DNA of 30,111 bases from a virus. Position numbers and translations under genes: made by a program. The DNA lies in IMG/VR virus record IMGVR_UViG_3300036901_000032, positions 1 through 30,111 of that record; one strand, given 5' to 3'. The notes beneath the pieces were generated by a model that worked only from the letters and a program-made list of their open reading frames with translations, did no database searches and was not told where the DNA came from. Of this stretch, positions 1 through 30,111 are shown one piece after another (position 1 is the first letter of the stretch; each line of letters opens with the position of its first letter).

Positions 1-1568
1 TCAAAAATTTTGGAGAGCAAAATTTGGCCGCAAACATTAAGATGTAGGGGATAAGACAGGGTCGCGGCGCAGTTTTGCGCCCCCCCGGAAGAAATATCTA
101 AATTGTAATCCAGCCTATTGTAAGCATCGACAAAAGGAACGCTCAGGCCATCCGAAGTAAGAGTTTGAGAAACTCCTAAAACCCCGCCTATGCCATTGAA
201 CGTCTGCGTCGTGCTGGCGTTAGTGTTGCCTCCTTCAGGGATGATAGCTGAAAGAAATATCCGCGGAGACGAACTTCCCCTATAACGGCTAGTTGGGGGG
301 AAGGCGAATCCTATGAATGTCGTTGCGGCAGTGGCGTTCACGGTCACAATAATGTTGTGAGTTGTGTTCGGAGCATAACCGGTGCAACGGATAGCCCCCA
401 CATAGACAGTTTGGTGGGCCGGAGGCGTACCCCATGCTGCGCTGACACTTGTAGTTCCCCCGATTGTATCTCTACAAGCGACACCGTCAACAGTCGCCGA
501 TAGGGTTCCCCCAGTGGCTTGGAGTTCAAACCAAAGGTAGAATGTCCCACTAGTGCTATACCCAGCACTGGTATAAGGGACCGTATTTCCAAGCGAAGCA
601 GTATAACTGAATGTGCAGGTGCCGGTTGTGCAGGTTTTTCCGTTGGCGTTGGCAAAGGTTGTGTCCGTGGTGGTCGATCCCGTAATCGCAACGCTCGAAT
701 TCCCAGCCAGTATGACGTTCGGTCCTGAAATAGCTGCTCTGGTTGCAATGGCGTACAAAGCCTGAATGAACGGCCCCAGTTGAGTAAGTCCAACAGTAGT
801 CACGTCGTTTGTCCCGATCATGGATGTAACTACAGGATTCCCCGTGTCTTGGGGATTTAACACGGTGAAAATGTGGTAAGATTCGTCTTCAGATAAATCT
901 CCCGCTACCCCTTGATTATTAAGGATTGTACGGTAATCGCTGGCTATGATATTTGGATAGCAATTAGTCGAAGACGCAACTCCGGAGCAGGGATTCGTAT
1001 TCGAATCTCCGAAGGTGGTAAGACCGTAAGCTATAGAAGTCGTGGCCGAATCCGGCTGAAGCTGCGATTCAGTAGCGTCTAGCGTGCTCGTGCTCGCGAT
1101 AGCATTCGCGGTAATGATATCCGCGCTTACTAGGGGGCGGCAAGACGGCGCAGCATTCCCCCCAGACGAAGGTCCAGCTACAACACAGTTGGCTGCTTGC
1201 GTCTGCAACTGCGCATCGACATTCAGGTTTCCAGAACTTGTAACAGGTGTGCCGGACGTGGCTGAGAATAGATGGCCACTTCCGCTACCTACCAAAGCAA
1301 CGCTGTTCACGGTGCCTGAGCCGCCGCCCCCGCCGTACAGAGCAGGCACTCCCGCCACACACGTGTAGATCGTTCCAATCAGCCCGGAAGGAGAGGGTAC
1401 TCCAACAACCTCCCACGTCACATACCCAGTGCATGTGGATGGCAATGAGGACGCAGAAAGAATGTAGATGATCGACGGATTACTTACCTGCCCGAACGCG
1501 GACGCACTCGGCAGCAATCCGCAAACGATCCCGGCCAACAGTGCTAGCAGTATTGCCAATTTCTTCAT
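1..1568 (-). CDS. SGNH/GDSL-type hydrolase with Sec signal peptide, tail-associated; C-terminus off the left edge
   Basis: The frame opens at an ATG preceded by AGGAGGG and stays open to the window edge, giving at least 522 residues. Residues 1-27 form a signal peptide (MKK, a Leu/Ala-rich core, then SASAFGQ). SGNH hydrolase blocks are visible: block I FGDSNT (Gly187-Asp188-Ser189), a block II-like NQGVAG, and block III IGTNDV (Gly252 to Asp255). A block V-like stretch, YPLHLNVCGQ, places a His at 509. The Asp expected three residues before it is Tyr506. About 250 residues separate blocks III and V, far more than in simple SGNH enzymes, and this stretch is beta-rich with paired Cys, so it is probably an inserted binding domain. 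The family cleaves esters, often deacetylating polysaccharide. The gene lies 16 nt after the tailspike, so a role in receptor modification is inferred. Confidence 0.75.
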   Translation of the reverse strand, partial: MKKLAILLALLAGIVCGLLPSASAFGQVSNPSIIYILSASSLPSTCTGYVTWEVVGVPSPSGLIGTIYTCVAGVPALYGGGGGSGTVNSVALVGSGSGHLFSATSGTPVTSSGNLNVDAQLQTQAANCVVAGPSSGGNAAPSCRPLVSADIITANAIASTSTLDATESQLQPDSATTSIAYGLTTFGDSNTNPCSGVASSTNCYPNIIASDYRTILNNQGVAGDLSEDESYHIFTVLNPQDTGNPVVTSMIGTNDVTTVGLTQLGPFIQALYAIATRAAISGPNVILAGNSSVAITGSTTTDTTFANANGKTCTTGTCTFSYTASLGNTVPYTSAGYSTSGTFYLWFELQATGGTLSATVDGVACRDTIGGTTSVSAAWGTPPAHQTVYVGAIRCTGYAPNTTHNIIVTVNATAATTFIGFAFPPTSRYRGSSSPRIFLSAIIPEGGNTNASTTQTFNGIGGVLGVSQTLTSDGLSVPFVDAYNRLDYNLDISSGGAQNCAATLSYPLHLNVCGQILLSKIF

Positions 1569-1584
1569 GTTACCCTCCTGGGCC

Positions 1585-4500
1585 TCAATAGCTGACTTGG
1601 TCAAGCGTGATTGGGACATAGAAATCTGTGTTGGGATAATTCACGCTGAAAGTCAAAGTTTGGCTGCCGGTAAAGTTGAGAGCGGTTGCGATTACCTGCG
1701 GGATGGAGATCTCATTGGCGTTCAGGACGGCACTCGCCGACTTTGCCATTTGCGCGTTCGTGACGCCAGTATTGTTGCAGACGGAAAAATTCGCTACGGC
1801 CATCTGGTTAGAGGTATTTGGCGAACCGAACACCTGCCCGATGTCGGTGCCTGCAAGGGTCCACTTCGCGCTAAAGCTTGCATTCCAAGTGCCTGTGCGC
1901 GCCCATGCCGCCACATATCCAGCGCACTGCCCTGCGGTCAGGGCTGGCACAGAATAGGTGTATATGACTACGTAAGCTCCAGTGCCTGCAACACTCGTAG
2001 TCAGGTTGGTAGTCACCTGCGCCGGCCCCGTGCAAGAGGCTCCTCCAGCACCTGCGGCGGTCGCAGAGATAGGCGATGTAACCAAAGTCGTTGTGCCAGC
2101 CGCAGTGACGGTCATTGTCGACGATGTGACAGTACCAGATGTCATCGGGAGGGTAGCCGTTGCACCGTTCGAGAAGGTCAGGACGCAAGTACCGGTACCT
2201 GATAGGGCCGTGAGCCCGGTGACGTAGACTCCATTTGCGAGAGCTCCCGGCGTTGACACGATCACATTCGTGCTGGGGTGCGCGCTCGATGCTGGGCAAT
2301 TAGTGCCGTTGCCCGTGCATATGTTCGAACCGGCAATCTGGCCAGATGCGGCGGCAATGCTGGCCGCAGAAACGGCGGGCAGCGTTGCGGTGCCTCTCGC
2401 TTGGTTGATCTGCCCGTTGTTATCAATGCAAGTATTATTTGCGGTAGGGGTGTTCCCAGCCCAGCATTCTTGGTAACCACCATAAGAGTGGGCGGGTTGG
2501 TGGGTTACCGCTGCATTCGGATATTGGCTCCCGTTAGAGTGAAGCGACACGCAGTAGCCACTTTGCGGAATGCTGTACGGCCGCCCTGAATAGTCGGTTG
2601 CCAGAGACATCCCTGAGATATTCGCGCAGTCGATGTCGATGGCGGCATAGCCACCGTTCGCCCCCATGTTTCTGATGCCAGTAACCCAGAAGCCTCCGGT
2701 GAAATAAGGGTGAGAGATATGAATGCCCCCAAGTTGCGCGTAACTCAACACCATCGTGGTGGATGGGCTCGGTATCACCGTTGACGTAAAGGAGTTTTGA
2801 AGGTGCGGATCAAACTCGACGCCCTGGGCGACCGACGATCCAGAGTTATCGGAAGGCCAACCTATTTGGAAGGGGCCGATGTTGTCTTCCACGTAGGCTT
2901 TGATGGTGGCGCCGTTCGCACCGGCCCCGGCCAGAAGGCCGATGCCGCCGAAACCAAAGTTGACGGAGGGAGTTGTCGGGCAACTGATGTTGACAGTAGT
3001 AATCGCGGTTAGTACGCCACCTGTGACTGTGCCATAAATCTTTCCATTCGTGCAGTGCGCTGTGTTCCCTAGGGTGATGTAAGGCGTGTAAGGTAGATTG
3101 CTGCCTCCATTCGTGATTGTAAAAGTAGGCACGCCACCACCGCCAGGAACTGTAGCTGTCGCCGTCGGCATATTTGGATTAGCGCAGGAAGTGCGAATCA
3201 CAAATGCTGCCGCATCGCTGGTAGTCGCAGTTTGCACAAAAGCAGGATTGACGGGAACAAGTACGATGGCGTTGGGGAAAGGGCTCGTATAAGTTGATTT
3301 AACTAAGTTCGCATCGGACGATCCCTGCAGGAGCGCGAGTAGATTGGCCGTTGTAAACACGACATCCGCGCCAAGGTTGATCTGGTTGCCTGTCGCACCG
3401 CTGGCTACGACCGCAATGCTTGTACCGTTGACCACAATCGTGTCGCCCACGGTCGGATTCACGTTCAGCGTGATGGTCTTAGAGTCTGTGGTGATCCCGC
3501 ATGTGCCGTTGTAGTTGAAGTACGTGCCTCCGTCCACCTGCGGGCCATTGTTTGAAGCTCCACCATTTACGCCCGCGAGGACTGGCCAGTACAGATTTTC
3601 ATCGACGGTGGAATTGATTACGGACGAGGAATCGGACTGCTGCCCCATGCCCCAGCCGACACCATTCCCGGTCAGGAAGGAATTCTCCACTTTTGCCCCG
3701 TTTGTTTGATAGGTGTGAAAGCCCTCCATAAACCCGGACACCGGCGAATTATGTAAAATCACTTTCCCTGTGTAATTGGCGGCAACTCCAAACCCTGTTT
3801 CGTAAGGCGGCGGCGCAGCCCTCGTGGACGCGATGAGTCCTTGTTCCGGACCGGACGGCCCATAAATCCCGACATCTGCAATTTCAAAAGGGCTGGCAGA
3901 AAGGTAGTAGGAAGTCTCCATCTGGTTGTTGAAGTCGATTCCGTCTGCGCTGTTCGAAGCAACAACGATGAAAGACGTGAGGCCTCCCGCTCCCTGGAAT
4001 TTGAGCCCGTTCTGAAGCACTGTGAGAGGCGGCGAGGTGAGCATACAGCCAGCAGGAATGAATACGGTGCTTCCACTCGGCGTCGCGGTTTCCATCGCAG
4101 CGAAAGCGGCATCATCCCCATTCCCGATTGCCACCGGGACAACTGCCGTCTCGGTAATGTTGGCGTAAGTATTCAGCACTGCGCTGGCGTTCAGCGTCAA
4201 GTGGGTGCTATCTACGAAGGTGGCCACCCCGGTAACTAGCGCACCCGTTCCAGTGTTTGCTGTTGGCACGGTGACGGTCATGGCACCTGAAGCCATAGCA
4301 GAAGTCGCCACAGAGCCATTAACGAATGTGAGGACGTTCGAGCCAGCCGTCATCTCCGCGTAGTAATACTGCGTGTTGCAGACCGGGCGACCGCCCGGTG
4401 CAGCAAAAGCGGCTACGGAAGGGAACGTGGCGCCCAAGCCATTAACCAGAAAGCCAGCGTCGGCATTAATCGTGCCGGTGCAGGTCAGATTCACGAGAGA

Positions 4501-4734
4501 ACCTACTGTCGATGGAACGCACCCCGCGCCGGCAGCGGAGGTTTGCTGATACACCAGCGAGTTGGGGTTGCAGCCGTAGAGATAGCCTGTCGTCTGACTC
4601 TGCAACAGCGGAGACGCCATTGTGCAGGGTGTGCCGGTGGGATCGCCGTTGTAGAGATTGATGGGCGGGAAGCGGTTCTGGGCGTGGATGAGCGCAGCCG
4701 CAAACAGAGGCAGCGCGAGCAGGAATTTCTTCAT
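1585..4734 (-). CDS. Large tailspike/tail fibre protein with Sec signal peptide
   Basis: This 1049-residue protein starts MKKFLLALPLFAAALIHAQ, a short cleavable signal peptide. The rest is Gly/Ser/Thr/Asn-rich and beta-rich. Around residues 215-420 it reads like a pectate-lyase-type right-handed beta-helix (GDDAAFAAMETA, then VFIPAGCML and GLKFQGAGG), a pattern typical of phage tailspikes that bind and cut host polysaccharide. The C-terminal part resembles a small receptor-binding or trimerisation domain. Its ATG overlaps the stop of the upstream ejection-type gene (ATGA), so the two are translationally coupled. It occupies the place of P22 gp9. Catalytic residues cannot be assigned by eye. 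A Sec leader on a tailspike is unusual. Confidence 0.75.
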   Translation of the reverse strand: MKKFLLALPLFAAALIHAQNRFPPINLYNGDPTGTPCTMASPLLQSQTTGYLYGCNPNSLVYQQTSAAGAGCVPSTVGSLVNLTCTGTINADAGFLVNGLGATFPSVAAFAAPGGRPVCNTQYYYAEMTAGSNVLTFVNGSVATSAMASGAMTVTVPTANTGTGALVTGVATFVDSTHLTLNASAVLNTYANITETAVVPVAIGNGDDAAFAAMETATPSGSTVFIPAGCMLTSPPLTVLQNGLKFQGAGGLTSFIVVASNSADGIDFNNQMETSYYLSASPFEIADVGIYGPSGPEQGLIASTRAAPPPYETGFGVAANYTGKVILHNSPVSGFMEGFHTYQTNGAKVENSFLTGNGVGWGMGQQSDSSSVINSTVDENLYWPVLAGVNGGASNNGPQVDGGTYFNYNGTCGITTDSKTITLNVNPTVGDTIVVNGTSIAVVASGATGNQINLGADVVFTTANLLALLQGSSDANLVKSTYTSPFPNAIVLVPVNPAFVQTATTSDAAAFVIRTSCANPNMPTATATVPGGGGVPTFTITNGGSNLPYTPYITLGNTAHCTNGKIYGTVTGGVLTAITTVNISCPTTPSVNFGFGGIGLLAGAGANGATIKAYVEDNIGPFQIGWPSDNSGSSVAQGVEFDPHLQNSFTSTVIPSPSTTMVLSYAQLGGIHISHPYFTGGFWVTGIRNMGANGGYAAIDIDCANISGMSLATDYSGRPYSIPQSGYCVSLHSNGSQYPNAAVTHQPAHSYGGYQECWAGNTPTANNTCIDNNGQINQARGTATLPAVSAASIAAASGQIAGSNICTGNGTNCPASSAHPSTNVIVSTPGALANGVYVTGLTALSGTGTCVLTFSNGATATLPMTSGTVTSSTMTVTAAGTTTLVTSPISATAAGAGGASCTGPAQVTTNLTTSVAGTGAYVVIYTYSVPALTAGQCAGYVAAWARTGTWNASFSAKWTLAGTDIGQVFGSPNTSNQMAVANFSVCNNTGVTNAQMAKSASAVLNANEISIPQVIATALNFTGSQTLTFSVNYPNTDFYVPITLDQVSY

Positions 4735-6581
4735 TGGTTCCCGTTCCTTAATGACATGAGGGATTGATAGCCGCCGGGAGGCGGGAGTTGAATCGGCTGC
4801 GCTTGAGCGGGCAATCCAAGTTGCTGCCGGCGGCGTAGATATTGCATCAGAGCAGCAGCGTGCTCGCTCGGCGTCATTGCGGCGGCATCGGGGCCGAGGA
4901 TAGTAGGCGCGCTGCTCTGCTGAGGGAGAAGTCTGCCAAGCCGCGCGGCTGCGGTATCGGGCGAATATGCGGGAACGCTCTGCTGCACAGCGCCAGGAAG
5001 TTCGATTGGTGGCGCCGGGAGCATCCTCCCCAGCCGCGAGGCCGCAGAGCCAGCATAGACGGGCGGCGCTGGCGTGGGACCGCCTTGTGGCCCCGCAGGC
5101 GCTGGCATGGCGCGTGGCGTGGGAGCGCCTGCACCGAGCATCGGGGCGGAAGAAGGAGCGGGAGGCAGATCGGCGAGGGATTTTTGCAGGAGCGTGGAAA
5201 TTCGCGTTGCGGGGGATTCGCGGAGCAGCGTCTGGGTTACGCCAACCTTGGGATTCTGGATGATACCGGCGAGGTTGCCGATTTTCTCTTTGAGTGTCGA
5301 CGGGGCATTAAAGGCCGCTTCCTGTTTGGCGAGCGTCGATTGCTGATTCTGCAGCGCCTCTTTCGTCGTGAGCAGGTCGGATTCCTGTATCTTGAGCGGT
5401 TGATAGTCCACGCCTGTCGCTTGGCTCAAATTGTCGTAATAAGCTCCGCGAACGGCGCTGGCGAGGTCGCTTGCGGCCTGTACGCTGGTACCTGATCGCC
5501 CGGCTTGAATCTGGCTCTGCTTGAACTCGGCAGAAGTCTCGTTATTCAGTTCTTGGCGGAACGTGTTGAGGTCCCCGATGTCCTGCACGCCGCGTACCCG
5601 CTGCATGAGGTTGCGGATGGCTGAAACGTCCGCTGGGTCGGTAGTGGCCGAGAGATGAGAGCGCAATTCCTGCACGAGCGGATCAACATTCACCGGCACA
5701 TTTGACGCGCTGGCGAGTCCTTGCGCGTGCTGCGCTTCGAGGTCATTAAGCGCGCTTTGCACAACGCCTTGATAGGCTCTGATTCGGGTGAGCGGCGGCG
5801 TAGAGGGGTTGGTAGCCGCTTGAACCTGCACCTGCTCCAGCGGGCTGCCTTGCGTCATGCGCGCGGCTGTCTGGCGAATCGGCGTGAGGGCTTGCGGCGT
5901 GATGCTCTGCGGCTGAAAATTCTTGCCCATGCCAGTCGCGGGAGCGAGCGCGCCCTCGAATGCCGCCGCGTGGGGTTCGGCGTAATTTTGGCCTGGAACA
6001 ACGCGGGGCGCGGTGCTGGCGCTATTCGCGTTTACGGGTGGATTCCCGGCGGCAATATCTCTGCCGCCAAGCAATGTGGCTGCGGCTTGCGCGGATGTGC
6101 CCAGCGCCGTGCCGACGTTGCCAGGAGTGGCGTCCGCGAGTACCCGCGAAGCGTAGGACTGTCCAGGCGTGGAAGCTGGCGACTGGTCAGCCATCGTATT
6201 GAGCGCGGGGCCGACAAGCGGCACAGCGTTGATCGCGTGGAGCGCTGCTTGAGGGGCGTTACCGCCCATCAGCGATTTACCAGCATCGATGAGTTCGCTG
6301 CCGCTCCGAATTCCTCCCTGCGCAAGTCCTTTGGCAGCGGCGTAGGCAGGCCCGAGCGCGTTTTCTGCCATCGAGACAATTGGGTGCGCCTTGAAATCGG
6401 CCATGCGCTGCGCGTCTTCCTGGTGACCGACGCCAAAGGAGTGCCCCAGGTTCTCCCAGAATCCAGGTTGCTGCTCCGGCTGCGCTGCCTGAATGGGCGT
6501 CGCCTTGCTCATGTCCAGCGTCACGGGCTGAGAGATCGGCTGGGCTTTGCTGAAATCGAGGGTAACTGGAGAAGTGGCCAT
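4731..6581 (-). CDS. Ejection-type internal virion protein (position of P22 gp16)
   Basis: The product is 616 residues, close to the roughly 609 of P22 gp16, and is the third of three consecutive Ala/Gln-rich proteins just before the tailspike. The N-terminus carries two tandem copies of a 14-residue unit (PVTLDFSKAQPISQ, then PVTLDMSKATPIQA). A Gly/Ala-rich segment at about 70-165 could be amphipathic or membrane-active. A helical Gln-rich middle (about 240-420) and a Pro/Ala-rich tail follow. Such proteins are packaged in the head and ejected with DNA. Sequence similarity to gp16 is not evident; the call rests on position, size and composition. It overlaps its upstream neighbour at the start and the tailspike start by ATGA. 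Confidence 0.6.
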   Translation of the reverse strand: MATSPVTLDFSKAQPISQPVTLDMSKATPIQAAQPEQQPGFWENLGHSFGVGHQEDAQRMADFKAHPIVSMAENALGPAYAAAKGLAQGGIRSGSELIDAGKSLMGGNAPQAALHAINAVPLVGPALNTMADQSPASTPGQSYASRVLADATPGNVGTALGTSAQAAATLLGGRDIAAGNPPVNANSASTAPRVVPGQNYAEPHAAAFEGALAPATGMGKNFQPQSITPQALTPIRQTAARMTQGSPLEQVQVQAATNPSTPPLTRIRAYQGVVQSALNDLEAQHAQGLASASNVPVNVDPLVQELRSHLSATTDPADVSAIRNLMQRVRGVQDIGDLNTFRQELNNETSAEFKQSQIQAGRSGTSVQAASDLASAVRGAYYDNLSQATGVDYQPLKIQESDLLTTKEALQNQQSTLAKQEAAFNAPSTLKEKIGNLAGIIQNPKVGVTQTLLRESPATRISTLLQKSLADLPPAPSSAPMLGAGAPTPRAMPAPAGPQGGPTPAPPVYAGSAASRLGRMLPAPPIELPGAVQQSVPAYSPDTAAARLGRLLPQQSSAPTILGPDAAAMTPSEHAAALMQYLRRRQQLGLPAQAQPIQLPPPGGYQSLMSLRNGNQ

Positions 6582-8215
6582 TATTGAGGCACCACCCCGA
6601 GATCTCTCTTCCCGTCCGTATAGTGCATCTTGCCATCACTGCCGGGCGCAATGTGAGTAGCCCCCTGGGGCGGCGCGGCTTGTTGCCCCGGCTGGGCGCC
6701 AGGCTGGGCCAAATTGTCGCCGTACATGCGCTTGAGGACCGGGTTCTGGCCGATGCGCCCGGCAATCTGCGAGCCCACCGCGCCCCTGATGCCTTCAATC
6801 GAAGCCGCGCGCTGTTCCGGGCTTTGCGCAGCCGCAATGAGTTTGAGAGCCTGTGCGCGTGAGGTATCGCTTCCCTGGCCGCCGCCCATGACCTTGGAGT
6901 AGTCATCAGCAACGCCGAGTGCCTGCGATGCATATTTGGCAATCGGGCCGCTGCCTGTCGCCGCCTTCTCCCAATCGGCGACGGTGTTGAATACCGGCAA
7001 CTGATTCGCGGGGATGCTCTTCGCGGTTTGGGCGAGTTGATCGAGCGTTCCGCCTTTGTCCGTGAGCGACTTCGCCGACCCAAAGAATGCCACATTCGCG
7101 GGCGATTTGGCCACCTGAAATTGGGCATCCGCCTGCTGCGCGTTGTATTGGCCCCCGCTCTGCTGATGCGCCGCCTGCAATGTTTGCTGGATAAATTCCG
7201 GCGTCGCCCCCCGCGCCTTGAGCTCAGAAAGCGTGGCATCGCCGTTCACGAGCAATTGCCCCGCGGCGTTGGGGTCACCTTGAGATAGAGCCTGTTTTTG
7301 CTGTGCTAGCCGCATCTCGCCGGGCATCCGGGCGGATTCCTCCGCGCCGGCCTTCTGACCCGCCGCGCGCGCCTCTCCGGCTTGAATCTGCGCGGATAAC
7401 GGCGCGGTCCCCAACGCCACAGATGTGGCAGAAGGCGTATAAAACGGGCTGCTGGGATCGCCCTTTCCTTTTTCCTGCTGGAGAGCGACCTGTTTCTGTG
7501 CGTTTTCAAGCAACTTAGAGAACCCGCCGAGGCTATTGGCCTGCAACTGCAATTGCTGGCGAGCCTGAGCCGGATTAGTTTGGGCGAGTTGACTGAGTTG
7601 CTGAGCCATCTGAACATGCTGCGGATCGAACAAGCCCGCATCGCTAAGATGCTGCGCCGTTTCCTGAATTGCCTGGGAAAGCTGCGCATCAGGGGCATTC
7701 ATCACGCCTGTAATAGCGTCGGTAATCATCCCGTTCTTTGTCTTCATCGCCTCTGCATTTGAACTCCCGGCACGCGCATCGTTCATCGCGATAGTTGACG
7801 CCTGCTGCTTCATCTGGAGCACATACTGCTGAATTTGCTGGACTCCCTGGAAGGACATGCCATTCTTGATTGCCAGGGGAACCAAATCGTCATAGCTGGG
7901 CATCGAGGATGCCGCTTGAGAACTCGCCGGAGGCGGGGAACCAGCGCCGGCGGCGGAGGCTGAAGCGGGCGCGGTCGCCTTCGGCGGACCCCACTGCTGC
8001 ATCATGGCCTGCTGCGCCTGTTGATCCTTCACCTTAATCTTTTGCTGCTGAAGTTCAAGCGCGCCACTCTGAACCTGCTGCTCCGCGGCTTGCTGTTGAA
8101 GCGGCTGCATGATCTGCTGGTTCTTGAGGGCCTGGAGCTGTGCATACTGACTGAGCAGGTTGGGCTCCTGCTGCGGAGGACGAACATCAAGGGCCGGAAG
8201 GGGGATGCTGGCCAT
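6581..8215 (-). CDS. Ejection-type internal virion protein (position of P22 gp20)
   Basis: ATG at 8215 overlaps the upstream stop (TAATG) and is preferred to an in-frame GTG at 8224, giving 544 residues (MASIPLPALDVRPPQQEPNL). The N-terminal 80 residues are strongly Gln-rich and predicted coiled coil; the middle is Ala/Gln-rich helical; the end (about 500-544) is Pro/Gln-rich then a short beta-like tail. Length and low-complexity helical character suit P22 gp20-like DNA ejection proteins. It lies between the gp7-like and gp16-like genes, as in P22. No enzymatic motif is visible. The function is inferred from order and composition, not from motif identity. Confidence 0.6.
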   Translation of the reverse strand: MASIPLPALDVRPPQQEPNLLSQYAQLQALKNQQIMQPLQQQAAEQQVQSGALELQQQKIKVKDQQAQQAMMQQWGPPKATAPASASAAGAGSPPPASSQAASSMPSYDDLVPLAIKNGMSFQGVQQIQQYVLQMKQQASTIAMNDARAGSSNAEAMKTKNGMITDAITGVMNAPDAQLSQAIQETAQHLSDAGLFDPQHVQMAQQLSQLAQTNPAQARQQLQLQANSLGGFSKLLENAQKQVALQQEKGKGDPSSPFYTPSATSVALGTAPLSAQIQAGEARAAGQKAGAEESARMPGEMRLAQQKQALSQGDPNAAGQLLVNGDATLSELKARGATPEFIQQTLQAAHQQSGGQYNAQQADAQFQVAKSPANVAFFGSAKSLTDKGGTLDQLAQTAKSIPANQLPVFNTVADWEKAATGSGPIAKYASQALGVADDYSKVMGGGQGSDTSRAQALKLIAAAQSPEQRAASIEGIRGAVGSQIAGRIGQNPVLKRMYGDNLAQPGAQPGQQAAPPQGATHIAPGSDGKMHYTDGKRDLGVVPQ

Positions 8216-9195
8216 TAAACCCACGCTCCATTGTTGGGGTTCGTTTGATTCTGGTTTTGATTCTGATTCATCAGCGAATACAGCATCGCCGTCTGACTGA
8301 GATTGCCTGTAGCGCCCTGGACCGCGCCGCCGATTGCGTTGCCCGCACCCACGTAACCGGATGCCGTCGCGGCGGCCGCATTGGTGTTCTGCTGGCCGAT
8401 CTGCTGGCCCGTGGAGCTGAGCGTGTTGGCGATCTGCCCCGTCGATTGCAGCCCTTCGGTGTTCAAGGTCTGCGCGGTAGTCTGACCCGCGCCAGCCATC
8501 GAAGCCAGTTTGTTGTACTCGCTGGCCTGCTGATTCGCCCAGGTGTTGTAATTCGTGCCGTAGGTCTGAAGAGTCTGGTTGTAAACATTGTTATAATTCG
8601 TATCCGCGTAGTTTTGCCCATACTGATCGAGCGCCGCCTGCGTGCCTCCGGTGAGCAGCGTGCCATTCGCGGCGGCGCTGGCCTGTTGCGCGCCTTCGCC
8701 CTGCTGCAATCCGAACTGATAGCCGGGCGTGGCCTCTGCCTGTGCTGCGGTGGGAGCCTGAAACGGCCCTCCCTGGTAGCCCTGCATGAGCGAGCCGTAA
8801 GCGCCGAGCCCCGTCGAGGCTGTGCCCGTCGTGCTCGTAACTCCGGGTATGCTCACTGAGCCGTTGACGCCGGGAATCGAGAGCGTCTGCCCTGCGCTGG
8901 TGGCAGTCCCGCCGGGGCTGGGGTTCGCACCGCCAAGGCCGGTCAGATATTGGAGCGTTGCCTCGGCATTGTCGCCGCCCTGAAGGTACGGCTGGAGATT
9001 GGCCTGATTCTGCTGCTGCTGCTGCTCTTCGGCGGTGAGCGATTCTTGTCCGAGTTGCCCCTGAATGCCGGCATTGGTAGTCGCCGCGTTGGCCTGGGTG
9101 GACGCGGCATTTTGGGCGGCATTCGCGCCGATTAGCCCGCTGCCGATTGATCCAGCGAAGCCGACTCCCGCCATGATTCCGCCAGTTACCGACAT
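8215..9195 (-). CDS. DNA transfer/ejection protein, gp7-like
   Basis: This 326-residue protein begins with a Gly/Ala-rich hydrophobic stretch (residues 1-30, MSVTGGIMAGVGFAGSIGSG), then a Gln-rich linker. The central block contains GYQFGLQQGEGA, then NGTLLTGGTQAALDQYGQ, and a Tyr/Asn-rich stretch ending YNKLASMAGAGQTTAQ. This pattern recurs in podoviral DNA transfer proteins annotated as P22 p7/p32-like, which are packed in the capsid and help form the conduit across the cell envelope. The C-terminus is Asn/Gln-repeat-rich (NQNQNQ). The ATG overlaps the end of the GNAT gene by 10 nt. It is the first of the three ejection-type genes. Confidence 0.75.
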   Translation of the reverse strand: MSVTGGIMAGVGFAGSIGSGLIGANAAQNAASTQANAATTNAGIQGQLGQESLTAEEQQQQQNQANLQPYLQGGDNAEATLQYLTGLGGANPSPGGTATSAGQTLSIPGVNGSVSIPGVTSTTGTASTGLGAYGSLMQGYQGGPFQAPTAAQAEATPGYQFGLQQGEGAQQASAAANGTLLTGGTQAALDQYGQNYADTNYNNVYNQTLQTYGTNYNTWANQQASEYNKLASMAGAGQTTAQTLNTEGLQSTGQIANTLSSTGQQIGQQNTNAAAATASGYVGAGNAIGGAVQGATGNLSQTAMLYSLMNQNQNQNQTNPNNGAWV

Positions 9196-9647
9196 GCGCT
9201 CTCCTTCAATAGCTTCACAAATGTCTTGTCGCTGAATGTCCAGCCGAGCCGCTCAAGAAACTCGCTATGGTCTTCATGGACTTTGCAACTCGTGATAGCC
9301 TTCACGATGCCGCGCTTGAGCAACTCCCTCTCGCTGGCGATGAATAGTCTCGCGCCCACGCCCGCACGGTATTCGGGGAGCACATAGTACATATCCGTGA
9401 GCCCCATCGATCCCGCTGCTGCGTAGTGCGGGTGCGGCATGAGAAACCAGAGATAGTAACCAACCAACTTCCCCGAATATCTGGCCGTGAGGATCAGAAG
9501 AATGCCAGCCGCATCGAGGGTTGCATATTTCTCCTCATCAATCGAGAGCGGAATCTCGTCCTGATGCAGGGCCAATTCCTTCCAGTGCGAGGGAAAGAGC
9601 GCCTTGCTATCGGGATAGAACTGCGCCCATCGTTCGACTTTGATCAC
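9186..9647 (-). CDS. GNAT-family N-acyltransferase in the virion operon
   Basis: The 153-residue product reads as a single GNAT domain. Motif A is present as YVLPEYRAGVGARLF, with the acyl-CoA pyrophosphate loop RAGVGA at residues 94-99. The preceding beta strands (GKLVGYYLWF and GLTDMYYV) and a final FLERLGWTFSDK strand fit the fold. The start is GTG; the GTGA overlaps the stop of the ACP gene. GNAT enzymes transfer an acyl group, usually from CoA but in some members (FeeM-like N-acyl synthases) from ACP. Placement right after an ACP gene and before ejection protein genes suggests it acylates a virion or host envelope target, which is an inference. GNAT genes do occur in podoviral structural regions. 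Confidence 0.8.
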   Translation of the reverse strand: MIKVERWAQFYPDSKALFPSHWKELALHQDEIPLSIDEEKYATLDAAGILLILTARYSGKLVGYYLWFLMPHPHYAAAGSMGLTDMYYVLPEYRAGVGARLFIASERELLKRGIVKAITSCKVHEDHSEFLERLGWTFSDKTFVKLLKESACR

Positions 9648-9832
9648 TGCGCCTCACGAATCAAATCCGCAACGGTTTCCATATCGATTACGCGCTCCGA
9701 TGGAATGTTCAATTCCACCAGTAATTCGAGCAGCTCAAGCGAATCGAGGCCGAGCGAATCGAGCGATGTTTCCGGCGCAGCCGCCTTTCCGGTTTCGCGT
9801 TCGATGATCTCGCGGACGGTTATTGATGACAT
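9644..9832 (-). CDS. Phage-encoded acyl carrier protein
   Basis: A 62-residue acidic helical protein with the ACP signature LDSLGLDSLELLELLVELN. Ser31 of the DSL triad is the expected attachment site for 4-phosphopantetheine. It is somewhat shorter than the usual 75-80 residues, mainly through a short helix I (ITVREIIERETG). The ATG lies 13 nt inside the end of the tail-fibre gene and its stop overlaps the GTG of the GNAT gene, so all three are translationally linked. A longer in-frame reading upstream exists but lies inside the fibre gene. Activation would need a host phosphopantetheinyl transferase, since none is visible here. A dedicated carrier next to an acyltransferase suggests delivery of a specific acyl group. 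Confidence 0.8.
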   Translation of the reverse strand: MSSITVREIIERETGKAAAPETSLDSLGLDSLELLELLVELNIPSERVIDMETVADLIREAQ

Positions 9833-11274
9833 AGGTAAGTCAACTCGTAGGTGGTGCTGGCTGTGAGCGCAGAGGGCACAGTGAAAACCACATTCGCAGT
9901 ACCGTTTATTCCCCATTGCTGGCCGCTGACCCACGCGGTGCTTCCTTGCGTCACCCCGAACAGGCAATAAATTTGATGGCTGGAGTAATTGCCCCCGAAA
10001 TTCAGAGTGAATAATGTGCCGCTTGCGGGAGAGGTTCCCACCGCAATGTTGACTGTGCCGGCGAAATCATTGCTGTAGCCGTTGACCGCGATGGTGCCGC
10101 CGGTTCCATTAGCCGCTCCCACGGTGATCGAGGGCACGCTCGGGTTGGGCCCCACCCCTGGCGCCGCGGGGTTGCTGATTGCGACGGTGATCCAATACGG
10201 GGCCGCGCTGAACGCCACAACCCCCGTGCACGAGTTCGCCTCCGGGCTGATGGCCGGCGGATTAAGCAGAGTCGTGGGCCAGGCGAACGTATACCCGCCG
10301 GTCCCGTTCTGGCAAACGTCGATGAAAATGACCTGGCCCGCTTGACCTCCCGTGAGCGTGCTCGATGCCACATTCCCGGTCAGCGTGATCGTGAAATCCG
10401 AATAGCTTCCCGCGTTGAATACAGGCGTGGCGCTGAAGGCCAGGGCGTCGAGGAGTCCAGCAACGATCTGCTGGTTATTTGTCTCCATCACCCAATTGGA
10501 GCCGTTGTTATAGGCGGCAAGGATGGTGCAGTAACCAGAAATCTCATTGACATTCGGCAAGAAAAATCCTGGCGCAGCCGAAAGATTGGCCGGCCAAGCA
10601 AATGCATAGCCGTTGGCGCAGATGCTGAAGACGATGCGCTGCCCGGTCTGGCCGCCGGTGATAGTGCTAGACGTGACATTCCCGGTCAGCGACATGCTGA
10701 AATAACCGTAGGCGCTAGCGTTAAACACCGGCGTCGCGCTGAAAGCAACCGAACCGAAAGCGGAGGCGAGACTGGTAAAGGATCCCGCTGCCGGCGTCGT
10801 TCCGCCAATCGGCGTGCTCTCTATGTCCGATGTCGCAATCGTGACTCCGCTGATCACCGTGCCGGTCTGTGTGCCCCCACCGATGGCAGGATTGGTGATA
10901 GTCGCGCCGCTGATAGTGCCGTTCAGAAACGCGTCCCCAGGCACGTTGTCAACGGTCCACTGCAGCGAGCCGCTCGCGCAGTTCGTCCCGCCGGCGCTAT
11001 AGCCCACGAATTTGTAACTGTTCGTGCCCAGCCACATGACGGCGCTGCCAGTCGTATCGAGCGGAACAGGGTTGGGGTTGCTGGTTCCTCCCGTGTAATC
11101 GGTATACGTCGCCTGCGGGGTTGTGGTGCCGCCCTGATACGTGAAGATGCAACCGCCCGAGAGTGGCTGGCCTGTCGAGGTCAGGAAGGTGGCGCGGGGC
11201 GTACGGAAGGGTACTACCGGATTTTGCGCCATGGCGGGAAGCGCCAACAGAAGCAGCCATACCAGTTTCTTCAT
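9820..11274 (-). CDS. Tail fibre/appendage protein with signal peptide and phage N-terminal anchor-like domain
   Basis: The ATG at 11274 overlaps the previous stop (CTATGAAG) and gives 484 residues; a longer open frame upstream runs through neighbouring genes and is not used. Residues 1-17 are a signal peptide (MKKLVWLLLLALPAMAQ). Residues about 20-125 match a domain common at the N-termini of podoviral tail appendages: PRATFLTSTGQPLSGG, then TYQGGTTTPQATYTDYTGG and VPLDTTGSAVMWLG. Two about 102-residue repeats follow (about 177-278 and 279-375, each starting FSATPVFN). The C-terminal domain of about 80 residues is beta-rich and ends TTYELTYLCHQ. It sits where P22 encodes its needle gene, so it may substitute for or decorate the tail tip. 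Confidence 0.7.
   Translation of the reverse strand: MKKLVWLLLLALPAMAQNPVVPFRTPRATFLTSTGQPLSGGCIFTYQGGTTTPQATYTDYTGGTSNPNPVPLDTTGSAVMWLGTNSYKFVGYSAGGTNCASGSLQWTVDNVPGDAFLNGTISGATITNPAIGGGTQTGTVISGVTIATSDIESTPIGGTTPAAGSFTSLASAFGSVAFSATPVFNASAYGYFSMSLTGNVTSSTITGGQTGQRIVFSICANGYAFAWPANLSAAPGFFLPNVNEISGYCTILAAYNNGSNWVMETNNQQIVAGLLDALAFSATPVFNAGSYSDFTITLTGNVASSTLTGGQAGQVIFIDVCQNGTGGYTFAWPTTLLNPPAISPEANSCTGVVAFSAAPYWITVAISNPAAPGVGPNPSVPSITVGAANGTGGTIAVNGYSNDFAGTVNIAVGTSPASGTLFTLNFGGNYSSHQIYCLFGVTQGSTAWVSGQQWGINGTANVVFTVPSALTASTTYELTYLCHQ
10150..10746 (-). repeat. Two in-frame tandem modules inside the tail-fibre gene
   Basis: The unit starting FSATPVFNASAYGYFSMSL recurs 102 codons later as FSATPVFNAGSYSDFTITL. 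Both continue LTGNV.SST.TGGQ.GQ and end near FAWP. At DNA level a 16-nt block (acattcccggtcagcg) is identical at an offset of 306 nt. This is an intragenic duplication of a beta-rich module; boundaries are approximate. Confidence 0.75.
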
Positions 11275-11447
11275 AGTCCCACCTTTGCGTTCAGCGCCGC
11301 AACCTGCGCGATCAGCGCGGCGAGGGCAACCTGAGTATCGGAAAGCTGCTTGATGCCGAATTGCGTCAGGCCGCTGGGCGTGCCCGGTTGCGCAAAGGGC
11401 ACCGCAGCCGAAATGGGAGCCGGAACGTTGATCGTCTGAGCCATCAT
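11271..11447 (-). CDS. Small 58-aa protein between gp10-like and fibre genes
   Basis: A tiny frame whose ATG overlaps the upstream stop (AATGATGG) and whose TGA overlaps the fibre ATG. It may start at 11447 (MMAQ) or 11444 (MAQ). The sequence begins AQTINVPAPISAAVPFAQPG and ends in an alanine/leucine-rich helix, DTQVALAALIAQVAALNAKV, with heptad-like spacing suited to a short coiled coil. I do not recognise a family. The position corresponds to P22 gene 26 (needle), but it is far too short to be a full needle. It could be an adaptor or helical stub for the fibre. Confidence 0.6.
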   Translation of the reverse strand: MMAQTINVPAPISAAVPFAQPGTPSGLTQFGIKQLSDTQVALAALIAQVAALNAKVGL

Positions 11448-12967
11448 TGCACCTGCGCAATCTGCTTAGTAAGCCGCTGCGTGGGACGCGGGAACCCCGT
11501 TCCTTCGACATAGCCCTCGATGATGCGCCAAGGGACAGGATCGGTAGCGACAAGGTCGAAAACGAAGTCGCGAGCCTGGCCAAGACGGCGCAGGATGACG
11601 CGCTTGCGATATTGGCCGGCCTGCCCGCAGTCGAGCGCATACTCGACGCCGAACGTCTTTGAGCCATCGCGGGAGATAGTCAACACAATCTGAGGCCCGC
11701 GCGGGTTGCCGGCGCCATCAAGCAACGGCGGCTGCGGCCCCAGCCCGGTTTCAACTTCCAGCACCAATTGCGAGAGGAAGATGCGTTCCAGTTCCGCGGC
11801 CAGGTGCGGCGATCTCCGCCAGCGCCTGATTGTCTTGCCATTGTCGTAGAGCGCGTTGATCGACATGGCGTAGATATTGCCTGAGTTCCAATCGCCAACC
11901 AGTTGCTGCCCGAAGGCAAAGACTGCGCAGGTTGACAAATGGGCGCTGTAGCCGGTCGGCCCTTGCTGCGACCAATAGCCGCGTTCATGCCACTGCTGGC
12001 TTGCTGCGTCGTATACCCAGGTCGCCCCGGCGCCGCCATTCGCACTGGGGAAGCGCAACACCCAGAAGGTATGGCCCTGATCGCGGTAGGTGTAGCCAAC
12101 CGCATCTGAGCCCTTTGCTGGGTAGGAAGCAACCGCCGTCTCGAATCCGAAGTTCGATACGCGCATCGGCGTGTAGCCGTTAGCCCGCCAGGCAATGTCG
12201 CCCTTCCCGCTCCGGCCGCCGAGCCAGAACACCGTGTTGTCCATCACCACCGGCGACTGCGGCGCTCCGCACCCCTCTTCCATGTAAGCGCCGGAAATCG
12301 GAGCGAAAGGCGTGTACTGGCTGGCTCCAGAATTGTAGTAAACCTGCGAATGGCCGTCCTCCCCGAGCACAAACAGAAAGCCGTAGGCAGAAACGATGGA
12401 AGCGATGTTCTCCGGGAACACTTCGTTCTGCTGCACGCCGAGAGCGTTCCACGTGGAGCCATCCAGCAACGCAGAGATTTGAAACTTATTCGTTCCTGCC
12501 AGCAATGCGACGAAATAGCTGCTGCAAAATACCACCATGGCCGGAATGCCCTGCAAACCGCCCACCTGAGTCAGCGCATTGGTTGTAAGGTTGAGGACAT
12601 AAATCGTGCCCGCTGAGCAGACGACAAGCTGATTTCCCAGCGTGCCGTTCGTCGCCATAGTGACCTGCTGGAGATTGTTGCCGACCGCGCCTCGATTCGT
12701 GGCTATGAAGGAGGTCAGGACGCCATTCGTATAAACCGGTGCCGTCGCTTCATATAAATTGCCGCCTCCGACCCAGAACATGCGGCCATTAATCTCTAGC
12801 GCGCCCCGCACAGGGCCGTTTGCTGTGCAGATCAGAGACAGACCGGGAGTTGGATAGAGGGCGGCTGCGGACGCGCCCATTTGGCTCTCTACGTTTTCCA
12901 CGTACCAGTTGACGGTCCTCTGGCAATCCGCCAGCGGGGATTGGGAAACGTAAGTGGAACCCACCAA
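11444..12967 (-). CDS. Packaged DNA stabilisation / tail accessory factor, P22 gp10-like
   Basis: About 507 residues, near the 472 of P22 gp10. The N-terminal signature VGSTYVSQSPLADCQRTVNW and the following YPTPGL and GPVRG are typical of the gp10 hub family, as are the beta-propeller-like repeats of the central part. The protein forms the tail hub ring below gp4 and retains DNA. The usable start codons are TTG at 12967 or GTG at 12964, without a clear ribosome site. The frame continues upstream as RFGLVGSTY, which looks like genuine family sequence, yet no ATG or GTG occurs before a TAG about 60 nt upstream, next to the HNH start. The original start may have been lost or moved when the HNH gene entered. 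The stop overlaps the 58-aa gene. Confidence 0.82.
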   Translation of the reverse strand: MVGSTYVSQSPLADCQRTVNWYVENVESQMGASAAALYPTPGLSLICTANGPVRGALEINGRMFWVGGGNLYEATAPVYTNGVLTSFIATNRGAVGNNLQQVTMATNGTLGNQLVVCSAGTIYVLNLTTNALTQVGGLQGIPAMVVFCSSYFVALLAGTNKFQISALLDGSTWNALGVQQNEVFPENIASIVSAYGFLFVLGEDGHSQVYYNSGASQYTPFAPISGAYMEEGCGAPQSPVVMDNTVFWLGGRSGKGDIAWRANGYTPMRVSNFGFETAVASYPAKGSDAVGYTYRDQGHTFWVLRFPSANGGAGATWVYDAASQQWHERGYWSQQGPTGYSAHLSTCAVFAFGQQLVGDWNSGNIYAMSINALYDNGKTIRRWRRSPHLAAELERIFLSQLVLEVETGLGPQPPLLDGAGNPRGPQIVLTISRDGSKTFGVEYALDCGQAGQYRKRVILRRLGQARDFVFDLVATDPVPWRIIEGYVEGTGFPRPTQRLTKQIAQVQ

Positions 12968-13023
12968 ACCAAATCGGGCGATTTTATTAATCCTTTTCTT
13001 GCCATCTATAGTATCTTGACGGC

Positions 13024-13647
13024 ATGGCTAAAAGACTTGATTTGACAGGTTCGACCTTTGGGCGTTTGTACGTGATAACGCGCGGCATAAAACGCGGAGC
13101 AAAAACCGTCTGGGTATGTCAATGCACTTGCGGGAAACGCCGAGAAATCGCCACTTATCTGCTCACGAGCGGACAAACTCGCTCGTGCGGATGCTTGAAA
13201 AGCGAAACTACAACCGCCAAAAACCTTACTCATGGTCAGAGCGTGAGAGGAGCAACATCAGGCACCTATACTACATGGGCAAACATGATGCAGCGCTGCA
13301 TGAATCCTAACAATGACAACTTTATCAACTATGGGGGCCGTGGAATTACGGTTTGCGGCCGCTGGTTAGATTTCTCGAATTTCTTTTCCGATATGGGAAA
13401 GCGCCCAGCTAGAAAATCGCTCGAACGCGTCAACAACAGTGGAAATTACGAGCCCTCAAACTGCAAATGGGCAACATTTAGCGAACAGGCTCGCAATAAG
13501 CGGAACAACAGGATATTAAACTTTAAGGGAAGAAGTATGATGCTCTCTGAATGGTCGGAGCATCTTGGAATACGCCTCGGCACTCTCAGCCATCGCCTCT
13601 ATCACTACCATTGGAGCATAGAAAGAGTGCTTGGCACTCCTGTTTAG
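13024..13647 (+). CDS. HNH-type homing endonuclease-like protein
   Basis: The only plus-strand gene inside the minus-strand late operon. It encodes 207 residues. An N-terminal zinc-finger-like module has Cys32, 34, 36, 55 and 57. Then come the phage HNH hallmarks YGGRGITVCGRW (103-114) and LERVNNSGNYEPSNCKWAT (133-151), followed by a basic C-terminal DNA-binding region. Such free-standing endonucleases cut phage DNA and spread their own gene. Base use is visibly more A-rich than its neighbours, a sign of recent arrival. Its stop overlaps the end of the gp4-like gene tail-to-tail by 4 nt, and its ATG lies about 56 nt from the gp10-like start, so it fills exactly the gap between two genes that are adjacent in P22-like phages. 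Confidence 0.85.
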   Translation: MAKRLDLTGSTFGRLYVITRGIKRGAKTVWVCQCTCGKRREIATYLLTSGQTRSCGCLKSETTTAKNLTHGQSVRGATSGTYTTWANMMQRCMNPNNDNFINYGGRGITVCGRWLDFSNFFSDMGKRPARKSLERVNNSGNYEPSNCKWATFSEQARNKRNNRILNFKGRSMMLSEWSEHLGIRLGTLSHRLYHYHWSIERVLGTPV

Positions 13648-14495
13648 TAAGGGATCCCGAACATATCGGCCTTGTAGTTGTACCCTGCAGGGCTCGTGCA
13701 TAGATCTGAAATCAGATGCAAGTCCGGCGCATTGGCCGTCTTAATCATGGCCAGCGAGTCGGTTGCGATCTTCGCCACATCGGGCGGAATCTGCGCGCCG
13801 AACTCCCCGGCCAACTCGACAGCGAGATTGAAGCGGAAGGCGCGCGCGTACCCAGGCGGGAAGTTGAGCAATGTCTGCAGCGTTGCCGGCCAGACAAGCG
13901 ATTGCCAGCTATAGATGCGGACATTATTCGCTTGAATCGTGGGAATCGGCCAGAAGTTGAGTGTCCGAAGCGGCATGCCCCCATCGTCGTAGCACACCTG
14001 AGGAAATGACCCCGCCACATTTTTAACCGGAACCTGATTCTGCCATTGATCCCAGGTGTACATGTCGATTGGCACTTCTACCGGGTTGCCCGGGTTATAG
14101 AGCAGGATCGCGCTCATGCCTACAATCTTCGATGGCCGCGTGGTATCGAAATTGCCGCCAGGGCCGAGGGTGAATGCCTGCTGACCAAGCGTGAGCGGAT
14201 AATCGTCGGCTCCGATAGTAAAGACAGAAAGGCTATCGGCATTCCACGAATCGATCATCTCTTGAAACGCAGCCAGGGAGTCGTTCGCCTCATCGTTGGT
14301 GGGCAATTCAGCCGATGCCACCACATTGATCAGCCGCAGAGCGCGCGTGATGATCGAGAGTGCACTCCCATAAATAGAATTGTCGGGCGTAGAGGGAGAA
14401 ACGTTCGATACCGGCGTCGTGAGCAGTGAGCCATCGGCTGAATTGACCGAGAGCGCATACTGATTGCCGGATTGATCGGTGATGATCAACGCCAT
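13644..14495 (-). CDS. Tail accessory factor, P22 gp4-like
   Basis: The 283-residue protein contains ALSIITRALRLINVVASAEL and ANDSLAAFQEMIDSWNADSL, the helical pattern of the gp4 family (first tail accessory factor, binding under the portal ring). Later motifs PLTLGQQAFTLGPGG and YARAFRFNLAVELAGEFG also fit the family in related phages. It is longer than P22 gp4 (166 residues), with an extra N-terminal strand region of about 35 residues and a C-terminal part. Its ATG overlaps the stop of the 43-aa gene upstream (TAATG). It precedes the gp10-like gene, from which it is now separated by the HNH gene. Confidence 0.85.
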   Translation of the reverse strand: MALIITDQSGNQYALSVNSADGSLLTTPVSNVSPSTPDNSIYGSALSIITRALRLINVVASAELPTNDEANDSLAAFQEMIDSWNADSLSVFTIGADDYPLTLGQQAFTLGPGGNFDTTRPSKIVGMSAILLYNPGNPVEVPIDMYTWDQWQNQVPVKNVAGSFPQVCYDDGGMPLRTLNFWPIPTIQANNVRIYSWQSLVWPATLQTLLNFPPGYARAFRFNLAVELAGEFGAQIPPDVAKIATDSLAMIKTANAPDLHLISDLCTSPAGYNYKADMFGIPY

Positions 14496-14626
14496 TACGT
14501 TTTCCTCTGCTGTGCCCGGTCGACAATTGGTTCATTGCGCTGCGCGAGCAGAATGGCAATCAGGCGCAGCCATGCGTTCGCGCTCAAATCGGTAGGAGCC
14601 AGAGCCTCAATCTCTTTGCGCGTCAT
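14495..14626 (-). CDS. Small 43-aa hypothetical protein
   Basis: The frame MTRKEIEALAPTDLSANAWL... has an ATG overlapping the glycosyltransferase stop (ATGA) and a TAA overlapping the gp4-like ATG. The product is helical and charged (an N-terminal acidic-basic helix, then RLIAILLAQRN). The overlaps at both ends favour a real, translationally coupled gene. Function unknown; no membrane segment or motif is recognised. Confidence 0.55.
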   Translation of the reverse strand: MTRKEIEALAPTDLSANAWLRLIAILLAQRNEPIVDRAQQRKT

Positions 14627-15324
14627 GCGGCTTTCGACCCTCCCGGCTGCCTCATCAGGAACTCGTGCAGATTGCCCGGATAAACCCTCTCCCCCTCATG
14701 ATGGTCAATGCTCAGATCCGGCACCAGCCAAATATCGCCGCATTTGTCCTTCCAGCGGCGCGCAAAAGAGTAATCCTCGCCCCACCAGAGGCGCCCGCTG
14801 ACCCCGTGATTGAACAGATCCACGGCAAGGTGATACATCGGTCCGTAACAGAGTTCAGGATAGGCAACCATGAACTCGTCAACCGCCTTGTTGGTGACTT
14901 TCAGGAAGCCGGCCGGAATCAGTTTCGCGCTGATTGCCCCATCGGAAACGCGCACCTTCGGGGTAAAGTCCGCGTTGACCTCCCACGAGCCCATGTAGAA
15001 CTCGGGCGTGGGGCCGTCTTCGGTCTTGCACCGATAGGTGCCGGAGACTACGTCGCCTTCCGTCTCGATCAGCTTGAGCAGGTCTTCCGGACGCCACGAA
15101 ACATCGTAATCGAGGAAGACGATTACCTGAGCATTCGCATCGAGAGCCGCGCGGAGCATGTTTGCGCGCGCGGCCGATATGTACTGGCAGGCGATTTGCT
15201 GGGCGTAGCCGTGCTCCCATCCAGCAGCCTCGATGAATGGAAGCGAGGCTTTCAGCGACTCGATATATGGCGCTGTGGGCCCCGCTAACGAAGGAGTACA
15301 GAAAACGACTTTCTTCTTATCCAT
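14623..15324 (-). CDS. Glycosyltransferase (GT-A type) in the head/tail operon
   Basis: 233 residues with a GT-A arrangement: an N-terminal strand KVVFCTPSLAG, the strand VIVFLDYDVSW carrying a DxD-type motif (Asp72-Tyr-Asp74) for metal and nucleotide-sugar, then GTYRCK and a late GEDYSFARRW (182-191) that resembles the catalytic ED motif of family 2 enzymes. No membrane segment is present, so it should act in the cytoplasm on a soluble substrate. It starts directly after the 79-aa gene and overlaps the next by ATGA. Its place among virion genes suggests glycosylation of a capsid or tail protein, or alteration of a host surface sugar; the substrate cannot be read from the sequence. Confidence 0.75.
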   Translation of the reverse strand: MDKKKVVFCTPSLAGPTAPYIESLKASLPFIEAAGWEHGYAQQIACQYISAARANMLRAALDANAQVIVFLDYDVSWRPEDLLKLIETEGDVVSGTYRCKTEDGPTPEFYMGSWEVNADFTPKVRVSDGAISAKLIPAGFLKVTNKAVDEFMVAYPELCYGPMYHLAVDLFNHGVSGRLWWGEDYSFARRWKDKCGDIWLVPDLSIDHHEGERVYPGNLHEFLMRQPGGSKAA

Positions 15325-15564
15325 TTAGTGCGTTGCCCAGATGCCCAGCGCCTGCAGGGTGGCCGTCACTTCCACGATCCACGCCGTGAGCGAGGCGGCG
15401 ATTGTGATGTTGGAGGAAACCGACACTACCGAAGCGGCATTCTGGGTGATGGAGGCCCGCTGCGCTACCGGAGTCGCCCCGTAAAAGGCGATTGTGTCAG
15501 CCGCGGACTGCCCGAGGGCCGTACCGCTCGAATTGTTATCACTGAGCTGCTTGCCGATTGCCAT
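15325..15564 (-). CDS. Small 79-aa protein downstream of coat, possible head decoration/fibre component
   Basis: The sequence begins MAIGKQLSDNNSSGTALGQS and continues AADTIAFYGATPVAQRASIT. That N-terminus (lack of bulky residues, a GQS...D.I.FYGATPVAQR core) recurs in small proteins encoded after coat genes in many tailed phages; some have been called head fibre-like. The remainder is Ala/Val/Thr-rich and probably helical. A good ribosome site (AGGAGA) lies 8 nt upstream, separate from coat by a strong hairpin. The decoration role is an inference. Confidence 0.6.
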   Translation of the reverse strand: MAIGKQLSDNNSSGTALGQSAADTIAFYGATPVAQRASITQNAASVVSVSSNITIAASLTAWIVEVTATLQALGIWATH

Positions 15565-15589
15565 GAATCTTCTCCTGATCTGAAATCAT

Positions 15590-15609
15590 GGGGCCGCTTT
15601 CACGGCCCC
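15590..15609 (-). terminator. Strong hairpin after the coat gene, possible attenuator
   Basis: A perfect 7-bp G/C stem (GGGGCCG and CGGCCCC) with a 6-nt loop sits 7 nt past the coat stop and 26 nt before the next ATG. No clean U-tract follows, so it may be a partial terminator or an mRNA stabiliser that sets coat level above downstream genes. Confidence 0.5.
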
Positions 15610-15615
15610 GTAAGG

Positions 15616-16824
15616 TTACTGTGCAATAACTCGCACTGCAAGTTGTGGACGGATACATTTATATCCGTATAAAACATCGATCCGGCATGGAACTTTGTCG
15701 TTCGTGATGTCGTACTGGCGAGCAATACGCATCGAAATGCTGTCCATGACCTCGCGCGCGCCCCATGCGCCGAACTTCGATACATCGATCAAATCGGCGG
15801 TGACGAAGGCAAACGCTTCGGGGTGGAAGAGCACAGACTGCGCATACAGATTCGATGCGCCCCCCCCGACCTTGCTCACCGCGGAGTTGTTCGCAACGCC
15901 ATTCGAGACGTTCTGCGCCGCGCCCGTGGCAACGAGGGCCGGCGAAATGGCGAGAGTGGTTGCGGACGCTCCAGAGTTCGCCGTGAGGACGAACTGCTGC
16001 AAGTACCCCAGGTTGGCTTTGGTTTCAGGATGTACCGCGTACACGCCGGCGAAGGTGACGATGTCGCCCAGCAGCAACGTGGCGGTGCCGGTCTGCACGG
16101 TGATGCTGGAGCCGGTCTGGGCCGTGGCGCTGTTCGCGGTGTAGCCGGTCACAGTTGCAGCGGTGCCGCTCTGAAAGTTGGTCAGAACGGTGTTCTCATA
16201 GGTATTCATCCCGTTCACCTTGCCGATTTTTCCGGAAAGGTATGGCCTGGAGATAGATTCCTGCGGGTTGAAGAGGCCCTTGATGGCGTCGAGATAACTG
16301 GGCACATGCTGCGAGTTGATGATGCCGACGCGCTCGCCTTCATCCGGGGCAAGGTTCTGGTTCAGCATCCTGCGGGCCAGCGCAATATCCTTGTACGTGA
16401 GGGTATTGGCGTTATCGTCGATGGCGTTATAGACCTGCAACACCATGCTGAGGGCGTCGGCTTCGATGTTCGTCGCCAGTACGCTCATGGCGGGCTTCAG
16501 ATACCGCTCGCTGAATTCGTCGATGGTGAGGGTGAGATCCTGCGATGTGAAATTGGTGTCAACGCCTTTCTGCGTCGACATGGTGATCACCTGGCTGGTT
16601 TCCGTGGTGTCCTGAACCGCGATCACCGAGCCCGTGCGAACCGTGTACTGGTTCGGCATACGGATGGTCAGCGAGGGGCCGATCTTGCCCGAGGGCGATG
16701 CCCCGCTGTTGGCAAACTGCTTGTCGTATTGCTTGTCGCAGTTCTCGATAAAGTTCAGGTTGGCGTGCAGGATGCGCAATGCTTCCCGCGTGATGATGGT
16801 GGGTGAAAGAAGGCTGTTCGCCAT
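15616..16824 (-). CDS. Major capsid (coat) protein, P22 gp5-like
   Basis: 402 residues (P22 coat is 430). The N-terminus MANSLLSPTIITREALRILH, followed by GPSLTIRMPNQY, TQKGVDTNFTSQDLTLTIDE and FSERYLKPAMSVLATNIEAD, is the typical P22 coat family pattern with the HK97 fold. The middle contains the Thr/Ala/Gly-rich insertion region, and the C-terminus ends DVLYGYKCIRPQLAVRVIAQ. It follows the scaffold gene by about 20 nt with GGGAGC upstream of ATG. It forms the icosahedral shell around the scaffold. Confidence 0.9.
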   Translation of the reverse strand: MANSLLSPTIITREALRILHANLNFIENCDKQYDKQFANSGASPSGKIGPSLTIRMPNQYTVRTGSVIAVQDTTETSQVITMSTQKGVDTNFTSQDLTLTIDEFSERYLKPAMSVLATNIEADALSMVLQVYNAIDDNANTLTYKDIALARRMLNQNLAPDEGERVGIINSQHVPSYLDAIKGLFNPQESISRPYLSGKIGKVNGMNTYENTVLTNFQSGTAATVTGYTANSATAQTGSSITVQTGTATLLLGDIVTFAGVYAVHPETKANLGYLQQFVLTANSGASATTLAISPALVATGAAQNVSNGVANNSAVSKVGGGASNLYAQSVLFHPEAFAFVTADLIDVSKFGAWGAREVMDSISMRIARQYDITNDKVPCRIDVLYGYKCIRPQLAVRVIAQ

Positions 16825-16844
16825 GGGTCAAGCTCCCGAGCGTC

Positions 16845-17807
16845 TTACGGGTGTCCTCTGCGGGCTAGCTGCTGGTTGCGTTTCCGCGCCCAGTCGTCCG
16901 CAGAAAGGCTTTCGTCGCTCACGTCGAAGGCCCGCGAACTCGGTCCCGTCACGGGAGAAGGAGGCTTCGGGGCCGCAGTTCGCTTCGGTTCAGGAGGTTC
17001 TTTGGCATCGGATTCAGCGGGAGCAGCGATTTCGCGCCGAATATCGGCGGAAAGCTCAGCAATGTAGTACATGGCCTGTTGAGGATCGGTTTTGGCTACG
17101 CGAATCAACTTCTCCATCGTCTTCGGATCAGTCCCAAGGGTGTAAACCAAATCGGGCAGAACGTCCGAACCCGCCAGCATGCGTCTCACTTCCGGTGGAA
17201 TGGAAGTGTTGCTCATGATCGCCGCGGCGGTCGGCTCGATGACCTTATCGAACTCATCCCCGTACCGCTTGCGGTCCCTCTCAACCTTTTCCTGCACTTG
17301 CTGTATCTGCTGTTGCTGCGCGTCTCGCTGGCGCAATTCGTGGTGCGTCTGCTCTGCCGACCATTTGCCCAAATCCTTGACAAAAGCAGCAAGGTCCGCA
17401 TATTTCTGCGTCCCGTCGGCGTTCTTGTCATCTAGGGTAGGTTCTGGCCGGAGTATCGAGCGTTGCTGGTGTTGCGGCGCGGCGGACGGGGCCGGTTTTT
17501 CGTCTGGTTTTGCCTGCGCGGCCAGTTTGCGCTCTAACTCTTTGTTCTTAGCGAGCAGCGTCTCGAATCGCTTGCGAGCTTTGTTTCCGATGCCTTCCGG
17601 CAACTCCTGATCATCGCCCGTAGCCGCGGCGGGTTCATTTTCGGGCTCATCGCCCTCGGCTGGTGCATCTTCGGCGGGAGTGAATCTGGCTGGGACTTCC
17701 CCGCTCACACGGTACGCATTAAACTCGCTGAGGGTTGGGGCCTGTCCGTTAAACGGATCTGCTTCAACTGCGGGTGACGATTCCGCTTGCGTCGTTTCAA
17801 CTGACAT
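16845..17807 (-). CDS. Scaffolding protein
   Basis: 320 residues, highly charged and Glu/Ala/Pro-rich, sitting between portal and coat exactly as P22 gp8 (303 residues). The N-terminal third is acidic and disordered-looking; residues about 75-100 and 145-180 are coiled-coil-like (NKELERKLAAQ; QQQQIQQVQEKVERDRKRYG). The C-terminus is basic (DDWARKRNQQLARRGHP), as expected for the coat-binding helix-loop-helix of scaffolds. An upstream CAGGAG serves as ribosome site. It directs procapsid assembly and is not retained in the virion. Confidence 0.82.
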   Translation of the reverse strand: MSVETTQAESSPAVEADPFNGQAPTLSEFNAYRVSGEVPARFTPAEDAPAEGDEPENEPAAATGDDQELPEGIGNKARKRFETLLAKNKELERKLAAQAKPDEKPAPSAAPQHQQRSILRPEPTLDDKNADGTQKYADLAAFVKDLGKWSAEQTHHELRQRDAQQQQIQQVQEKVERDRKRYGDEFDKVIEPTAAAIMSNTSIPPEVRRMLAGSDVLPDLVYTLGTDPKTMEKLIRVAKTDPQQAMYYIAELSADIRREIAAPAESDAKEPPEPKRTAAPKPPSPVTGPSSRAFDVSDESLSADDWARKRNQQLARRGHP

Positions 17808-17859
17808 TCGGTTGTGCTCCTGTCCGTGCGCTGGACTAGCGGGGTGGTGCTAAACTTTT

Positions 17860-17881
17860 GGGACTTATACACTTGAGTCCC
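17860..17881 (-). other. Inverted repeat between E2-like and scaffold genes
   Basis: GGGACT and AGTCCC flank a 10-nt loop and begin at the stop codon of the E2-like gene. This falls in one of the few real gaps in the late operon (about 73 nt). It lacks a U-tract, so an RNA-processing or regulatory hairpin is more likely than a terminator. Confidence 0.35.
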
Positions 17882-18291
17882 TACTTCACGTAATTAAACC
17901 GCTGCTGGATGACCTTCATGTAGGTGAAAAGAGAGCTTTGGTTTGGGTTCCACATCTGCAAGTGCCATGACCACCACACGCACTCTTTCCACTGTGGCCA
18001 ACCTAATTGTTCCAGTTGTGCCCCGTTGGAGATGTTGACATTGTGCGGAATCGCTTTGTTTTTGGCGACTCGAATATCGATGTCTGTAAAGAAGTGGTCA
18101 GGACAAGCGGCAGGATAACCGGGCGGAGATATGAATAGAACCGTGCAAATAGTTGAATCCCACCCTTTCGGCAGTAGTATACCGGGCACCACTATTAGAT
18201 GGTATCCGTATTTATTCCGCTCCAAATGCGCCTGCGGCCAATTGGTTCTCAGCCGTTCAATCCCGTCTTCGATGTAGGGGTTAATCTGCAT
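17881..18291 (-). CDS. E2/UBC-like protein, prokaryotic E2 family E type
   Basis: 136 residues from the ATG at 18291, which has GGAGGG six nt upstream; an in-frame ATG at 18411, overlapping the portal stop, would add 40 residues. The core matches prokaryotic E2 family E: HLIVVPGILLPKGWDST (31-47), FISPPGYPAACPDHFFTD (53-70), then WPQW (98-101) and WSWHLQMWNPNQSS (107-120). The PPGYP...PD.F segment corresponds to the UBC strand-loop preceding the active site. Cys104 lies ten residues before the conserved Trp-Asn-Pro, near the catalytic Cys place, but the canonical HPN motif is degraded to PHN. In bacteria this family often lies with E1/ThiF, JAB peptidase and multi-ubiquitin genes; none is visible here. 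It is placed between portal and scaffold. Confidence 0.72.
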   Translation of the reverse strand: MQINPYIEDGIERLRTNWPQAHLERNKYGYHLIVVPGILLPKGWDSTICTVLFISPPGYPAACPDHFFTDIDIRVAKNKAIPHNVNISNGAQLEQLGWPQWKECVWWSWHLQMWNPNQSSLFTYMKVIQQRFNYVK

Positions 18292-18407
18292 TTTCCCTCC
18301 AAGGGAGTTAAGTGCGTAATTCCCAAACTTTTGGCGTCCCAGGGCATTTGTGGGAACCCATGGCGAACGGAATGCCGCCGGTCGTAGCGCAAATCTCGCC
18401 AACTTGC

Positions 18408-20507
18408 TCATTCTGCTCCTGAATCGGGTGGCTGCAAATCTGCCTGCTGTTGCTGTTGGGACTGCATCGAGTCCTGCGATGACTGCATAGACTGCTGTGC
18501 GGCGTTCTGCTGCCCCATAGCCATTTGGTGGGCATTGTCAACAGCCTGCTCGGCTGCCGACGCTGCTTGCTTGTGAAATTGTGCTTCCAGCGCCCGCCGA
18601 TCGGCTTCCCGGTCGGCCGCATTCTGCGCCTTGGTATTGATCTCAGCGACGGTTACGGCGGTGAGCAGTTTCTTATCTTCCAACGCCATATCGGCCTGCG
18701 ACTTGGCCTGAATCTCGGCCATCTTGCCGTGATGCTCAAGAACCTTCGCCTCGCGCTCCAGCGTGAACTTCGCCAGTTGCCCGTGCATAATTTGAATCTG
18801 CTGGTGGGCTTGAGAAATCTGCGCTTGCGCCTGCGGGGGGAGGGGCTCTTCCTGATCCTGCAACTGCGGCGGCAGCATCTTATGCAACCGCTCGGCTGCC
18901 TGGTCGGCGCCGGCCATATCGGAGTTCTGCATCATGATATCGCCGAGGATCGGAACCATGGTAGGCACGGAGCGTATCAATTCCTGAATGAAATCGAATG
19001 TCTCCATGCGCTTAGTATCGAATGCGCGGCCCATTGTAACCACCAGCGGCACGCGATTCCCGGCAATCTTGTAATGGTGCTTCTTTCCCCCTTCGTCTGC
19101 ATACTCCGCGTTGATGGTAACCACCTTGGATTTCTCATCCGGCCCGAGGATCGTCACTTCGCGCTCCGTGTCGTAAATCTTGGGAATCATTTCCTCGATA
19201 ATGTCGCCGGCCTGCCTGAATGACCGTTCCAGGTTATCGAGAAAGTGCATCGTAGTCAGGTTCGCCGATTGTTGACGCGCCCCGATGGCCTTGGCGCTGG
19301 TTTCGTTGCTCTGCGCGCCCATTGAGGCGTCGTAAATTCCCGTCGTGGCCTTCATGTCGTCGATTTCCTGCGCTACGGCCGCAGAAAGAGATTGAACCGG
19401 AGCTTCCTGCACTTGCCGCTCCGGTGGCGGCGCTGGCCGTCCGGCCACATCGATGACGTTGTAGGTGAGAAATGGGCGAGACTCACGGTTTAACGCAGCC
19501 CATTGCGCTTCGAAACCGGCAATCTGCCCATTTGCCACCATGAAAGGCGACACCGGCGACACCGTAATTGTTTCGGCAATACGAGACTTATAGTAATTGA
19601 TTAGCTGTTGGGCCGATTTCTGCGACCGCACTACCGATGACAGCCTTGGCTTGCCCTCGATGATCATCTGCTTGCCCAGCACGGGAATAATCGGAATTTC
19701 CGAGCCCGCCCATTCGGTTTTCGACGATTCGCCGTCTTCGCCTGGCAGCACTTCGAGCCCATTGATCTTGCAGAACTGGACTTTCGACTTTGGTCGCCGC
19801 TTGCCCTTCACCTTCTCCTGCTCAATCCACCAGTATTCCGCGATCCGCACCGTATCTGAGCCAATCCAGCCCTCTGCGCGTACTCCGGCGGCGTCCCAGG
19901 ATAGCGAAGCCATTTCGCTATCACCGTAAAGCGCCTTGTATTCCTCTTTCGGAACTTCCTCAACCACGAAGCCAAAACGCGGCTTGCGATTGAAACAGGT
20001 TGGGACCACAATCCCATACACGGTTAGCGGGTCCATTACCGGAACAATCTTCAAATCGAGCTCGTCGCTCTCTTCGTCGCAATACTCGGTCAGAAAGCGG
20101 TAATAGCCGAATGAGCCGCCCGCGCTATACTCGATGGCCGTCTCGTAGGCAATCTGCGCATTCGATTCGTATTGGATGAAGCGCGCCAGCCCCTCATAGA
20201 CCTCCGACGTGTCCTTGTCTGAATCCAGGCGCGGCGCGAACTTGACCTGCGGCTTGTTCTGGCGCGCTTCGTTCGATACCTGCTGCACGAACGTGTGGCA
20301 TCGGGGGAAAGCCATTGCAGGCCGCCCGGCCATCTCGCGTTGCAACTTGATTTGCGGATCCCACTGATCGTCACCATCCGGGGATGCCAGTTTCAGGTCT
20401 TCAACGAACTTGCGCCGAAGTTCGCGTTCATCCTCGGCTGCGGCTGCAAACCGCTTCCGAGCCGTCGCCATGAAATCGATAGTCTTGCTGTCGTTCTCGT
20501 CGGCCAT
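18408..20507 (-). CDS. Portal protein, P22 gp1-like
   Basis: 699 residues (P22 portal is 725). The N-terminus (FVEDLKLASPDGDDQWDPQI) and the following CHTFVQQVSNEARQNKPQVK and YESNAQIAYETAIEYSAGGS are hallmarks of P22-type portals. The C-terminal third is a long Gln/Ala-rich helical region (about 570-699) like the barrel helix. It forms the dodecameric ring at one vertex for DNA entry and tail docking. Its start overlaps the stop of the 43-aa gene (TAATG) and its stop overlaps an ATG of the downstream E2-like frame (ATGA). Confidence 0.92.
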   Translation of the reverse strand: MADENDSKTIDFMATARKRFAAAAEDERELRRKFVEDLKLASPDGDDQWDPQIKLQREMAGRPAMAFPRCHTFVQQVSNEARQNKPQVKFAPRLDSDKDTSEVYEGLARFIQYESNAQIAYETAIEYSAGGSFGYYRFLTEYCDEESDELDLKIVPVMDPLTVYGIVVPTCFNRKPRFGFVVEEVPKEEYKALYGDSEMASLSWDAAGVRAEGWIGSDTVRIAEYWWIEQEKVKGKRRPKSKVQFCKINGLEVLPGEDGESSKTEWAGSEIPIIPVLGKQMIIEGKPRLSSVVRSQKSAQQLINYYKSRIAETITVSPVSPFMVANGQIAGFEAQWAALNRESRPFLTYNVIDVAGRPAPPPERQVQEAPVQSLSAAVAQEIDDMKATTGIYDASMGAQSNETSAKAIGARQQSANLTTMHFLDNLERSFRQAGDIIEEMIPKIYDTEREVTILGPDEKSKVVTINAEYADEGGKKHHYKIAGNRVPLVVTMGRAFDTKRMETFDFIQELIRSVPTMVPILGDIMMQNSDMAGADQAAERLHKMLPPQLQDQEEPLPPQAQAQISQAHQQIQIMHGQLAKFTLEREAKVLEHHGKMAEIQAKSQADMALEDKKLLTAVTVAEINTKAQNAADREADRRALEAQFHKQAASAAEQAVDNAHQMAMGQQNAAQQSMQSSQDSMQSQQQQQADLQPPDSGAE

Positions 20508-20638
20508 TAGTTAACCCGAAAGCGCGGGTCTGGGGCGCTGACCGCGAAGGTGTTTCTATCGATTGCCTGCTGGATTTCACGCAGACGCTTATCCACGTAG
20601 CGCTCGGCATCGGGCCGCGCCAGCTTCATTACGCGCAT
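20507..20638 (-). CDS. Small 43-aa hypothetical protein upstream of portal
   Basis: The frame starting MRVMKLARPDAERYVDKRLR is helical and charged and ends APDPRFRVN. TAATG overlap with the portal start supports translation. GTG at 20641 or an upstream CTG near 20674 are alternative starts; the upstream residues SSETRKSAVRKV are in frame. No family is recognised. Confidence 0.45.
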   Translation of the reverse strand: MRVMKLARPDAERYVDKRLREIQQAIDRNTFAVSAPDPRFRVN

Positions 20639-20673
20639 CACCTTGCGGACTGCGCTTTTGCGTGTTTCAGAAC

Positions 20674-20916
20674 TCAGGACGCATCCTTAGGGTCTTCCTC
20701 GTTAATCGCCGTCTCGGGAATCTCCAGGTGATTGGCAACGTGGGCGAGCATTTCGTGGCCTTCATCGGCACCGAATACATGGTGCTCGGGCTCCATATAG
20801 CTTTCCTGCATCCCGTGCTTGCCTTCACGCTGCATGGGCTTGTAGTGATGCGTGACGGTGTGACCGCCGTTCTCTGCGGGCTCAATCTCCATGCGGCGAA
20901 TTTCTTTCTTGGCCAT
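20674..20916 (-). CDS. Conserved-type small phage protein, 80 aa
   Basis: The product begins MAKKEIRRMEIEPAENGGHT and contains HHYKP, then EPEHHVFGADEGHEMLAHVANHL. This His-rich pattern resembles small proteins encoded near terminase/portal genes in proteobacterial and related phages, whose function is unknown. A GGGAG ribosome site precedes the ATG. It is acidic at the C-terminus (NEEDPKDAS). Confidence 0.7.
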   Translation of the reverse strand: MAKKEIRRMEIEPAENGGHTVTHHYKPMQREGKHGMQESYMEPEHHVFGADEGHEMLAHVANHLEIPETAINEEDPKDAS

Positions 20917-20925
20917 GATTTCTCC

Positions 20926-21222
20926 CTAATTCATCGCGTCGTAGATGACGGTGAGGTTCTGTGCGCTTGTGCCAATCGCCACGAATTGCCCGAGGTCGTA
21001 ATGCTGACTGCCACCCTCCGGCATTGGAGGCAGGAAGTAGGTGCCACCGCCAGGCCCCAGAGGGACGCCATTCGTCAATGTGAGAGTTGAACCCAGTGCG
21101 CCGCCAATCGCCATAGCGGCAGCGGCGTTATTCACAAACAGTATCCATCGGGCGAATGTTCCCTTTGCCGCAACAGCGATAGCCGAACCCGTCTGTGCTA
21201 CCTGAAGATTTGTCGCTGCCAT
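20926..21222 (-). CDS. Hypothetical 98-aa virion-type protein
   Basis: A small beta-rich, Gly/Ala-rich protein (MAATNLQVAQTGSAIAVAAK...TFARWILFVNNAAAAMAIGG). It contains GPGGGTYFLPPMPEG, and ends LTVIYDAMN. Composition suits a capsid-associated or head-completion protein, but I do not recognise the family. It follows the 136-aa gene by 7 nt within the same operon. Confidence 0.65.
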   Translation of the reverse strand: MAATNLQVAQTGSAIAVAAKGTFARWILFVNNAAAAMAIGGALGSTLTLTNGVPLGPGGGTYFLPPMPEGGSQHYDLGQFVAIGTSAQNLTVIYDAMN

Positions 21223-21229
21223 ACGCCTC

Positions 21230-21640
21230 CTAGCTGACGGTTACGCCGCTCACTGCCACAGGCACCCAAACGCCACCCATAGCCATCAACAAGCAATTGC
21301 TGCCGATGGTGCCGTTCCATGTGAGGATGTGCTTGGAGTTGATAATGGCGTTTGCCGCCGTGGTCACGGTATGGGCTTTGCCGCTGCTGTCAACCAGGAA
21401 GATGGTCTTGCCGTCGTCGCCGGCTGGCTGCTGACCGGCGATTGGAGTGGCCAACGTGCAGGCGTCGGCGCTGGCGGCGTTCAGTTGCACATTGCCGGGG
21501 AATGGAACGGGGTCAGTTGCGCCGGCCAGAACAGTAAATGTGCCGTTGCAGGTGACGTCCTGCATCTGCTTTGCCGCGTCGGAATCGTAACAGCCTGCGC
21601 GGGTAATGGCGGGCTGACCGGCTACTGGTGATTTTGCCAT
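21230..21640 (-). CDS. Hypothetical 136-aa virion-type protein
   Basis: Beta-rich with several Cys (Cys17, 31, 62 and 116 approximately). It includes VTCNGTFTVLAGATDPVPFP, then DDGKTIFLVDSSGKAHTVTT and HILTWNGTIGSNCLLMAMGG. The last half resembles the beta-sandwich end modules found in phage structural proteins, so a decoration or minor capsid role is possible but unproven. It lies between two other small genes in the terminase-portal interval, where decoration-type genes are often found. Confidence 0.6.
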   Translation of the reverse strand: MAKSPVAGQPAITRAGCYDSDAAKQMQDVTCNGTFTVLAGATDPVPFPGNVQLNAASADACTLATPIAGQQPAGDDGKTIFLVDSSGKAHTVTTAANAIINSKHILTWNGTIGSNCLLMAMGGVWVPVAVSGVTVS

Positions 21641-21648
21641 GATTGCTC

Positions 21649-21855
21649 CTATTTCCCGAGCAGGCGGTCTGCCTTTGCTCGTATCTTGGCGGCGCTGGCG
21701 GGACTGAGTTTGCCCTTGCGAACCATCTGTGTTGCTCTCGCCTTCGCGTTTTCCGCGTGGCTAGCATCTGGCATCGGATATTTCCGCGACCCGGGCAGGC
21801 CGAACTTAGAGCTCGGGAGCGCGCTGCGTTCTTCGGCGTCAAGTTTGGCCATCAT
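21649..21855 (-). CDS. Conserved small phage protein (KFGLPGSRKYP type)
   Basis: 68 residues: MMAKLDAEERSALPSSKFGL, then PGSRKYPMPDASHAENAKAR. The pattern LP...F.LPG.R.YP..D..HA.NA.AR recurs in small phage and prophage proteins, usually of unknown function. The C-terminus is basic and helical. Two adjacent ATGs at 21855 and 21852 can start it; the first overlaps the stop of the 51-aa gene. Confidence 0.7.
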   Translation of the reverse strand: MMAKLDAEERSALPSSKFGLPGSRKYPMPDASHAENAKARATQMVRKGKLSPASAAKIRAKADRLLGK

Positions 21856-22007
21856 TTACCCCCATACCCAGTCTTAGACTCAGCCGCAAACGCGCGCGGG
21901 TTAGGCGAACGCGCGAGGGGTGCCCTCCCCGGCCGCAAATCCGGCTCTGCCTTCGCCGGCGCAACCTTGAGCAGCATCGCTTGAATCTTGGGCGCGGTCC
22001 ACGTCAC
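21852..22007 (-). CDS. Small 51-aa hypothetical protein
   Basis: A GTG-initiated frame whose start overlaps the upstream TAG by one base and whose TGA overlaps the next ATG. The sequence is MTWTAPKIQAMLLKVAPAKA then a basic, Pro/Arg-rich tail ending SKTGYGGK. The overlaps at both ends are the main support. No family recognised. Confidence 0.5.
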   Translation of the reverse strand: MTWTAPKIQAMLLKVAPAKAEPDLRPGRAPLARSPNPRAFAAESKTGYGGK

Positions 22008-22465
22008 TAAAGCCCCCGGGGCCGCTGCTTGATGGCGGGAAGGTCAGCGAGGCCAACGGGCAGATCGGCGCCTGTGTCCCATTCATGCGAGCCGCCAACT
22101 TCGACAGCGCCATGCCGCACCTTGATGTACCGATGCAGCCCGTCCACATCCACGACATCGATCACCACCACCGAGCCAAGTTGGAACGCGTCGACCTTGG
22201 CAACCTTCACATCGCCGAGAAATGGCTTGATTTCTGGTTTGGCAGTGCGTTCCTCCGTGCCGGAATGGTAATTGTCTGTGCCTGCGGGGTATTCCAGCCC
22301 CTGGCCATCGTCTACCCAGGTGCCGGTCGGAACCTTGGACGCCGCACTGGCTTCTGCTGCGGTCTGCGCTCTCTCGGCATCCTCGCGAGTGGGGAAGTCC
22401 GCGATAACAACGCCCTCGCGGAGCAGGTCAAAGGAATTCTCGCCATTCTGCTGAATCGTGTACAT
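22007..22465 (-). CDS. Hypothetical 152-aa protein downstream of large terminase
   Basis: ATG at 22465 follows a G-rich ribosome site (GAGGGGGGATGAA); a GTG at 22489 would add eight residues. The N-terminus MYTIQQNGENSFDLLREGVV and DFPTREDAERAQTAAEASAA forms a small alpha-beta module. The second half contains KVDAFQLGSVVVIDVVDVDG and HRYIKVRHGAVEVGGSHEW, possibly a beta-barrel. The function is unknown; placement right after terminase and before portal-associated genes suggests a packaging or head role. Confidence 0.65.
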   Translation of the reverse strand: MYTIQQNGENSFDLLREGVVIADFPTREDAERAQTAAEASAASKVPTGTWVDDGQGLEYPAGTDNYHSGTEERTAKPEIKPFLGDVKVAKVDAFQLGSVVVIDVVDVDGLHRYIKVRHGAVEVGGSHEWDTGADLPVGLADLPAIKQRPRGL

Positions 22466-22476
22466 TTCATCCCCCC

Positions 22477-23760
22477 TCACGCCATCCACCCATCGGAGCC
22501 GTGGACGGCATACTTCGGTTCTGCTTCCTGACGTTGACGTTCTGGCTCACGGATGCCGACTGCAAGCGTCCTGAGCGCATCTGCGGGGTGCGAGGCATCA
22601 TCATGGAGTGGCTGCGAGCGGGGCACGCCTAATGCTGTTGCCGGGCCCCATTGATAGCGCCTGAGATATTGCAGCCCATCCGCGCATTCCTTTGCGTCTG
22701 CATAGATTTGCGGGAACAGAGTGCGAACTGCGTTAATGCCATCCGTCACGCTCAATTGCCGATTAACAATCGCCCTGAAGCCCTTGAGCCTGATAATCTC
22801 TTCGATGCTCTTGCCGGTCCCGAGGCTACGCGTGCCACCATCCCAGGGCAGAAAGAATGTGCCCAGCACATAACCCCAGGTCTGCGCTTCCCGGATGTAG
22901 AAGTCGATGGCCTGATGGTCGTTCTCATAGTAGCGCAACAGCCTGATTTCAAATGGCGTGCGTTGCGCTGCCCAGATGCTGACCCGGTCTGCAAACCCAA
23001 GGTCGAAGAAAAGGTCAACCGGCATCATCGGGTCATAGGACACAGCACGAATGCGGCCCTCGCGCTCCATAGCCTGCAATTCCTGCTTATAAATCGCGCC
23101 TTCGACCGTTGATCGCGTTGCACCTTCGTAAACATGGTGAAAGGTATCGGGATCGCGTTCCTTCAGCGTGGCAATCTTCTGCTTGGATTCGGCGCTCAGC
23201 CACTTATTGCTACGGTAATCGCATTTGAGCAACTTGGCGCCCGGAGGCGGATTTATGACGAAATCTTGATAGACCGCATCGCTTTCCAAGTCTGGGTTGA
23301 GGGACCACCAGATTTCCGAGCCCGGCTTGCGGATCGTGGGCAGCAGTATCGTCAAGCTGCGCCGGCTTACTGTACTGGCTTCTTCCCCCCAGAATATATC
23401 GATGCTCTCGTACGACTTAATGGAGCTTACCGACTGTTTCCGGAGGCCAGCAAAGACGAATTCGGTTTGGTGGTTCTCCGGGCCGCGAATCTCCGACTGC
23501 AGGACCCGGTAGAAATCTCCCAAGCCCAAGCGCCCGATGGTATCGCTGAGCAGCTGGTGGACCGATTCCCGAATCGAGTCCATCGTCTCGCGTCCGCAAA
23601 GGATTCGCAGGGGATGAGGCCATTCGGGGACTTTGCCGGTCCCGAGCAAAAGCAACGCTTGGGCGATTGACCAACTCTTGACCCCATCTCGGCCGCCGAA
23701 CAGCACTTTATAGGGATGGTGCTCAAATAAGAAGGTCAGCTCGATTGGAAACTCATTCAT
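22477..23760 (-). CDS. terL: Terminase large subunit
   Basis: 427 residues. ATPase domain: a Walker A-like FGGRDGVKSW (21-30), Walker B IDIFWGEEA (120-128), and coupling motif WWSLNP (151-156). Nuclease domain: FFDLG with Asp253, LPWDG with Asp307, and HDDASHPADALR (386-397) with the acidic cluster of the RNase H-like headful nuclease. These fit the PBSX/Terminase_3-type family. The enzyme cuts concatemers and pumps DNA into the head through the portal. The Walker A departs from GxxxxGKS at the Gly before Lys (Val27). The ATG overlaps the small subunit gene by 8 nt. Confidence 0.92.
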   Translation of the reverse strand: MNEFPIELTFLFEHHPYKVLFGGRDGVKSWSIAQALLLLGTGKVPEWPHPLRILCGRETMDSIRESVHQLLSDTIGRLGLGDFYRVLQSEIRGPENHQTEFVFAGLRKQSVSSIKSYESIDIFWGEEASTVSRRSLTILLPTIRKPGSEIWWSLNPDLESDAVYQDFVINPPPGAKLLKCDYRSNKWLSAESKQKIATLKERDPDTFHHVYEGATRSTVEGAIYKQELQAMEREGRIRAVSYDPMMPVDLFFDLGFADRVSIWAAQRTPFEIRLLRYYENDHQAIDFYIREAQTWGYVLGTFFLPWDGGTRSLGTGKSIEEIIRLKGFRAIVNRQLSVTDGINAVRTLFPQIYADAKECADGLQYLRRYQWGPATALGVPRSQPLHDDASHPADALRTLAVGIREPERQRQEAEPKYAVHGSDGWMA

Positions 23761-24205
23761 GTGTCTTGACGAAAACCAGACTTACCTCTGCCTTGATGGG
23801 GCCGCCGTCGGCGCCAGTAACCTGCTGCTGCACCTTGTCGCCATACTTGCGGGGATTCCACTTCGCCAACAGCTTGAGCCGCGTATCGATGCGTAGCCGG
23901 CGATGTTCGATCATGTCTGCCGTCTTGATTTCGCTTGACCCATCCGCTTTTTGCGTTACGATTTCGCCAACTTGCGGGGTGTCGGCAATCTCAAGGCATT
24001 CCTGCAAGATTTGGGCCTCGCCGAGGTCGCGCGCCCGCTCGAAGCGTGAACTTTCCGTCTTCTCTTCCGTCTTGGCGTCTTCCTCTAGCCAATCATAGAC
24101 GGCGCCGTAGGAAGGCTTTCCCTCTTGCCTGCAATAGGATCTGAGCGTTCGCCCTGATTCAATCCAGGCATGTATTTCGGGAAGAAACTGGGCTCGATCA
24201 AACAC
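23753..24205 (-). CDS. terS: Terminase small subunit
   Basis: 150 residues, starting at GTG overlapping the preceding stop. An N-terminal helix-turn-helix region (about 10-40, IHAWIESGRTLRSYCRQEGK then YGAVYDWLEED) is the DNA-recognition part. The central helices include FERARDLGEAQILQECLEIA. The MIEHRRLRIDTRLKLLAKWN and PRKYGDK segment is a signature of Sf6/phage-type small terminases. It forms a ring that recognises the packaging start and regulates the large subunit. Length is close to P22 gp3 (162). Confidence 0.88.
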   Translation of the reverse strand: MFDRAQFLPEIHAWIESGRTLRSYCRQEGKPSYGAVYDWLEEDAKTEEKTESSRFERARDLGEAQILQECLEIADTPQVGEIVTQKADGSSEIKTADMIEHRRLRIDTRLKLLAKWNPRKYGDKVQQQVTGADGGPIKAEVSLVFVKTHE

Positions 24206-24499
24206 CTAAGCACCCTGGCACAGCGCATTAGCGGCCCGTATGAGTTGATAGCGCTCACTGATGCCGTTCGCGCTTGCCGGCGGATCGAACACGAGTCCAG
24301 GGATCTCAGCAGCTGCCAGCGGTTCGCGCTGCTGCGCTTGCTCATTGCGCTTTGCAATTGATTCAGCAAGAGATAGGTCGCGAATGCTGATTCCTGGGAT
24401 GACCCAATCGGCCGCGCAGTTCTCGATTGCCCGCACAGCCTGCGAGTATTTGAGCCTGATGCCTTTAGTGAGATTTAAGACGCGATGGGATTTTTTCAT
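24206..24499 (-). CDS. Hypothetical 97-aa protein, first gene of the late operon
   Basis: ATG at 24499 is chosen because a candidate promoter with an inverted repeat lies just upstream; a longer frame from 24655 would run through it. The product begins MKKSHRVLNLTKGIRLKYSQ and has IENCAADWVIPGISIRDLSL. It is helical and basic at the N-terminus. I do not recognise it; a regulator or packaging accessory is possible because the stop overlaps the small terminase start. Confidence 0.55.
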   Translation of the reverse strand: MKKSHRVLNLTKGIRLKYSQAVRAIENCAADWVIPGISIRDLSLAESIAKRNEQAQQREPLAAAEIPGLVFDPPASANGISERYQLIRAANALCQGA

Positions 24500-24543
24500 G
24501 CTGGAGCCGTCGCTTATCGGAGCGCGGAGCCGTTTGGAGGGGG

Positions 24544-24561
24544 TTACGGGATTAACCGTAA
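24544..24561. promoter_or_regulatory. Inverted repeat overlapping the late promoter -10
   Basis: Perfect 6-bp arms TTACGG and CCGTAA with a 6-nt spacer (GATTAA). Its overlap with the candidate -10 and start site fits an operator for a repressor or activator of late transcription. Confidence 0.45.
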
Positions 24562-24583
24562 GGCTATCAGCGCGATTTGTCAA
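24555..24583 (-). promoter_or_regulatory. Candidate sigma70-like promoter for the late operon
   Basis: Read on the minus strand: TTGACA (24578-24583), a 17-nt spacer and TACGGT (24555-24560). The -35 is consensus; the -10 keeps T, A and the final T only. The predicted start, near 24548, leaves about 50 nt before the ATG at 24499. Confidence 0.5.
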
Positions 24584-24672
24584 ATTGTTTGTAGCGGCAC
24601 ATCTCTCAGCGGGCTTTTGTGCGTCGCGTAGAGAGAATGTGAAATAGGGTAGCATACTGCACGCACTCTGAA

Positions 24673-24867
24673 CTATCTCAGCAAGGGATGCCCAATCCCA
24701 TTAGCAAGCGGCAACAATAGATAAATCAGCCAGATACAGAAAATCACCGCGATTACCACGCGAGCGATTTGGCCGAACGGTTGAGGCAATGGAATCAGCG
24801 AGATAATCCACCAGATCAGCCCAAATATGATGCACATTACTAGAATGGTTACTAGAATCGACAGCAT
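24673..24867 (-). CDS. Small two-helix membrane protein
   Basis: ATG at 24867, with AAAGAGGTG upstream, gives 64 residues (MLSILVTILVMCIIFGLIWW...). Two hydrophobic segments (about 2-24 and 34-54) are separated by a short PLPQPFGQ turn. Similar small proteins are common in phages and bacteria, some labelled Thivi_2564-like. A holin-like role is possible in size but no lysis enzyme is beside it. It lies between the late and early operons, 172 nt from the late genes' first ATG. Confidence 0.65.
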   Translation of the reverse strand: MLSILVTILVMCIIFGLIWWIISLIPLPQPFGQIARVVIAVIFCIWLIYLLLPLANGIGHPLLR

Positions 24868-25051
24868 GAGCGCACCTCTTTCCTGCTTGGCTTGGATGCG
24901 GGATTGTGAGGGAGTGTGCGGGGTGTCGCGGACTGAAGGGGCAGGCAGCATCAGGAATAAGTTTCGACGCCTAAACTGAAGCCGCCCGCCGGGATAGAGG
25001 TGACGATAAATATGAGAGTGGCCCGCGACCGGTAGGCCGCCTTTAACCCTT

Positions 25052-25073
25052 GGGCCGTACTGGAGTGCGGCCC
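25052..25073. other. Hairpin in the divergent region before the early operon
   Basis: GGGCCG and CGGCCC flank a 10-nt loop in the gap (24868-25136) between the membrane-protein gene and the first plus-strand gene. A regulatory or leader role is possible; no U-tract follows. No convincing promoter hexamers were found in the remaining gap. Confidence 0.35.
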
Positions 25074-25136
25074 ATTTATCTCACGCCTCTATGAGGAAGA
25101 ATACCACAGTTGCGCCCAACTGCTGGAGGAATTCGT

Positions 25137-25397
25137 ATGACCACTCAACCGATTGATTACGCGGCTATCTTGGCTGATTTAGAGGCGAAGAGGGCTGCAA
25201 TTGACGCGGCCATTGTATCGGTGCGGGCCTGGCTCGACGCAATCGCCCCGCGACCGCCCCTAACCCCGCGCCTTTCGCGGGCCGGTGAAATAATTAAAAT
25301 AATTCGCATTATGCGCTTGATAAGGGTTTCGCGTTATGCGATTATCTTTTCAGTGAGGCAGAGGGATGGGGAACACAAACGATTACGCGCACCTTGA
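25137..25397 (+). CDS. Small 86-aa leader-type protein, first gene of early operon
   Basis: A strong ribosome site (GGAGGA, 6 nt before ATG) starts MTTQPIDYAAILADLEAKRA, a helix often seen at the N-terminus of small bacterial and phage proteins (DYAAILADLEAKRAAIDAAI). After about residue 40 the sequence becomes AT-rich and passes through a stem and two palindromic repeats, so the natural protein may end earlier or the tail may be poorly conserved. It overlaps the next gene by about 30 nt. Confidence 0.5.
   Translation: MTTQPIDYAAILADLEAKRAAIDAAIVSVRAWLDAIAPRPPLTPRLSRAGEIIKIIRIMRLIRVSRYAIIFSVRQRDGEHKRLRAP
25305..25340. promoter_or_regulatory. Pair of near-identical 11-bp palindromes
   Basis: CGCATTATGCG (25305-25315) and CGCGTTATGCG (25330-25340) are 25 nt apart. 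The first is a perfect 5+5 palindrome about one base, the second has one mismatch. They flank a TTGATA and precede ATTATC about 18 nt later, so an operator/promoter controlling the following genes is plausible. Confidence 0.45.
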
Positions 25398-25590
25398 CGC
25401 ATTAGAAGAGTCCCTTCAGCGCGAGATTGCGCGACTGGCTTTTGCCTCTACAGAAACCGAAAAGGCATTCCGCAATCGCTGCATTGAAGGTAAGCGGAAA
25501 GAAATTGCGGGAGAGCGCAAATTTCTTGGGTTGAGTGAATTTGATTCAATGAGTGCTGATGAACTGGCAGCAGAATTGGAGGGACTGTGA
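25366..25590 (+). CDS. Hypothetical 74-aa protein
   Basis: Helical, charged product (MGNTNDYAHLDALEESLQRE...) with AGAGGG before the ATG. The core LASTETEKAFRNRC-like helix (residues about 26-40) and the C-terminal SMSADELAAELEGL are amphipathic. No family recognised. The stop overlaps the next gene's GTG. Confidence 0.6.
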   Translation: MGNTNDYAHLDALEESLQREIARLAFASTETEKAFRNRCIEGKRKEIAGERKFLGLSEFDSMSADELAAELEGL

Positions 25591-25904
25591 GCTGCGAAAA
25601 ATGCCGCCCGGACGGATGCTGTTATGGGGGTGGTTGCGCTTGCGATTGCCACGATCAAAAGGTGCGCAATGCCAAAGCTTGTTCTCTTTGCGGATGCCCG
25701 GAATACGGTCATCATGGACCTATGGTTGGATGTGAAGGCGCTGGCGGCAATTGCAAGTGCGATGGAAGATTCCACGAGCCTCAAGAGCCGATGGAATGCG
25801 ATTGGTGCGGGGATATATTCACCACAGATTCTTACAATTTAGGCGAGAAAGCGTTTTGTTCGGAAATGTGCCGAGCGCAAGGCGAAGCTGGGAGACGAAT
25901 GTAA
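25587..25904 (+). CDS. Cysteine-rich putative zinc-binding protein
   Basis: GTG start overlapping the upstream TGA. The 105 residues are unusually rich in Cys and His: MSCEKCRPDGCCYGGGCACD, then ACSLCGCPEYGHHG, CKCDGRFHE and a C-terminal ECDWCGDIF...FCSEMC zinc-ribbon-like pair (about residues 70-96). The last part resembles a small ribosomal-type or HNH-associated treble-clef zinc ribbon. Function unknown; it may bind nucleic acid or host protein. Confidence 0.6.
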   Translation: MSCEKCRPDGCCYGGGCACDCHDQKVRNAKACSLCGCPEYGHHGPMVGCEGAGGNCKCDGRFHEPQEPMECDWCGDIFTTDSYNLGEKAFCSEMCRAQGEAGRRM

Positions 25905-26080
25905 TGGGCGCACAGAAGTCATATCGTTGCAGCAAGGGGCACTTGATGCGCGGCGCGAATGTCGGCATCCGCCCAGGCGGGAAACAGGCTGGCCAGCGGT
26001 ATTGCGTGAAGTGCCAGCGCGAACGAGCCCGAGCCGCGTACAAGCGCGCGTCGGCGCAATCGACCGGGAGGACGCAATGA
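25904..26080 (+). CDS. Small zinc-ribbon protein, 58 aa
   Basis: TAATG overlap with the Cys-rich gene sets the start. MGAQKSYRCSKGHLMRGANV ... QRYCVKCQRERARAAYKRAS keeps Cys9, His13 and the CxxC (34-37). This resembles the zinc ribbon that precedes HNH modules (C..GH...C..C), but the HNH domain itself is missing. A DNA-binding role is likely from the basic C-terminal helix. Confidence 0.6.
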   Translation: MGAQKSYRCSKGHLMRGANVGIRPGGKQAGQRYCVKCQRERARAAYKRASAQSTGRTQ

Positions 26081-26160
26081 CACATCTGGACATCGTGCTG
26101 CACGCGCTGCTGATCGTGGAGCGCATCTGGATACACGCGCGCTCGTGGAGGCTGCTGTGA
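26077..26160 (+). CDS. Tiny 27-aa frame in the coupled array
   Basis: ATGA overlap at both ends supports translation. The sequence MTHLDIVLHALLIVERIWIH is hydrophobic and helical. No similarity seen; could be a membrane-interacting microprotein or chance. Confidence 0.35.
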   Translation: MTHLDIVLHALLIVERIWIHARSWRLL

Positions 26161-26306
26161 GCGACGACGACGACAAGCCGTACACGTTCGCGCATGTGCT
26201 GCGCGAGGATCGGCGGCTGAACTGGCGCCTGGTGCGCGTGATCCTGGGCTGGGCCCTGGTTGGGGCGCTGTTCTACGCGGCGTTGTGGGAACTGGCGTGG
26301 GGATGA
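26157..26306 (+). CDS. Small single-helix membrane protein, 49 aa
   Basis: GTG start overlapping the upstream TGA. An acidic N-terminus (MSDDDDKPYTFAHVLREDRR) is followed by one membrane segment, LVRVILGWALVGALFYAALW. The orientation suggested by charge is N-in. No lysis signature. Confidence 0.5.
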   Translation: MSDDDDKPYTFAHVLREDRRLNWRLVRVILGWALVGALFYAALWELAWG

Positions 26307-26383
26307 CCGCCCTCCTCTCCCTGCTCCGCTACTGCGCGCGCTGCGTGTGGCTCACCGCGCGCGAAATCGTAAACGCAAGATAA
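26303..26383 (+). CDS. Tiny 26-aa frame in the coupled array
   Basis: ATGA overlap with the membrane gene. MTALLSLLRYCARCVWLTAR has hydrophobic and Cys residues. Too short for a confident call. Confidence 0.3.
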   Translation: MTALLSLLRYCARCVWLTAREIVNAR

Positions 26384-26399
26384 CCGCATTGGAGGATGT

Positions 26400-26813
26400 A
26401 TGCCTAAGGCATCGGAAGTGGCAGCAAATTTGCGGAGGCTAGCCGCCGCTCTTGAGTCAGAGCCCGAGACGATAGTCACGCGACCGTTGTGTTTCTTTTA
26501 CCCTGACGACAAACAAGAATTGTCAACCATCACGAGGCTCCTCCCGCGTCCACTGGCAAAGTTCGCTGAGGGGGAAGGCGAGTACGATAACATCGGCGTC
26601 GAAGTAGGCAGCGGTTCAGAAGAGGCCGTATGGGTGCGCGCTTCAATCAATCGCTCCAAGACCTGCGAGCGCGTTCAGACCGGGACAAAGATTGTGCCGA
26701 GCTGTGTGCTCTCAGCGCGAGAGGAGACCGTTATCCCTGAGCGCGTTGTGCCTATTTATGCGTGGCATTGCCCGCCTATCCTCGCCCCGGAAGAAGCCAG
26801 CGTTGGAGCCTGA
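26400..26813 (+). CDS. Conserved-type phage hypothetical protein, 137 aa
   Basis: A GGAGG ribosome site precedes MPKASEVAANLRRLAAALES. The helix-then-strand layout with RPLCFFYPD, TRLLPRPLAKF and IGVEVGSGSEEAVWVRASIN, then CERV, matches a type of small phage protein seen in early regions (KASE..A.NLR.LA..L...P). Function unknown. Confidence 0.65.
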   Translation: MPKASEVAANLRRLAAALESEPETIVTRPLCFFYPDDKQELSTITRLLPRPLAKFAEGEGEYDNIGVEVGSGSEEAVWVRASINRSKTCERVQTGTKIVPSCVLSAREETVIPERVVPIYAWHCPPILAPEEASVGA

Positions 26814-26814
26814 C

Positions 26815-26988
26815 ATGAACATCGACGACAGCACCGCAACGGCGCAGTTGCTACGCGAGAATGGGGAGCTGCGGAAGTTGCTGATTGAGGCACGACGGTA
26901 TCTGAGCGGGTTGCCGGCCGATATCGGCTTACGTGCGCGCATCGACGTGGCGCTGGCGCAGTCGGCCAACGGGGGGGAGAAGCCATGA
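26815..26988 (+). CDS. Hypothetical 57-aa protein
   Basis: Starts ATG right after the previous stop. Acidic helical N-terminus (MNIDDSTATAQLLRENGELR), then LLIEARRYLSGLPADIGLRA. ATGA overlap with the following gene. No family recognised. Confidence 0.5.
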   Translation: MNIDDSTATAQLLRENGELRKLLIEARRYLSGLPADIGLRARIDVALAQSANGGEKP

Positions 26989-27203
26989 TCACTTACCGCG
27001 AGAAAGCCGGAGTCATAGCGAATAAGGCAGGCGGTCATTGCCGCATCCTTGTCTACATCGAAGGCAAGTTCGCAGGAAAGATAGAACTTCTTTACCCTAT
27101 GAAAAATTGCCCTAAATGGCGTTATCTTCCGCTTGGGCACAAGCGCCTAGCTGGAGAGATGTTCGACACTTTGGAACAGTGCAAGCAATCGTTACAGGAT
27201 TAG
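26985..27203 (+). CDS. Hypothetical 72-aa protein
   Basis: Overlaps the previous stop. MITYREKAGVIANKAGGHCR, IELLYPMKNCPKWRYLPLGH form a short beta-alpha protein with two Cys. A stem-loop follows at the stop. No family recognised. Confidence 0.6.
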   Translation: MITYREKAGVIANKAGGHCRILVYIEGKFAGKIELLYPMKNCPKWRYLPLGHKRLAGEMFDTLEQCKQSLQD

Positions 27204-27204
27204 T

Positions 27205-27222
27205 TCTCGCTGCAAAGCGGGA
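27205..27222 (+). other. Stem-loop with GCAA tetraloop
   Basis: TCTCGCT and AGCGGGA pair over 7 bp (one G-T) around GCAA, two nt after the 72-aa gene stop. It starts a 116-nt gap before the ERF gene and lacks a U-tract, so mRNA stability or processing is more likely than termination. Confidence 0.4.
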
Positions 27223-27319
27223 GCCGCCGTCCCCTTACACGGGCTCGGAGCAGGCTGAGTGACTTCCGCCCACGCGGACAAGCCAGCACGGCGGCAAAGA
27301 TTGAAGCAACGGAGGCAAC

Positions 27320-28072
27320 ATGCCAGCAGAGTTAGCAGTGCAGGACAAGGTGCAGATGCAGCCGATGCAAATGATTCAGGTCGCCTTTCAGAAGGCGCTG
27401 GAGAGCGGCGGGGCCGATGCGCTGGCCGTTGCAGACCGCATCCTTGAGCAGATGGCGAAGCAGCGCGACTACGAGGACCGCGAGGCTTTCAATGCGGCGC
27501 TGCGGAGGGTGCAAGACAAGCTCAAGCCCATTGCGAAAGACAGCGTGAATCCCGAGACACACTCGCGTTACGCCTCAGCCGATTCAATCGACAGCCAGAT
27601 CGAATCGCTTTTGCAGCAAGAACGCATGTCGCTTTCTTTTGAGCCTGAGGCGCACCCCCAGCCGGACATGGTGCGGATCGTTGGCATCCTGAGTTTAGGG
27701 GCGTACTCGAAGCGTTACCCACTCGACATGCCCGCGGACGGCAAGGGAGCCAAGGGTGGCGGCGTAATGAGCCGCACTCACGCCACGGGGAGCGCAATCA
27801 CATATGGCAAACGGTATCTGAAGAACATGATTTTCAATCTCCGATTCAAGGAGAAGGACGACGACGGCAATCAGGCCGGAGGCGGCAAGCCGGGCGCAAT
27901 GGACGAAAAGAAGTTCATCGAGATGCGCGACGACATCGAGAATGCGCCCAACAAAGAAGAGCTCAAGCGGCTCTATTTTCTGGCTATCGGCGCGGCGCAA
28001 GCGTTGGGAGATGGCAAGGCTGAGAGAGCCTTCGTTGAGGCGAAAGATACCCGCCTGAAGGACTTGAAATGA
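27320..28072 (+). CDS. erf: ERF-family single-strand annealing recombinase
   Basis: 250 residues. The ERF core is visible: RYASADSIDSQIESLLQQER, LSFEPE, GAYSKRYPLDMPADGKGAKG, then SRTHATGSAITYGKRYLKNM and EKDDDG. ERF proteins form rings that anneal complementary single strands, aiding replication and circularisation of phage genomes. An early-operon GGAGG site precedes ATG. Its stop overlaps the exonuclease start (ATGA), giving a Red/Erf-like pair. Confidence 0.9.
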   Translation: MPAELAVQDKVQMQPMQMIQVAFQKALESGGADALAVADRILEQMAKQRDYEDREAFNAALRRVQDKLKPIAKDSVNPETHSRYASADSIDSQIESLLQQERMSLSFEPEAHPQPDMVRIVGILSLGAYSKRYPLDMPADGKGAKGGGVMSRTHATGSAITYGKRYLKNMIFNLRFKEKDDDGNQAGGGKPGAMDEKKFIEMRDDIENAPNKEELKRLYFLAIGAAQALGDGKAERAFVEAKDTRLKDLK

Positions 28073-28830
28073 AGACTGTTCCCGGCTCTCAGCTTAGTTC
28101 GGCATGGCTCTACGCGCATCGTGGCGTGGTCTCCGGCTCTTACATGAACCATGTGCTCGATTTCACCAAGGAGCGCGTGCTCAAGAGCGGCGAGACGCGC
28201 GGCGGCAATCCTGGGGCGAAGCGCATCAGCTACCAGAAAACTAAGATTGCGGAGCTTTTGACGGGCCGTGTCGAGTCGGACAACTACGTGAGCAAGGAAA
28301 TGCTCGACGGCATCGAGCGCGAGCCCATGGCGCGGGCGGCATACGAGATGTGCAGGCAGGAGATGGTCGAGCAGATCGGGTTCGCCATGCACGAAACAAT
28401 CGACCGGTTCGGCGGCTCGGTCGATGGGCTGGTAGGCGACGATGGCTTCATCGAAATCAAGTGCCCCAAGCCTGGGACGCATCAGGGATGGGCTCGTGGG
28501 ACCGGGATTCCTGAGGAACACATCGCTCAGATCGATACCTACCTGGCAGTTACCGGCCGCGATTGGTGCGACTTTATAACATTCTGCCCTTATGTGCCGA
28601 AGCCCATGCAACTGGTAATCGTGCGCCGCGAGCGAGACGAGAAAGCGATAGCGGCCATTGAGTACGCCGTGATCGAGTTCAATGCGGAAGTGGATAAGGC
28701 GATTGAGGAATTGCGCCAGCGGTACGGATATTTTGACCTGCCGGCCGCCATGCAGGATGATCCGGAGGCGGTGCCAGCGGGCGCCGGCGACGGCTACTTG
28801 ACCGACGCTGACTTTAAAGGGCTGATTTAG
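28069..28830 (+). CDS. YqaJ/lambda-type recombination exonuclease
   Basis: 253 residues with the PD-(D/E)xK nuclease features: GIEREPMARAAYE (81-93), FGGSVDGL with Asp119, FIEIKCPK with Glu129 and Lys131, and EHIAQIDTYLAV (150-161). The exonuclease resects double strands to feed the ERF annealing protein. Coupling by ATGA to the ERF gene supports a joint function. The C-terminus (from about 200) is a helical tail ending LTDADFKGLI. Confidence 0.88.
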   Translation: MKTVPGSQLSSAWLYAHRGVVSGSYMNHVLDFTKERVLKSGETRGGNPGAKRISYQKTKIAELLTGRVESDNYVSKEMLDGIEREPMARAAYEMCRQEMVEQIGFAMHETIDRFGGSVDGLVGDDGFIEIKCPKPGTHQGWARGTGIPEEHIAQIDTYLAVTGRDWCDFITFCPYVPKPMQLVIVRRERDEKAIAAIEYAVIEFNAEVDKAIEELRQRYGYFDLPAAMQDDPEAVPAGAGDGYLTDADFKGLI

Positions 28831-28875
28831 CAGTTGACCCGGCGTGGCAGCAAGCGCCGGCGGAGAGGTAAGCGA

Positions 28876-29457
28876 ATGGCAGAATCGTATCCGCTGGCGT
28901 GGCCGGATGGATGGAAGCGCACGGCGTATCGCAAGAATAGCGCGTTTGCTATCCCCACAATCGGCGCGGTGAGCAAGCGCGTATTGAAGGAACTGAAGTT
29001 GCTCGGGGCTTCTTCTGTCGTGGTTTCCACGAATCTTATGCTTCGGAGTGACGGACTGCCCTACTCGAATCAGCGCCAGCCAGAGGATCCTGGAGTGGCT
29101 GTCTACTTTCTCTACAAGGACAAGCGGATGTGCTTCGCTTGCGACAGTTACCGGAAAATTGAGGAGAATCTGGTTGCTATCGCGAAGACGATTGAAGCTC
29201 TTCGCGGCATGGCGCGGTGGGGTGCATCGCAGATGATGGAGCGGGCCTTTACCGGATTTTCCGCTTTGCCTGCCAAGACGGGCCGTGAGTGGTGGGAGAT
29301 TTTGAACGTTTCTCGCCAAGCCGATAAGGGCAGTATTGAGACGCAATTCCGCTACTTGGCGAAGACGGCGCACCCTGACACTCCGACTGGAAGCCATCAA
29401 GCGATGGCGGAACTTAACCGCGCCCGCGAAGAGGCACTGAAAGAGGTAACCGCATGA
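28876..29457 (+). CDS. J-domain-containing protein
   Basis: ATG at 28876, with GGAGAGGTAAG upstream, gives 193 residues; an earlier TTG start would add a basic tail. The N-terminal two-thirds is a small unknown alpha-beta domain (MAESYPLAWPDGWKRTAYRK, later VAVYFLYKDKRMCFACD). The C-terminal 60 residues form a J-domain: WWEILNVSRQADK, FRYLAKTAHPDTP with His166-Pro167-Asp168 of the HPD motif, and NRAREEALKE. J-domains stimulate host DnaK. Recruitment of Hsp70 for replication or assembly is inferred. Confidence 0.8.
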   Translation: MAESYPLAWPDGWKRTAYRKNSAFAIPTIGAVSKRVLKELKLLGASSVVVSTNLMLRSDGLPYSNQRQPEDPGVAVYFLYKDKRMCFACDSYRKIEENLVAIAKTIEALRGMARWGASQMMERAFTGFSALPAKTGREWWEILNVSRQADKGSIETQFRYLAKTAHPDTPTGSHQAMAELNRAREEALKEVTA

Positions 29458-29819
29458 ACCGCACGACCGAACCAGAAGCAGCACTCATCGACTTAGACGC
29501 AGCCAAAGCGCGAGTGCACGCAGCTCTGCACCCGCCCGTAGACGCGCAGCAGGCACGCGCCACGCCGGCAGAAGCGGAATCCGCGCTAGGAGGCATCAAG
29601 AAGCGCCGCAGTGACGCGGGGACGAAGCGGCCGCCGAAGCCGGAGCCCGAGACAGCTCTCGCAGGCGCACTGTCGGAGGCGCAGTGGGCAAGGATCCGAG
29701 TGCTGGCTGAGCAAGTGACACAAGCCGCCGTGGATCGCTTTCAGGCCGCGCAGGCCCACGTTCGCGCCGAGGCAGCTTTCGCGGACTACGTGGATGGATT
29801 GAAGCGCGCGGCCGACTGA
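29454..29819 (+). CDS. Hypothetical 121-aa protein
   Basis: Overlaps the J-domain gene by ATGA. The sequence is Ala/Pro/Glu-rich with a basic centre (KKRRSDAGTKRPPKPEPE) and a C-terminal helix (ALSEAQWARIRVLAEQVTQA). Probably partly disordered. No motif recognised. Confidence 0.55.
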   Translation: MNRTTEPEAALIDLDAAKARVHAALHPPVDAQQARATPAEAESALGGIKKRRSDAGTKRPPKPEPETALAGALSEAQWARIRVLAEQVTQAAVDRFQAAQAHVRAEAAFADYVDGLKRAAD

Positions 29820-29908
29820 GCGCTCGCCTGCGCGTGCCTGTGCCATGGGGAGGAACCAGGGAATGCGGAGAAAGCGGCCCCCAGAGACGCAGGCGAATCA
29901 AACCAGTT

Positions 29909-29927
29909 GTCCTAGACAGTCTTAGAC
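29909..29927. promoter_or_regulatory. Tandem GTCnnnGAC sites upstream of the replication gene
   Basis: Two copies of GTCnnnGAC (29909-29917 and 29919-29927) start exactly 10 nt apart, one helical turn, about 15 nt before the start codon. This arrangement suits a protein-binding site. It lies in a 122-nt gap (29820-29941). Confidence 0.4.
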
Positions 29928-29941
29928 AATGAGCGTAGGAT

Positions 29942-30111
29942 ATGAATGTGTTTGCAAAAATCTTCGCGCAGATATTCGACTCGTCGATTGCGGCGGACTA
30001 TGTGGTGCGCCATATCTTCATGGACCTCATCGTCTTAGCCGACCGCGACGGTGGAGTAGATATGACCATCGACGCCATTGCTCGGCGCACGAACGTTCCC
30101 AAGAAGCTCAT
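29942..30111 (+). CDS. Replication organiser/initiator-like protein, N-terminal part only
   Basis: Runs off the right edge; about 56 residues visible. The start may be ATG at 29942 or GTG at 29948, the latter better spaced from AGGAT. The sequence KIFAQIFDSSIAADYVVRHI, then FMDLIVLADRDGGVDMTIDA and IARRTNVPKKL is typical of phage replisome-organiser or helix-turn-helix replication proteins (IFDSSIA..Y..RH.FMDL..LAD..G.VDMT...IARRTNVP). Its position after recombination genes fits replication. Confidence 0.7.
   Translation, partial: MNVFAKIFAQIFDSSIAADYVVRHIFMDLIVLADRDGGVDMTIDAIARRTNVPKKL

What the first reader, a model, noticed from the sequence alone, without database searches (positions are those of the whole stretch)
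17881..18291. Orphan E2/UBC-like protein inside the capsid-assembly block
A family E-type E2 fold (PPGYPAACPD, WSWHLQMWNPN) lies between portal and scaffold, where P22 has nothing. No E1/ThiF, JAB peptidase or ubiquitin-like gene is visible, yet the gene has its own strong GGAGGG site. It may conjugate a host ubiquitin-like protein to a head protein, act as a non-catalytic UEV-like assembly factor, or counter a host ubiquitin-like defence that conjugates to virion parts. The last would be a phage counter to anti-phage ubiquitination systems; that part is inference. Cys104 sits close to the expected active-site place but the canonical surroundings are lost.
Basis: partly seen in the sequence, partly recalled or inferred. 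Interest (0 to 1): 0.85.

Follow-up and report, generated by a model that had tools for sequence, protein, structure and literature searches.

The report
Jumping one-gene cassette carrying ubiquitin-conjugase relative
A small protein related to bacterial ubiquitin-conjugating enzymes sits in this phage's head-gene block only because it is the single passenger of a tiny transposon, one of dozens of related one-gene transposons in soil phages that carry DNA-modification and other accessory genes.

Summary
The E2-like gene is real: minus strand, Pfam Prok-E2_E E=4.7e-10, between portal and scaffold. Its placement has another cause. It is the sole passenger of a 465-bp transposase-less element (17860-18324) with 22-bp inverted repeats and an 8-bp target duplication (AAACTTTT on both sides). 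An Acidobacteriaceae chromosome carries a 75%-identical protein in the same kind of element with a different duplication. In the viral and acidobacterial DNA searched, 45 distinct insertions have such ends and exact 8-bp duplications; eight hold IS1595-family transposases, one an internally deleted copy, and most others one gene each (DNA methyltransferases, Mom, NUDIX, MazG, unknowns). 24 related phages keep portal and scaffold without the E2; two show recognisable empty sites. The E2 is under purifying selection and branches among E2s of acidobacterial Bub-type operons. No cysteine is conserved across the family and Cys104 is lost in two of the four close homologues; W-S-x-H (Ser108/His110) is invariant. 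No E1 or Ubl gene was found in the phage records. The most likely role is interference with, or hijacking of, a host Bub-like pathway, which is inference. A capsid role is not supported.

The parts
17852..17859 (.). target-site duplication, copy 1 (AAACTTTT)
   Evidence: exact match to 18325-18332
17860..17881 (.). terminal inverted repeat GGGACTTATACACTTGAGTCCC (3' side of the gene; its last base overlaps the stop codon TAG)
   Evidence: 17 of 22 bases match the other end; same consensus in 45 distinct insertions
17881..18291 (-). passenger gene: Prok-E2_E / BubB-type E2-like protein, 136 aa
   Evidence: Pfam PF14462 E=4.7e-10; closest homologues L004 75%, L002 69%, L174 66%, L003 59%
18295..18300 (-). 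Shine-Dalgarno GGAGGG of the passenger gene, inside the cassette
   Evidence: sequence
18303..18324 (.). terminal inverted repeat GGGAGTTAAGTGCGTAATTCCC (5' side of the gene)
18325..18332 (.). target-site duplication, copy 2 (AAACTTTT)
17860..18324 (-). whole 465-bp mobile insertion cassette, IS1595-type ends, no transposase
   Evidence: TIR pair plus 8-bp TSD; relatives with the same ends carry IS1595 transposase
16845..17807 (-). scaffold gene (downstream neighbour)
   Evidence: phrog_8865 E=2.7e-22
18408..20507 (-). portal gene (upstream neighbour)
   Evidence: phrog_156 E=3.8e-99

Best explanation
The E2-like gene is the single passenger of a 465-bp non-autonomous transposable element (a mobile insertion cassette with IS1595-type ends) that inserted into an A/T-rich site between portal and scaffold and duplicated AAACTTTT. 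Shown: the ends, the duplication, relatives with IS1595 transposases and the same ends, near-empty sites in related phages, a second E2 cassette in an Acidobacteriaceae chromosome, and purifying selection on the protein. Inferred: the cassette is moved in trans by an IS1595 transposase supplied by an autonomous copy, and the gene, inserted co-directionally, is expressed by read-through of the late head operon from its own ribosome-binding site. The protein is a BubB-type E2 related to those of acidobacterial ubiquitin-like operons. It keeps the family's invariant W-S-x-H site, and with no E1 or Ubl in the phage records it most likely acts on a host Bub-like pathway, for example as a rogue or decoy E2 that draws off activated Ubl. 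I put this last functional step at about 0.4; the confidence below is for the cassette and the BubB-type origin.
For: TIR pair and exact 8-bp duplication in the window and in L004, with different duplications. 47 of 69 distinct TIR pairs have 8/8 flank identity; control 8-mers 10 bp further out never exceed 6/8. 45 distinct insertions after merging copies; TSDs 86% A+T against 43% in flanking DNA, as reported for the IS1595-family element ISApl4 (PMC12561309). Same-ended elements encode IS1595 transposase (PF12762, E about 1e-40), also in acidobacterial genomes. 29 portal relatives fetched; 24 also show the scaffold and none has the E2; L152 and L145 show near-empty sites. Cargo strand agrees with both neighbours in 27 of 28 scorable elements. 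The phage E2 clade (100/99) lies in a fully supported clade with acidobacterial E2s; such E2s occur in Multi_ubiq, JAB-ThiF, DUF6527 operons. Purifying selection. No Multi_ubiq or ThiF in four phage records. Cargo company: DNA methyltransferases and Mom.
Against: No movement was observed. No transposase was found in the window record, and the IS1595 transposases of genome G001, which holds the other E2 cassette, are only 29-48% identical to the one used as query from a same-ended element, so the helper is unidentified. Three phage homologues (L002, L003, L174) have no recognisable inverted repeats nearby, so the gene also exists outside cassettes. Nothing here shows that the protein is made, charged with a Ubl, or relevant to Bub; a 2026 paper says Bub has not been shown to protect against phage (PMC13373217).
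Confidence: 0.88

Rival explanations
1. The E2 is a head-assembly or non-catalytic UEV-like factor of this P22-like phage, resident in the structural block by function.
For: Position between portal and scaffold, same strand, own Shine-Dalgarno.
Against: Absent from the 29 portal-relative loci fetched, 24 of which also show the scaffold; bounded by transposon ends with a target duplication; a 75%-identical protein is the passenger of a similar cassette in a bacterial chromosome near non-phage genes; other phage homologues lie in non-structural regions.
Confidence: 0.03
2. The cassette carries an active E2 that uses the host's E1 and Ubl to modify a chosen target (a host protein or a competing phage) to the phage's benefit, rather than blocking the host pathway.
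For: Invariant W106, S108, H110, W114, P116 shared with operon E2s, strong purifying selection, no phage-encoded E1/Ubl in the records searched.
Against: No target or interaction known; E2_E occurs in only 16 of 299 genomes of the class, so a suitable host pathway is often absent.
Confidence: 0.25
3. The E2 has a use unrelated to ubiquitin-like conjugation, or the cassette is a selfish element whose cargo is kept for reasons unrelated to phage defence.
For: Cargos are diverse and many have no known function; one E2 cassette sits in a bacterial genome assembly in which no multi-ubiquitin gene was found.
Against: Conserved family motif and placement among operon E2s; recognisable DNA-modification genes recur among cargos.
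Confidence: 0.25

Closest known systems
Mobile insertion cassettes (MICs), e.g. IS231-MIC231, and IS copies with passenger genes ('transporter ISs', IS1595 family); PMC3129680, which cites De Palmenaer 2004 and Siguier 2009
   Same: Transposase-less element bounded by the ends of an IS family, activated by a related transposase; relatives with transposase plus passenger exist.
   Different: Very small (212-1426 bp for most), usually one gene with its own ribosome-binding site fitted between the ends, found largely in phage contigs and carrying phage-type accessory genes; an E2 cargo was not found in the papers searched.
BubB, the E2-like protein of Bub operons (PDB 9eae, 9eav)
   Same: A host relative matches BubB (E=1.4e-10); a joint profile with the phage proteins matches at 4.2e-13; W-S-x-H and a following W-N/R-P are shared.
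   Different: Orphan gene in a phage, no Ubl or E1 found with it; the phage proteins form their own clade.
Integron gene cassettes reported in phages (PMC9892861, abstract)
   Same: Small mobile gene cassettes in phage genomes.
   Different: Here the ends are IS1595-type inverted repeats with target duplications, not attC recombination sites.
ISApl4, an IS1595-family element (PMC12561309)
   Same: Ends begin with GGGG/GGG; A/T-rich 8-bp duplications.
   Different: Autonomous, 14-bp repeats, no passenger gene.

Membership tests
IS1595-type mobile insertion cassette | Ends shared with autonomous IS1595-family elements | tested here: met
   Nine same-ended pairs contain IS1595 transposase sequence, one of them (L095) internally deleted; both window ends fit the consensus with 0 mismatches
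IS1595-type mobile insertion cassette | 8-bp A/T-rich target-site duplication | tested here: met
   AAACTTTT on both sides; population 86% A+T; 8-bp A/T-rich duplications are reported for ISApl4
IS1595-type mobile insertion cassette | Passenger gene but no transposase | tested here: met
   The E2 ORF fills the 465 bp; no PF12762 in the record
IS1595-type mobile insertion cassette | Unoccupied target in relatives | tested here: met
   L152 and L145 carry recognisable single-copy target sequence at the portal-scaffold junction; homology is clear on the scaffold side, short on the portal side
IS1595-type mobile insertion cassette | Transposition by IS1595 transposase in trans | not testable with these tools
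   needs an experiment
Prok-E2_E / BubB | Profile score above the curated cut-off | tested here: met
   39.7 bits against 25; hhalign to host operon E2s 98%
Prok-E2_E / BubB | Invariant W-S-x-H...W site | tested here: met
   W106, S108, H110, W114
Bub operon | Together with Multi_ubiq, JAB-ThiF and DUF6527 | tested here: not met
   No Multi_ubiq or ThiF in the window record or in the records of L002, L003, L174; records may be fragments; DUF6527 was not searched. So: a BubB-type E2 protein, not a Bub system
Prok-E2_E / BubB | UBC fold | tested here: inconclusive
   AlphaFold2 pLDDT 65, pTM 0.66; best structural matches are UEV, BubB 9eae, Cap2, RWD and UBC entries but Z is at most 3.9
Canonical cysteine E2 | Conserved catalytic cysteine | tested here: not met
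   Cys104 lost in L002 and L174; no cysteine invariant across the wider family
P22-like head-assembly gene | Conserved between portal and scaffold in relatives | tested here: not met
   0 of 24 relatives in which both genes are seen

The most novel reading that the evidence does not exclude
Soil phages share a pool of one-gene IS1595-ended cassettes that work as interchangeable counter-defence modules (DNA methyltransferases, Mom, and here an E2), and this E2 would be the first phage-borne protein that sabotages or hijacks a bacterial Bub-type ubiquitin-like pathway.
Probability: 0.3. Interest if true: 0.88.

Novelty: new variant of a known kind. Interest (0 to 1): 0.72.

Why it matters
It explains how accessory genes can appear singly between conserved phage structural genes: they arrive as passengers of miniature transposons with clean borders and their own ribosome-binding site. 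That gives a searchable signature (22-bp ends plus an 8-bp duplication) for finding accessory genes in uncultured phages. It also supplies a small candidate protein with which to ask whether phages act on Bub-type ubiquitin-like pathways, whose anti-phage role has not been demonstrated.

Tried and rejected
Cys104 as the active site: rejected by its loss in L002 and L174. ISKra4 as the source of the ends: its transposase (NF033572) was found in 2 of 24 genomes and the full copy lacked these ends; IS1595 was found instead. PADLOC and PHROGs gave no match for the E2 protein; tblastn against 50,697 phage records gave none. The first AlphaFold2 model (pLDDT 56) was too weak and Foldseek gave nothing at E<=0.001. 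No promoter-like site in the cassette region by the simple scan. The papers on Bub biochemistry and on Bil (PMC12885553, PMC12145246, PMC11476048) are not held, so a serine-based (oxyester) mechanism for Bub is only my recollection and is not used as evidence. A degenerate GGGACTATACAC just upstream of the E2 in L174 is too weak to call a decayed end.

Full report
Observation. The ORF at 17881-18291 is on the minus strand, 136 codons, with GGAGGG three bases upstream of the ATG (18295-18300), in the same direction as the portal and scaffold genes on either side. Pfam PF14462 Prok-E2_E matches residues 30-132 at E=4.7e-10. The quoted motifs are present. The gene is under purifying selection: against its nearest homologue, identity at codon positions 1, 2 and 3 is 0.82, 0.88 and 0.46.

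In gene orientation the sequence reads AAAAGTTT-GGGAATTACGCACTTAACTCCC-...gene...-GGGACTCAAGTGTATAAGTCCC-AAAAGTTT: 22-bp inverted repeats (17 of 22 identical) flanked by an exact 8-bp direct repeat. The stop codon overlaps the inner edge of one repeat. An Acidobacteriaceae genome contig (L004, PLHP01000145.1) has a protein 75% identical in the same arrangement with another duplication, AAACTAAT, near ORFs that read like a histidine kinase, a GAF protein and a thioredoxin reductase rather than phage genes (those names are my reading of the sequences).

The ends define a family. Scans of viral contigs with two TIR patterns returned 72 and 33 stretches, and 20 of 298 genomes of the acidobacterial order had a match, while the reversed control pattern gave only single hits in three listed genomes. 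Among 69 distinct repeat pairs 150-2600 bp apart, 47 have 8 of 8 matching flanking bases and 4 more have 7 of 8; control 8-mers 10 bp further out never exceed 6 of 8. After merging copies of the same insertion, 45 exact-duplication insertions remain, and the duplications are 86% A+T against 43% in the flanks. Nine pairs contain IS1595/ISXO2 transposase sequence (PF12762). One of them (L095) holds an internally deleted transposase beside a methyltransferase-like gene and one (L057) a transposase beside a Mom-family gene (E=1.6e-13): these look like steps from an insertion sequence with a passenger to a transposase-free cassette (inference). Acidobacterial genomes G189, G187, G198 and G206 carry homologous transposases (61-91%) in the loci brought in by the same ends.

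Cargo. Most other elements hold one main ORF with a good Shine-Dalgarno. Recognisable cargos are DNA methyltransferases (L058, L144, L092/L081, L084 twice; weaker in L069 and L095), Mom (L057; weak in L090), NUDIX (L061), MazG (L042) and many unknowns. Several cargo families seem to recur with different duplications, for example L028, L043 and L046, and L038 in a virus contig with L098 in genome G001 (judged by eye). Where both neighbouring ORFs lie on one strand, the cargo lies on that strand in 27 of 28 elements; this used a crude ORF caller and at least two of the 28 are repeat sightings (L081/L092, L135/L140), so it is suggestive only. Several contigs are clearly phage: a portal beside L059's element, terminase in L061, DnaB helicase and integrase in L090.

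Empty sites. 29 phage contigs encode a relative of the window's portal. In 24 a scaffold match is also seen (some partial), and tblastn finds no E2 in any of the 29 loci. The space between portal and scaffold is 600 bp in the window and 19-243 bp in the nine relatives examined closely. L152 reads GGCGCAAGTTTAGTACCAAATCGCTAGTCCGGCG and L145 GCGCTAAAGTTTAGCACCA where the window, with one duplication removed, reads GACGCCAAAAGTTTAGCACCACCCCGCTAGTCCAGCG. Homology is clear on the scaffold side and short on the portal side, where the gene ends vary. L145 and the L149 group have other short stretches at this junction that look like small ORFs, so it tolerates accessory sequence.

What the protein is. 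Five proteins (window, L002, L003, L004, L174) form one clade (100/99), which lies in a clade (100/100) with E2s L015, L016, L186 and L187 of acidobacterial genomes. Genomes of this group hold operons with Multi_ubiq, Prok-E2_E, JAB-ThiF and DUF6527, and a host E2 matches the crystal structures named BubB, 9eae and 9eav. The phage profile matches the host profile at 98% probability, E=2.9e-13. Across phage and host proteins the invariant residues include W106, S108, H110, W114 and P116 in the first alignment and the W-S-R-H...W site in twelve host proteins; no cysteine is invariant. Cys104 is missing from L002 and L174. The AlphaFold2 model is weak (pLDDT 65, pTM 0.66), yet its structural neighbours are mostly UEV, BubB, Cap2, RWD and UBC entries, at Z of 3.9 or less: consistent with a UBC fold, not proof.

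Mechanism. Shown by sequence: a transposed cassette with a selected BubB-type E2 gene. Inferred: mobilisation in trans by an IS1595 transposase; expression by read-through of the late operon, since no promoter-like site was found; action on a host Bub-like pathway, since no Ubl or E1 gene is in four phage records (records may be fragments). Prok-E2_E is found in 16 of 299 genomes of the class, a patchy pattern that would fit a defence-like target. Bub is described as a putative immune pathway whose protection against phage has not been shown (PMC13373217). I therefore put interference with Bub at about 0.4, active redirection of it at about 0.25, a role unrelated to conjugation at about 0.25 and a head-assembly role at 0.03.

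Novelty. Transposase-free cassettes with IS ends (MICs) and IS copies with passenger genes, the IS1595 family among them, are known (PMC3129680). A set of very small one-gene IS1595-ended cassettes spread through phages, carrying DNA-modification genes and an E2, was not found in the papers searched, though most subscription papers are not held. I rate it a new variant of a known kind.

Noticed in passing
window 9186-9967: A GNAT acetyltransferase-like gene (PF00583, E=1.5e-6) next to a small protein with an acyl-carrier phosphopantetheine site (PF00550, E=2.1e-6), within the tail-side gene block.
   Followed up: no
window 13024-13647: A 207-aa plus-strand ORF lying opposite to the surrounding minus-strand structural genes, with no Pfam match; possibly a mobile endonuclease-type gene.
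   Followed up: no
window 14623-15324: A weak glycosyltransferase-like protein (phrog_1574; PF00535 at E=0.003) beside the coat-side genes.
   Followed up: no
window 28834-29457: A protein with a C-terminal DnaJ domain (E=9.7e-7) next to ERF and YqaJ recombination genes.
   Followed up: no
L145 and L149/L150/L168, portal-scaffold junction: Related phages have unrelated short sequence, apparently small ORFs, at the junction where the window has the cassette, so it may be an accessory-gene hot spot.
   Followed up: partly
genome G271: 35 near-matches to the cassette ends, many close to contig ends, suggesting a multi-copy element that breaks the assembly.
   Followed up: no
L095 2668-3963 and L057 2206-4050: Apparent intermediates: a methyltransferase-like passenger beside an internally deleted IS1595 transposase, and a Mom passenger beside an intact one.
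   Followed up: partly
L174 347-775: The E2 homologue of this phage contig lies upstream of an integrase-like ORF; a degenerate GGGACTATACAC precedes its start codon.
   Followed up: no
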